A stretch of DNA of 53,849 nucleotides from Acidobacteriota bacterium (GTDB taxonomy: Bacteria > Acidobacteriota > Vicinamibacteria > Vicinamibacterales > UBA2999): NCBI GenBank assembly GCA_016210845.1, contig JACQTK010000026.1, positions 1 through 53,849 on the forward strand. Reading direction: 5' to 3'. Made by a program: the position numbers and the translations under genes. Below, one piece after another: positions 1 through 53,849 of this stretch. Below the pieces are notes generated by a model, which saw only the letters and a program-made list of their open reading frames with translations, was not told the origin of the DNA and ran no database searches. The first letter of the stretch is position 1; each line of letters begins with the position of its first letter.

Positions 1-2358
1 GTCCGCTACGCGCTGCGCGCCCTGCGCCGCGCGCCCGCCTTCACGCTTGTGGCGGTTCTCGTGCTCGCCCTCGGCACTGGCGCCAATACGTCGATCTTCG
101 CTTTCCTCGACGAGCTGCTCCTCCGCCCCGCGCCGGTCTTCGAGCCCGATCGGCTGGTCCTTGTGCGACGAGCGGACGGCGCCCTGCTTTCCTACGGCAC
201 CTACCGCGATCTTCAGGTCGAGACGCGCGTGCTCGACGGGATGGCCGCCGCCCTCCCCTTCGAGGCCGATCTCGCCAGCGGCGGACGCGCCGAGTTCATC
301 GTCGCCGAGGCAGTGTCAGGCACCTACGGCCCGGTGCTGGGTGTACGTGCCGCGCTCGGCCGGTGGTTCGATCGGGAGGACGAGCCCGCGGCTGTGATCA
401 GTCAGAGCGTGTGGGAGAGCTGGTTCAATCGCGACCCGGGCGTCATCGGGCGCGTGGTGCAGTCGCAGTCGCAGTCCTACACGATCGTCGGCGTCGCACC
501 CCCTGAGTTCACGGGCCGTATGGCACCGATGCGTACGGACCTGTGGATTCCCTTCCAGGCCTGGTCGCGCCAGCGTCCACCGGGTGGCCAGGATCTGAGC
601 GTCATGGTATTGGGCCGGCTGGGGGCCGATCGCTCGGCATCACAGGCGGCCATGGAGCTCAACGCCGTCGACACACGGCTCCAACGGAACGTTCCCGCGT
701 CGAGGAATGCACCGTCTCCCATCACGGTCGAGCATGTCCGCGGCGCGGCGCAGGGGAACATCCGCCAGCCGTCGCGCGCCCTGATCGCACTCCTCACGAT
801 CGTGGCCGGCCTCGTGCTCGCCATTGCCTGCGTGAACGTCGGCAGCCTGCTCCTGGTGCGCGGGTCCGGGCGCCACGGGGATTTCGCGGTGCGCAGCGCG
901 CTGGGAGCGTCCCGCGGCCGTCTGTTTCGACAGGTCCTGACGGAGACGTTCCTCGTCGTGCTATTGGGCAGCGGAAGCGGGCTCCTGGCCGCCTGGGGCA
1001 CGAACCACCTGCTGGTGGCGCTCCTGCCCACCCTTCCCTTTGCGTGGCCGCTGCAGTTCGACGCCGCGATTCGCCCGCGAACGCTGGGATTCGCCGCGCT
1101 GGTCGCGGGTGCCACCACGCTGGTGTGCGGCCTCGTGCCCGCATGGCGAATCTCCGGCGCCAGCCGTCTCTGGGCGTTGAAAGGCCAGATCCAGTCGCGT
1201 GGCCACGTGCGAGGGCGGACCGTGGCCACGGTCGGCCAGGTCGCCGCCTCGTTAATGCTCCTCCTGACGGCGGGCACCGTGCTGCAAGGCCTCTGGCGGC
1301 TTCAGGCGGTCGATCCGGGATTCGCCGTGGAGAGCCGTCTGTATGCCAGTCTCTTCGTTCCAGCCGACCCATCGTCTTCCGCAGACGCCAGCCGACAGGT
1401 GTACGTTCAGGCGCTGGAGCGCGTTCGCGCCCTGCCGAACATCCAACAGGCGTCGCTGACTCACCTGCTGCCTCTCTCGCCCGCGGGATCCGAATGCGTG
1501 CGGCGCCCTGGCGGCGAGACGATCCAGGCGACGACGTCGACGATCGACACAGGGTTCCTGTCGACGATGGGGATCAGGCTTGCCGGCGGGCGAAACTTCG
1601 ATACAGCGGACTCGACGGGCCCGCCGGTCGTGATCGTCAACGAGGCGCTCGCCAGGCGTGTGTGGCCCGGCGCCAGCGCGCCCGGAGAGCGGATCGAGAT
1701 CGGGTGCGACACGGGGCTGACCGCGGAGGTCGTGGGCGTGGCTCGCGATTCCGCGATTCGCTCACTGGCTGACGCGCCGCAGCCGCACATCTATCGTGCC
1801 TTTTCACAGCACCATGCTGGACTCGCCACGATCGTCATGGAGACACGGGTCCCGCCGGCGTTGCTGGTCACTCCCGTGCGACAGGCCCTGCAGGAGTTCG
1901 GGGAGCGGCTGCGGGTCTACGACGTCGAACTGCTCGGCGATCATGTCGAGCGCTCGTATTGGGCAGTCCGGTGGCAGTTGCGAATCCTCGCCCTTTTCGG
2001 CCTGCTCGCGCTCGCGTTGGCGGCGATGGGGTTGTACGGCGTGATCGCGTATCGGGTGGCGCTGCGAACCCGCGACATCGGCGTCCGCCTCGCGCTCGGA
2101 GCGACGCCGTTGGGAATGCTGACTGCGGTGCTTCGGCAGGGTCTCGTCTTGGCCGTGCTCGGGATAGCGATCGGATCCGTACTTGGAGCGGGCCTGTCCG
2201 CGCTGCTCGCGCGGATCGAGAGCGGCCTCGAGCCCACGAGCCCGTCTACGTATCTGGCGACGGGGCTCATCTGGATCGCCGTCACGCTGCTGGCCTGCTT
2301 CATCCCCGCGCGCCGTGCGGCGAGCGTCGATCCGGTGGCGACGCTCAGAGCGGAGTAG
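1..2358 (+). CDS. ADOP/MacB-FtsX-type ABC transporter permease (5' end outside window)
   Basis: Frame open from base 1 (VRYALRALRRAPAFTLVAVLVLALGTGANTSIFAFLDELLLRPAP); FtsX-like blocks 'AVRSALGASRGRLFRQVLTET' and C-terminal 'PARRAASVDPVATLRAE*'. Confidence 0.9.
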   Translation, partial: VRYALRALRRAPAFTLVAVLVLALGTGANTSIFAFLDELLLRPAPVFEPDRLVLVRRADGALLSYGTYRDLQVETRVLDGMAAALPFEADLASGGRAEFIVAEAVSGTYGPVLGVRAALGRWFDREDEPAAVISQSVWESWFNRDPGVIGRVVQSQSQSYTIVGVAPPEFTGRMAPMRTDLWIPFQAWSRQRPPGGQDLSVMVLGRLGADRSASQAAMELNAVDTRLQRNVPASRNAPSPITVEHVRGAAQGNIRQPSRALIALLTIVAGLVLAIACVNVGSLLLVRGSGRHGDFAVRSALGASRGRLFRQVLTETFLVVLLGSGSGLLAAWGTNHLLVALLPTLPFAWPLQFDAAIRPRTLGFAALVAGATTLVCGLVPAWRISGASRLWALKGQIQSRGHVRGRTVATVGQVAASLMLLLTAGTVLQGLWRLQAVDPGFAVESRLYASLFVPADPSSSADASRQVYVQALERVRALPNIQQASLTHLLPLSPAGSECVRRPGGETIQATTSTIDTGFLSTMGIRLAGGRNFDTADSTGPPVVIVNEALARRVWPGASAPGERIEIGCDTGLTAEVVGVARDSAIRSLADAPQPHIYRAFSQHHAGLATIVMETRVPPALLVTPVRQALQEFGERLRVYDVELLGDHVERSYWAVRWQLRILALFGLLALALAAMGLYGVIAYRVALRTRDIGVRLALGATPLGMLTAVLRQGLVLAVLGIAIGSVLGAGLSALLARIESGLEPTSPSTYLATGLIWIAVTLLACFIPARRAASVDPVATLRAE

Positions 2359-2429
2359 GGCTGCACGCGCCCGGGCGTTCACCGCCGGCCGTTCATACTG
2401 GCGTCATGGACGCCACGCCGGCGCTCGTC

Positions 2430-2600
2430 GGTCCACCATCATCGACATCGACGGCGTGTCGATTCCCGTGGCCTCGCTGGCCGACATTATCCGCAGCAAG
2501 AGGGCCGCGGGACCTCGCCGTGCTGAACGTTTTGGAGAAAGCGCTTGAAGAAGCCACGCAGCCGACGGGCCGTGCTCGCCGCCGTCGCTCGAGAAAATGA
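2430..2600 (+). pseudogene. C-terminal remnant of a nucleotidyltransferase-like gene
   Basis: 'TIIDIDGVSIPVASLADIIRSKRAAGPRRDLAVLNVLEKALEEAT' readable only across two frames; related to 'IADVVIPVASLSTLIRTKDTIRP' at 47.6 kb. Confidence 0.55.
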
Positions 2601-2746
2601 ACGCGGGCTCCGCGATCTGATTCGCCGGTGGCAGGCCATGCCGCCCGAACGGCGGACGAATTTTCTGCGGAAGCGCCTCGGGCCGGGCAAGAGCGCCTTG
2701 TAGTCGACGCCTTGGCGCCCTCGTCGGCTGTGGTATGGTGATTGGT

Positions 2747-3028
2747 ATGGCCACGACGAAGGTCACCATCACCCTCGACGACCATCAGCTCGACGACATC
2801 CGCGAGCTCGTTGCGGCGGGAAAAGCGCCCACTGTCTCGGCCTTCGTGAAACACGCTGTCGGCATCGCGCTCCATGACGCCGCCGGGTGGAGAGACATGC
2901 TCCAGACTGCACTGGCTGAGACAGGCGGTCCGCTGACGGAGAAGGAACGCCGCTGGGCCGACACCGTACTGGCCGCCCCAAGACGGCGACGGCGTAAGCC
3001 ACGCGCGCGGCGCAGGACGGCGGCGTGA
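2747..3028 (+). CDS. VapB/CopG-like antitoxin
   Basis: MATTKVTITLDDHQLDDIRELVAAGKAPTVSAFVKHAV ribbon-helix-helix-like; GTGA overlap with the PIN gene. Confidence 0.65.
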   Translation: MATTKVTITLDDHQLDDIRELVAAGKAPTVSAFVKHAVGIALHDAAGWRDMLQTALAETGGPLTEKERRWADTVLAAPRRRRRKPRARRRTAA

Positions 3029-3402
3029 GTGGCATGGTCTTCGACGCCGGGGGCCTGATCGCCCTCGAACGGAACGATCGCCGGGTCCTGGCACTCGTCG
3101 CCCGGGCGCACGAGCGCGGCCTGCGCGTCACGGTGCCAGCGACGGCGCTGGCGCAGGTCATCCGGAACCCGGCCCGGCAGGCACGCCTCACCCGGCTGAT
3201 TCGCCAGCCTGGGACGGACCTCGTCGCCCTGGATGGCCCCGATGCCACGAGGACCGGCCTCCTCCTCGCGGTCAGCCGGACCACCGACATCGTGGACGCG
3301 CATGTTGTCGTCTGCGCGCGAAGAGCTGGGCAGACCGTGGTCACGAGCGACGCGGCGGATCTCAGGCGGATCGATCCCGACCTGCCCCTCCTGAGCGTCT
3401 GA
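3025..3402 (+). CDS. PIN-domain VapC-like toxin
   Basis: MSGMVFDAGGLIALERND...DIVDAHVVVCARRAGQTVVTSDAADLRRI. Confidence 0.8.
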   Translation: MSGMVFDAGGLIALERNDRRVLALVARAHERGLRVTVPATALAQVIRNPARQARLTRLIRQPGTDLVALDGPDATRTGLLLAVSRTTDIVDAHVVVCARRAGQTVVTSDAADLRRIDPDLPLLSV

Positions 3403-3507
3403 AGAGCGGCGCCTGCCGGCCGCGGGACCTGACGGTGTTGCACGTTCTGGAGAAGGCGCTCGAAGAGGCGACGACCGTTCCGGGTGGAGCGCAGCGGCGG
3501 CCTGAGC

Positions 3508-3607
3508 GTCCGCCAGCGGAACGACCAGTCCCACAAACGGATAGTCCTCCGAAAAAGCATTACATTTTGGGCCGGAAATGGGCCGCCACGCGGGCACGCG
3601 CCTTGAT
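3508..3607 (+). promoter_or_regulatory. Putative enhancer dyads (3508-3522, 3528-3542) plus sigma-54-like -24/-12 element (3593-3607)
   Basis: GTCCGCCAGCGGAAC and GTCCCACAAACGGAT 20 bp apart; GGCACG-N4-TTGAT with GG-N10-GA spacing; 40 bp before an ADOP ATG; same layout at 18.1 kb. Confidence 0.5.
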
Positions 3608-3648
3608 TCACGCGCCCGCGTACACTCTCAGGCTTGGAGCAGCCCGCG

Positions 3649-6121
3649 ATGCCTGGAACCCTCTGGCAGGACGTTCGCCACGGCGCCCGGATGCTGATGA
3701 AGAATCCGGGCTTCTCGCTCATCGCCGTCGTGTCGATTGCTCTCGGCGTCGGCGCGAACGTCGGGATGTTCAGTGTCGCCGACGGTCTCGTGCTGCGCCC
3801 GCTGCCGGTGCCTCGTCCCGGCGATGTGGTCACGATTAGCGCCATCACGCCGGGCATCGGATTCCGCAATTTCCGGCTGTCGTACCCCGACTACGTCGAC
3901 CTACGCGATCAGTCGCGAAGCTTCGACGGGGTGGTGGCGTACAGGTTCGTGACGACGGGCGTCGTGGACCGGTCGGGCGAACTGGCACAGCGCAAGGTCG
4001 GTATGGCGGTCAGCAGCAATCTCTTCGACGCCATGGGGGTCTCGCCCGCGCTCGGGCGGGCGTTTCGTGCGGATGAAGACGAAGTGGTCGGGCGCGACCT
4101 GGTTGTGATTCTTGACCACGGTGAGTGGACGCAGCAGTTTGGCGGCGACCCCGGGATCGTCGGTCGCGACATCAGCATCGGCAGAAAAGTCTTCACCGTG
4201 ATCGGGGTCGCCTCGGCCGCCTTCACGGGCATCGCCGCAGACGTTCACCCCGCCTTCTACATCCCACTCGCCGCATGGTCGTCCGTTCAGAACGGCGTGC
4301 CGCCCGATGAACGCGCGCGGCGGGATCTCCGTGGGCTGGTCGTGAAGGGCCGCCTGAAATCCGGCGTCACGATCGCACAAGCGAGAGCGGACGTGGCGCA
4401 GATCGGGTCGAGCCTGGAAGAGGCCTATCCGGCGACCAATCGAAACCGGGGCTTTGCGGTTCGAACCGAGTTTGGAGCACGCACCGCGCAAGGCCCGGGC
4501 GCCGACAATGCGCCGATCGTGGCGGCGCTGATGACGTTCGCGCTCGTGGTGCTCCTCGTGGCGTGCGCCAACGTGGCCGGACTGCTCACCAGCCGCGCGC
4601 CGGTGCGGGCACGCGAGATCGCACTCCGTCTGGCCATTGGCGCCGGAAGGGGGCGCTTGGTTCGACAGCTCGTCACCGAGAGCCTGATGCTCGCTGCGAT
4701 CGGAGGCGCGGCGGGCCTCGCCCTCGGATACGGCGCCATTGCCCTCTTTCAGCAGCTCGAGTTTCCGACGGATGTCCCGTTGAAGCTCACGTTCGAGTTG
4801 GACCGCCGCGCGTTTTGGGTTGGTGTGGCGGCGGCCGCCGCGAGCGCAATCCTGTCGAGCCTGGTTCCCGCGTGGCAGGCGGCACGCACGGACCTCGTGA
4901 GTTCCCTGAAGGACCCTGCCGCGACAGCACCACGTCACGCGCGACTCTGGGGACGAAGCGCGCTCGTCTGCGGGCAGGTGGCCCTGTCGCTCGTGCTGCT
5001 GACCGCTTCCGTCTCCTTGTATCGCGCGTTCCAGGCTGAACTGGGCCAGGGGCCGGGCTATCGCACGGATGGGATCCTGATGATGGCGTTCGACGCCGAC
5101 CTGGCCAGGTACGACGAGACCCGAGCCCGCCAGTTCTACCGCCTGCTCAAGGAAAGGACGCTCACCTTGCCGGGCGTGAGGTCGGTCACGGTGACGTCCT
5201 CCGTACCAATGAAGACGGACACCGTCGAGTTTGCGCGAGTGGCCCCCGAGAGGTTCGAGCTTCCCCCGGGAACCGGGAACGTGAGCGTGCTGTCGGCGCG
5301 TGTCGACGAGGACTACTTCGACACGATGGACATTCCGCTTATTCGCGGCCGTGCGTTCAGTCCCACGGACACGGCCGAGACACCCCGCGTGGTCGTGGTG
5401 AACGAGACGTTCGCCGCGCGGTACTGGCCAGCTCAGGACGCCATCGGCAAGCACGTCAGGCTGGACGATCAGGGTCGCGCGCTCGCCGAGGTCGTCGGCA
5501 TTGCCGCCGATGCCAAGTACACCTGGATCGGAGAGGGGCCGTCCGAGTTCATCTATCTCCCGCGGACCCAGGCCTTCGCGGCCGAGAGCACGCTGCTCGT
5601 CCAATCGGAAAGGGAGCCGGCGTCGCTGGCGGGTCCCCTGCGGGACGTGGTGCGTGCGATCGATCCGAACATGCCGGTCTTCGGTGTCCGCACGATGGAG
5701 GATTTCTACTTCACGCGCGCGGTGCATACCACGAACCTGATCGTCGGCAGCGTCAGCGGCATGGGTTCGATGGGCTGATCCTGGCAATGATCGGCCTGTA
5801 TGGGCTCGTGGCGTACGCGACGGGGCGGCGCACGCGCGAGATCGGGATCCGCATCGCGGTGGGCGCCGCTCCCAGGTCGGTGCTGGCAATGGTCATCCGC
5901 AGGGGCTCGTCCTGCTCGCGTCGGGCGTCGCCGCGGGCATCGCCGCGAGCACCGGAGCGGGGCGTCTCCTGCAGGCGGCGTTCCCGATTGCGGGCAGGAT
6001 CGATTTCAGCACCTACGGAGTTGTCATCGCCATGATCATCGCCGTCACAATGACGGCCGTCTATGTTCCGGCCAGACGCGCCGCGCGGGTCAACCCGATC
6101 GCCGCCCTCAGAACCGAATAG
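3649..6121 (+). pseudogene. ADOP permease with two apparent frameshifts
   Basis: MPGTLWQDVRHGARMLMKNPGFSL... to 'GSVSGMGSMG*' at 5778; continues in another frame 'LILAMIGLYGLVAYATGRRTREIGIRIAVGA', then shifts near 5905 to 'GLVLLASGVAAGIAASTGAGRLLQ...PARRAARVNPIAALRTE*'. Confidence 0.8.
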
Positions 6122-6129
6122 GAGTCGTG

Positions 6130-6870
6130 ATGCTCTTCAAGCGCTCGTCGTCGCTGTCCGCCGTGCCCGACCTCGCCGCGCTGCCGGCCAACGCGCCGCT
6201 CGTCTCCACGCGCGGCATCGAAAAATCATATCCCGTCGGCCCGGGGCAGACCTACGTCCTGCGCCGCATCACGCTCGACATCAAGCCAGGCGAGTTCGTG
6301 TCGATCATGGGGCCCTCGGGCGCGGGCAAATCTACACTGCTCCACATTCTCGGGATGCACGACGGCGCCTGGAGCGGCGAGTACTACTTCATGGACCAGC
6401 CCATTCACGCGCTCGCGCCGAAGCAGCGCGCCGCGGTCCAGAAGCGCAACATCGGCTTCGTGTTCCAGAGCTACCACCTGCTCGACGACCTCACCGTCTA
6501 CGAGAACATCGAGCTGCCGCTCTCCTACCGCGACGTCCGCAAGTCCGAGCGCCAGAGCATCGTCGCCGACGTGCTCGATCGCTTCGGCATCGTCGCGAAG
6601 AAGGACCTCTACCCCTCGCAGCTCTCGGGAGGCCAGCAGCAGCTCGTCGGGGTCGCGCGCGCCATCGTCGCCAATCCGGCCGTGATCCTAGCCGACGAGC
6701 CCACCGGCAACCTGCACTCCGACCAGGGCCGCGAAATCATGGAGCTGTTCAAGGCGCTCAACGAGCAGGGGACGACGATCCTGCAGGTGACGCATTCGGA
6801 GACCAACGCCGCCTATGGCCGCCGCATCATCAAGCTGCGCGACGGCTTCATGGAGCGGGAGACACCATGA
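6130..6870 (+). CDS. ABC transporter ATP-binding protein (MacB/LolD type)
   Basis: Walker [10 protein letters not shown], signature LSGGQQQ, Walker [12 protein letters not shown]. Confidence 0.93.
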
Positions 6871-9486
6871 CCGCCCTGGGGCCGGACATCAGGCTGGCGG
6901 CTCGGATGCTCTTCAAGTATCCGGGCCTGACGCTCGTCAGCAGCCTGAGCATGGCCGTCGCCATCGCGGTCAGCGTCGGTTTCTTCGTCTTCTTCTACTC
7001 GTTCATCTACGCAACGCTGCCGCTCGATGAAGGCGACCGGATCGTCGGCATCGTGAACTGGGATGCCGCCGCGAACACCCAGGAACCCCGGTCGCTCCAC
7101 GACTTCCTCACCTGGCGCGAAGAGCTCGAGTCGTTCGAGAGTGTCGGCGCGTATCGGCCGATTCGGCGCAACCTGTTCTCCATCGGCGGCCCGGCACAGT
7201 CCCTCCCTGGGGCCGAGATCACGGCGGGCGGGCTGCGGCTCGCGCGGGTGCCTCCCCTGCACGGCCGGCTTCTCTTGGACGAGGACGAGCGCGCGGGCGC
7301 CCTTGAGGTCGTCGTGATCGGCTACGACGTCTGGCAAGGCCAGTTCGCGTCTGACCCTTCCGCAGTCGGACGGACGATCCGGCTCGGCACCGTGCCCCAC
7401 GTGGTCGTCGGCGTCATGCCGGAGGGCTTTGGCTTCCCGGTGAGCCAGCGGTTCTGGGTCCCGTTGCGCGCCGACGCGGCGAGCTTCGAACGCCGCCAGG
7501 GACCCGCCCTCGAGGTGTTCGGCCGCCTCGCGCCAGGCGCAACCGAGGACAGCGCGCAAGCGGAGTTGACGACGATTGGCCGTCGGACCGCTGCCGCCTT
7601 CCCGCAGACCCACGGGCAGCTCAGGCCGCGGATTGTGCCCTACACCGGGCTCTGGACCGCTATGCGGCCCGGAACGCGAATTTTGTTCTCGTTGTGCCCT
7701 CCGCATAGCGGTCCTAGCCGCGCGAAGCGCGGCAGAACAATACTGGCAACCAGCCAAGGGGCTCCGGGGATATCAAGGGGCGGAGCCCCTTGGTTGGTTC
7801 AACGAGGTGGACCTCTGGTATGTGCACGTCTTCCAGGCGCTCGTGACGTCGCTGCTCATCGTCGTCGCGGTCAACGTCGCCAGCCTGGTGTACGCGCGAA
7901 CGGCAACGCGGCACGGCGAAATTGCCGTGCGCAGCGCGCTCGGCGCGAGCCGCCGCCGGATCGTGGCGCAGCTCTTCGTCGAGGCCTTCGTGCTCTCCGC
8001 GCTGGCCGCGGGTCTGGGATTGCTGTTCACCGAGGCCGCTCTGTCGTACGTGAGTCGCGTGATCGGGCTATTGGGCGACGTGCCCTTCTGGCTCGATTTC
8101 GATCTCTCCTGGAACCTGGCGCTCTACATCACGGGACTCGCCGTCCTTGGCGCCGTCATCGTGGGGGTCCTGCCCGCGATGCAGGCGACGGGATGCCGAG
8201 TGCAGGCCAGGCTTCGCGACCTTGGCGGCGGCACCGGCATGCAGCTCGGACGCACGTGGACGGCGCTCATCGTGGCGCAGGTTGCCTTTGCCGTTGCTGC
8301 CCTGCCGGTGGCAGTGTCCTCCGGATGGCAGCTGATTCAGCTCGGAACAGCGGAGCACCCATTTGCGGCCGACGAGTTTCTGACCGCGCGGCTCGTGATG
8401 GACCAGGAGACTCCGTCGAGCGCGCGGGCCGAGGCCTATCGCCGCGAGTTCGCCGCCCGCTACGGGGCTCGCCTCGTCGAGCTGACGGATCGTCTCGAGG
8501 CGGACCCTCGCGTCGCTGGCGTGACGTTCACGTCCCACTTTCCCACTGACGAGGCGCCTGCAGTGATCGACGTGGATGGGGTGCGGACGGAATCACGATC
8601 CGGTCATGACATTCGCGTCGGTCGCGTCGATCTGAACTTCTTCGAGACGTTCGACGTCCCTCTTGTGGCGGGCCGGAGTTTCGGATCCGGCGACCAGGAC
8701 GACGGGGCAACTTCAGTCGTCGTCAATCAGGCGTTCGTCCAGACCGTGCTCGGCGGTGTGAATCCGCTCGGTCGCCGCGTACGCTACGTGCGCTATAGGC
8801 GCGAGACCGGCGATGCGGAGTTCGACCTGGATATGGAGCGCTGGTACGAGATCGTCGGCGTCGTCGGCAATTTTCCGGCACGACATGTCGAGCCGCTCCA
8901 GGTGGAGGCGAAGCTGTACCACGCCATCGCGGCCGATCGCCTGTACCCCGCGCGTCTTTCGATGCGTATCAGGGGCGCGGACGCGACGACCTTCGCCGGG
9001 CGCCTGTACGAAATGACCACCACCTTGGATCCGGCGCTCCTGCTCCAGGAGGTCCAGTCCCTTGGCGACGTCTACGACGAAGAGCAGAGCGCGATGCGCA
9101 GGGGTGCCTTGCTCATCAGTATGGTGATGGGAAGCGTCCTTCTCCTCTCCACGGCCGGCCTCTACACGCTCATGGCGTTCACGGTCGTCCAGCGCCGGCG
9201 GGAGATTGGCATTCGGCTCGCCCTTGGCGCCGACGCCGCGCGCATTCTGGGAGGCGTCTTCTCGCGAGCGCTTCGGCAGCTTGCCGTGGGGATCGCGATC
9301 GGCGTCGCCATCGCCGCGGGGCTCAGCAGGCTCAGCGGGGGAGCTCTCCTCTTCGGAGGCCGCGCGGCAGTGCTCCTCCCCGTCGCTGCGGCGCTGATGC
9401 TCGCCGTAGGCCTGCTGGCGGCGATCGGCCCCGCGCGGCGTGGACTCAGGATCGAGCCGAGCGAGGCGCTGAAGGCGGAGGGGTAA
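6867..9486 (+). pseudogene. ADOP permease interrupted by a ~163-bp insertion
   Basis: N-terminal frame [23 protein letters not shown]... to 'IVPYTGLW' at 7655; frame resumes 'LWYVHVFQALVTSLLIVVAVNVASLVYARTATR' at 7813; ends 'EPSEALKAEG*'. Confidence 0.75.
7650..7812. mobile_element. Putative miniature hairpin-rich insertion
   Basis: Perfect 14-bp IR GGACCGCTATGCGG (7654-7667)/CCGCATAGCGGTCC (7701-7714); hairpin CCGCGC-GAA-GCGCGG (7718-7732); 19-bp IR with one mismatch (7748-7766/7781-7799); CTCTGG direct repeat at 7650 and 7813. Confidence 0.55.
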
Positions 9487-9493
9487 CGTCACC

Positions 9494-11908
9494 ATGTGGC
9501 ACGAGATTCTGGTCGCCGTTCGCATGCTCCTCAGGGATCGCGGGCTGACGCTCGCGGCCGTGGCCGCGCTCGCCCTCGGGATTGGCGCGAACACCACCGT
9601 ATTCACCATTGCCAATGCGGTCGTGCTGCGCGACCTGCCGTTCGACGAGCCCGACCGCATCGTCGAGGTCGGGACGCGCGTGCAGCAGGGCAATCGCGGC
9701 GTCTCCTACTTCGATCTGCTTGACTGGCGCGAGCGCTCGCGCACGTTGGACGGGATCGCCGCCTTCACGCAGCAGACGATGAACCTGAGCGACGACGAGC
9801 ACGCCCCGGAGCGGGTCGACGGCGCCTATATGTCGGCCGACGCGTTCGGCCTCATCGGCCATCAGCCCATGCTCGGACGCGCCCTGACGGCGGACGACGA
9901 GTGGCCCGGCGCACCGTCCGTGATCGTCCTGGGATACGCCGTCTGGCGAGATCGCTATGGATCCGACGTAGACGTCGTCGGCCGGACGATCCGTGTGAAT
10001 GGTGTGCCGTCGGTTGTCGTCGGCGTGATGGCCGAAGGCTTTAGGTTCCCCTTCAGCGCCGACGCCTGGCAGCCGATCACCCGATTCTCCCCAGCGGTCC
10101 TCCAGCGCCGCGACGCACGCACGCTGGGCGCGGTGGGACGGCTGGAGGCGGACGCGACGCTCGCACAGGCGCGCGACGATCTCGCGATCGTGATGGACGG
10201 CCTCGCCCGCGAGTATCCGGCGACGAACGCGGGCCTGCAGCCACGCGTCCTCCCGTTCCGGCTTGGCGCGGGTCCCCAGGTCAACGTCACCATGTACGCG
10301 CTGCTCGGCGCCGTTGCCTTCGTGCTGCTCATCGCGTGCGCCAACGTCGCCAACCTACTCCTGGCGCGCGCCGCCGATCGCACACGAGAGATATCCGTGC
10401 GCATGGCCATCGGCGCCTCGAGCTGGCACATCGTGCGCCAGCTGCTCGTGGAGAGCGTGCTGCTGGCCGCTACGGCGGGTGCGATTGGGCTCGGCCTCTC
10501 GGTGGCGGGCGTCAGGCTTTTCACCCGCGCCGTGACGGGCACCGGCGAGCCCTACTGGCTGCAGTTCACGATGGACCTGCGCGTGTTCGGGTTCTTCGCG
10601 GCGCTCTGCCTCGGCACGGCCGTGCTGTTCGGGCTGGCCCCCGCGCTGCACGCGGCCAGGACGAACGTGAGCGAGACGCTCAACGAGTCGAGCCGCGGCG
10701 CCGCGGGCGCCCTCAGGGCCCGCCGCTGGGCTGGCGCGCTCGTCGTGTTGCAGCTGGCGCTCGCGCCGGTCCTGCTGACGGGAGCCGGCCTCATGATGCG
10801 GACGCTGATTGCTTCGTATCAGGCTGACCCTGGCATCGACACGTCAGGGCTGCTGCGCCTTCGCCTGGTGCTCGGCAGCCAGGCCTATCCCCGCCCGGAA
10901 CAGCACGCGCAGTTCTATCGACAGCTCGAGGATCGGCTGGCGTCGATACCCAACGCCCGGGCGACGCTTGCCCACGCCGCCCCGCTCGAGGGGGCCACAC
11001 CGCGGGAGGTGTCGTTCGACGATCGTCCCGAGCCGCCGGCAGGCACGCGCCCCGTGGTCTCGATCCTCACCATCGGCCTGCGGTACTTCGACACGCTGGG
11101 CGTGCGCCTGCTGCAAGGCCGCGACTTCGCACCGAGCGATACTGGCGCGGGGGAGACGCCCGCCATCGTGAACGCGCGCTTTGCGTCGCTGCACTTTCCG
11201 GGAGTCGACCCGAGCGGCCGACGCATCCGTCTGACGACGACGGGAACGCCGGACCCCACCGAGCCGGAGTGGGTCACGATCGTCGGCCTCGCGCCAAACA
11301 TACGACAGCGCGGCACCGAAGACCTCGATTTCGATCCGATCGTCTACCTGCCGTATTCGGCCAATCCGCTGACGTGGACCAGCATCCTCGTGCGCTCGGA
11401 ATCCGATTGGGCCCTCGTGACGTCGCAGCTTCGCGACCACGTGCGCGCGATCGACGCGGACCTCCCGCTCTTCGACATCGTGACGGTGGACGACCTGTTC
11501 TGGCGCGAGCTGTGGCCGATCCGCGTCTTCGGATCGATGTTCGCCGTCTTCGCGCTGATCGCGCTCGTCACGGCGGGCATCGGACTCTACGCGGTGACGG
11601 CGCGCTCGGTCGCACAGCGGACGCGCGAGCTTGGCGTCCGCATGGCCCTCGGCGCTCCGGCCGCGGAAATCTGATGGATCGTGACCAGGCGCGTCTCGGT
11701 GCAGCTCGGCATCGGCCTTGTCGTGGGAATGACGGGGGCGGTCGCCCTTACGCGCGTGTTGCAAACCCTCCTGCAGGTGAGCACCACGGATCCCGTGACG
11801 CTCGCGGCCGTGCTGACTGTGCTTCTCCTGGTCGGCCTTGGCGCGTCACTCGTACCGGCCCGCAGGGCGATGCGCGTCGACCCGGTGGTGGCGCTGCGGG
11901 CCGAGTAA
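9494..11908 (+). pseudogene. ADOP permease with in-frame TGA
   Basis: MWHEILVAVRMLLRDRGLTL...LGVRMALGAPAAEI*(TGA 11672)WIVTRRVSVQLGIG...PARRAMRVDPVVALRAE*, same frame on both sides. Confidence 0.8.
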
Positions 11909-11909
11909 C

Positions 11910-12449
11910 CTACGCTAGGTACCCGAGCACCGACGCCAGCGTCGGGGAGAAGCCTGGCAGCACGGCCGACTGGATCGGCGTCCGGCTGTCGAACGGCCGC
12001 GTCACGACAACGCGCCCCGCCTGGCACGTCAGCACGTCGAGACGCTTGGCGAACTGGTGGTACAGCCAGACTTCACGCACACCATACTCCGCGAACCACC
12101 GCACGCGCTCGTCGAGCCGCCCGATGCGCGGATGCGGCGACAGCACCTCCACCACGAGATCGGGCGCTCCATAGATGCGGTCGGTCACGATGCTCGATCG
12201 GTCCGCACTGACGAAGAGCAGGTCGGGCTGCAGCACCAGGGCTCGTTCGGCGTCGAGGATCACGTCCACGGGCGAGATCACCACTTCGCCGCTGCGGTGC
12301 GCCTGGACGTGCGCCCGCAGGGCAACGGCGAGTTCCAATACGACGCGCTGGTGGCTGACGAACGGCGCATCCGCCACCCGCAGCACCCCGAAGATCAGCT
12401 CCTGCGGCACGACGGTCTCGGGTGTCGAGAAATACTCTTGAAGCGTCAT
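11910..12449 (-). CDS. Uma2-family (DUF820) putative endonuclease
   Basis: MTLQEYFSTPETVVPQELIFGVLRV...VLQPDLLFVSADR...GAPDLVVEVLSP...YGVREVWLYHQ. Confidence 0.85.
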   Translation of the reverse strand: MTLQEYFSTPETVVPQELIFGVLRVADAPFVSHQRVVLELAVALRAHVQAHRSGEVVISPVDVILDAERALVLQPDLLFVSADRSSIVTDRIYGAPDLVVEVLSPHPRIGRLDERVRWFAEYGVREVWLYHQFAKRLDVLTCQAGRVVVTRPFDSRTPIQSAVLPGFSPTLASVLGYLA

Positions 12450-12704
12450 GGTGCCCGCCCTCCTGCGGCGGCGCCGCCCTGGTGCGCCGACGATTGCCAT
12501 GAGAACTCTGCTCCTTCGACGACGACGATGCCATCGTCCAGCGGCGAAAGCAAGGCGCCATCAACCGGCGCCGTTGGCTGGGCGCAGCGGCCTTTGCCCG
12601 GCCCAGGGGGCCGCCCGTCGAGATCCGTCGAGAACCCCTTAGCGGGTTCGCGAATACCTCTGTGGCGCGCTCCGCGAACCGAGGCGGAAGTGAGGCGGAA
12701 GTAA

Positions 12705-12732
12705 TTGACATTAGTCTTACTCTGTGTAAGAT
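12705..12732 (+). promoter_or_regulatory. Sigma-70-like promoter with overlapping operator dyad
   Basis: TTGACA (12705-12710), 16-bp spacer, TAAGAT (12727-12732); dyad TCTTAC-tctgt-GTAAGA (12715-12731) covers the spacer and -10. Confidence 0.6.
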
Positions 12733-12745
12733 CGATGGCCACGAG

Positions 12746-13054
12746 ATGAGTGGCAGGCTTCCGTCCATCTCTCCAGTCGAATCGTTGGTGCTGGATCTCG
12801 TTGAAAACCGCGAGCGCTACGGGTTGGAGCTCGTGGAACTTTCAGGCGGGCGTCTCAAGCGCGGCTCGGTGTACGTCACGCTCGGCCGGATGGAAAAGAA
12901 AGGGTTTGTCACCTCGCGGCAGGAGGAACGTCCACTGGGCGCGATCGGCCTCCCTCGCCGCCTCTACCGGGCCACACCGTACGGCTTGAAGGTGCGCCAC
13001 GCCTACCACCTCCTGCGCGAGGCGCTGGCCCTCAAGCCGGCGGAGGCGCGGTGA
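12746..13054 (+). CDS. PadR-family transcriptional regulator
   Basis: PVESLVLDLVENRERYGLELVELSGGRLKRGSVYVTLGRMEKKGFVTSRQEE winged-helix pattern. Confidence 0.85.
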   Translation: MSGRLPSISPVESLVLDLVENRERYGLELVELSGGRLKRGSVYVTLGRMEKKGFVTSRQEERPLGAIGLPRRLYRATPYGLKVRHAYHLLREALALKPAEAR

Positions 13055-13248
13055 CGCCTGGCACGCGCGTCGCGGAGCTGGCGGCGAGGATTCTGCGCGC
13101 GGAGACCTTCACGCTGATCGTGTCGCCCGCCGTGGCGGATCTCCAGATCGAAGCGCCAACGGCCGGCTGGCCTCAGCGCCTGCGCGGTCATGTGGCCGTG
13201 TGGCGTGCGTTCTGCGGCGCCCTCTGGTACGACCTAGGGACGACGTGA
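13051..13248 (+). CDS. small hypothetical protein
   Basis: 65-aa ORF overlapping both neighbours by 4 bp (GTGA). Confidence 0.55.
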   Translation: MTPGTRVAELAARILRAETFTLIVSPAVADLQIEAPTAGWPQRLRGHVAVWRAFCGALWYDLGTT

Positions 13249-13535
13249 GCGCGTCGCTCTTCGATGAGACGCGGCGGGCCAACCTGCGTGCGGGCATGTC
13301 CACCCTGGCCTGGCTCACGCTCGTGCAGGCTTCCTACTACGCGTGCCTGATCGTCTTCATGGCGGATCTCGGCGCTGGCGCGCGACGCCTCGATCGCAGC
13401 ACGCTGCTGCGCGATCCCACGTTCCGGACGATCGCGACCGCGGCGCGCGCCGTCGTGCTGATGACGGTCCTCCTGTATGTGGTCGCGGCAGCCGCCTGTG
13501 CGTGGCCCGGACGGCGCGCGAAACCACTCGAGTGA
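13245..13535 (+). CDS. small membrane protein
   Basis: GTG start; two hydrophobic segments; in operon. Confidence 0.55.
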   Translation: MSASLFDETRRANLRAGMSTLAWLTLVQASYYACLIVFMADLGAGARRLDRSTLLRDPTFRTIATAARAVVLMTVLLYVVAAAACAWPGRRAKPLE

Positions 13536-13538
13536 GGG

Positions 13539-14303
13539 ATGCTCGAGCTCCTCGACGTCTCGAAGAGCTATCACGGCATCGCCGCCGTGCGGACGCTCAG
13601 CCTGACGGCCGCCCCCGGCCAGGTGATCGGACTGCTCGGACCGAACGGATCGGGCAAGAGCACCAGCGTACGCCTCGTGGTGGGTCTGCTCCGCCCAAGC
13701 CGCGGCCAGGTGCGCTGGCGCGGCGTCGACATCCAGCAGCAGCTCCGCGCCTATCAGGCGGTCGTCGGATATGTCCCTGAAGAACCGCGGCTCTATGCGT
13801 GTCTGACGGCCACCGAGTACCTCGAACTGGTCGGCGGCCTGCGCGATCTGCCACGTTCCACGCTCGTCCGGCGCGTGAACCGCTATCTCGAGCTCTTCGG
13901 TCTCGACTCCGACCGGCATTCCCCTCTCTCGTCCTTCTCGAAGGGGATGCGGCAGAAGATCCTGCTGGCCGCGGCGCTCCTGCACGACCCCGAGCTCGTC
14001 GTGCTCGACGAACCTGGGTCGGGCCTCGACGTGGCGTCCACGCTCATCCTTCGGACGCTGATCGCCTCGCTGGCGGCTCGTGGCAAGACGGTCATCTACA
14101 GCTCGCATGTTCTCGACGAGGTGGAGAAGACGTGCGGGCACGTCGTCATCCTGCACAACGGCCACGTCGTCGCCCACAACTCGGTGGCCCGGCTGCGCGA
14201 GGTGGCCAACGCCGCCTCGCTCGAGGAGATCTTCGCCGCGCTCGCCGTCGATCAGGACGTGGCCCGTGTCGGCCGCGAGCTCGCTGACGCCGTCAAGCTC
14301 TGA
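13539..14303 (+). CDS. ABC transporter ATP-binding protein
   Basis: LLGPNGSGKSTSVRLV; FSKGMRQKILLAAALLHDPELVVLDEPGSGLD. Confidence 0.93.
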   Translation: MLELLDVSKSYHGIAAVRTLSLTAAPGQVIGLLGPNGSGKSTSVRLVVGLLRPSRGQVRWRGVDIQQQLRAYQAVVGYVPEEPRLYACLTATEYLELVGGLRDLPRSTLVRRVNRYLELFGLDSDRHSPLSSFSKGMRQKILLAAALLHDPELVVLDEPGSGLDVASTLILRTLIASLAARGKTVIYSSHVLDEVEKTCGHVVILHNGHVVAHNSVARLREVANAASLEEIFAALAVDQDVARVGRELADAVKL

Positions 14304-15844
14304 TGATGTCCGCCTCGCTCGCGCGCGAATGGCGGCAGTTTCTCCTCCTGTCGCGCACCTCCGTGCACCGCCTGCTGAACGCCGCGGTCCACTCGCGGGA
14401 TGCCGACCCCATGCAGTTTGCGATCTGGGTGGCGGCGCTTGCGACGACGCCGCCCACCCTGTTTGCGTTGCGGATGATCTTCATCTACGCGGGAGCAGAT
14501 CGGGTGTCGTCAATCCGGGTGGTCGAGGAGCTCGTGCTCACCCACCGCCTGTTCTTCGTCGTGTACGGCATGGTTGCCGCGGCGCTGCTGGCCGAGCTCG
14601 TCTGGGACGCGCTGCTGCCCGATCGCAGCGATCAGGAGATCGTCGGCGTACTGCCCGTGCGGCCGAGGACCATCGCTGCCGCGCGCCTGGCGGGCGCCGC
14701 CACCGTGGCCGCAGCCTTCACGCTGGCGATCAACGCGCCGTCCGGTCTCCTCTTTGCTGTCGCGTCGAGCTCGGCGTTCGGCCTCGGCGCCTTTCCCATG
14801 GTGTTCGCCGCCCACGTGCTTGCGACGATGCTGGCGTGCCTTCTCGTCTTCTTCACATTGCTCAGCCTGCGTGGCCTGCTCGCGTTGTCCCCGGTCGCGG
14901 GCGCTGCGCAGGGCCTGGCCACGCTCCTCCAACTGTTCACCATCGTCGCGCTGGTGGAGGTGTTCATCTACCTGCCCTCGGTGCTGCCGGCAATCGGCGA
15001 GCGGATTCTGCGGGACGACCCTGCTGTCGCCATCCTGCCGCCCGCGTGGTTCGCGGGGCTCTACGGGTCGATCGCCGGCACCGAGCGGGAGGTGGTCGCC
15101 TCTGGGGCTGGTGTCGCGCTCGCCGCCACGCTGGCGTCCGCCGGACTCGCGGCGGCCCTCTATCTCGGCTCTGCGGGGATCCTGGGGCGACGCACGCTCG
15201 AGACGCAGGCCCGCAACGGCGCACGCGGTCTCACATGGCTGCTCCGCATGATGGCCCCCCTCTGGCTGCGGCGGCCGACCGTACGGGCGATCTTCCTGTT
15301 CGCTCTGGCGAGCCTCCTGAGAAGCCGCCGACACCTCTTCACCCTCGCCACGTACACGGGACTGGCCATCGGCATCTGCCTGATTGCGGCAGAAGTGCGC
15401 GGCACCCTGTCAATCGTCGAGCCCGAACCCTATCTCCTCGCGATACCGATGGTGACGATCTTCTTCGCCGTGCTCGGCCTCCGGTCGGCGTGCGCCGTTC
15501 CCACCGACGAGGACGCGAACTGGCCGTTCCGGCTGTCCGAGCCGCACGTGTCGGCCGCCGCGGCCGCCACCTCCGCTGTGATGCTGGCGCTCGGCGTCGT
15601 ACCGATGAAGTCGCGGTGGCCGCTCGTGCTCGTGGCGCTGAACCTGTTCGCGTTCCAGTTGGCCGCGGCGCAGAGGGCGGCCTTGCAGTCGCCTCGGGGC
15701 ATCGTCACGTACCTGCTCGCCATCGGCGCGATGACGACAGCCTTGCGGATCGTCCGCGAATGCCGCACACGCGGGGCCAGGGTGGAGTTCGACGCGCCCG
15801 ACGGGAGCCTGCAGACGCTCGGCCTCTCGGAGGCCTTGCAGTAA
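14303..15844 (+). CDS. ABC-2-like membrane protein, partner of upstream ATPase
   Basis: 513 aa, many hydrophobic segments; overlaps ATPase stop. Confidence 0.75.
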   Translation: MMSASLAREWRQFLLLSRTSVHRLLNAAVHSRDADPMQFAIWVAALATTPPTLFALRMIFIYAGADRVSSIRVVEELVLTHRLFFVVYGMVAAALLAELVWDALLPDRSDQEIVGVLPVRPRTIAAARLAGAATVAAAFTLAINAPSGLLFAVASSSAFGLGAFPMVFAAHVLATMLACLLVFFTLLSLRGLLALSPVAGAAQGLATLLQLFTIVALVEVFIYLPSVLPAIGERILRDDPAVAILPPAWFAGLYGSIAGTEREVVASGAGVALAATLASAGLAAALYLGSAGILGRRTLETQARNGARGLTWLLRMMAPLWLRRPTVRAIFLFALASLLRSRRHLFTLATYTGLAIGICLIAAEVRGTLSIVEPEPYLLAIPMVTIFFAVLGLRSACAVPTDEDANWPFRLSEPHVSAAAAATSAVMLALGVVPMKSRWPLVLVALNLFAFQLAAAQRAALQSPRGIVTYLLAIGAMTTALRIVRECRTRGARVEFDAPDGSLQTLGLSEALQ

Positions 15845-16024
15845 AGTGTCGCTGCCGCCGATGTCCGGATGCGGCCCTGCGTGGTTCACAAACGAGAGCG
15901 GCGTCATCTTCACGGGCCGCTGCCTCGAATAGCGCATTCGGGCGGCCCCCGCGGCAGCGAGCGGCCCTCGGGCGGAACGGACGTTCTGCCATCTTGTCGT
16001 CATTGTTCATGGTAAAGTGACGAC

Positions 16025-17186
16025 ATGGTGGCGGCAGGCCGCTACCGGCGTCTGCTGAAGCCCCCCAAGGGCAGCTTCTTCCTGTTCGGCGTGCGTGGGG
16101 CCGGGAAGAGCACGTGGACGCGGCTCGAATTCCCGGACGCCCATCTCATCGATCTGCTCGACGAGAGTCGCCACCAGGCGCTGCTGGCCAATCCAGGACT
16201 GCTCGCCCTCGAGCTCGAGGCTCTGCCCCCGTCCCGGGCGGTGGTATTGGACGAGATTCAACGGGCGCCGGCCCTTCTCAACGAAGTCCATCGGGCGATC
16301 GAAGGCACTCGGCGGCGATTTGTGCTGCTTGGATCCAGCGCGAGGCGACTCAAGACCCCGGCAACGAACCTGCTGGCCGGACGTGCGACTGTCAAGACGC
16401 TCTACCCGTTTGTGCCAGTCGAACTCGGCGCCGATTTCGATCTACAGCGGATCTTCAGATTCGGCAGCATCCCTCTCGTCTGGAGGCCGAGGACCCGCGT
16501 TCCACCCTCGAAGCCTACGTCCAGTTGTACATCCGCGATGAGATCAGGGTGGAAGCGCTCGTTCGCAACCTTCCCGGATTCTTAAGGTTCCTGCCCATCG
16601 CCGCGCTCTTCCACGGCCAGGTCATCAACGTCGCCGGCCTGGCGCGTGACTCCGCCACGGCCCGGACGACGGTGGAAGGCTACCTGGGCATCCTGCAGGA
16701 CACGTTGCTGGCGATCACCCTTCCCGCATTCGAAGCGCGGCTGCGCGTCCGCGACGGCAGCACCCGAAGCTCTACTGGGTCGATCCGGGCCTCGTCCGCG
16801 CAGCGAAGCGGCAACTCGGCCCCGTCGGCGCCGAGGAGCGCGGGCCGCCGCTCGAAGGATGGGTGCTCACCGTCCTCAGGGCGCACAACGAGGTTTCTGC
16901 GCTCTTCGACGACATCGCGTACTGGGCGCCCGCTCAGGCGCGACAGACAGAGGTCGACTTCCTGCTGCGCCGGGGGCGCGAGTACCTCGCGCTCGAGATC
17001 AAGTCCCAGTCCCGCTTCACGCCGACGCAACTGTCGGGACTGAAAGCCATCGCCGATCTGCCACGGGTGGCCCGTCGCGTCCTGGTGTATCTCGGCGATC
17101 GCCGTCTCCGGACCGAAGACGGCACCGACATCTGGCCGCTTGGGACGTTCCTCGATGCCCTGGCCGCCGACAGACTCTGGCCCTAG
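16025..17186 (+). pseudogene. AAA ATPase of AAA_14/DUF4143 type, two frameshifts
   Basis: FFLFGVRGAGKSTWTRLEFPDAHLIDLL...VVLDEIQRAP; shift near 16480 to 'EAEDPRSTLEAYVQLYIRDEIRVEALVRNLPGFLRFL'; shift near 16765 to 'LYWVDPGLVRAAKRQLG...TEVDFLLRRGREYLALEIKS'. Confidence 0.8.
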
Positions 17187-17211
17187 GCTGTTTCGCCGTT
17201 AAGCTGAGAGG

Positions 17212-18099
17212 GTGCCTCGAGCGACCCTCCGGACAGTCGCCCTGCTCCTCGCCGCGGTTCTCTGGCTCGACGCCGTAGCGGCGTTCGCGCAGATGACCGT
17301 CGACGCGCCTCCCTCGTTGAGCGCGGCGGCGCAGCGCGTGCGCGAGGTCAATCTCTCCGGCATCGCCGGGGCGCTCGCGCGTGCGGGCCTCGACCTGCCG
17401 GACCGCGTCCACGTCACGCTCATTCCCGAAGACGATCCGCGCGCCCGTCTGACGCCGGAGTGGATCGTTGGTCTCGCCTCCGGCCGCGAGCGCGTCGCCA
17501 TCTTCCCCGAGCGCGTCGGGTCGTACCCGCACGACTCGCTCGAGTCGGTCGTGCGTCACGAGATCGCGCACCTCGCGCTGTCCACGCGGGCAGATGGCCG
17601 CGCGCTGCCCAGATGGTTTCACGAGGGCGTCGCCGTCTCGGTGGAACGGGGGTGGGGCGTCGGCGGGCAGCTCCGCCTGTGGCTTGCCGCCCTGCGGGAT
17701 CCCGCGCTCAGCGACCTGGCCCACCTGTTTGCCGCCGATACCCAACCGGATGCCGCGGAAGCCTATCTGCTGGCCACCGCGCTCGTCGAGGACGTGCGGG
17801 CGCGGCATGGCGCGGCGGTACCGGGCATCATTGCCGCTCGGGTCGGGGCGGGCGCGCCCTTCGACGTCGCCTTTCGCCTCGACACCGGGGACACGCCAGA
17901 GGAGGCCGCGGCGCGTGCGTGGGCACGCTACGCGCAATGGCCCGCATGGCTTCCGGCCCTCACCACCACGTCGGCGCTCTGGGCGGCGGTCCTGGCCCTG
18001 GCGTTCGTCGCCTACGCCGTCCGCCTCCGCCGGCGCATCAGGCAGCGGCGGCAATGGGACGAGGAAGAGGGCGGGGACGACGCGTTCGACCGCCTCTGA
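17212..18099 (+). CDS. putative membrane-anchored zinc metallopeptidase
   Basis: Signal-like N-terminus; VVRHEIAHLALSTRADGRALPRWFHEGVA (HExxH...E); C-terminal TM. Confidence 0.7.
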   Translation: MPRATLRTVALLLAAVLWLDAVAAFAQMTVDAPPSLSAAAQRVREVNLSGIAGALARAGLDLPDRVHVTLIPEDDPRARLTPEWIVGLASGRERVAIFPERVGSYPHDSLESVVRHEIAHLALSTRADGRALPRWFHEGVAVSVERGWGVGGQLRLWLAALRDPALSDLAHLFAADTQPDAAEAYLLATALVEDVRARHGAAVPGIIAARVGAGAPFDVAFRLDTGDTPEEAAARAWARYAQWPAWLPALTTTSALWAAVLALAFVAYAVRLRRRIRQRRQWDEEEGGDDAFDRL

Positions 18100-18101
18100 C
18101 C

Positions 18102-18192
18102 GTCCGCTTCCGGGACGCCCCGTCCCACAAGCGGACAGGTCGACGCGCCACACGCGCGATTTCCGGCCACACTCGCAGGCACGCCGCTTGAT
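18102..18192 (+). promoter_or_regulatory. Putative enhancer dyads (18102-18116, 18122-18136) plus sigma-54-like element (18178-18192)
   Basis: GTCCGCTTCCGGGAC and GTCCCACAAGCGGAC, 20 bp apart; GGCACG-N4-TTGAT. Confidence 0.5.
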
Positions 18193-18281
18193 ATCGGGCG
18201 GCATGGGGCCCGTCCGGAGCAAAACCGTGGCAGGCGTAAGCGTCGGCCGAGTCCCGACGTGCTGTGGCCTAGCCGACAGAG

Positions 18282-18719
18282 CTATTCCGTCACGTTGACC
18301 GTGATCGTCGAGCAGAGCCCCTCGATCGTCCGGTGCAGGTCGTCGCCGATCTGCAGCGAGAGCCGGTGCTGCCCGGGCGGGAGCTGCATGTCGATCACGT
18401 TCTTGCCGTCGCCGAAGTGCACCCAGGGCGCGGCGCGCGGGATCTCCGTGCCCACCGGCAGGCAGTCGGCGTCGACCGCCACGTGATAGTGCCCGAGGTT
18501 CGGTCGCGTCTCGGTGACGGTGCCCTCCGGCACCGCCGCGATGGTGAACTCCTGAGACCCGAACTCGAGCATCACCGGGCTCGTCACGGTCGCGCCGTCC
18601 TGCGGCTGGACGAAGAAGACCCGCGGCCCGCTCGGCTCGCTCTGCCCGCTTTGCCCGCTCGGCTGGCAGGCGGCGAGCAGCCCGATCGCGCACGTTGCTG
18701 TCAGAGTCCGTATACACAT
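18282..18719 (-). CDS. DUF4399-like lipoprotein
   Basis: MCIRTLTATCAIGLLAAC lipobox; 'ARPNLGHYHVAVDAD'-type region (TRPNLGHYHVAVDADCLP) and 'PPGQHRLSLQIGD'. Confidence 0.75.
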   Translation of the reverse strand: MCIRTLTATCAIGLLAACQPSGQSGQSEPSGPRVFFVQPQDGATVTSPVMLEFGSQEFTIAAVPEGTVTETRPNLGHYHVAVDADCLPVGTEIPRAAPWVHFGDGKNVIDMQLPPGQHRLSLQIGDDLHRTIEGLCSTITVNVTE

Positions 18720-20094
18720 GGCCCCAATGATAATCTCGTCCCCAGTGGCTGGCGCGCGCATCCTGATCGCCGACGACCAGCGTGACGTCCTCGAGGCGCT
18801 CCGCCTGCTCCTGAAGGGCGACGGCTACCAGATCGACACCGCCGATTCCCCCGCTGCCGTCCTGCAGGCACTCGAGCGGCGCGAGTACGACGTCCTGCTG
18901 ATCGACCTGAACTACGCCAGGGACACCACCTCCGGCCAGGAAGGGCTGGACCTGCTGGCCAGGCTTCGCGCCGCGGACGAGTCCCTTCCGGTCGTCGTGA
19001 TGACCGCCTGGGGTTCGGTCGGCCTGGCCGTCGAAGCCATGCGCCGCGGCGCCCGCGACTTCATCGAGAAGCCCTGGGACAATGACCGGCTCCTGACCGT
19101 GCTGCGGACCCAAACCGAGCTGGGCCGTGCGCTGCGCCGGTCCACGCGGCTCGAGGCGCACACACGCGCTCTTTCGGACGGCGGCCCCGCGCTCATCGCC
19201 GACGCGCCGGCCATGCAGCCCGTGCTGCAGGTCGTGGCACGCGTGGGACCGTCGAACGCCAACGTGTTGATCACGGGCGAGCACGGCACCGGCAAGACGC
19301 TCATCGCGCAGGCGCTCCACGCCGTGTCGCCGCGCGCCAGCCGGCCGATGGTCACGATCAACGCGGGCGGCGTGTCCGAGGGCGTGTTCGAGAGCGAGCT
19401 GTTCGGCCATGTCAAAGGCGCCTTCACCGACGCCAAGCAGGACCGCGTGGGCCGGTTCGAGCTCGCCGACGGCAGCACGCTCTTTCTCGACGAGATCGCC
19501 AACGTCCCGCCGAGCCAGCAGCAGAAGCTGCTGCGGGTGCTCGAGACGGGCGAGTTCGAGCGCCTCGGCTCGTCCAGGACGCGCAAGGCCGACGTCCGCC
19601 TCATCTCCGCCACCAACGCCGACATTCACGCGGAGGTGGCGGCCGGGCGGTTCCGCCAGGACCTCCTCTTCCGGCTGAACACGATCGAGATCGCCCTGCC
19701 CCCGCTGCGCGGCCGCCGCGAGGACATTCCCAGGCTGGCGAAGCACTTCCTCGGCGTCCATGCTCGCCGCTATCGCAAGACGCTCACCGGCTTCGATCCG
19801 TCTGCCATGCAGGTGCTCACCGACTACGCGTGGCCCGGCAACATCCGGGAGCTCGATCATGCCGTCGAGCGAGCCGTCCTGATGGCGCCGGGGCCTTCGG
19901 TGCGCACGGCGGATCTCGGGTTGCGCCCCGCAGCAGACTCGGCGGGACGACTGGAGGACATGAGCCTGGAGGAGGTCGAAGCCATCCTCGTCAAGAAAGC
20001 GATGGCGCGGCACGGCAACGTCAGCCAGGCCGCCAAGGCCCTTGGACTGAGCCGATCGGCGCTCTATCGGCGCCTCGAACGACACAAGCTGTGA
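18718..20094 (+). CDS. Sigma-54-dependent response regulator (NtrC family)
   Basis: Receiver ILIADDQRDVLEALRLLL; AAA+ motif ESELFGHVKGAFTDAKQDRVGRFELADGSTLFLDEI; Fis-type HTH at C-terminus. Confidence 0.95.
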   Translation: MAPMIISSPVAGARILIADDQRDVLEALRLLLKGDGYQIDTADSPAAVLQALERREYDVLLIDLNYARDTTSGQEGLDLLARLRAADESLPVVVMTAWGSVGLAVEAMRRGARDFIEKPWDNDRLLTVLRTQTELGRALRRSTRLEAHTRALSDGGPALIADAPAMQPVLQVVARVGPSNANVLITGEHGTGKTLIAQALHAVSPRASRPMVTINAGGVSEGVFESELFGHVKGAFTDAKQDRVGRFELADGSTLFLDEIANVPPSQQQKLLRVLETGEFERLGSSRTRKADVRLISATNADIHAEVAAGRFRQDLLFRLNTIEIALPPLRGRREDIPRLAKHFLGVHARRYRKTLTGFDPSAMQVLTDYAWPGNIRELDHAVERAVLMAPGPSVRTADLGLRPAADSAGRLEDMSLEEVEAILVKKAMARHGNVSQAAKALGLSRSALYRRLERHKL

Positions 20095-21398
20095 CTCACG
20101 ATCGCCGCCTGCTGCTGATGACGCTCGCCGCAGGCCTCCCGGGCGTGCTCGTCGCGCTGGTTCTCCTCTGGCTCGGCGGGTCCAGTCCGGCCCTTCGCTG
20201 GACGCTGACGGCGCTCATCGTGGGCGTCTGGGCTACCGTCGCCTTTGGCGTGCGCGACCGCATCGTCCGACCGCTGCAGACGATCTCCAACCTGCTGGCC
20301 GCGCTGCGCGAGGACGACTTCTCGATCCGCGCGCGCGGCGCCAGCGCGGGCGACGCGCTGGGCGGCGTCATGCTGGAGCTCAACGCGCTGGCCGAGATGC
20401 TGCGTACGCAGCGGCTCGGCGCCCAGGAGGCGACGGCGCTGCTCCGCGCCGTAATGGAAGAGATCGACGTCGCCATCTTCGCCTTCGACAGCACGCAGCG
20501 GCTGGCGCTCGTGAACCGCTACGGCGCGCGCCTGCTCGGGCGCCCCGGGGAGGCGCTTCACGGGCTGCGCGCGGGCGAGCTCGGGCTCCAGCCGGCGCTC
20601 GACGCCGACTCGGGCGTGGCGGACATCAGTTTTCCAGGCGGTGCGGGACGGTGGGAGGTCCGGCGGACGAAGTTCTGGCAGGGCGGCAACCCCCACGAGC
20701 TGCTCGTGCTCGCGGACGTGAGCCAGCCGCTGCGCGAGCAGGAGCGCCAGGCCTGGCAGCGGCTGATTCGGGTGATCGGGCACGAACTGAACAACTCGCT
20801 CGCGCCGATCAAGTCGATCGCGGGCAGCCTCGAAGGCCTCGTGGCGCGCACGCCGCCACCGGACGACTGGCGCGACGACATGCAGCGCGGCCTGGCCGTG
20901 ATCGCCTCGCGCGCCGACGCGCTCAGCCGCTTCACCGCGGCCTACGCGCGGCTGGCGCGGCTGCCAGCCCCGCACCTCCAGCCCGTCACGTTCGCGCCGC
21001 TCATGCAGCGCGTGATCGATCTGGAGACGCGCGCGCCGGTCACGCTGCGGCAGGGCCCCGACCTCGTCATCGCCGCCGATCCCGACCAGTTGGAGCAGCT
21101 CCTCATCAATCTGGTCCGCAACGCGGTCGACGCGGCGCTCGAGACCGGAGGGCGTGTGTTCGCAGGATGGGCGCACGCGGACTCGATGCTGGAAGTGACC
21201 ATCGAAGACGAGGGCCCGGGGCTCTCCAACACCGCCAATCTCTTCGTGCCGTTCTTCACCACCAAGCCCGACGGATCGGGCATCGGGCTCGCGCTGAGCC
21301 GCCAGATCGCGGAGGCCCACGGCGGCTCCCTCACGCTCGACAACCGCAGCGATACGCGCGGTACCCGGGCCACGGTCAGGCTCCGGTTGTATCATTAG
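20091..21398 (+). CDS. Sensor histidine kinase
   Basis: GTG start overlapping previous stop; two TM, HAMP-like, IGHELNNSLAPIKSIAGSL, NLVRNAVDA, DEGPGL, DGSGIGLALSRQIAEAHGG. Confidence 0.92.
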   Translation: MTHDRRLLLMTLAAGLPGVLVALVLLWLGGSSPALRWTLTALIVGVWATVAFGVRDRIVRPLQTISNLLAALREDDFSIRARGASAGDALGGVMLELNALAEMLRTQRLGAQEATALLRAVMEEIDVAIFAFDSTQRLALVNRYGARLLGRPGEALHGLRAGELGLQPALDADSGVADISFPGGAGRWEVRRTKFWQGGNPHELLVLADVSQPLREQERQAWQRLIRVIGHELNNSLAPIKSIAGSLEGLVARTPPPDDWRDDMQRGLAVIASRADALSRFTAAYARLARLPAPHLQPVTFAPLMQRVIDLETRAPVTLRQGPDLVIAADPDQLEQLLINLVRNAVDAALETGGRVFAGWAHADSMLEVTIEDEGPGLSNTANLFVPFFTTKPDGSGIGLALSRQIAEAHGGSLTLDNRSDTRGTRATVRLRLYH

Positions 21399-21404
21399 AT
21401 CTCT

Positions 21405-22451
21405 ATGCACGTCGCGATCTTGGGCGCCACGGGCGTCGTGGGGCAGGAAATCCTGTCCGTTCTCGAGCAGCGGGACTTTCCCGTGACGACACTGCGTCCA
21501 CTGGCCTCGCCACGGTCGGCTGGACGAACGGTCACCTTCCGCGGGCGAGCCATTGCCGTCGAGGCGGCCGGACCGGACAGCTTTGCAGGCATGGATGTCG
21601 TGCTGGCCAGCGCGGGGGCGACGGTCACCAGAGAGCTGGCGCCCGCGATTCGGAAGAGCGGCGCCGTCCTCATCGACAACTCGAGCGCCTTCCGTATGGA
21701 TGCGGACGTGCCGCTCGTCGTGCCCGAGGTCAATCCCGAGGCGCTGCCCGCTCACCGCGGCGTCATCGCGAATCCCAACTGCGTCGCGATCATCCTGACC
21801 GTCGCCGTTGCGCCCATCCATCGTGCCGTCGGCATCAGGCGCCTCGTCGTCTCGACGTACCAGTCGGCGAGCGGCGCGGGGCTGGCCGCCATGCAGGAGC
21901 TGCGATCGCAGGCGAGGGACGTTCTCGAGGGCCGTGAGCCCGTGCCCAGGGCCCTGCCGCACCCGATTGCCTTCAACGTCTTCTCGCACAACGCCGCCAT
22001 CGGACCCGAGGGGTACAACGGCGAGGAAACGAAGGTGATGCGGGAGACACGCAAGATTCTCTCGGATCCGGACCTGGCGATCACCGCCACGTGCGTCCGC
22101 GTGCCCGTCCTGCGCGCGCACACCGAATCGATCAACCTGACGCTGGCGCGTCCGCTGTCGCCCGAGCGCGCCCGCGCGCTGCTGGCGCAGGCGCCCGGGG
22201 TCGAGATCGTCGACGACTGGGAGCGCAACCTCTTTCCCATGCCGGCCATCGCGTCCGGCCGCGACGCGGTCTACGTGGGCAGGATTCGGCGCGATCTCTC
22301 GCAGCCCGACGGCATGGGCCTCGATCTGTTCGTCTGCGGCGATCAACTGCGCAAGGGCGCCGCGCTCAACGCCGTACAGATCGCGGAGGCGGTGGTCGCG
22401 TCGAGAGCAGCGAAGGTCCCCGCCGCGCCGGCCGAGGTCGCGCACGGCTAG
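21405..22451 (+). CDS. asd: Aspartate-semialdehyde dehydrogenase
   Basis: VAILGATGVVGQEILSVLEQRDFP; IANPNCVAIILTVAVAPIH; STYQSASGAG. Confidence 0.95.
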   Translation: MHVAILGATGVVGQEILSVLEQRDFPVTTLRPLASPRSAGRTVTFRGRAIAVEAAGPDSFAGMDVVLASAGATVTRELAPAIRKSGAVLIDNSSAFRMDADVPLVVPEVNPEALPAHRGVIANPNCVAIILTVAVAPIHRAVGIRRLVVSTYQSASGAGLAAMQELRSQARDVLEGREPVPRALPHPIAFNVFSHNAAIGPEGYNGEETKVMRETRKILSDPDLAITATCVRVPVLRAHTESINLTLARPLSPERARALLAQAPGVEIVDDWERNLFPMPAIASGRDAVYVGRIRRDLSQPDGMGLDLFVCGDQLRKGAALNAVQIAEAVVASRAAKVPAAPAEVAHG

Positions 22452-22463
22452 CGCGAAGCCAGC

Positions 22464-23684
22464 ATGCTGAGACTGCTCACCGCGGGCGAGTCGCACGGCC
22501 AGGCGCTCCTCATCACCGTGGACGGCCTGCCCGCGGGCCTGCCGCTCGACATCGACGCGCTCAACACTCAGCTCCGCCGGCGGCAGGGCGGCTACGGCCG
22601 CGGCCGCCGCATGGCGATCGAAAGCGACCGGGCCGAAGTGCTCGCGGGCGTCCGCCGTGGGCGCACCACGGGCGCACCGGTCGCGCTGCTCATCCGCAAT
22701 CGCGACTGGGTCAACTGGCAGCAGACGATGCACGTGGAGCCGGAGATGCCGGAGGGCGCCAGCGGCACCAAGCGCCCCGAGGTGACGCGGCCTCGGCCCG
22801 GTCACGCCGATCTGGCCGGTGCCATCAAGTACGGGCACGAGGACATTCGCGACGTGCTCGAGCGCGCCAGCGCGCGCGAGACGGCCTCGCGCGTCGCGGC
22901 CGGCAGCCTGGCCCGCCAGCTCCTCGCGCGCTTCGGCGTCCGCATCGCCAGCCACGTCCCGGTCATCGGCCCGGTCGTGCTGCCCGAAGACCGCGTGGTC
23001 GCCTTCGCGGAGGCCGCGGCGATTTCAGACGACGCCCCGCTGCGATGTGTGGACCCCGGGCTCGAGCAGCGCATGATGGCCGCTATCGATGCCGCGCGCG
23101 ACGCGGGCGATACCGTCGGCGGCGCCTTCGAGGTCATCGCCACCGGAGTGCCTCCGGGGCTCGGCTCCTACGTGCAGTGGGACCGCAAGCTCGATGGCCG
23201 TCTCGGCCAGGCGCTCATGTGCATTCATGCCATCAAGGCGGTGGGCATCGGCATCGGCCCCGAAGTGGCCGTCCGGCCCGGCTCGCGCGTCCACGATGAG
23301 ATCCTGCCGTCAGGGCGCGACGGCGGATGGCCCGTCCGACCGACCAACAGGGCCGGTGGACTCGAGGGCGGGGTCACCAACGGCGAGGACGTCCGGGTCA
23401 CGGCCTTCATGAAGCCGATCTCCACGCTGATGAAGCCGCTGCGCTCCACCGACCTCGCCACGATGACCGAAGCACCCGCCGCCATCGAGCGAAGCGACGT
23501 GTGCGCGGTGCCTGCGGCGGCCGTGGTCGGAGAGGCGATGGTGGCGTTCGTACTCGCCGACGCGTTCCTCGAAAAGTTCGGCGGCGATTCGATTGAGGAG
23601 ATCGAGCGGCACTACCAGGCCACGGCCGAGCAGGTCCGACGCCGGTTTAGAGGCCTCAGGGCCCAGGCCACTGGCCTCAGCTGA
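22464..23684 (+). CDS. aroC: Chorismate synthase
   Basis: MLRLLTAGESHGQALLITVDGLPAGLPLD; RPGHADLAGAIKYGHEDIRDVLERASARETASRVAAG. Confidence 0.96.
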   Translation: MLRLLTAGESHGQALLITVDGLPAGLPLDIDALNTQLRRRQGGYGRGRRMAIESDRAEVLAGVRRGRTTGAPVALLIRNRDWVNWQQTMHVEPEMPEGASGTKRPEVTRPRPGHADLAGAIKYGHEDIRDVLERASARETASRVAAGSLARQLLARFGVRIASHVPVIGPVVLPEDRVVAFAEAAAISDDAPLRCVDPGLEQRMMAAIDAARDAGDTVGGAFEVIATGVPPGLGSYVQWDRKLDGRLGQALMCIHAIKAVGIGIGPEVAVRPGSRVHDEILPSGRDGGWPVRPTNRAGGLEGGVTNGEDVRVTAFMKPISTLMKPLRSTDLATMTEAPAAIERSDVCAVPAAAVVGEAMVAFVLADAFLEKFGGDSIEEIERHYQATAEQVRRRFRGLRAQATGLS

Positions 23685-23725
23685 GGCCTTGGCGACCTGA
23701 GGCCCGAGGCCTGAGGCCTGTGGCC
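23652..23725. repeat. Inverted array of degenerate 7-bp repeats (GGCCTCA / TGAGGCC)
   Basis: GGCCTCA-GGGCCCA-GGCCACT-GGCCTCA-GC-TGAGGCC-TTGGCGACC-TGAGGCC-CGAGGCC-TGAGGCC-TGTGGCC; 16-bp palindrome 23673-23688. Confidence 0.85.
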
Positions 23726-23735
23726 TTCACGATTC

Positions 23736-24245
23736 ATGATCCGTCCCATCCTCCGCTACGGCGCCGAGGTTCTCCACCAACCCGCCGCGCCGGTCACCGA
23801 GATCACCCCCGACATCCAGCGGCTCATCGACGACATGATCCAGACGATGTACGCCGCACCGGGCATCGGGCTGGCGGCCACGCAGGTGGGCGTGCCGCTG
23901 CGCATCTTCGTGGCCGACCTCTCGGCCGGCCGCAATCCGGCAGAGCTGCTGACCTTCATCAATCCCGAACTGGTCGAGCGCGAAGGGACGCAGCTCGAGG
24001 AGGAGGGGTGCCTGAGCGTACCTGGCTTCAACGCCACGGTCGTCCGCCCCGCGCGGGCGGTCGTCAAAGGGCTGACGCGTGATGGCGTCGAGCAGCTGAT
24101 CGAGGGCACGGGGCTGCTCGCGCGCTGTTTCCAGCACGAGATGGATCATCTCGAGGGCGCGCTGTTCGTCGATCGTCTCCGCGGGCTTCAGAAGGATCTC
24201 ATCGTCCGCAAGATCCGGAAGTTGTCGAAAGCCGGCAAGTGGTGA
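23736..24245 (+). CDS. def: Peptide deformylase
   Basis: GIGLAATQVG, EEGCLSVPG, QHEMDHLEG motifs. Confidence 0.96.
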   Translation: MIRPILRYGAEVLHQPAAPVTEITPDIQRLIDDMIQTMYAAPGIGLAATQVGVPLRIFVADLSAGRNPAELLTFINPELVEREGTQLEEEGCLSVPGFNATVVRPARAVVKGLTRDGVEQLIEGTGLLARCFQHEMDHLEGALFVDRLRGLQKDLIVRKIRKLSKAGKW

Positions 24246-25213
24246 GAAGCGTGTTCTTCGGCACGCCGGAGTTCGCGGTGCCGACGCTGCGGCGCCTGCT
24301 CGCATCCCGCCACACGGTCTGCGGCGTGGTCACCCAGCCGGACCGGCCGCGCGGCCGAGGCCATCAGGTCTCGGAGTCGCCGATCAAGGCCCGCGCGCGC
24401 GCGCACGGACTGCCGGTGCTGCAGCCCGAGCGGCTGAAGGCGCCGGATTTTGCCGAAACGCTGCGATCGTGGCAGCCCGACCTGGGCGTCGTGGCCGCCT
24501 ACGGTCGGATCATTCCGGAGGCCATCATCATGCTGCCGCGCCTCGGCATGATCAACGTCCACGCGTCGCTCCTGCCGAAGTATCGCGGCGCGGCGCCCGT
24601 GCAGCGCGCGGTCATGGATGGCGAGACGGAGACTGGCGTGACCATCATGCGCCTGGAGCCGACGCTCGACACCGGCCCCATGCTGGCGAAGGTGGTGCGG
24701 CCCATCGGGCCGGACGAGACCGCCGACGCGGTCGAGCGCGATCTCTCCGAGATGGGCGCCGTGCTGCTCGTCGAGGTCGCCAGCCAGATCGCCGACGGCA
24801 CCGCGCACGAAGAGCCGCAGGACGACCGACGGAGCAGCTACGCGCCGCGGCTGACGAAGGAGGACGGTCTCATCGACTGGACGCTCTCGGCGGCGTCCAT
24901 CCACAACCGCGTCCGCGGCCTGTACCCCTGGCCCCATGCGTACACGTACCTCGGCGACGCTCGCCTGATTCTGCTGAGAACGCGCGCGGAAGAGGAGCCG
25001 ACCGACGAGGCGCCTGGGACCCTCGTCGAGGTCTCGCGCGAGGCGATTCACGTGGCCACCGGCCGTCGAGGACGGCTCGCCATCCTGGAGCTGCAGGCCG
25101 AAGGACGACGGCCGATGACGGCTCGCGAGTTCCTGTCCGGCCATCCGCTTCGACCCGGTGCGAGGTTCACAGGCCCCCGCGGACCTGAGGCGCCACCGCC
25201 GCCACGCGCATGA
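24239..25213 (+). CDS. fmt: Methionyl-tRNA formyltransferase
   Basis: VFFGTPEFAVPTLRRLL; INVHASLLPKYRGAAPVQRAVMDGETETGVTIM. Confidence 0.96.
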   Translation: MVRSVFFGTPEFAVPTLRRLLASRHTVCGVVTQPDRPRGRGHQVSESPIKARARAHGLPVLQPERLKAPDFAETLRSWQPDLGVVAAYGRIIPEAIIMLPRLGMINVHASLLPKYRGAAPVQRAVMDGETETGVTIMRLEPTLDTGPMLAKVVRPIGPDETADAVERDLSEMGAVLLVEVASQIADGTAHEEPQDDRRSSYAPRLTKEDGLIDWTLSAASIHNRVRGLYPWPHAYTYLGDARLILLRTRAEEEPTDEAPGTLVEVSREAIHVATGRRGRLAILELQAEGRRPMTAREFLSGHPLRPGARFTGPRGPEAPPPPRA

Positions 25214-26580
25214 CCGCGCCCGCGCGGACGGCGGCCTTTTACGCTCTGCGCGCCGTCGTGAGCCAGCGCGCCGACCTGCCGGCCGCCCTGGCAACCAGCC
25301 GTCAGCACCTCTCCGACGAGCGCGACCGCGCGCTGGCCGTCGACATCGTCGCTGGAGCGCTCCGGTGGCAGCGGAGCCTGGACGCGCTCATCGAGCATGC
25401 CGCGAAGCGGCCGCTGCGGCGGCTCGATCCCGACGTCGTCATCATCCTTCGCCTGAGCCTGTACCAGCTGCTCCACCTCGATCGCGTTCCGGCGTCGGCC
25501 GTCGTCGACGATGCGGTGGACCTCACGCGGGCGGCGCGAAAGAGAAGCGCCACGGGGTTCGTGAATGCGGTGCTTCGCTCGACCTTGCGGCAGCGTCATC
25601 GCCTGCCGCTGCCCCCTCGACCCGAGAGCAGTGCGGACCGCGACGCGTGGCTCGCCTATCTCGGCGTGACGCACTCGCACCCGGAGTGGCTGGTGGCGCG
25701 ATGGCTCGATCGGCATGGGGTCGAGGCCGCGGAACGGTGGGTCCGGTTCGACAACGAGACGCCGCGGCTGACGCTGCGGGCGAACACGCGGCGCGCGCGG
25801 CGAGAGGACGTGGCGGCCAGCCTGGCGTCGGACGGCATCGAGACGGAGCCGACGCGGTATGCCCCGGATGGGCTCGTCGTGACGCGAGGCAATCCGCTGC
25901 GAGGCCCGCAGGACGGCTCGTATCTCGTTCAGGACGAGGCGTCGCAGCTCGTGACGCTCGCGGTGCGGGCGCGTCCTGGCGAGCGCGGTCTGGATCTCTG
26001 TGCCTCACCCGGGGGCAAGACCACGGCGATGGCCGCCGACATGCGCGACGAAGGGATACTGGTGGCCTCGGACGTGCGCGCGGCTCGCGTGGCGCTGCTG
26101 CAGCAGACGATTCGCGCCAGCGGCGCCCGGTGTGTCCGCGTGGTGCGGGCCGCTGCCGCGGGCTTCCTGCCGTTTGCCGCGGTCTTCGACCGTGTGCTCG
26201 TGGACGCGCCGTGCTCCGGTCTGGGCACCATCCGGCGCGACCCGGACATCCGATGGCGGCGCACCGAGGCCGACCTGTCCAGGCTCGCCCGCGATCAGCA
26301 GGCGCTGCTCGCCAGGGCTGCGGACGTCGTCCGATCGGGCGGCCGGCTGGTGTACGCCACGTGCTCGAGTGAGCCGGAGGAGAACGAGCAGGTCGTCGAC
26401 GCCTTTCTCGCAGCGCGCCCCGAGTTCGAGGTCGTGGACCTTCGCGTCGACGGGCCCGCTGCCCTGCAACCTCTGCTCGACGCGCGCGGCATGATGCGCA
26501 CCCTGCCCTTCAGGGACGGCCTGGAGGCGTTCTTCGCGGCTGCGCTGAAGCGGCGCGAGGGGGCCTTCGTGGTACGATGA
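25210..26580 (+). CDS. rsmB: 16S rRNA (cytosine-C5)-methyltransferase RsmB-like
   Basis: NusB-like N-terminus; DLCASPGGKTTAMAADM; VDAPCSGLGTIRRDPDIRWRR; YATCSSEPEENE. Confidence 0.92.
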   Translation: MTAPARTAAFYALRAVVSQRADLPAALATSRQHLSDERDRALAVDIVAGALRWQRSLDALIEHAAKRPLRRLDPDVVIILRLSLYQLLHLDRVPASAVVDDAVDLTRAARKRSATGFVNAVLRSTLRQRHRLPLPPRPESSADRDAWLAYLGVTHSHPEWLVARWLDRHGVEAAERWVRFDNETPRLTLRANTRRARREDVAASLASDGIETEPTRYAPDGLVVTRGNPLRGPQDGSYLVQDEASQLVTLAVRARPGERGLDLCASPGGKTTAMAADMRDEGILVASDVRAARVALLQQTIRASGARCVRVVRAAAAGFLPFAAVFDRVLVDAPCSGLGTIRRDPDIRWRRTEADLSRLARDQQALLARAADVVRSGGRLVYATCSSEPEENEQVVDAFLAARPEFEVVDLRVDGPAALQPLLDARGMMRTLPFRDGLEAFFAAALKRREGAFVVR

Positions 26581-26587
26581 CCGTCTG

Positions 26588-27310
26588 ATGCGGTTCGGCA
26601 CACGCGTCTGGAGCCTGGGAAAGCTCCTTCTGCTGGCCGGCGCGCTCGCTGCCACGTTCTTCGTCTTCGCCGGCATTGCCATGCGCGTCGCCTTGCGCGC
26701 GCGCGAGGTGCCGGTGCCCGATCTCGTCGGGCGCTCCGTCAACGACGCATCGCAGGCGCTCGCCGATCTGGACCTGGCCCTGAGGCTCGAGCCGAACCAG
26801 CGACCGGACGAGCGGATCCCTGCCGGCCGCGTCATGCAGCAGGATCCTCCGGCCGGCGTGCCCACGCGGCGACAGCGTACAGTGCGCGTCTGGGTGAGCT
26901 CGGGCACGCGATCGACGATCGTTCCCGCGCTCGTGGGGCAGACGGAGCGCACCGCCCGTGTGCGGTTGGATCAGGATGGCCTCGAGGTGGCTACGGTCTC
27001 GGAATTCCGATCGCCGGACTACCCCGCCGACGCCGTCGTGGCCCAGGATCCAGCGCCGTCGTCGCGGGCGCCGAGCGTCTCGGTGCTCCTCAATCGGGGC
27101 GAGCAGGCCACGACCTACGTGATGCCCGACCTCATCGGCATGAACGGCGAGCGGGCCGCCGACGCGCTGCGGGCCCGCGGGTTCCGCGTGTCGATCGTCG
27201 GGTCGCGGCCGTACCCGGGCGTCCCTCCGAGGACCATCGTCCGACAGCAGCCTCCGGGCGGCTTTCGCGTCGGCGCGGCGGATGCCATCTCGCTCGAGGT
27301 GAGCCGGTGA
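26588..27310 (+). CDS. Orphan PASTA-domain membrane protein (three PASTA repeats, no kinase)
   Basis: N-terminal TM, then VPVPDLVGRSVNDASQALADLDL..., IVPALVGQTERTARVRLDQDGL..., VMPDLIGMNGERAADALRARGF.... Confidence 0.88.
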   Translation: MRFGTRVWSLGKLLLLAGALAATFFVFAGIAMRVALRAREVPVPDLVGRSVNDASQALADLDLALRLEPNQRPDERIPAGRVMQQDPPAGVPTRRQRTVRVWVSSGTRSTIVPALVGQTERTARVRLDQDGLEVATVSEFRSPDYPADAVVAQDPAPSSRAPSVSVLLNRGEQATTYVMPDLIGMNGERAADALRARGFRVSIVGSRPYPGVPPRTIVRQQPPGGFRVGAADAISLEVSR

Positions 27311-28005
27311 ATCGGTCCGTGCGGATCGCATCGTCGATCCTCTCGGCCGACTTCGCGGACCTCGGCCGCGAGATTGCCGCCTCCGAGCGCGGCGGCGCGG
27401 ATCTCATCCACGTGGACGTGATGGACGGCCACTTCGTCCCGAACATCACGATCGGGACGCCCGTCGTCAAGGCGATCCGCCGCGTCACGACCAAGCCGCT
27501 CGACGTGCACCTCATGATCGAGGAGCCCGACCGCTACATCGACGACTTCGTGGCGGCCGGCGCCAACATGGTCTCGGTGCACGTGGAAGCCGTTCATCAC
27601 CTCCACCGCACGTTGACCCTCATCAGGAACCTCGGCGCGCAGGCGGGCGTCGTGCTCAATCCGTCCACGCCCGTCGTGGCGCTCGACGAGATCATCGCGG
27701 ACCTCGACTTCGTCCTCGTCATGTCGGTCAACCCAGGGTTCGGCGGCCAGGCGTTCATCCCCCAGGCCCTGGACAAGATCCGTCGAGTGCGCGGCCTGCT
27801 CGATCGACGGGGCTCGGCCGCTCCGATCGAGATCGATGGAGGCGTCGACACGTCGAACGCTGCAGACATCGTGGCCGCCGGCGCCACCATTCTCGTGGCC
27901 GGCCACGCCATCTTCGGCGCGCCCGACGCCGAGACGGCGGCCGATCCGGAGGCGGCCACCCGCGCCCTGCGCGCAGCCGCTTTCGGCGCCATCAGCCGCG
28001 CATGA
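27307..28005 (+). CDS. rpe: Ribulose-phosphate 3-epimerase
   Basis: RIASSILSADFADLGREI; HVDVMDGHFVPNITIG; VMSVNPGFGGQAFI. Confidence 0.96.
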   Translation: MNRSVRIASSILSADFADLGREIAASERGGADLIHVDVMDGHFVPNITIGTPVVKAIRRVTTKPLDVHLMIEEPDRYIDDFVAAGANMVSVHVEAVHHLHRTLTLIRNLGAQAGVVLNPSTPVVALDEIIADLDFVLVMSVNPGFGGQAFIPQALDKIRRVRGLLDRRGSAAPIEIDGGVDTSNAADIVAAGATILVAGHAIFGAPDAETAADPEAATRALRAAAFGAISRA

Positions 28006-28421
28006 GCGATCGGCCGGGGACCTCCGACATCGTGCGAACGACGACGGTGCGTGTGCGGTACGCGGAAACCGACCGCATGGGCGTCGTCTACTACGCCAAC
28101 TATCTCGTGTGGTTCGAGGTCGGGCGCACGGAGTGGCTCCGCGACACGGGATGGACCTATCGCGAGATGGAGCGCGACGGGATCTCGCTTCCCGTGATCG
28201 AGGCGCATTGCGAGTACCGCCAGCCCGCGCGGTACGATGACCGGGTGGAGATACGCACGCGCGCGACGCTGCTCACGCCCGTGCGCATCCGGTTCGACTA
28301 CGACATCGTGCGTGAGGAAGACGCGGCCGTGTCCGCCTCGGGCTACACCGTCCACGCGGCGCTCGACGCGGACGGGCGGCCGTGCCGCCTGCCCGAGCGC
28401 GTGCGCCGGTTGCTGGGATGA
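28002..28421 (+). CDS. YbgC-type acyl-CoA thioesterase
   Basis: VRYAETDRMGVVYYANYLVWFEVGRTEWLR hot-dog motif. Confidence 0.9.
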   Translation: MSDRPGTSDIVRTTTVRVRYAETDRMGVVYYANYLVWFEVGRTEWLRDTGWTYREMERDGISLPVIEAHCEYRQPARYDDRVEIRTRATLLTPVRIRFDYDIVREEDAAVSASGYTVHAALDADGRPCRLPERVRRLLG

Positions 28422-29362
28422 GGGCGCTGGTCACCGGCGCCGCCGGCTTCATCGGCTCCCACCTGTCCGAGCGGCTCATCGGGCAGGGCGCGTCCGTGGT
28501 CGGCCTCGACGGCTTCACCGACTACTACCCCCGCGAGCGCAAGGAGCGCAACCTGACGCGCCTGCGCCAGGCGGCCGCCTTTACGTTCGTCGAGTCCTCC
28601 ATTGCGAACGCGAACCTGGCGGCCCTGCTCGACGGCATCACGCACGTGTTTCATCTGGCCGCTCAGGCCGGCGTCCGGAAGAGCTGGGGGCGCGACTTTC
28701 GCGTCTATACGGAGAACAACGTGGAGGCGACGCAGCTGCTCCTGGAGGCCTGTGTGGGCCGGCCGCTCGAGCGGCTGGTGTACGCGTCCAGCTCCTCGGT
28801 GTACGGCGACGGGGTGCCGCTGCCGATGTGCGAGGAGGCGCGGCCGCAGCCGGTCTCGCCCTACGGGGTCACGAAGCTCGCGGCCGAACAGCTGTGCCAC
28901 TTGTATCACGCGAACCACGGCGTGCCCGCCGTCTCGCTGCGGTATTTCACGGTGTACGGACCGAGGCAGCGCCCCGACATGGGCTTCTCGCGGTTCTTTC
29001 GCGCCGTGCTGCGCGACGAGGCGGTGCCGCTGTACGGCGACGGGCGTCAGACCCGCGACTTCACCTTCGTCGCCGACGCGGTCTCGGCCACCGCGGCCGC
29101 GGCCACGCGCGGGGCTCCGGGGGGTGTCTACAATATTGGCGGCGGCTCGCGTGTCGAGCTGCTCCACGTGTTCGAGCTCATCGGCCGGATCACGGGCCGG
29201 CGCGTGCGCCTGGAACGTCTCGCGCCGCAGGCTGGCGACATGCGCGATACGTACGCCGATACGTCGCGCGCGCGCGCCGATCTGGGGTTCGCGCCCAGTG
29301 TCACACTCGAGCAGGGGCTGCGCGCCCAATACGACTGGGCGATGGGAGAAGGGCTTTCTTGA
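28418..29362 (+). CDS. NAD-dependent epimerase/dehydratase
   Basis: MRALVTGAAGFIGSHLSERL; SPYGVTKLAAEQL. Confidence 0.93.
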   Translation: MRALVTGAAGFIGSHLSERLIGQGASVVGLDGFTDYYPRERKERNLTRLRQAAAFTFVESSIANANLAALLDGITHVFHLAAQAGVRKSWGRDFRVYTENNVEATQLLLEACVGRPLERLVYASSSSVYGDGVPLPMCEEARPQPVSPYGVTKLAAEQLCHLYHANHGVPAVSLRYFTVYGPRQRPDMGFSRFFRAVLRDEAVPLYGDGRQTRDFTFVADAVSATAAAATRGAPGGVYNIGGGSRVELLHVFELIGRITGRRVRLERLAPQAGDMRDTYADTSRARADLGFAPSVTLEQGLRAQYDWAMGEGLS

Positions 29363-30138
29363 TCCGACGCTGTGCACGATTCGCCGTGCTGATGGCCCTG
29401 CTGGGGGCGACGCTCGCCTGCGGCGCGAGTCGGCCCACCACCCCGCCGCCCGGGTCGGCCAATCCCGACCGGTTCCTCTTCGATCGCGGCAACGAGGCAC
29501 TGATGCAGCGGCAGTGGAACAACGCGCGCACCTACTTCCAGCAGGTGGTCGACAACTACCCGCAGAGCCCGCTGCGGCCCGACGCCAAGCTCGGCGTCGG
29601 CGATGCGTACCTCGGGGAGGGCAACACCGAGTCGCTGGTGCTGGCCGCCAACGAGTTCCGCGAGTTTCTCGCGTTCTATCCCACCAATCCGCGGGCCGAC
29701 TACGCCCAGTACAAGCTGGCCATGACCCACTTCAGCCAGATGCGCGCGGCCGAGCGCGATCAGACCGAGACCAGGGCGGCGCTCCGCGAGCTCGACATCT
29801 TCTTCCAACGCTACGCGAACAGCGCCCTGACGCCCGAGGTGAAACAGAACTGGCGCATCGCCCGCGATCGCCTGAGCGAATCGGGCTTCCGCGTCGGCAT
29901 GACGTACTACCGTCAGCGCTGGTATCCGGGCGCCATCGATCGCTTCCGCGAGGTGCTGCGCGACGACCCCGGGTACACCGGCCGGGACGCCGTGTACTAC
30001 CATCTGGCGGAGTCCCTGGCCCGATCCGATAAGACACCTGAAGCCATCCCGTATTTCAAGCGGCTCCTGGACGAGTTCGAGACGAGCGAGTATCTGGAGG
30101 ACGCGCGGAGACGGCTGCTAGAGCTGACGGCTCAATAG
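29359..30138 (+). CDS. BamD-like outer membrane assembly lipoprotein (TPR)
   Basis: TTG start; lipobox GATLACGAS; DNYPQSPLRPDAKLGVGDAYL, FREFLAFYPTNPRADYAQYKLAM. Confidence 0.85.
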   Translation: MIRRCARFAVLMALLGATLACGASRPTTPPPGSANPDRFLFDRGNEALMQRQWNNARTYFQQVVDNYPQSPLRPDAKLGVGDAYLGEGNTESLVLAANEFREFLAFYPTNPRADYAQYKLAMTHFSQMRAAERDQTETRAALRELDIFFQRYANSALTPEVKQNWRIARDRLSESGFRVGMTYYRQRWYPGAIDRFREVLRDDPGYTGRDAVYYHLAESLARSDKTPEAIPYFKRLLDEFETSEYLEDARRRLLELTAQ

Positions 30139-30166
30139 ATTAGCGATACCTGAGGGACGAGCGGTC

Positions 30167-30922
30167 ATGACGACGATGCGGTTTCTGGCGGCCGCCGTGT
30201 TGCTCGCGGCCTCTCCGGCTGCGGCGCAGCGTGGACCCGCGCCCGCGCCCACACACCTGTCTCCCGAGGTGCTGGCGCTGGCCTGCGCCCCGAGCCTCGC
30301 CTACGAGGCGCCCTCGACGCCGCTGCGCGTGACCGGCGGGCAGGACTCTTTCGTGCGCCGCAGCTATCAGCTCGGCGACCTCGTGACGATCAACGCGGGC
30401 ACCGACAACGGCATCGAGGTGGGCCAGGAGTTCTACGTGCGGCGGGCCGCCGGCATGGCGCTCGGCGCGATCGGGCGCGACAATCCGGGGGTCGTCCGCA
30501 CGGCGGGCTGGATTCGCGTGTACGCGGTGGATCGTCGGATGTCGCTCGCCACCATCACGTACGCGTGCGACACGATCGACGTCGACGACTATCTCGAGCC
30601 CTTCCTGCTGCCGCAGGTGCCCGCCATCTCGACCGAGCGTCTGCCCGCGCAGCGCGACAACTACGGCCGCATCCTCGTTGGCAACGATCGACGCCGCACT
30701 TTCGCCACGGGCGACTTCTTCGTCGTCGATCGCGGCAGCGACCACGGTGTCACCGTCGGGGCGCAGTTCGTCGTCTATCGCGACAAGCAGCGGGACGGCA
30801 ACTTCCTGTTCGAGCTCGGCGAGGCGGCGGTGGTGGATGTGAGGCCGGAATCGTCGACGCTCCAGGTCATCCTGGCACGCGACGCTTTCATGGCAGGCGA
30901 CTACGTCGCCCTCAGAAGATAA
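30167..30922 (+). CDS. Secreted hypothetical protein
   Basis: Signal peptide; two repeats of 'D.GI.VGQEF.VRR / DHGVTVGAQFVVYRDKQRDG' type. Confidence 0.65.
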   Translation: MTTMRFLAAAVLLAASPAAAQRGPAPAPTHLSPEVLALACAPSLAYEAPSTPLRVTGGQDSFVRRSYQLGDLVTINAGTDNGIEVGQEFYVRRAAGMALGAIGRDNPGVVRTAGWIRVYAVDRRMSLATITYACDTIDVDDYLEPFLLPQVPAISTERLPAQRDNYGRILVGNDRRRTFATGDFFVVDRGSDHGVTVGAQFVVYRDKQRDGNFLFELGEAAVVDVRPESSTLQVILARDAFMAGDYVALRR

Positions 30923-30928
30923 TAGGCT

Positions 30929-31525
30929 TCACCCTGCGCGGCGGGCGCGCGCGACGCTGACGTCCGCCACACGGGCGCTGACGAGCCGCTGGAAGCGCCG
31001 GTAGTAGTCCACCGCCGAGACGACCGCGGTCAGCAGGACCACCCACAGCGCCGCGTAGCCGATCGGCGCCAGCCACGGCAGCGGCCCCCATCCGAGAATC
31101 AGCAGCAGGATCGCCACCACCTGCGAGGCCATCTTGAACTTGCCGAGCGACGAGGCGGGCATGCTCAGGCCCTTGGTGTAGGCGAGGCTGCGGAGAGCCG
31201 TGACACCGAACTCGCGGCCGATGATGAGCGCCACCATCCAGGCGGGCGCGAGCCCGAGCTGCACGAGCGAGACGAACGCCGCGGACGTCAGCAGCTTGTC
31301 GGCGATCGGATCGAGCATCTGCCCCAGCCAGGTCACCTGCCGGCGGCGGCGCGCGAGGTACCCGTCGAGCCAGTCGGTCATGGAGGCCAGCAGGAAAATC
31401 GCGGCACCCACCAGCTCCTTGGCCACGCCGAAGATGCGGCGTCCCTCGAACTCCGTGAGGAGCACCACGACGAGCAGCGGCACCAGGAACATGCGCACCA
31501 GCGTCAGGGAGTTGGGCAGGTTCAT
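30929..31525 (-). CDS. pgsA: CDP-diacylglycerol-glycerol-3-phosphate 3-phosphatidyltransferase
   Basis: MNLPNSLTLVRMFLVPLLVVVL; DWLDGYLARRRRQVTWLGQMLDPIADKLL. Confidence 0.95.
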   Translation of the reverse strand: MNLPNSLTLVRMFLVPLLVVVLLTEFEGRRIFGVAKELVGAAIFLLASMTDWLDGYLARRRRQVTWLGQMLDPIADKLLTSAAFVSLVQLGLAPAWMVALIIGREFGVTALRSLAYTKGLSMPASSLGKFKMASQVVAILLLILGWGPLPWLAPIGYAALWVVLLTAVVSAVDYYRRFQRLVSARVADVSVARARRAG

Positions 31526-31546
31526 GGCCGGATGGCGCATTCTACC

Positions 31547-31625
31547 GTAGGACAAACGCTGATGACGCCCATTTTCAATGAGGTCCCCGTTTGTCCTACT
31601 ACAATCGGCGGGCCGACGGCCCGCC
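31547..31625. repeat. 12-bp inverted repeat (31547-31558/31588-31599) followed by GC hairpin (31607-31625)
   Basis: GTAGGACAAACG...CGTTTGTCCTAC; GGCGGGCC-GAC-GGCCCGCC. Confidence 0.8.
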
Positions 31626-31687
31626 GCCAGCGCGCGTGAGCCGCGGGTTTGCTGGGCGGCTCAGGCGCGCTATGATCGGAGATTGTC

Positions 31688-32746
31688 ATGAAGGCGATCC
31701 TTCTGGCCGGGGGCAAAGGGACGCGGCTGAGGCCCCTGACCATCCATACCCCCAAGCCCATCGTCCCGATCTTCAACCGGCCGTTCCTCCATTACCAGCT
31801 GGACCTCCTGAAGCAGGTGCCCGAGATAGACGAGGTGATCCTCAGCCTCAACTACCAGCCTCGGCGCATCGAGGAGATCTTCGGCGATGGTACCGAGGCG
31901 GGCATCAAGATCCGCTACGTCGTCGAGCCCGTGCCGCTCGGCACCGCGGGGGCGGTGAAATACGCAGGCGACAACCTCGCGGAATCGGTGGTGGTGGTCA
32001 ACGGCGACGTGCTGACCGAGGTCGACCTGGCCGCCGTCATCCGCCTCCACCGCGAGCGCCACGCCCGCGCCACCATCGTGCTGACGCCGGTGGAGAACCC
32101 CACCGCCTATGGCCTCGTGGAGACCGATACGGACGGCAACGTTCGACGGTTCCTCGAGAAGCCGAAGCCAGACGAGGTGACCACGAACCACATCAACGCG
32201 GGCATCTACGTCCTGGAGCCCGACACCTTCGACCGCATCCCGAAGGACGTGGCCTGGTCGATCGAGCGCCGCTACTTCCCCTCGCTCGTCGAGCGCGGCG
32301 AGACGTTCGTCGCGTTCGTCTACGGCGGCTACTGGATCGACATCGGGACGCCCGAGAAGTACTCGCAGGTCCATCGCGACATCATGGACGGGCGGTTCGC
32401 GGCCGAACCCTTCCGCGGCCTGCCCGCGCCGCGGGCGTCGGTGGCCCCGGACGCGCGCATCGAGGAGGGCGCGACCGTGGAGGGGCCCTGCTTCATCGAC
32501 GAGGGAGTCCTCATCAAGACGGGTGCGCGCGTGGGTCCGTACTCCGTCATCGGCCGTCAGACGCAGGTCGAGGAGGACGCCTCGATCGACGCGGCCATTC
32601 TCTGGCCCAACTGCCGCGTGAGCAGGGATGCAACCGTTCGCAACGCCATCCTCGGCCGCAACTGCCACCTGGGCCGCAACGTCACGGTCGACGGCGGCGC
32701 GGTCCTCGGCGACAAGACGACGCTGACCGACTACACGCGGGCGTGA
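31688..32746 (+). CDS. Sugar-phosphate nucleotidyltransferase (mannose-1-P guanylyltransferase-like)
   Basis: MKAILLAGGKGTRLRPLTIHTPKPIVPIFNRPFL; C-terminal left-handed-helix repeats. Confidence 0.92.
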   Translation: MKAILLAGGKGTRLRPLTIHTPKPIVPIFNRPFLHYQLDLLKQVPEIDEVILSLNYQPRRIEEIFGDGTEAGIKIRYVVEPVPLGTAGAVKYAGDNLAESVVVVNGDVLTEVDLAAVIRLHRERHARATIVLTPVENPTAYGLVETDTDGNVRRFLEKPKPDEVTTNHINAGIYVLEPDTFDRIPKDVAWSIERRYFPSLVERGETFVAFVYGGYWIDIGTPEKYSQVHRDIMDGRFAAEPFRGLPAPRASVAPDARIEEGATVEGPCFIDEGVLIKTGARVGPYSVIGRQTQVEEDASIDAAILWPNCRVSRDATVRNAILGRNCHLGRNVTVDGGAVLGDKTTLTDYTRA

Positions 32747-32753
32747 CATGGGC

Positions 32754-32802
32754 GATTCGCGATGTCTGATGCGCGAATCACTCATCGCTCATCGCTAATC
32801 AC
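32754..32802. repeat. Inverted array of 7-bp repeats (GCGATKM type)
   Basis: GATTCGC-GATGTCT-GATGCGC-GAATCAC-TCATCGC-TCATCGC-TAATCAC; outer dyad GATTCGCG/CGCGAATC. Confidence 0.75.
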
Positions 32803-32804
32803 AC

Positions 32805-34160
32805 ATGGCGATCAATCCTGAGATTTTCAAGGCCTATGACATCCGCGGCCTGTATCCACGAGAGATAGACGAGCACGCGGCGCGCCTGATCGGCCGTGGG
32901 TTTGCCGCCTATCTGGGCGCCGGACCCGTGGCCGTGTCCCGCGACATGCGCATCTCCTCGCCCGCGCTGGCCGCGGCGTTCATCGAGGGGGTCCGCGCCC
33001 AGGGCCTCGACGTCGTGGACTGCGGGATGCTCGGCACGGACATGATGTACTTTGCCGTGGCCAGCAGTGGCTTCGCGGGCGGCGCGCAGATCACCGCGTC
33101 CCACAATCCGGGCGAGTACAACGGCATCAAGATGGTCCGCCGCGACGCGCTGCCGCTGAGCGGCGACGCGGGCATCGGCGACATCCGCGAGATGATTGCC
33201 CGCGACAGCCTGCCGCCGCCTGCCGCGCAGCCTGGAGCGCTGACCGAGCGCGACGTCCTCCCCGCGTACGTGGACACGGTGATGTCGTTCATCGACCCGT
33301 CGGTCGTCGAGCCTTTCACCGTGGTGCTCGATGCCGGCAGCGGCATGGCCGGGCTCGTGGCGCCCGCCCTGTTCGATCGGCTGCCGTGCAGGACGACGAA
33401 GCTGTGCTTCGCGATCGACGGCACGTTCCCCACGCACGAGGCGAACCCGCTGATCGAGGAGAACCGCCGCGACATCACCGCGGAGGTCCTGCGGCAAGGG
33501 GCCGACGCGGGCATCGCCTGGGACGGCGATGCGGACCGGTGCTTCTTCATCGACGGCAGCGGCGAGTTCGTCCCTGGCGACTTCGTGACGGCGCTGCTGG
33601 CGGAGGCCTTTCTGCTGACGCATCCGGGGGCCACCATCGTGTACGACTTGCGCGCGAGTCACGCCGTGAAGGACACCGTCGCGCGATACGGTGGGCGCGC
33701 CCTCATGAACCGTGTGGGCCACGCCTTCATCAAGCGGCGCATGCGCGAGGAGGATGCGATCTTCGGCGGCGAGGTCACGGGACATTACTACTTCCGCGAC
33801 TTCTACTACGCCGACAACGGCTTCATTCCCGCGCTGCTCATGCTGGAGCTGATGTCGAAGAAACGCTGCTCGCTCCGCGAGCTGCTGCGGCCGTATCGCG
33901 AGCGGTACTTCATCTCCGGCGAGATCAACACGAGATTGAGATCGATGGAGGACGTGCCGCGGCGGCTGGCGGCCATCGAGCAGCGGTATCGGGACGGGAC
34001 CGTCGCCACCCTCGACGGCGTGTCGGTGGACTATGCGGACTGGCACTTCAACGTCCGGCCGTCCAATACGGAGCCTCTCCTGCGGCTGAATCTCGAGGCC
34101 GCCGCGCCCGAGATGATGGAGCGGAAGCGTGACGAGGTGCTGGCGCTGATCCGGGGCTGA
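32805..34160 (+). CDS. Phosphomannomutase/phosphoglucomutase
   Basis: IFKAYDIRGLYPREID; ITASHNPGEYNGIKM; GDGDADRCFFID; RPSNTEPLLRLN. Confidence 0.95.
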   Translation: MAINPEIFKAYDIRGLYPREIDEHAARLIGRGFAAYLGAGPVAVSRDMRISSPALAAAFIEGVRAQGLDVVDCGMLGTDMMYFAVASSGFAGGAQITASHNPGEYNGIKMVRRDALPLSGDAGIGDIREMIARDSLPPPAAQPGALTERDVLPAYVDTVMSFIDPSVVEPFTVVLDAGSGMAGLVAPALFDRLPCRTTKLCFAIDGTFPTHEANPLIEENRRDITAEVLRQGADAGIAWDGDADRCFFIDGSGEFVPGDFVTALLAEAFLLTHPGATIVYDLRASHAVKDTVARYGGRALMNRVGHAFIKRRMREEDAIFGGEVTGHYYFRDFYYADNGFIPALLMLELMSKKRCSLRELLRPYRERYFISGEINTRLRSMEDVPRRLAAIEQRYRDGTVATLDGVSVDYADWHFNVRPSNTEPLLRLNLEAAAPEMMERKRDEVLALIRG

Positions 34161-34182
34161 GGATGGTAAGATGACTAGCGAA

Positions 34183-34257
34183 GCGGGAGTAGTTCAGCGG
34201 TAGAACGCGAGCTTCCCAAGCTCGATGTCGCGGGTTCGATTCCCGTCTCCCGCTCCA
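34183..34257 (+). tRNA. tRNA-Gly (CCC)
   Basis: GCGGGAG...CTTCCCAAG anticodon arm...GGGTTCGATTCCC...CTCCCGCTCCA cloverleaf with encoded CCA. Confidence 0.97.
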
Positions 34258-34316
34258 GCCTTCGCTCTCACGCCATGCGAACGCTGTCCGCCGTAGCCTT
34301 GGCGAAGGCGGACCGA

Positions 34317-34643
34317 TCACGTCCCTTCTGCCTCGAGCACGACGGCGTCTCCGGACACGAGAATCTCCGAGGCGTTCTGCATCACGTAGGACGTCGAGAA
34401 GCCGACGTTGACGATCGCATTGGCGCCGCGCGACGCGGCGGCCGCGACCATCCGGTCGATCGCCTGCTCGCGCGCTTCCGCCATCAGCTTCGTGTACTCC
34501 TGAATCTCGCCGCCGACGAGGTTCTTCAGACCGGCGAGGATGTCCTTGCCGACGTGCCGCGCGCGGATGGTGTTGCCGTACACCAGCCCGAGCGATCGGA
34601 CGACACGGTGGCCGGCCACTTGTGCGGATGGCGTCACGATCAT
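34317..34643 (-). CDS. YbjQ/UPF0145-family protein
   Basis: GLVYGNTIRARHVGKDILAGLKNLVGGEIQEYTKLMAEAREQA; GANAIVNVGF. Confidence 0.9.
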   Translation of the reverse strand: MIVTPSAQVAGHRVVRSLGLVYGNTIRARHVGKDILAGLKNLVGGEIQEYTKLMAEAREQAIDRMVAAAASRGANAIVNVGFSTSYVMQNASEILVSGDAVVLEAEGT

Positions 34644-35104
34644 CGCTCGACCTCCCGCGAATAGGGGTCGTGCGTCCAGAGGTGCCAGCGCTCACGGAGG
34701 ATCGACACGATCAGCAGCGCGGCGCCGACCATGAGGGATCCCATCGCAACCTTGACGAACAGCGGCAGGTCGGACGCGAGCCACGACTCGATCCAGAGCC
34801 AGAGGGACGTGGCGCCCAGCACACCGGCACCGACCGCGATCAGCGTCCACGCGATGCGCCGCTCGGCGCGGTGGAGGGCGGACCGGCGGTACCGGTCCCA
34901 CACCTCTTCAGGCGGCCGGGCAATCTCCATTGTCATCGTGACCTCCTTCACTCGTCGCAGGCGGCTCCAGTCGTCCGCCAGATCGGGGCGCGTCGCGAGG
35001 AGCGCGTCGAGCTCTCGCCGCTCGGCGTCGGTGCACTCGCGGTCGAGCACCGCCATCATCAGCGCGTGCGCGCGGTCGAGATCCAGTTCGTCCGCGGAAT
35101 TCAT
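34640..35104 (-). CDS. Probable anti-sigma factor
   Basis: Acidic N-terminal 'DLDRAHALMMAVLDRECTDAERRELDALL', two TM; overlaps ECF sigma gene by 4 bp. Confidence 0.75.
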   Translation of the reverse strand: MNSADELDLDRAHALMMAVLDRECTDAERRELDALLATRPDLADDWSRLRRVKEVTMTMEIARPPEEVWDRYRRSALHRAERRIAWTLIAVGAGVLGATSLWLWIESWLASDLPLFVKVAMGSLMVGAALLIVSILRERWHLWTHDPYSREVER

Positions 35105-35670
35105 CGATGGGCCTCCAGGGCGTCCGCGAGCCGCTTGCGGGCCGAGTACAGCCGAGACATCACCGTCCCGATCGGGATGCCCACCTGGTCGGCGATCTCG
35201 CGGTACTTCAGCTCCTCGAACTCCTTCAGCACCAGCACCTCTCGCTCGTGCGCCGGCAGCGCGTCGATGGCGGCGGCGAGACGGCGGCGCGCTTCAGCGC
35301 GCTCGGCCTCCTGCAGCGGATCGGCACCGGTACCATGCGCGATCGCGACCAGCCAATCGGGGCCCTGCGGCTCGATCAGGCGCCCCTGCGCCTTCGCGTC
35401 GCGCAGGAAGTTGAAGCACAGGCGCCGCAGGATCTGGTACAGCCAGGCATAGAAGGGACGGTCCGGATCGAGCGTGTGGCGCGCCCGGAAGGCCCGGACG
35501 AAGGCTTCCTGCGACAAGTCGAGCGCGTCCTCGCGCGACCGGACGATCCCGAGCGCCTGCAGGGAGGCGCGGCGCTCGTACCGCTCGACGAGCGTCCCGA
35601 AAGCGTCGGCGCCGCCCGCGCGCACCCGCCGCGCCAGCGCCGCGTCGCTGTCTCCCTCCGTCACGCGCAT
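35101..35670 (-). CDS. ECF-type RNA polymerase sigma factor
   Basis: GTLVERYERRASLQALGIVRSREDALDLSQEAFVRAF; REVLVLKEFEELKYREIADQVGIPIGTVMSRLYSARKRL. Confidence 0.95.
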   Translation of the reverse strand: MRVTEGDSDAALARRVRAGGADAFGTLVERYERRASLQALGIVRSREDALDLSQEAFVRAFRARHTLDPDRPFYAWLYQILRRLCFNFLRDAKAQGRLIEPQGPDWLVAIAHGTGADPLQEAERAEARRRLAAAIDALPAHEREVLVLKEFEELKYREIADQVGIPIGTVMSRLYSARKRLADALEAHR

Positions 35671-35804
35671 GACCGCGCCAGAAGCAGGACCACCCCGACG
35701 ATCAACGCAACCATCGACACGACTCGGGCCATCGCATGCTGCTACCGGATACTACACGCCCGCTGGGTGGTTTATTCGCCACCCGCAGGTGCGGGCGCCC
35801 GCCC

Positions 35805-36467
35805 TCATCGCAGCGAAATCCCCGCCGAGGCCGACACCAGCGTCGTCCGCGGCGTCTGCGCCAGCGGCACGGGCCGCGCCTCGGCCTGGATTACGTGGAA
35901 GCGCACGTCGAAGCCGAACGCAAGATGGTCGTTGCCGAACCACCGTGCGCCGCCGCCGACGTTGATGCTCCGAAGCCGGCCGCTGTCGCGCGAGACCCGG
36001 GTCCCGACACCGGATCGGGTGACGTCGACCTCCATCACACCCAGGCCCGCGCTCAGGTAGCTCCACCCGTCACGTGTCCCAAAGTTGACCGAGACTTGCG
36101 GTGCGAGCGTGCGCAGCTCCGCCAGGACGTCGGGGATGGTCCGTGTGACCGTCGTGGTGCTGGTCGACGTGGGCGTGGGCGGCGAGGTCGCGCGCCGAGC
36201 CCACAGGAGGTTCGCACCCAGCCCCAGACGGGCGGCGCCCAGCCGCAGCGGGTAGACGTGCGCGCCGATGTCGAGGCCGAATGCTCGCGCGGGAATCACG
36301 GTGCCCGATGGCACCGGCGTCAAAAAGGACGTGTCCTGCGGCAGCCCGACCGTCGTGCCGCGTACGTCGAGCACGTAAGGCCCTGGAGGGCCTGGCGGCG
36401 GGAGCTGGGCTGAGGCTGGCGACGGTACGAGCAGGCCGAGAACCAGGACGCCCGCGCGGCGCAGCAC
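35805..36467 (-). CDS. Putative outer-membrane beta-barrel protein
   Basis: Signal peptide (LLVPSPASAQ), glycine-rich alternating strands, terminal ASAGISLR. Confidence 0.6.
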   Translation of the reverse strand: MLRRAGVLVLGLLVPSPASAQLPPPGPPGPYVLDVRGTTVGLPQDTSFLTPVPSGTVIPARAFGLDIGAHVYPLRLGAARLGLGANLLWARRATSPPTPTSTSTTTVTRTIPDVLAELRTLAPQVSVNFGTRDGWSYLSAGLGVMEVDVTRSGVGTRVSRDSGRLRSINVGGGARWFGNDHLAFGFDVRFHVIQAEARPVPLAQTPRTTLVSASAGISLR

Positions 36468-36470
36468 CCG

Positions 36471-37337
36471 CTACCGCCCCTGCTCCGCGGGCTGCTGCGC
36501 GCGCGACTCCTGGACGATCCGCACCCCCGCGCTGGCGCCAATCCGCGTGGCTCCCGCCGCGACGAGTGCCTTCACGCCCTCGTAGTCGCGGATGCCGCCC
36601 GCCGCCTTCACGCCCATTTCCTCGCCCACCACCCGCCGCATGAGCGCCACGTCGGCCGCCGTGGCGCCGCCCGCGCCGAATCCCGTGGACGTCTTGACGA
36701 AGTCCGCGCCCGCGGCCTTGGCCAGCGTGCAGGCCGTGACCTTCTCCTCGTCGGTCAGCAGCGCCGCCTCGATGATGACCTTGCTCAACACCCCCGCATC
36801 GCGGCAGGGCGCCGTCACGGCCTCGATGTCGCGCTCCACGACCCGCAGGTCTCCCGACTTCAAGGCGCCGACGTTCGTCACCATGTCGATCTCCGTGGCG
36901 CCGTCGAAGATCGCGCGGCGAGTCTCGTAATGCTTCACGTCGGGTGTGGTGGCGCCGAGCGGGAAGCCGACGACGGAGCAGACCTTCACGGAGCTGCCGC
37001 GCAGCAGGCGCGCCGTCAGCGCGACCCACGTGGGGTTGACGCACACGCTCGCGAACCCGTACTGCATCGCCTCGCGGCACACCTGCTCGATGTCCTGGCG
37101 TGCGGCGTCGGGCCTGAGAAGCGTGTGATCGATCATCGCCGCCACGTCTCCCGCGGCGCCGCCCGCGGCATGCAGGCCGATCCGCGTGGCGCCCGCGGCG
37201 AGGATACCGCGCAGCCGATCCGGGCAGCATTCGTAGAGCACGGCATGACACGCGCAGCGCACGGGCGCGGACGCCCGTGCGGCGGCCACCTCTTCGACGA
37301 CGATCTGGATGAGACGCTGGAGGTCGGCGGGCTGCAT
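36471..37337 (-). CDS. deoC: Deoxyribose-phosphate aldolase with N-terminal extension
   Basis: [58 protein letters not shown]; preceded by amphipathic [23 protein letters not shown]. Confidence 0.93.
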
Positions 37338-37372
37338 CGTGTTGGCGACAGGGTGTGGGCCGGGTTCTGGTC

Positions 37373-38005
37373 TCAGACCCGGCGGCGCTCCAGCTCCTGA
37401 ATCTTGGCGAGCCGGCGGATGTAGCGAGCCTCGCGCATCGGCGTGTCCAGGAAGGTATCGACGATGGCCAGCGCCTGGGCGGCGTCGACGAGCGTGGAGC
37501 CGAGTGCCAGCACGTTGGCGCCGTTGTGCTGCCGCGCGTAGCGCGCCAGCGTCTCGCTGGAGCACATGGCCGCGCGCACGCCCGCCACCTTGTTCGCGGC
37601 GATGGCCGACCCGAGGCCAGCGCCGTCGAGGACGATCCCCGCCTCCGCCTCCTTGCGGGCCACCTGCATCGCCGCCGCGGCCGCCGTGTCCGGGTAGTCC
37701 ACGATTTCCGTGCTGTCGGTGCCCAGGTCGTGCACGGCGAGCCCCCGTCCGCGCAGGTGCGCGACGATCGCCTTCTTCAGCGCGAGCGCGGTGTGATCGC
37801 CCGCGATCGCCACGGTGCGAATGCGCTCCGGCGGCGCCAGTGCCGCCGCGTCGTCATCTCCCTGTTCGCGCACCAGCGAGATGCGGCGCGCCTTCAGCGT
37901 GTCGCGCGCCAACGGCGTGACGTGGCCACCCGCCACCAGCACCACGGCGCTCCCGTACTCGAGGACGCGCGCGTCCGCCTCGGTGATCAGCTGAAAGCGC
38001 TTCAT
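37373..38005 (-). CDS. RpiB/LacAB-family sugar-phosphate isomerase with N-terminal extension
   Basis: [77 protein letters not shown]. Confidence 0.85.
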
Positions 38006-38016
38006 CCGGCGCGACT

Positions 38017-38544
38017 ATGTTAACGTGGAACGCCCTCGTGCATACCCTCATCTCGTCCGAGGATATTCAGCGCCGCGTGCGCGAGATGGCGCTCGAGATC
38101 CACCGCGACCATCCCGACGGCGTGCACCTGATCGCCGTGCTGAAGGGCGCGTTCGTGTTCCTCTCGGACCTTGCCCGGGTGCTCCCCGGACCGTGCTCGC
38201 TCGACTTCATGGCCGTCTCGAGCTACGCGAACAACACCTCCTCGTCCGGGCAGGTGCAGCTCCTCAAGGACCTCGGCACCGGCATCGAAGGGCGCGACGT
38301 CGTCATCGTCGAGGACATCGTCGACACCGGCCTGACGCTCGCCTACCTCCAGCGCATCCTGCGCGCGCGCGCCCCCCGCAACCTGCGCACCGCGTGCCTG
38401 CTGAGCAAGCCGTCGCGCCGCAAGGTCGACGTGACGGTCGAGTACATCGGCTTCGAGATCGAGGACAAGTTCGTGGTGGGCTACGGGCTCGACTATGCGG
38501 AGCAGTATCGGAATCTGCCCTATATCGCCGTGGTCGGCGATTAA
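38017..38544 (+). CDS. hpt: Hypoxanthine phosphoribosyltransferase
   Basis: LIAVLKGAFVFLSDLAR; VVIVEDIVDTGLTLAYL; FVVGYGLDYAEQYRNLPYI. Confidence 0.95.
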   Translation: MLTWNALVHTLISSEDIQRRVREMALEIHRDHPDGVHLIAVLKGAFVFLSDLARVLPGPCSLDFMAVSSYANNTSSSGQVQLLKDLGTGIEGRDVVIVEDIVDTGLTLAYLQRILRARAPRNLRTACLLSKPSRRKVDVTVEYIGFEIEDKFVVGYGLDYAEQYRNLPYIAVVGD

Positions 38545-39401
38545 GGCTTGACCGTTTCTTCCGTCGTCACCTCGAATCGGCGAAACCGGCCGTACGTCGC
38601 GGTGGCCGTGACCTCGTTGATGCCGCTGATGTGGCGCTCGCGGGTCTCCACCGGCACGTTGATGCCGAACCGCTCGTCGAACCCATACAGCGTGACGACT
38701 TCCGACCGCCCAGGCACCGCGATGGTCAGCCCGAACGAGCTCGTCACGGCCGCACCCGGGCGATCGATGCGCAGCTCCGTCCTGGCCACGCGGCCCGTCG
38801 CGCGTTCGATCCAGATCAGCCCGTTCGCGGGCAGATCGCGATTGCCCGCCGCCAGGAATACGGTGGGACGAACGTTCTCCTGGAACCGGACGCTCCAGAT
38901 ATCGGGACCGACGTCGCGGTCGTTGCGCACCAGGGTCCACCTGAATCGGCTCCGGTACTGATCCTGCAGAAACGCCATGGCCGCGAGCGGATCGTTCAGC
39001 GTGCCCACCCCTTCGAGGTTGAAGCGGGCTCCGGCCTCGGCAATCTCCCGCGCGCGGCGGAACGAGTTGTCGCTCGGCTCCAGGAAGAGCTGCTGCAGGC
39101 GGTCGTCGCGATCGCGCACGGGCTTGCCGTCGACCTCGAACACGTCGCGGAACGACTGCCAGACCGACGTGCCCGGCACCTGCACGATCAGGAAGTCCGA
39201 GCCGATCTCGCGGTTGCGCCGTTCCTGGATCAGGCGCTGTACCGACCGTTCCTCGGCGACGACGTTGGAGAACCTGGAGACGAACTCCGCCACGTACGCC
39301 GCGCCGCCAAGCAGGAGCGCGTCGAGTGTCGGCTGCTGCGCCGCCGGTCTCGCCGGCTGGACGAGCAGCAGCGCCAACAGCACGCCACCAAAGGCTCGCA
39401 T
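38541..39401 (-). CDS. Secreted hypothetical protein
   Basis: Signal peptide MRAFGGVLLALLLVQPARPAAQQ; long conserved-looking ORF. Confidence 0.7.
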   Translation of the reverse strand: MRAFGGVLLALLLVQPARPAAQQPTLDALLLGGAAYVAEFVSRFSNVVAEERSVQRLIQERRNREIGSDFLIVQVPGTSVWQSFRDVFEVDGKPVRDRDDRLQQLFLEPSDNSFRRAREIAEAGARFNLEGVGTLNDPLAAMAFLQDQYRSRFRWTLVRNDRDVGPDIWSVRFQENVRPTVFLAAGNRDLPANGLIWIERATGRVARTELRIDRPGAAVTSSFGLTIAVPGRSEVVTLYGFDERFGINVPVETRERHISGINEVTATATYGRFRRFEVTTEETVKP

Positions 39402-39403
39402 GA

Positions 39404-40798
39404 TCAGTTGACCGCCGCGCGCACTTTCTCGGCCCAATCTCTCGCTTCGGAGAGGACACTGGCCTCGTCCAGCGTCAGCACCTTCCGGTTCCGCATCAGC
39501 ACCTTCCCCGCCACGATCGTGGTCTGCACGTCGTCGCCCCGAGTGACGTAGACCAGGTGCGAGATCGGATCGTACATCGGCGTCTGCCGCGCCCCCCGCA
39601 TGCCGACGACGATGACGTCCGCACGCTTATCGGGCTCGAGGGAGCCGATCGAGCGTTCCATCCCGAGCGCACGGGCGCCGCCGATGGTGGCCATGGCGAG
39701 GGCCTCGCGGGCATTCACCACGCGTGGATCGCCAGTATGCAGCTTATGAAGGAACGAGGCCAGGCGCATCGCTTCGAACATGTCGAGGTCGTTGTTGCTG
39801 GCGGCACCGTCGGTGCCCAGACCCAGGGCGACGCCTTCACGCAAGTACGCAGGAACGGGCGCCGTCCCGCTGGCCAGCTTCATGTTGCTTTCCGGGTTGT
39901 GGGACACGCCGACCCCGCGCGATTTCAGGATGGCAATCTCCGGCTCGGACACCCACACCGCGTGCGCCGCCAGCACGCCAGGACCCAGGAAGCCGAGGCC
40001 GTCGAGATATCGCACGGGCGACGTCTTGAAGCGCTCCTCAGCACCTTGCACCTCGTCGCGCGTCTCGGCGAGATGGATGAGCGTGGGCACGCCGTGCTTC
40101 CGCGCCAGCTCGCGGCTGGCTGTCAGCATCGGACCGTCCAGCGTATACATCGCGTGAGGCGCCACGGCGGGCGTAATGAGCGGGTCGTTCTTGAACGTCT
40201 GGATGAACGCCTCGGCCCGTGTCAGCGCCTCCGCAGGCGTCTTTGCGTCGGCGACCGGAAACTGGACCACCGTCTGACCCAGCACGCCCCGCAGGCCGGC
40301 GGCCTTCGTCTCCTTGGCGATCTCCTCCTCGAAGTAATACATGTCCGCGTACGTGGTGGTCCCGGACTGAATCATCTCGAGCGCCGCCAGCCGCGTGCCC
40401 GCGCGCACGAACTCGGGTGACACGGTCTTCGCCTCCGCGGGGAAGATGTACTTGTTCAGCCATTCCATCAGCGCGAGGTCGTCGGCCAGACCGCGATACA
40501 GCACCATCGGCGCATGGGTGTGGGTGTTGATCAGGCCTGGCAGCACCACGTGGCCTGCAGCGTCAATCGCCTCCGCTCCACGGAACTGCCGGGCGATCAC
40601 GTCGGCGGTATCCACGGCCACAATGTCGGCCCCGTCGATGGCGAGCGCGCCATCGGGGATGACGCGCCCGGCGGGATCCATCGTCACCACCGTGCCGCCG
40701 GTGATGACGAGCGATACCGTCCGCTGCGCGTCCTGCGACCAGACGATGGCGAGGCCCACCGCCGCGACGGCCGCCACCACCGCGATGCGCGTCTTCAT
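39404..40798 (-). CDS. Amidohydrolase (MTA/SAH deaminase-like) with N-terminal signal or TM
   Basis: LPGLINTHTHAPMVLYRGLADDLALMEWL; HLAETRDEV; GVGVSHNPESNMKLASG; LGTDGAASNNDLDMFEAMRLAS. Confidence 0.9.
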   Translation of the reverse strand: MKTRIAVVAAVAAVGLAIVWSQDAQRTVSLVITGGTVVTMDPAGRVIPDGALAIDGADIVAVDTADVIARQFRGAEAIDAAGHVVLPGLINTHTHAPMVLYRGLADDLALMEWLNKYIFPAEAKTVSPEFVRAGTRLAALEMIQSGTTTYADMYYFEEEIAKETKAAGLRGVLGQTVVQFPVADAKTPAEALTRAEAFIQTFKNDPLITPAVAPHAMYTLDGPMLTASRELARKHGVPTLIHLAETRDEVQGAEERFKTSPVRYLDGLGFLGPGVLAAHAVWVSEPEIAILKSRGVGVSHNPESNMKLASGTAPVPAYLREGVALGLGTDGAASNNDLDMFEAMRLASFLHKLHTGDPRVVNAREALAMATIGGARALGMERSIGSLEPDKRADVIVVGMRGARQTPMYDPISHLVYVTRGDDVQTTIVAGKVLMRNRKVLTLDEASVLSEARDWAEKVRAAVN

Positions 40799-40806
40799 AG
40801 CCGGAT

Positions 40807-41442
40807 ATGATATCCCCCGTGCCTCTTCGTCTCGTGGACCATCCGCTCGTGCACGATGCCCTGATGCAGCTGCGCGACGCGCGCACCGCGCCGCCCGAGT
40901 TCCGGCGCGCCGCCAACCGGATCAGCGTGCTGCTGGCGGCCGACGCCCTTCGCGACGTGCCCTCGGTCGCCGTCACCGTGACGACGCCGCTCGGCCCCGC
41001 CGACGGCCGCATCGTGCGCACCGACGTCGTGGTCGTTCCCGTGCTGCGGGCTGGACTCGGAATGCTGGACGCGGTGCTCGAGCTGCTCCCCGCGGCGCGC
41101 GTGGGCCATATCGGCCTGCAGCGGGACGAAGCCACTGCGATCGCCTCCAGGTACTATTCGAAGCTGCCCGCCAGCATTCGCGACAGCTATGTGCTGATGA
41201 TCGACCCGATGCTGGCGACCGGCGGCAGCGCTGTGGCCGCGATCGACTTGATCAAGGCCGCCAGTGCGCGGACCATCCGCATGATCTGCATCGTTGCCGC
41301 CCCGGAGGGCGTCGCCCTGATCGAGCGCCACCATCCCGACGTCGTCGTCTATGCTCCCGTGGTGGATCGCGAGCTCGATGCGCGGAAGTTCATCGTGCCG
41401 GGCCTCGGCGACTTCGGCGATCGCCTGTACGGGACGGTCTAG
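40807..41442 (+). CDS. upp: Uracil phosphoribosyltransferase
   Basis: LVDHPLVHDALMQLRDARTAPPEFRRA; VVPVLRAGLGMLD; DPMLATGGSAVAAID. Confidence 0.95.
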   Translation: MISPVPLRLVDHPLVHDALMQLRDARTAPPEFRRAANRISVLLAADALRDVPSVAVTVTTPLGPADGRIVRTDVVVVPVLRAGLGMLDAVLELLPAARVGHIGLQRDEATAIASRYYSKLPASIRDSYVLMIDPMLATGGSAVAAIDLIKAASARTIRMICIVAAPEGVALIERHHPDVVVYAPVVDRELDARKFIVPGLGDFGDRLYGTV

Positions 41443-41513
41443 CCGGTGTGCTAGACTGAAGATTCGACGGGCCTGACAGGGCCGGATTCCTCATCCGCCT
41501 TCTGCACGACGAC

Positions 41514-41588
41514 GGGCGCGTGGCTCAGCGGTAGAGCATTCGCTTCACACGCGAGGGGTCGGTGGTTCGATTCCACCCGCGCCCACCA
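41514..41588 (+). tRNA. tRNA-Val (CAC)
   Basis: GGGCGCG...CGCTTCACACGCG anticodon arm...GGTGGTTCGATTCCACC...CGCGCCCACCA. Confidence 0.96.
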
Positions 41589-41621
41589 CCTCCAACTCAT
41601 TGATTCCAAACGAGCGGAATC
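41586..41621. repeat. Repeat copy 1 (CCACCTCCAAC...CGGAATC), abutting tRNA-Val 3' end
   Basis: CCACCTCCAACTCATTGATTCCAAACGAGCGGAATC; other copies at 42731 and 47176. Confidence 0.9.
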
Positions 41622-41769
41622 GGATCCCAGACTGGCAATCGAACCGCTACAAGCATCCGTGACTTCGATCCTGGATCGAACGTTCCAAAACGAATGCTCC
41701 TGAGATCGAATGCCCCTTGAAGATCGGCACCGACGATGCCATCGTCGTCCTACGAAATGACGAAGGGAA

Positions 41770-42087
41770 ATGAGTGACGACTCGCCGGTTCTGCGCAAAG
41801 GCCCGCTGAAGGGAAAGCGTATCGAATTCGCACCCACGGCTGGTATCGAGGCCTTCGAGGAGATCACCGAAGATTTCATGCTCAACATCTTCGGCTTCGA
41901 GCCCGGGCAGTACCTGATTACGGATCTCTCCAGCCTGCATGATTTCGTCGGAGTCGACGACATGGAAGTGGTGGACATGCTCGCGAGAATCAGGGAGGTT
42001 TACGGACTCGATCTCGCCGATCTTCCGAACGCAAATCTGCTAGAAATCGTCCGCAGGTTGGATGGACACCGGGCCGATCAACGGTGA
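41770..42087 (+). CDS. Small conserved-looking protein X1
   Basis: Close paralogue at 42901 (shared VLRKGP.KG, EFA.T.GIE.F.EI.ED.MLNIFG.EP..YLITDLSSLHDF.GVDDM). Confidence 0.8.
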   Translation: MSDDSPVLRKGPLKGKRIEFAPTAGIEAFEEITEDFMLNIFGFEPGQYLITDLSSLHDFVGVDDMEVVDMLARIREVYGLDLADLPNANLLEIVRRLDGHRADQR

Positions 42088-42437
42088 TCGCCACGGAAAC
42101 GACGAAGACCGGTGAGGTGTTCGTGCGGTTCTCCGCCTTCCAGAACGACAACCGCATCCGAGAGGACGGAAGCCTTCGACCTGGGACCTACGCAACGACC
42201 GAGGAGGATGCGAGGAACGTCAAAACCGGAAGGGATGCGGTCGCCCGGTATGCCCTGTCGAATCCGCAGCCAGCGTCCTACCGCTTCACAATCAGGCCGG
42301 AGATAGATACGGTTATTCAGAAGGGGATCGTCCAACCGGCGTTCGAGCAGCCTGGCGGTGGCGTGGAAGTGATCTTCAAGGATGGAGCGGCGCCGAACAC
42401 GGTGACGTTGCCGCCTGATAAGATTCCGGACGAGTGA
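42084..42437 (+). CDS. Candidate small toxin (resembles C-terminal domains of polymorphic toxins)
   Basis: GTGA overlap with X1; LRPGTYATTEEDARNVKTGRDAVARYALSNPQPASYRFTIRPEIDTVIQKGIVQPAFEQPGGGVEVIFKDG. Confidence 0.5.
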   Translation: MIATETTKTGEVFVRFSAFQNDNRIREDGSLRPGTYATTEEDARNVKTGRDAVARYALSNPQPASYRFTIRPEIDTVIQKGIVQPAFEQPGGGVEVIFKDGAAPNTVTLPPDKIPDE

Positions 42438-42440
42438 GAA

Positions 42441-42644
42441 ATGAGAATCAAGCTTGATCGATGCTGGACTGAGCGACTGCTCGACTTGCCCGAGTCCGGA
42501 ATGGGCTATCAACGGGTCGACGTTCGACTGGCCGATGGTCGGGTCTTGCGCGACGTCGTCGTGTTCAACGCTGAGGAATTGGAAGTTCCTGACGAAGTCG
42601 GGCCGGCCACTATCGCTGATGTCAGTCTACATGCGGCCTCGTAG
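42441..42644 (+). CDS. Candidate immunity protein
   Basis: 3-nt gap after previous stop; MRIKLDRCWTERLLDLPESGMGYQRVDVRLADGRVLRDVVVFNAEELEVPDEV. Confidence 0.5.
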   Translation: MRIKLDRCWTERLLDLPESGMGYQRVDVRLADGRVLRDVVVFNAEELEVPDEVGPATIADVSLHAAS

Positions 42645-42698
42645 CCTCTCAGGCCGCACACCTGAGCTGGTCGAGTGTCTTCAGCCAGGCAGCAAGGC

Positions 42699-42766
42699 GG
42701 TTCCAACTGGCGCCAGTTAGCTGATATGGACCACCTCCAACCTGTTGATTCCAAACGACCGGAATC
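42699..42766. repeat. Composite repeat A (palindrome plus repeat copy 2)
   Basis: GGTTCCAACTGGCGCCAGTTAG then, after 10 nt, CCACCTCCAACCTGTTGATTCCAAACGACCGGAATC. Confidence 0.85.
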
Positions 42767-42900
42767 CTGATCCCAAATCGCCAATCGAACCGCGCAGGCT
42801 CCAGTATCGGGCCTACGAGACTGACTCCGAGTCGAACCCGCTGTTGAAGATCGGCGCCGACGATGGCATCGTCGTCCATCGAGGTGGCGGTGACACACGA

Positions 42901-43206
42901 ATGAATGACGATTCCCGAGTACTTCGGAAGGGCCCGTTCAAAGGACGAGTGGAGTTTGCCTCGACCGTCGGGATCGAGTCGTTCCAGGAGATCGCTGAAG
43001 ATGTCATGCTCAATATCTTTGGTTCTGAGCCCTGGGACTATCTCATCACCGACCTGTCGAGTCTTCATGATTTCGCCGGCGTCGACGACATGGCACCCCG
43101 CGATATGCTGGCGAAGATCAGAGACGTCTATGGATTGGATGTCGCGGATCTGGCCAGCGCGAATCTACTCGAGATCTTTCGGAGACTCTATGAGCAGCGA
43201 GCTTGA
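42901..43206 (+). CDS. Small conserved-looking protein X2 (paralogue of X1)
   Basis: MNDDSRVLRKGPFKGRVEFASTVGIESFQEIAEDVMLNIFGSEPWDYLITDLSSLHDFAGVDDM. Confidence 0.75.
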   Translation: MNDDSRVLRKGPFKGRVEFASTVGIESFQEIAEDVMLNIFGSEPWDYLITDLSSLHDFAGVDDMAPRDMLAKIRDVYGLDVADLASANLLEIFRRLYEQRA

Positions 43207-43354
43207 ACCGATTCACACGCGTGTGGAGGATCAGCCGACGGATGACCATCGAGCGCGACCGGCAAGCGGACACCGAGCCGAGAGCTGAGGTGTCGCCTCC
43301 AGATTTCGCACGCGTCACGCCGTGGGCCGAGCCGCAAACGCGCTAATTTTGGGA

Positions 43355-44170
43355 CTAGATGGCGGTCCATCCGCCGTCGACCACCAGTGCACTGCCGGTA
43401 ACGAAGCGCGACTCGTCGGAAGCGAGGAAGAGGGCCGCATCCGCAATGTCCACCGGCTCGGCTTGGTAATCATCATTGCGGATTCGCAGTGGCGTGGCGG
43501 CCCGGAATTTGTCGGATATCTCTTTGATACGGTGTAACGGCTCGGCCAAGGCCGTCTTGGTCGACCCTGGGCACAGCACGTTGATGTTGACTCCGTTCGA
43601 GCCATACTCGACAGCGAGGGCACGGATCATATTGATCACAGCCGCCTTGGCGGTGCAGTAGCTGGCCAGTCCGGCCACGCCCACCATGCCGAAATTCGAC
43701 GATACAGCTACGACCTTGCCGTAGCGGGCAGGCACGAAGTGACGCAGCGCGGCCCGAACGCAGCTGAAGATAGCCCGCACATTGACAGCCATGCAATGAT
43801 CGAAATCCTCGATCTTGACTTCGCGCGAATCCCCCATCGGGCCGATTGCGCCGGCTGAACACGCCATGATGTGAAGCGCGCCGTAACGCTTGACGACATC
43901 GTCAACGGCCCGATCCACGGCCGGCGCATCGCACACGTCGAGCGAGAGGAACTCCGCATTCCCGCCTTCCTTGCGAATCAGTTCATGGGTCGGATCGCCG
44001 CCCTCGTACGGGTTGGGTTGACGCGACACGACGATGACAGTTGCGCCTTCCCGGGCGTAACGAATCGCCATGGCTCGGCCGATTCCTGATGTTGCGCCAG
44101 TGACAAAGGCGACCTTGCCGGCCAGCCGGCCCGATCCGTTTGACGCGCTCATATCAAAAGCTCCGATCAA
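43355..44170 (-). CDS. SDR-family oxidoreductase
   Basis: GKVAFVTGATSGIGRAMAIRYAREGATVIVVSR; ...VGVAGLASYCTAKAAVINMIRALAVEYGSNGVNINVLCPG. Confidence 0.93.
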   Translation of the reverse strand: MIGAFDMSASNGSGRLAGKVAFVTGATSGIGRAMAIRYAREGATVIVVSRQPNPYEGGDPTHELIRKEGGNAEFLSLDVCDAPAVDRAVDDVVKRYGALHIMACSAGAIGPMGDSREVKIEDFDHCMAVNVRAIFSCVRAALRHFVPARYGKVVAVSSNFGMVGVAGLASYCTAKAAVINMIRALAVEYGSNGVNINVLCPGSTKTALAEPLHRIKEISDKFRAATPLRIRNDDYQAEPVDIADAALFLASDESRFVTGSALVVDGGWTAI

Positions 44171-45369
44171 TCCGAGATGGCCAGGGCCGAAATTTCGTGG
44201 CGGAAACCCTCAAACCATAACCCTGTCATCGAGGGGAAGCTGAACGCCGGCGGCGCGCTCATGTCGAAAAAGTCCTTGGCGACGTCCATCACCATTTCCC
44301 AATGGCGCACGTCCTTCTGAAATGCGGTGATCTCCGCTACATGTCCCATCGTCAATCCAAAGCCTTCAAGGGTCTCGCGCATCGCTTCAAAGACGAAACG
44401 GACCTGGCCCGGAGAATCGCCGACAAACATCGCCGAGCCGTCCGAAGCCGATGCGACCTGCCCCGCGACGCAGACAAACCTCCCTTGGCCTTTCTTGGCG
44501 GCGCCGGCGATCGGATAAACCTCTTTCCACCAGATCGAATCCGGTGTGCTGCCGACGCGTCCACCCGGGGCGAGGTCGGCAATCGATGTATAGACCGCCA
44601 GCATGTCGGTCTTCAGCAGACCGGCTGCACCGACGTGGCTCGTGACGGCAGCCTCGTTGCTATGGATCTTTCCCATGATATCGGGCATGTACACCTGTTC
44701 GAGCGTCGCTGGGCCGCCCCGGATATCGAGATGGAACGACGTGAAGTCCAGAAGGTCCGTCACCTGCCCGCCCGCTTGACCAACCACTTCCAGCATCCGC
44801 TCGTAGCACACTTTCGCCTGCTCAACATGGTCCAGCGGATGAACAAATCTGCCATCGCGGTCCGCTGCGCTCTGACCCGATATGAAGACGAGAGACCCTT
44901 TCTTGCAGGCCGACGACACGGGATACTTCTTCAGCCAGGCCTGCGAGTCCGGCAGGAAGCACTGCTTGGGTTCTTTCCCCAGATGAGCCACCGCGCGAAT
45001 CATCAGCCGTGCGCCGTGATGTTGACAGCCGAGATAGCCGACCGGCGTCCAGGCCGGATACTCACTTCGAAAGTATTCGCGGCCGACGTTGAAGACCGTC
45101 TCAATGTCGCGCACGTCCGTATGGAAGGAGACGAGGGCCAGGATGTCACGTAAGCTTCCTCCCGCCTGCTGGAGGGTATCCCTCAAGCGCTTGAACAACA
45201 CGTGCGCCTGAGCTTCGAGATCGCCCGTGATCACTCCATTCCCGTCGAGCGCCACCTGGCCCCCGGTGAACAGGAGGTCCCCGACACGGACCACAGGAGA
45301 CACCGGCGCTCCGTCCCGCGCGGTGGCGTGGGAGAGGACCTGCCGAACCGACGTTGAGTGCTTGCTCAT
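44167..45369 (-). CDS. Triple RidA/YjgF-domain protein
   Basis: Three consecutive RidA-like blocks: 'VGDLLFTGGQVALDGNGVITGDLEAQAHVLFKRLRDTLQQAGG', 'KGSLVFISGQSAADRDGRFVHPLDHVEQAKVCYERMLEVVGQAGG', 'GRFVCVAGQVASASDGSAMFVGDSPGQVRFVFEAMRETLEGFG'. Confidence 0.8.
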   Translation of the reverse strand: MSKHSTSVRQVLSHATARDGAPVSPVVRVGDLLFTGGQVALDGNGVITGDLEAQAHVLFKRLRDTLQQAGGSLRDILALVSFHTDVRDIETVFNVGREYFRSEYPAWTPVGYLGCQHHGARLMIRAVAHLGKEPKQCFLPDSQAWLKKYPVSSACKKGSLVFISGQSAADRDGRFVHPLDHVEQAKVCYERMLEVVGQAGGQVTDLLDFTSFHLDIRGGPATLEQVYMPDIMGKIHSNEAAVTSHVGAAGLLKTDMLAVYTSIADLAPGGRVGSTPDSIWWKEVYPIAGAAKKGQGRFVCVAGQVASASDGSAMFVGDSPGQVRFVFEAMRETLEGFGLTMGHVAEITAFQKDVRHWEMVMDVAKDFFDMSAPPAFSFPSMTGLWFEGFRHEISALAISD

Positions 45370-45925
45370 CAGTCTCTTCCTGGTCGAAGGTTTCGCTTGG
45401 GCTATCTCATGAAGGAGGCCTATAACGGAATGCGGCTCTTGTTCTTGGCGATCCACTGATCGAACGCTGAAGTTCCGGATTCAATTTCCGGGCAACGTCC
45501 GAGCTTCGCGCCCCGAGCACATCCTTTTCGAAGTCGCGATAGACCTGAAACGTGTTGCCCATTTCGTCTGCACCGGGGAAACCGAACCCCGATAGACTAT
45601 CGCGTCAACGGCCAAATCGATCACCTCCGGCCAAGTCATCGACTCACGCGTGTTTCGGGGATCCAATGCGCTAAGAATTCTCCCTCGGCCGCCCGCGTCG
45701 GCGCCTACCTCGCCAACCGCGTTGAGGACGTGACACTCTCCGGGAGCGGCAACCCGGAAGTACTCCGGGGCGCGCGCGATTCGGGACAGGCGATCAGCTC
45801 GGCACCGTCAACGCCTTCAACCATTCGCACCTGGATGTCGGCTGGGCCGGCGAAGAGCGGAAGCCGCTCCAGTTCCGGATGCCACACTTTCGTGACACCA
45901 CGCCTCCGGTATTCCTCTTCCGGGA

Positions 45926-46330
45926 GTGCGTCTGTTTGCGGAGGACGGCCGGCCGATCATCCGAGCCGAACGCGGCCGTCTGATCGTGGATGGCCAGGTC
46001 GAAGGGGTCGTCGATGCCTGGGATCAGGTTGACGGGAACGCGGCGCGTCGGCGGCTCGGCCTGTACTCGATCGGCTATCAAGTGTTGCATCCGGACGAAT
46101 CGCCCGCGCCGGGCTTCGAAGCACCGCGGCGGACGATTGTGTTCGACCGTCTGCTGAGCGCCGCGGCCGCGTCACTGCTGTTCGCGGCCGGCAGCGGTAT
46201 TCCAGCATACGGCAACCGCGCCTCGCGCTTTCTCTGCCGGGCGACGAACACGTTCCGTAACGGCGTCGCCGCACCCGGCCGTTGGGAACCCGGCACGCTG
46301 CGCCCGGGAGAGTACATCTTGCGGATGTGA
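45926..46330 (+). pseudogene. Fragment of a larger (probably secreted) protein
   Basis: VRLFAEDGRPIIRAERGRLIVDGQVEGVVDAWDQVDGNAARRRLGLYSIGYQVL...PGEYILRM; upstream coding sense 'FNHSHLDVGWAGEERKPLQFRMPHFRDTTPPV' is in another frame. Confidence 0.45.
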
Positions 46331-46703
46331 TTGGCCGAGCGCTGCGGAATCGCGCCGTAGCGGTCGCAATCCGGATCCGCCCGCCATTGAAGGCAGCCGT
46401 CCGGATGCGGCAAGGCCGTTCCAGAATTCAGCGATGACGACGAGGCGTGCGACACAGGCAGAAGCAACAACTCTGAGGTTGGCGATCGCGGACTCGCGTA
46501 GGGGCGGCGCGTTGGAGCTGAGTCAGTGCTGATCTCGCCATGTCGGACACTTTGCTATGCTCGCCCACGCGAAGCAGGGTCAGCAGTGTCACGACTGCTT
46601 CACACCAATTCGGCCTTGCGGTTTCTCGCGGTATTGCGGCGCTTACAGGCCCTGATCGACATCCGTCGTTGACAGCAAGTTGCGCTGGCCGTACGCTGAA
46701 TCG

Positions 46704-46928
46704 ATGAACCTGCACCTTCCGCCGGAGCTCGAGGCGAAGTTGACCCGTCTGGCCGAAGGCACTGGACGCAATCCTGAGCAGCTCGCCTTGGATATGCTGG
46801 CGACCTCCGTGGAGTACGACGAGTGGTTCAGGCATGAAGTGGAGAAGGGCCGCGCCTCGGCACGCGACGGACGGCTGCTTGACCGCGAGGAGCTCCTTGC
46901 TCGGATCGACAAGCGCTACGGCGCGTAA
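46704..46928 (+). CDS. RHH-type antitoxin-like protein
   Basis: MNLHLPPELEAKLTRLAEGTGRNPEQLALDMLATSVEYDEWFRHEVEKG. Confidence 0.65.
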   Translation: MNLHLPPELEAKLTRLAEGTGRNPEQLALDMLATSVEYDEWFRHEVEKGRASARDGRLLDREELLARIDKRYGA

Positions 46929-46998
46929 TGCGCGTCCGCGAAGAAGACGTTGAACGTGACCTCGCTGCACATCGCGAACTGGGTCTCATTCGCGAACA

Positions 46999-47097
46999 GT
47001 GATCGTCGTCGCGGATAGCAGCCCACTCAATTACCTAATACTCCTCGCTGACGAGCAGCTCCTCTTGAGGCTGTTTGAGAAGTGGCTGAAGGAATGA
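46999..47097 (+). pseudogene. Truncated PIN-like (DUF3368-type) toxin N-terminus
   Basis: VIVVADSSPLNYLILLADEQLLLRLFEKWLKE* then ~50 bp before composite repeat B. Confidence 0.5.
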
Positions 47098-47148
47098 CGC
47101 TCTTCAGGGCATACACGCGCTCGATCTGACGGCGCCAGCCGACGAGCT

Positions 47149-47211
47149 GGTTCCCACTGGCGCCAGTTAGGGCCACCACCTCCAACTCATTGATTCCAAA
47201 CGGCCGGAATC
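47149..47211. repeat. Composite repeat B (palindrome plus repeat copy 3)
   Basis: GGTTCCCACTGGCGCCAGTTAG then CCACCTCCAACTCATTGATTCCAAACGGCCGGAATC. Confidence 0.85.
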
Positions 47212-47299
47212 GCCGTCTCGAACTGGACATCGAAACGTTCGATGGGCGGAGCCTCGCGCCGCGGCCGTCGCCGCGTGCGGCGGTAGAATCAACGTTAGA

Positions 47300-47515
47300 G
47301 TGATCAAAACGGTCGGAACTCGCCGGATTGAGGGCGGTGAAATCGGCGCCCTTCAACGCACGATGGCCGCTGTACGCACCACTGGTGCCATCGTTCCTCG
47401 AGGCGTTTACCGGTTCCGCACTTTCGAGGAGGCCGACGCGTGGATGACGCGCACGATGGCCCGTACGCACGCGAGCCTCAAGTCGAGGACCTCGCCCGCA
47501 TCTGCCAAGCGCTGA
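47300..47515 (+). CDS. Small antitoxin-like partner protein
   Basis: GTG start; 'PRGVYRFRTFEEADAWMTRTMARTHA' pattern; overlaps next ORF. Confidence 0.55.
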   Translation: MIKTVGTRRIEGGEIGALQRTMAAVRTTGAIVPRGVYRFRTFEEADAWMTRTMARTHASLKSRTSPASAKR

Positions 47516-47766
47516 ACGACGCCGGCGCGCGCTACGCGGTGGTCAGAATCGCCGACGAGATCGTCGTCGATCTGATGGCTCGAGCTTGTGGAATCGAGTA
47601 TAGGGAGGCAGCACAGGACGCGACCAATTTGACGATCGCTGATGTGGTCATTCCGGTTGCAAGCCTCTCAACACTGATCCGCACGAAGGACACCATCCGT
47701 CCGTCAGACGCCGCTGACCGTCGCTACTTGGAAGAGCTGCTGGAGGCCGAACGCAGGCAACTGTGA
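47440..47766 (+). pseudogene. Nucleotidyltransferase-like protein lacking the catalytic segment
   Basis: VEDLARICQALNDAGARYAVVRIADEIVVDLMARACGIEYREAAQDATNLTIADVVIPVASLSTLIRTKDTIRPSDAADRRYLEELLEAERRQL; no GS...DxD motif. Confidence 0.6.
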
Positions 47767-47850
47767 CCACCGTGGGGTGCGCCAGCGCGGATGCCGCCCG
47801 CGACGGTCGGGCTGGGCCGCAGCGGATCGAGGTCCGCGCGGCAGGCTAAC

Positions 47851-47882
47851 AAAAAGGGCAGCCCCGAGGGGCTGCCCTTTTC
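47851..47882. terminator. Bidirectional Rho-independent terminator
   Basis: AAAAAGGGCAGCCCC-GAG-GGGCTGCCCTTTT: perfect GC stem with A tract 5' and T tract 3', between convergent genes. Confidence 0.93.
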
Positions 47883-47911
47883 TGCCTCGCACCATTGGCG
47901 ACAAGCGCCGG

Positions 47912-48460
47912 TTACGAGGTCTTCTTGAGCTCCGCGACCAGCGCCTCGAGCATCCTGACGTACTCCTGCTCGGTGGTCTGATAGGCCTTCAAGTATTCCG
48001 CCTCCGTCATGTTCGCACGAATCCAGTCGCCGTCGAAGGTGTAGCTCTTCCCGTTGACGTCGGCGGTATCGAACGGCTGGTTCTCCTCGCGCCTCGATTG
48101 CAGCCCGTTGGCGCCGAGGTCGGAGATGAAGACCTTCGAGTCGGGAATCGACGCGCTGTTGAGATCGATGTACACGTCGCGGTAGTTCTTCTGGAGCAGC
48201 TGCGCTTCCATGCGCTGGGGGACGCTGTAGCGGGCGCTTACCACCAGGAGCTGACTGCCTGGAAAGTACAGCGCGCCCACGAACTGATCCTCCGCCCCCA
48301 TCTTGGCCGCGATGCTGTCGAGGTTCCGCGCCTCGAGCAGCTTCGTCAACTCTCCGGCCAGCGCCGCGGACTTGGACTCCTGCGCCACGGCCAACGACGG
48401 CGTCAGCAGCAGGACACAGGCGAGACTGACGTTACGCACGCCGCGAAGAACATCGGACAT
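47912..48460 (-). CDS. Secreted hypothetical protein
   Basis: MSDVLRGVRNVSLACVLLLTPSLAVAQESKSAALAGELTKLLEARNLDSIAAKM. Confidence 0.75.
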   Translation of the reverse strand: MSDVLRGVRNVSLACVLLLTPSLAVAQESKSAALAGELTKLLEARNLDSIAAKMGAEDQFVGALYFPGSQLLVVSARYSVPQRMEAQLLQKNYRDVYIDLNSASIPDSKVFISDLGANGLQSRREENQPFDTADVNGKSYTFDGDWIRANMTEAEYLKAYQTTEQEYVRMLEALVAELKKTS

Positions 48461-48557
48461 GATGCACCCCCCGGGCGGCGCCCCACTCCACCGGCGCCAA
48501 GGCGACCCGTTAGTACGGCGACTTGTATCACCGGATGGGCCTGCCGTCAATTGCCGT

Positions 48558-48977
48558 CTACCCGATGAAGAGCGCCTCGTCATCCTCGACGCCTGCGCGC
48601 CGTGAACGGGTGCCGCCTCGCGCGTCGCGGAAGGCCGCGAGCACGGCCTTGAGTCCGCTCAGCCACGCAACGCCTTCCTTGGCTGGCGCGATCAGCGTGT
48701 CCTGGACCGCGTTCAGCGTCTGCTCGACACGCTGCGTGAGATCGGTAAACAGCTGATCGGCGCGTTCGACTTGCGCGGCGGCCACGGCGGTGGCTCTGGC
48801 CGCATCGGCGGTCAGGGCCCGGAGGCTCACCACGATCGGCCGCACGTCCTGCTCGAGGCGATCGGCGAGCCGATCGAGGCGGCGGGCGGCGCGCGTGGCG
48901 AACACGACGGCCGCCACCTGGATGACGGCCATCACGAGCACGGCCGCGGCGATCACGCCGAGGAAGACGTCGGTCAC
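48558..48977 (-). CDS. DUF948-like membrane protein
   Basis: N-terminal TM followed by coiled region 'RRLDRLADRLEQDVRPIVVSLRALTADAARATAVAAAQVERADQLFTDLTQRVEQTLNAVQ'. Confidence 0.7.
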   Translation of the reverse strand: MTDVFLGVIAAAVLVMAVIQVAAVVFATRAARRLDRLADRLEQDVRPIVVSLRALTADAARATAVAAAQVERADQLFTDLTQRVEQTLNAVQDTLIAPAKEGVAWLSGLKAVLAAFRDARGGTRSRRAGVEDDEALFIG

Positions 48978-49270
48978 GCCTCGGGCTCCTCTCCGCCTGC
49001 CGTGGCCGGGCCGGTCTTCTGCTGATACTGCTCACGGGCCCGCTCGAACGCAGTCGACAGATGCTCGCGCTGGCGGTCCACCACCTCCCGACCCTTCCGC
49101 ACGGCCTCCGACGCGCGATCGCGCCCTTCGCGGGCGCGCTGCCCGAGATACTCGCGCGTCTCGTCGCCCGCGGCCGGGGCGAACAGCAACGCGATGGCCG
49201 CGCCGGTCACCGCGCCCGCGACGAACGCCACCAGGAGCCCGCCAGCGCCGATTCCTTCGTTGTTGGCCAT
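48974..49270 (-). CDS. YtxH-domain protein
   Basis: VAFVAGAVTGAAIALLFAPAAGDETREYLGQRA. Confidence 0.85.
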   Translation of the reverse strand: MANNEGIGAGGLLVAFVAGAVTGAAIALLFAPAAGDETREYLGQRAREGRDRASEAVRKGREVVDRQREHLSTAFERAREQYQQKTGPATAGGEEPEA

Positions 49271-49286
49271 GAAGTCTTCCTCACGC

Positions 49287-49344
49287 GCAGGCTGAAGCCT
49301 GCGCTCTACACCACTCACCGTAGAGCGGCGGCTTCAGCCGCCGC
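49287..49344. repeat. Inverted pair of GTAGAG/CTTCAG hairpins (REP-like)
   Basis: CGCAGGCTGAAGCCTGCG (49287-49304), CGCTCTAC/GTAGAGCG (49303-49310/49321-49328), CGGCGGCTTCAGCCGCCG (49327-49344). Confidence 0.85.
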
Positions 49345-49348
49345 GGCC

Positions 49349-50389
49349 CTAAAAGATGCTCACCCGCACGGTGAGGAACTTCCGCGGGTCGGCGCGGATG
49401 TCCTGTACCAGCTTGCGCAGCTCGCCGACCGCTCCGTTCATGTTCTCATACAACCGCCGATCGCGCAGCAGCTGTCCGGCCGTGCCCTCTCCCTGCTGCA
49501 GGCCCGCCATCACCGTGTCGAGTCGATCGGACATCGAATTGAGGCGGTCGTACAGCTCCCGTTCGGTCACGAGCTTGCCCGCGGTGCCTTCGCCGCGGCT
49601 GATCCTCCCCGTGATCGCGTCCAGGTTGGTCGTGGTCGACGTGAGCGACCGGGCCAGAGCGTCGTCGGTCAGGAACCGGCCCAGGCTGCCCTCCCCCGCC
49701 CGCAGGCGGGCGGTCACGGCCTCGAAGTTCTGCAACGAGGCTTCGAGCGCCTGCGCCGCGGCAGGATCGTTCGCCAGCCGCCCCAGCGTGCCGCGCCCCT
49801 CGCCCACACGGCGCACCACGTCCTCGGCGGACGCGACCAGCACGTTCAGGTCCTGGTACAGCGACTCATCGGTGAACAGCCGGCCCACCGTGCCGCGTCC
49901 CGCACGAATGTCCTGGAGCAGCACGGTCAGCTCGTGGATGCCCTCGGTGGCCTCGCTGGCCACTTCGGTCAGCGAGCCCGTCGCCGGACCGGACGGCACG
50001 TAGCCCCATTCCGGAATCGGCCTCCCCCCGCTCGACGCCGTGATGTCGACCGCGGCCTCGCCGAGCAGCGAGACCGATCCCAGCGACGCCACCGACGCCG
50101 TGGTGACGCGCGGCTGATGCTCGCGCGCAATCTCCATCGTGACCTCGACGCGGTCCCCGGTGAACGCGATCCCGGTGACCGAGCCCACCTCGACCCCCGC
50201 GACCCGCACGGGCGCTCCCTCCTTCAGGCCCGCAATGTCGGGAAAGATCGTCTTGATCGCGTAGCGCTGCCAGAAGAATCCCCCTTCACCGCTGAGCAGG
50301 AAGATGAGCACCGCGGCCATGACGATGGCGAACAGCGAGACGAGGCCGATCTTCAGCTCGGCCCAGGCGAGAGAGCGCGTACGCGGCAT
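49349..50389 (-). CDS. mlaD: MlaD/MCE-family substrate-binding protein
   Basis: KTIFPDIAGLKEGAPVRVAGVEVGSVTGIAFTGDRVEVTMEI; repeated 'GRGTVGRLFTDESLYQDLN' segments. Confidence 0.92.
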   Translation of the reverse strand: MPRTRSLAWAELKIGLVSLFAIVMAAVLIFLLSGEGGFFWQRYAIKTIFPDIAGLKEGAPVRVAGVEVGSVTGIAFTGDRVEVTMEIAREHQPRVTTASVASLGSVSLLGEAAVDITASSGGRPIPEWGYVPSGPATGSLTEVASEATEGIHELTVLLQDIRAGRGTVGRLFTDESLYQDLNVLVASAEDVVRRVGEGRGTLGRLANDPAAAQALEASLQNFEAVTARLRAGEGSLGRFLTDDALARSLTSTTTNLDAITGRISRGEGTAGKLVTERELYDRLNSMSDRLDTVMAGLQQGEGTAGQLLRDRRLYENMNGAVGELRKLVQDIRADPRKFLTVRVSIF

Positions 50390-50434
50390 GGATGACCCTT
50401 TCAGGAGGCTGTCAGTGCTTCGTGCCTGGTGCTG

Positions 50435-51283
50435 TCATGACAAGAATGTCTTCAGATAGAGGTCCTGCGACGCCCGCAGCTCGGCGGCGTTGCCCTCAAA
50501 GGCGATGCCGCCGTCCTTCAGCATGATGAACTCGGCCTCATCGCACTTCCGCTCGTCCGCGGGCTGGATGCGAATCAGGCCGTCGTCCCGCCGCACGGCC
50601 TCGTGCGTGGCCACGTAAAAGGCGTCGCGGAGCTGGTGCGTCACCATGATCGACGTCACCTGCTCCAGATCCCGGAGCTTGACGATCTCCTCGTCCACCG
50701 TGGTGGCCGTGATCGGGTCGAGCCCGGTGGTGGCTTCGTCGTACAGCAGGATGGCCGGCTTGGCGGCCATCGCGCGCGCGATCGCGACCCGCCGCCGCTG
50801 CCCGCCCGACAGCTCGGACGGCATGCGATCGATGTACTCGGCGAGGCCGATGAACCCGAGCACCTCTTCCACGCGCTGCCGCACCTGATCCAGCGGCAGG
50901 TCCGTTTCCTCGTACAGCCGGTAGCCCACGTTCTCCGCCACCGTCAGCGAATCGAAGAGCGCGCCCTCCTGGAACACCATCCCGAGGCCCGAGCGCACTT
51001 GCATCAGCTCGGGCTCGCTCATCGCGTCCGCCCGGTGGCCGTTCACCCAGATGGCGCCCGAGTCCGGCTTCAGCAGTCCCAGGATCAGCTTCAAGATCGT
51101 CGACTTGCCCGACCCGCTGGCGCCCAGGATGATCTTCGAATGCCCGGGCAGGAGCGTGAAGCTGATGTCCCGGAGCACCACGTGCTCGTCGAACGCCAGC
51201 GACACGTTCTCCAGCACGAGGACGGGCGCCTGCACCTCCCCCCGCGCCTCGAGCACCGCCGCTCCCCTGGTTTCCACTGCCAT
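50435..51283 (-). CDS. mlaF: MlaF-type ABC ATPase
   Basis: GASGSGKSTILKLILGLLKPDSG; LSGGQRRRVAIARAMAAKPAILLYDEATTGLDP. Confidence 0.93.
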   Translation of the reverse strand: MAVETRGAAVLEARGEVQAPVLVLENVSLAFDEHVVLRDISFTLLPGHSKIILGASGSGKSTILKLILGLLKPDSGAIWVNGHRADAMSEPELMQVRSGLGMVFQEGALFDSLTVAENVGYRLYEETDLPLDQVRQRVEEVLGFIGLAEYIDRMPSELSGGQRRRVAIARAMAAKPAILLYDEATTGLDPITATTVDEEIVKLRDLEQVTSIMVTHQLRDAFYVATHEAVRRDDGLIRIQPADERKCDEAEFIMLKDGGIAFEGNAAELRASQDLYLKTFLS

Positions 51284-51294
51284 GTGTGTCGTAG

Positions 51295-51316
51295 AGGCGG
51301 ACCTTCAGGTCCGCCT
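51295..51316. repeat. Third GTAGAG/CTTCAG hairpin
   Basis: AGGCGGACCT-TC-AGGTCCGCCT, preceded by GTAG. Confidence 0.85.
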
Positions 51317-52088
51317 AGTACATCAGCGTAATCAACAACCGCGTCACGAAGAAATCCACCGCAATCACCGAGACCGACGAGGCCACCACGGCGTTGGTCG
51401 TGGCGCGGCCCACCCCCTGGGTGCCGCCGCGCGCCCGCAGGCCCACGTGACAGCCAATCGTGACGATCACGTAGCCCAGGCAGAACGGCTTGATCAGCCC
51501 CATCCAGGCGTCCTGAAAGTAGAGGCCCTCGACGATCGAGCTCCAGTAGAGGCTCGACGCCACCCGCAGCTGGAACACGGCGATCAGCCACCCGCCGACC
51601 ACGCCTACGGTATTGGCGATGATCGTGAGTACCGGTGCCATGAAGAAACCGGCCAGCACGCGCGGCACCACCAGCTTGCGCACCGGGTCGGTGCCAAGCG
51701 CCCGCAGCGCGTTGATCTGATCGGTGACCACCATCGAGCCGAGCTCGGCGGCGATGCCCGAGCCGACGCGGCCCGCGAGCATGAGCCCGGTGAGGACGGG
51801 GCCCAGCTCCTTCACCATCGACGCGCTGACGAGCCGTCCGACGAAGGGCCGCGCGCCGAATTGGTCGAGGGTGATGCCCGTCTGCAGCGCCAGCACGGCC
51901 CCCGTGAAGAAGCCGGTCAGGACCACCACGGTGAGCGAGCCGATCCCGATCTGCTCGAACTGCTCGACGACGTCGTGGACGTAGAAGGGCCGCGTGACCG
52001 CCGCGCGCCAGGTCGCGGCCTGCAGCCGGACGTACTCCTGCACCTCGAGCACGGCGGCCTTGGCCCAGGTGACCAGCAGCGTCAGCAC
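51315..52088 (-). CDS. mlaE: MlaE-family permease
   Basis: VVVLTGFFTGAVLALQTGITLDQFGA; ELGPVLTGLMLAGRVGSGIAAELGSMVVTDQINALRALGTDPVRKLVVPR. Confidence 0.95.
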   Translation of the reverse strand: MLTLLVTWAKAAVLEVQEYVRLQAATWRAAVTRPFYVHDVVEQFEQIGIGSLTVVVLTGFFTGAVLALQTGITLDQFGARPFVGRLVSASMVKELGPVLTGLMLAGRVGSGIAAELGSMVVTDQINALRALGTDPVRKLVVPRVLAGFFMAPVLTIIANTVGVVGGWLIAVFQLRVASSLYWSSIVEGLYFQDAWMGLIKPFCLGYVIVTIGCHVGLRARGGTQGVGRATTNAVVASSVSVIAVDFFVTRLLITLMY

Positions 52089-52092
52089 GCGC

Positions 52093-53849
<1,757 letters not shown>

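Follow-up and report, generated by a model that had tools for sequence, protein, structure and literature searches.

Under standard sigma-54 control, dyads serve as an enhancer, a closed complex is held at the -24 and -12 elements, and the promoter is opened at the expense of ATP. ADOP permeases are abundant in Acidobacteria, and we found no description of their control in the literature. Among the regulators described so far, DVU2106 of Desulfovibrio vulgaris, which has a GAFTDA loop, controls the sigma-54-dependent orp operons, with IHF sites located between its own sites and the promoters (PMC4641369, PMC3897727). Since DVU2106 serves sigma-54 promoters, GAFTDA is compatible with sigma-54 activation (PMC4641369). 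Contact with sigma-54 was not detected for VfmH of Dickeya, which leaves doubt about the role of GAFTDA (PMC10714721). As for the exporters, sigma-54 control has been predicted for ABC exporters of COG0577 and COG1136 in Opitutia, and for those of COG0577 in gamma-Proteobacteria and Bacteroidia (PMC12316311); in the part of that source considered here, there is no mention of Acidobacteria, of an activator site, of operon conservation or of a -12 variant.

The window analyzed here is the whole stretch of 53,849 nucleotides. According to our analysis, it probably carries two copies of a sigma-54-type enhancer-promoter module, A (3508-3607) and B (18102-18192), which would act under the regulator encoded at 18718 and drive exporter genes and the gene of this enhancer-binding protein (EBP). 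Judged from the sequence, the module is of a known general kind, and what appears unusual is the -12 element and the duplication of the control sites. The sites are as follows:

3508-3522, forward strand: site A, distal dyad GTCCGCCAGCGGAAC, 7 of the 8 consensus dyad bases
3528-3543, forward strand: site A, proximal dyad GTCCCACAAACGGATA
3593-3607, forward strand: promoter A, sigma-54-like, GGCACGCGCCTTGAT (-24 GG, -12 GA)
18102-18116, forward strand: site B, distal dyad GTCCGCTTCCGGGAC
18122-18137, forward strand: site B, proximal dyad GTCCCACAAGCGGACA
18178-18192, forward strand: promoter B, sigma-54-like, GGCACGCCGCTTGAT

The initial annotation had paired the 37-mers at 3508-3544 and 18102-18138, and these are indeed identical at 29 of 37 positions. 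It had read both as tandem 15-bp GTCC-N7-GGAC dyads; the dyad starts are 20 bp apart at both sites, but the dyads are perfect only at site B; at site A, each deviates at one position (GTCCGCCAGCGGAAC, GTCCCACAAACGGAT). The sequence GGCACG-N4-TTGAT follows as had been noted, at 3593 and 18178, although the gaps that precede it are 48 and 39 bp and not 50 and 41 bp. Transcription from promoter A is predicted to start near 3617.

The genes that concern us here are the following:

3649-5778, forward strand: ADOP-family permease, the first gene after promoter A and its short leader (ATG at 3649), with TIGR03434, MacB_PCD and FtsX domains
6187-6870, forward strand: MacB/DarD-like ABC ATPase; its ortholog in relatives is encoded directly 5' of the EBP gene
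6882-9486, forward strand: ADOP-like permease over two frames (ORFs 6063-8549 and 7576-9486), probable frameshift
9494-11674, forward strand: ADOP-family permease (TIGR03434, 721 bits, above the cut-off of 622.3)
18282-18719, reverse strand: DUF4399 gene (PF14347) with a lipoprotein-like start by reading, separating promoter B from the EBP gene
18718-20094, forward strand: NtrC-type response regulator (EBP) with receiver, AAA+ (GAFTDA) and Fis-type HTH domains (Pfam)
20064-21398, forward strand: sensor histidine kinase, partner of the EBP (HATPase_c, PAS)

The gene downstream of site A is an ADOP gene, as had been proposed, with a TIGR03434 score of 639.2 bits against a curated cut-off of 622.3. 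The ATPase domain of the 6187 gene forms the C-terminal part of ORF 5800-6870, and the split of the following permease over two frames suggests a frameshift or a decayed gene. In comparison to the MacAB and darobactin DarBCDE exporters, the adaptor, MacB-like ATPase and FtsX-fold permease are shared, whereas the scores here are under the equivalog cut-offs and the permease belongs to the ADOP subfamily. The exporters of PMC12316311 are likewise similar in their FtsX/MacB-like permease and ATPase genes and predicted sigma-54 promoters, within the part of that source considered here.

The product of the 18718 gene combines a PF00158 AAA+ domain (211 bits) with HTH_8 and Response_reg domains, in agreement with the NtrC-family assignment made earlier. 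Its loop reads GAFTDA instead of GAFTGA; GAFTDA, or in one case GSFTDA, was found in all 17 orthologs, and GAFTDA also in three other activators of the same genome. Within 1.5 kb of the genes of such activators on contigs C67 and C250, no TTGA promoters were detected. Another activator gene (L091, G000:C130 near 21477) is devoid of a GAFTGA-like loop and has TGGCATCCCGCTTGAT 40 bp 5' of its start codon. The locus resembles NtrC-family EBPs with paired upstream activating sequences (UAS) in the receiver-AAA+-Fis HTH architecture, the tandem dyads, the -24/-12 promoter and, in relatives of this genome, an IHF-like site between UAS and promoter; it differs in the GAFTDA loop, in TGA or TGT for TGC at -12 and in the three control copies per genome. 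With DVU2106 and orp it shares the GAFTDA activator, the predicted use of sigma-54 and, in relatives, IHF-like sites between activator palindromes and promoters, but DVU2106 is a one-component protein and regulates a set of cell-division genes.

Orthologs were searched for in 43 genomes of the family including this one, i.e., in 42 relatives. The 18718 ortholog was present in 16 of them at 75-79% identity, with the paralogs clearly apart at 40-46%. In 15 of these 16 the EBP gene lies directly 3' of an exporter ATPase gene and is followed by the kinase gene. This ATPase is orthologous to that at 6187 (69-75% identity over approximately 210-230 aa, matched range 6187-6846), and the kinase is 59-74% identical to that at 20064. 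The order of the operon in relatives is adaptor-ATPase-ADOP-ATPase-EBP-kinase, the ADOP-like permease being placed there only where it was detected.

The start of the operon was readable in 12 relatives from four genera, to which all counts for the control region refer; the relatives all belong to one family and are not independent of each other. In 12 of 12 the operon is headed by the dyad [GA]TCCC-N5-CGRACA, with GTCCCAC-N3-CGRACA as its summary form, about 90 bp 5' of the promoter, and a second half of the GTCC or GTTC type lies about 20-23 bp further upstream. The -24 element TGGCA[CT] is invariant (12/12) and always separated by 5 bp from the -12 element, which reads TTGA in eight, GTGA in one, ATGA in one and TTGT in two relatives. 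In all 12, an IHF-like sequence with 7-9 of 9 matches to WATCARNNNNTTR precedes the promoter by 27-30 bp, and the adaptor ATG usually lies about 80 bp downstream of the promoter. The leader between the promoter and this start codon contains the blocks GATGCCATC and CCGTCTAAG, conserved in nearly all 12 relatives (L150-L164); a hairpin in the leader after the promoter folded no better than shuffled sequences, and no stable hairpin was predicted. The earlier proposal that the dyads are target sites of the 18718 product or of a relative of it gains support from phylogenetic footprinting, which favors 18718: the operons of the 18718 orthologs carry the same dyad and promoter at their head wherever the start is readable.

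Some features of the window sites count against this reading. The distance from dyad to promoter is 64 bp at A and 55 bp at B compared with about 90 bp in relatives, where the distal dyads are also weaker and their spacing varies from 20 to 23 bp. The IHF-like block seen in relatives is absent between UAS and promoter at both window sites, with 6 of 9 and 4 of 9 matches to WATCARNNNNTTR. The antisense DUF4399 gene stands between promoter B and the EBP start, which are some 525 bp apart, and a separate promoter closer to the EBP gene is possible.

The -12 element requires separate consideration. The GGCACG of A and B agrees with the -24 element TGGCAC, and the GG-N10 spacing is right, but GA replaces the GC of the textbook TTGC in A, B and a third copy on contig C24. 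The initial annotation had called this element close to the sigma-54 consensus; the -24/-12 form is indeed conserved, but GA is a conserved trait and not a near miss, given that none of the 12 relatives and none of the three copies in this genome has TTGC. Since all of these lack the -12 C, promoters A and B are predicted to work like sigma-54 promoters without being textbook members of the class. The missing C, together with the conserved GATGCCATC, which in most relatives follows TTGAG at about 15-17 bp, roughly a -35/-10 distance, would also suit another regulator acting with another sigma factor, e.g., of the sigma-70 type, in which case TTGA would belong to a -35 element. This appears quite improbable to us: the GATGCCATC block is unlike TATAAT, the invariant -24 element has its fixed spacing to -12, and a sigma-54-type activator is encoded in the operon. 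Elsewhere, the family appears to use sigma-54 promoters, because canonical TGGCACG-N4-TTGCW sites are often found shortly upstream of start codons. Two results count against the proposed sigma-54 reading: the exact string is no more frequent in the family than in the reversed control, and a search of 1.36 Mb of this genome, about one third of it, did not find rpoN. In three genomes (L055, L061, L062), canonical sigma-54 promoters also precede the gene of a short conserved protein (MVQTLCTSGNHEELKCGVHAAAVALAGLMAAYNIAACCFRSDRHLRVNA...).

Pattern searches in this genome show the limits of the dyads taken by themselves. The exact tandem dyad occurs once in the 4.18-Mb genome (at 18102) and not at all in the reversed control. 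The bare tandem pattern with up to two mismatches is not enriched genome-wide (6 vs. 7 in the reversed control), so the dyads alone prove little, and a search for single dyads with one mismatch allowed gave 13 against 23 in the reversed control, which counts against the proposed reading. An extended pattern (GTCCC-N5-CG...A, 30-90 bp, GGCA[CT]-N5-TTG) has exactly three matches in 1.36 Mb of the genome, namely A, B and the C24 copy, all with TTGA; this pattern was partly shaped on these very sites, and the non-circular test is the ranking with matrices built from relatives only. Among 107,666 positions, the dyad matrix placed 18122 first and 3528 third, and the promoter matrix 18177 first and 3592 third (promoters B and A, respectively). 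The dyad scores were 17.6 (B) and 13.0 (A); because shuffled sequences reach similarly high values (mean top score 13.4, maximum 17.2), the weight of the test rests on both positions having been named beforehand.

Beyond this genome, the 20-bp tandem spacing was considered as a signature of the class or phylum, but it is rare (8 of 193 class genomes), and the exact spacing is not the feature that is conserved. A relaxed dyad-plus-promoter pattern matched this genome alone among 396. A scan for dyads plus promoter across GTDB returned seven contigs, one of which has the sites before an ADOP-like gene (L114); in others, from Planctomycetota and other groups, they lie upstream of genes for secreted-looking proteins. 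These may be sites of other regulators. The GTCC tandem repeats of genome G019 were disregarded because they resemble a local repeat.

The third copy, on C24, consists of GTCCCACAAGCGAACA and TGGCATAGGCTTTGAC upstream of adaptor-ATPase-ADOP genes, its -12 element again being TTGA. The adaptor (56% identity) and first ATPase (81%) encoded there are orthologs of those in the operon of relatives, and the simplest reading is that the one operon of the relatives now exists here as three or more separate parts, and that every part has a control element to itself. The proximal dyad is also matched exactly, but with no recognizable promoter, at L002/L042 (G000:C182:12010) and L169 (G000:C107:1444), the C107 one adjoining an ADOP fragment. 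Such copies, and the fact that the whole element is an imperfect inverted repeat, could be taken to identify the 37-bp repeats as mobile or structural elements (REP-like hairpins) devoid of a regulatory role. We give this view very little credence, because across four genera the element keeps its position and orientation before one operon and is accompanied by the same promoter in every case, and no T-run follows the inverted repeat on its 3' side.

The assignment of the dyads to the 18718 product is not obvious, because the genome encodes about 29 sigma-54 activators (PF00158 proteins), and the dyads might be targets of another of these, or of several that are related, with the 18718 gene a mere neighbor. 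Related tandem dyads stand before an ADOP gene with a canonical promoter (CTTGCT at -12) in G010, G012 and G014, and a fourth dyad pair, also on C24, lies upstream of a PadR-ADOP pair with CATGCT at -12; both would fit such an activator. We nevertheless consider it unlikely: the EBP gene is inside the exporter operon in nearly all relatives that have it (15/16), the same dyad heads that operon wherever its start is readable, all 17 orthologs share the identical HTH stretch GLSRSALYRRLER, and G010, G012 and G014 all carry the 18718 ortholog themselves. One further ADOP-like gene (L041, G000:C253 near 3420) has TGGCACGCTTACTGCC shortly before its start codon; since matching dyads are absent there, another activator may control it.

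With 18718 as the preferred regulator, the two dyads would be upstream activating sequences bound by EBP dimers. The kinase encoded at 20064 would phosphorylate the EBP, which would then assemble and contact the closed complex of sigma-54 RNA polymerase at GGCACG-N4-TTGAT, where ATP hydrolysis would open the promoter. Promoter A would serve the cluster of ADOP permease and MacB-like ATPase genes, promoter B the EBP-kinase pair (autoregulation) and the C24 copy the adaptor-ATPase-ADOP genes; the exporter cargo may be envelope-active or antimicrobial compounds. The arrangement fits the standard sigma-54 model, including, in relatives, the DNA-bending part (the IHF-like site). Binding, sigma-54 use, phosphorylation and the direction of control are inferred here, dyad binding from conserved linkage only.

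A more speculative suggestion, which we regard as doubtful, is that activator and promoter have adapted to each other as a private pair: the altered GAFTDA loop would match a -12 element in which TTGA replaces the C, and this sub-class of sigma-54 control would insulate the exporter regulon from the cell's other sigma-54 activators. Such a link is conceivable, because structural work places the GAFTGA loop close to the DNA between -20 and -12 (PMC7057263). The fourth C24 site and the G010 group have the -12 C, which speaks against a strict GAFTDA-TTGA rule, and for the same reason the regulon may include canonical promoters too.

In conclusion, conservation ties together an activator, its probable target sites and a promoter form, so that the exporter regulon can be put to a direct test. 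Because the -12 C is replaced throughout and the activator has GAFTDA, the system offers a natural test of co-evolution between the activator loop and the -12 DNA. The splitting of the operon, with a control element on each part, would represent a clear example of a regulon held together through gene rearrangement.

What the first reader, a model, noticed from the sequence alone, without database searches (positions are those of the whole stretch)
41770..42644. Candidate free-standing toxin-immunity operon preceded by protein X1
Three tightly coupled ORFs: X1 (GTGA overlap), a 117-aa protein with 'GTYATTEEDA...GRDAVARYAL.NPQPA.YRFTI...QPGGGVEVIF' that recalls C-terminal domains of polymorphic toxins (memory-based, unsearched), and a 67-aa acidic protein 3 nt downstream. 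No delivery domain is attached, so it may be an intracellular TA-like or orphan effector system, with X1 as third component.
Basis: inference. Interest (0 to 1): 0.7.

Follow-up and report, generated by a model that had tools for sequence, protein, structure and literature searches.

The report
Stand-alone TNT-like toxin-immunity gene pair

Summary
The three coupled ORFs are real and at the stated coordinates. ORF2 (42084-42437) is a TNT/Tne2-type ADP-ribosyltransferase-fold (ART) domain. Its Pfam TNT hit is below cut-off (E 0.0014), but 13 of 18 relatives hit the same family, and the model of a 54%-identical homologue finds Tne2, AfNADase and TNT as its ten best PDB matches. The TNT active-site layout is kept (R15, Y36, R55), but TNT's catalytic Gln is an invariant Glu (E95).

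ORF3 (42441-42644) is an uncatalogued ~60-aa 'GMGY' domain. In about 15 relatives a GMGY domain is fused ahead of the ART domain. In nine loci, window included, a stand-alone GMGY gene follows the ART gene at -23 to +3 nt; one of these follows an Rhs protein with an ART-like C-terminus, the usual place of an immunity gene. ORF2-ORF3 is best read as a free-standing toxin-immunity cassette.

X1 is a weakly ACP-like helical protein, duplicated at 42901-43206 under purifying selection; no relative lies beside an ART gene, so a third-component role is unsupported. Toxicity, NAD chemistry and neutralisation are inferred. Lone GMGY domains in phage contigs, two fused to virion-head proteins, leave other roles open.

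The parts
41514..41588 (+). tRNA-Val(CAC), left edge of a low-GC stretch of about 6 kb (possible island)
   Evidence: ARAGORN; GC 59-64% at 41-48 kb against 66-72% in most of the rest of the window
41770..42087 (+). X1, 105 aa, helical, weakly ACP-like, no Ser at the prosthetic-group position; neighbour, not shown to be part of the system
42084..42437 (+). ORF2, 117 aa, TNT/Tne2-type ART-fold domain, predicted NAD-consuming toxin
   Evidence: Pfam TNT below cut-off (14 of 19 members of A4 incl. the window); alignment A4; Foldseek of 54%-identical homologue; hhalign to canonical TNT of L037
42126..42128 (+). ORF2 Arg15, invariant, matches AfNADase R129 (RF motif)
   Evidence: residue roles from PMC7955114; motif alignment by eye
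42189..42191 (+). ORF2 Tyr36 (GTY), matches AfNADase F137
   Evidence: PMC7955114; motif alignment by eye
42246..42248 (+). ORF2 Arg55 (RYAL), invariant, matches AfNADase R148 / TNT R780
   Evidence: PMC7955114; motif alignment by eye
42366..42368 (+). ORF2 Glu95, invariant Glu where TNT-type NADases carry catalytic Gln (AfNADase Q194)
   Evidence: PMC7955114
42441..42644 (+). ORF3, 67 aa, stand-alone (S-type) GMGY domain, predicted immunity protein / antitoxin
42901..43206 (+). X1b, second copy of X1 (74% identical), without an ART gene behind it
41585..41647 (+). boundary direct repeat, copy 1, begins in the last bases of tRNA-Val
42730..42792 (+). boundary direct repeat, copy 2; copies 1 and 2 bracket the X1-ORF2-ORF3 cassette
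47175..47237 (+). boundary direct repeat, copy 3

Best explanation
ORF2 and ORF3 form a free-standing toxin-immunity (toxin-antitoxin-like) cassette. ORF2 is a bare TNT/Tne2-type ART-fold domain that binds NAD+ with R15, Y36 and R55 and cleaves the nicotinamide bond with E95, depleting NAD(P)+ or transferring ADP-ribose to a target. ORF3, translated from the same message 3 nt downstream, binds ORF2 and blocks it. No delivery part is present, so it acts inside the producing cell or is an orphan cassette left from, or available to, a polymorphic toxin. X1 is an independent neighbour in the same array. SHOWN (by comparison): fold family of ORF2, kept active-site layout with Gln-to-Glu change, conserved partnership and gene order with ORF3. 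INFERRED: enzymatic activity, toxicity, neutralisation by ORF3, intracellular action. My confidences: TNT-like ART fold 0.93; ORF3 is its functional partner 0.85; ORF3 is its inhibitor 0.65.
For: ORF2: Pfam TNT E 0.0014, 14 of 19 family members hit TNT, best 1e-4; AF2 model of fused homologue L016 (pLDDT 83.5, most of the ART part 87-98), ten best PDB matches all TNT-type NADases, first Tne2 6b12_A prob 1.00, TM 0.64 on the target; hhalign of the family to the Rhs-borne canonical TNT of L037, E 1.1e-6. Invariant R15, R55, Q89, GGGV, E95. ORF3: homologous GMGY domain fused N-terminally to the ART domain in about 15 loci; stand-alone copy directly behind the ART gene in 9 loci, spacing -23 to +3 nt; no further GMGY copies in 21 genomes with the ART gene, and in surveys of 297 Acidobacteriota, 195 and 279 genomes of two other phyla every GMGY hit was at an ART locus. 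In L061 the stand-alone GMGY gene begins 2 nt behind an Rhs protein whose C-terminus aligns with ORF2 9-98 (hhalign E 4.9e-6, prob 86%). Stand-alone and fused GMGY domains split on the tree (87/94), ORF3 with the stand-alone ones. Purifying selection on both genes in relatives. No Rhs or VipB hit in the genome.
Against: No experiment. ORF2 fails the Pfam TNT cut-off. E95 departs from the TNT catalytic Gln, so the chemistry may differ. Window ORF2 carries two odd residues in nearly invariant columns (RYALS for RYALP, FEQ for FGQ). Lone GMGY genes or fusions without an ART gene in the fetched stretch occur in phage contigs (L062, L063, L065, L076-L078, L081), two next to the portal gene, so GMGY is not exclusively an ART partner. 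An inhibitor-like domain fused to the toxin itself in most relatives is unusual. The genome is a draft, 93% complete.
Confidence: 0.6

Rival explanations
1. GMGY is not an inhibitor but a scaffold, targeting or sensing domain: the fused and stand-alone copies pair with each other to assemble or position the ART enzyme, and ORF3 replaces in trans the domain that ORF2 has lost.
For: GMGY is fused to the ART domain in most relatives; it is also fused to phage head proteins and occurs alone in phages.
Against: Stand-alone copies form their own group on the tree, keep the downstream immunity-gene position, and one follows an Rhs-ART that has no N-terminal GMGY. In L036 an intact stand-alone copy follows a truncated ART gene, as orphan immunity genes do.
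Confidence: 0.2
2. A three-gene system with X1 as regulator or third component.
For: 4-nt GTGA overlap of X1 and ORF2; X1 under purifying selection.
Against: X1 relatives are found only away from ART/GMGY genes, mostly as the C-terminal part of 170-230 aa proteins; X1b has no ART partner; no ART locus elsewhere has X1.
Confidence: 0.08
3. Decayed remnant: a toxin cassette that lost its delivery or N-terminal part and activity, kept for ORF3 as orphan immunity.
For: ORF2 lacks the N-terminal GMGY of its relatives; odd residues S59 and E88; orphan immunity genes against TNT-like NADases are documented (PMC10539506); L036 shows a truncated toxin with intact GMGY.
Against: ORF2 is an intact frame with all active-site residues and correct spacing to ORF3; the N-terminal GMGY is outside the ART domain.
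Confidence: 0.1

Closest known systems
TNT family (Pfam PF14021, Ntox40) NAD+ glycohydrolases: CpnT TNT, AfNADase
   Same: ART-type palm fold by Foldseek, order of R-F, GT[FY], R-x(1,2)-LP and Q-x-G-x-G-x-[Q/E] motifs, 14 of 19 members hit the Pfam model
   Different: below the Pfam cut-off; catalytic Gln replaced by invariant Glu; no CpnT/Rhs/WXG-type delivery part; partner is not a recognised TNT immunity family
Tne2-Tni2 (T6SS NADase effector and immunity; PDB 6b12)
   Same: best PDB match of the model; small toxin domain with its own immunity gene
   Different: no PAAR/T6SS part; Tni2 has at least 153 residues (Arg153 is its C-terminal residue, PMC10539506) against 67 for ORF3, no sequence match
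Stand-alone toxin cassettes with immunity genes of polymorphic toxin systems (PMC3482391)
   Same: toxin domain alone, small acidic gene directly downstream, a relative attached to an Rhs protein
   Different: no full-length polymorphic toxin nearby or Rhs hit in the genome; most relatives carry a GMGY domain inside the toxin
NAD-targeting or ADP-ribosylating toxin-antitoxin systems (RES-Xre, DarTG)
   Same: intracellular ART-fold or NAD-degrading toxin with adjacent partner (works like)
   Different: no sequence link found; ORF3 has no Xre/HTH or macrodomain Pfam hit

Membership tests
TNT NADase (PF14021) | score above Pfam gathering cut-off | tested here: not met
   19.4 bits against 27
TNT NADase (PF14021) | TNT palm / ART fold | tested here: met
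   on a 54%-identical homologue, not on ORF2 itself: ten best PDB hits are TNT-type NADases
TNT NADase (PF14021) | Arg, aromatic and second Arg of the active site (R129, F137, R148 in AfNADase) | tested here: met
   R15, Y36, R55; residue roles from PMC7955114; match by motif, not by structural superposition
TNT NADase (PF14021) | catalytic Gln (Q194 AfNADase) | tested here: not met
   Glu95 in ORF2 and in every aligned relative; Gln in canonical TNTs of L040, L037, L068, L070, L072
TNT NADase (PF14021) | NAD(P)+ hydrolysis | not testable with these tools
   needs enzyme assay
Polymorphic toxin | N-terminal delivery/trafficking part | tested here: not met
   ORF2 is the domain alone; no Rhs or VipB hit in the genome
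Polymorphic toxin | immunity gene directly downstream of the toxin | tested here: met
   position only: 9 loci, -23 to +3 nt, one behind an Rhs-ART; inhibition itself not tested
Known TNT immunity families (IFT/Imm63, Tni2) | sequence membership of ORF3 | tested here: not met
   no Pfam family at E<=1 for ORF3 and only DUF498 at 0.11 for one of 11 GMGY members; no credible PDB sequence match
Type II toxin-antitoxin system | toxic when expressed, neutralised by the partner | not testable with these tools
   needs expression test in a laboratory strain
Acyl carrier protein (X1) | DSL serine for phosphopantetheine | tested here: not met
   Asp (VDDM) aligns with DSL; ACP matches are weak anyway (Pfam E 0.1, Foldseek E 0.098, hmmsearch E 0.099)

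The most novel reading that the evidence does not exclude
ORF2-ORF3 is a new intracellular anti-phage ART system in which a Glu-type TNT enzyme is held by a GMGY antitoxin (fused in most relatives, separate here), and phages carry stand-alone GMGY domains, some fused to head proteins behind the portal gene and so possibly packaged and injected, as counter-defence.
Probability: 0.15. Interest if true: 0.8.

Novelty: new variant of a known kind. Interest (0 to 1): 0.55.

Why it matters
It adds an uncatalogued branch of the TNT/ART toxins in which the position that makes TNT a pure NAD glycohydrolase (Gln) is Glu, as in ADP-ribosyltransferases and cyclases; this makes the Gln/Glu switch testable on a small natural protein. 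It also names a new partner domain (GMGY), absent from Pfam, that recurs inside the toxin, as a separate downstream gene, and in phage genomes, which gives a concrete lead on how such toxins are controlled and perhaps countered.

Tried and rejected
PADLOC: no hit for any of the proteins. NCBIfam: no credible hit. PHROGs: no hit for X1 or ORF3, weak unknown families for ORF2. Phage and plasmid collections: no ORF2 match in phages, one Rhizobium plasmid protein; no ORF3 match in either; no X1 match in plasmids. PDB sequence searches: nothing credible for ORF2; the 7pvp_A match of GMGY is a designed repeat protein with summed 2.7-bit pieces. BFVD Foldseek: no significant match. Promoter/terminator consensus scan: none. 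Considered and rejected: MuF/head-packaged toxin for the window (no phage genes seen beside it); RES-type toxin (different motif order); X1 as a working ACP (no Ser); the insertion-broken second copy in G005 (L006) was not read as intact.

Full report
Observation. The genome holds one copy of ORF2 and two of X1.

What ORF2 is. Its only notable Pfam hit is TNT, PF14021, E 0.0014, 19.4 bits against a cut-off of 27. One scan of genome contigs with a four-row family alignment gave 23 loci in at least six phyla. In these the ORF2-like domain is usually the C-terminal half of a 200-250 aa protein. Fourteen of 19 aligned members, window included, hit TNT, best 1e-4. The AlphaFold2 model of the L016 fused homologue, whose ART part is 54% identical to ORF2, has mean pLDDT 83.5, and its ten best PDB matches are all TNT-type NADases: Tne2 in complex with Tni2 (6b12_A, prob 1.00, TM 0.64 on the target), the Aspergillus and Neurospora NADases, and TNT 4qlp. 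No match reached E 0.001, so the case rests on consistency of the matches, not on one score. ORF2 itself was not modelled.

Active site. In AfNADase R129, F137 and Q194 are needed for activity, and R148 contacts nicotinamide (PMC7955114). By motif the counterparts in ORF2 are R15 (VRF), Y36 (GTY), R55 (RYAL) and position 95 (GGGVE). Position 95 is Glu in every aligned family member, whereas the canonical TNT domains fetched here, L040, L037, L068, L070 and L072, carry Gln; hhalign puts the family's GGGVE on GGGIQ of the L037 Rhs-borne TNT. That paper states that ARTs and ADP-ribosyl cyclases carry an acidic residue at this place and that Gln explains the lack of cyclase and base-exchange activity. 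The family is therefore predicted to cleave NAD with a Glu, possibly with transferase or cyclase chemistry; this step is inference.

What ORF3 is. ORF3 is the founding member here of a ~60-aa domain, called GMGY after its PE-SGMGYQ core; no Pfam, NCBIfam or PADLOC family fits. A GMGY domain is fused ahead of the ART domain in about 15 of the loci. In L015-L019, L036 and the viral contig L064 a further stand-alone GMGY gene follows the ART gene; with the window and L061 this makes nine loci with spacings from -23 to +3 nt (in L019 both genes look frameshifted, in L036 the ART gene is truncated, and in L015 the 5' end lies off the contig). In 21 genomes that carry the ART gene, all 19 GMGY matches lie at the ART locus. 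In surveys of 297, 195 and 279 genomes of three phyla GMGY turned up only at ART loci. Stand-alone and fused GMGY domains fall on two sides of one branch (87/94), ORF3 with the stand-alone ones; many branches of that short-protein tree are weak.

Why immunity. The strongest single case is L061 of a Verrucomicrobiota-related genome: the stand-alone GMGY gene starts 2 nt behind an Rhs protein whose C-terminus aligns with ORF2 residues 9-98, keeping Arg, GTF and Glu in order (hhalign prob 86%, E 4.9e-6). A small acidic gene directly behind a toxin domain is the standard place of an immunity gene in polymorphic toxin systems (PMC3482391), and TNT-like NADases have small unrelated immunity proteins and orphan immunity genes (PMC10539506). 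Against it stand GMGY domains in phage contigs with no ART gene in the fetched stretch: stand-alone in L065, L076, L077 and L078, fused to larger proteins in L062, L063 and L081, the last two directly behind a portal gene. For other NAD/ADP-ribose enzymes such head fusions were read as packaging and injection (PMC9503650); an injected or early antitoxin would fit counter-defence, but this is speculation.

X1. X1a and X1b are 74% identical with 17/11/60 differences at codon positions 1/2/3, so both have been kept under purifying selection. The X1 model (pLDDT 83) is all-helical, and its best PDB matches are acyl carrier proteins at insignificant E-values; sequence searches point the same weak way. 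The attachment Ser is Asp. Relatives exist only as the C-terminal part of longer proteins in another Acidobacteriota family and none lies by an ART or GMGY gene. The overlap with ORF2 shows possible translational coupling in this genome and nothing more.

Setting. The cassette X1-ORF2-ORF3 is bracketed by two copies of a direct repeat (41585-41647, 42730-42792), of which the first begins in the last bases of tRNA-Val; a third copy is at 47175-47237 with a small two-gene cassette behind it. GC content drops to 59-64% between 41 and 48 kb against 66-72% in most of the rest. This looks like an island or cassette array at the tRNA gene; no integrase was identified, and the whole genome could not be examined for further copies.

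Verdict. A real, previously unnamed toxin-immunity-like pair; a new variant of the TNT/ART toxin kind, with X1 as bystander. The enzyme reaction, toxicity and neutralisation remain to be shown.

Noticed in passing
window 41585-41647, 42730-42792, 47175-47237 (and 42684-42720 / 47134-47170): Three copies of a direct repeat, the first starting at the tRNA-Val 3' end; two are preceded by a second repeat holding the palindrome ACTGGCGCCAGT. They separate small gene cassettes.
   Followed up: partly
window 47300-47515 and 47440-47766: Behind the third repeat copy lies another pair of small overlapping ORFs (71 and 108 aa) that recalls an AbiEii/nucleotidyltransferase-type toxin-antitoxin pair from memory; no Pfam hit.
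   Followed up: partly
window 42901-43206: Second copy of X1 without an ART gene, 17/11/60 differences by codon position to the first copy.
   Followed up: yes
L063 3840-4721 and L081 3986-5914: Viral contigs in which a GMGY domain is the N-terminus of a protein directly behind the portal gene; in L063 the rest is an HK97-type head maturation protease.
   Followed up: partly
L066 4974-5609, L064 2862-3566: Fused GMGY-ART genes on phage-like contigs; in L066 just upstream of terminase-like genes.
   Followed up: partly
L004 and L005 (976-1773 and 970-1773): Acidobacteriota proteins that appear secreted, with a C-terminal TNT-like PAFDQPGGGIEFWL motif (also Glu), in two related genomes of the same genus.
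   Followed up: no
L036 3963-4559 (- strand): A zeta-toxin-like P-loop gene (Pfam Zeta_toxin E 5e-7) lies close to the truncated ART and intact GMGY genes of a betaproteobacterial contig.
   Followed up: no
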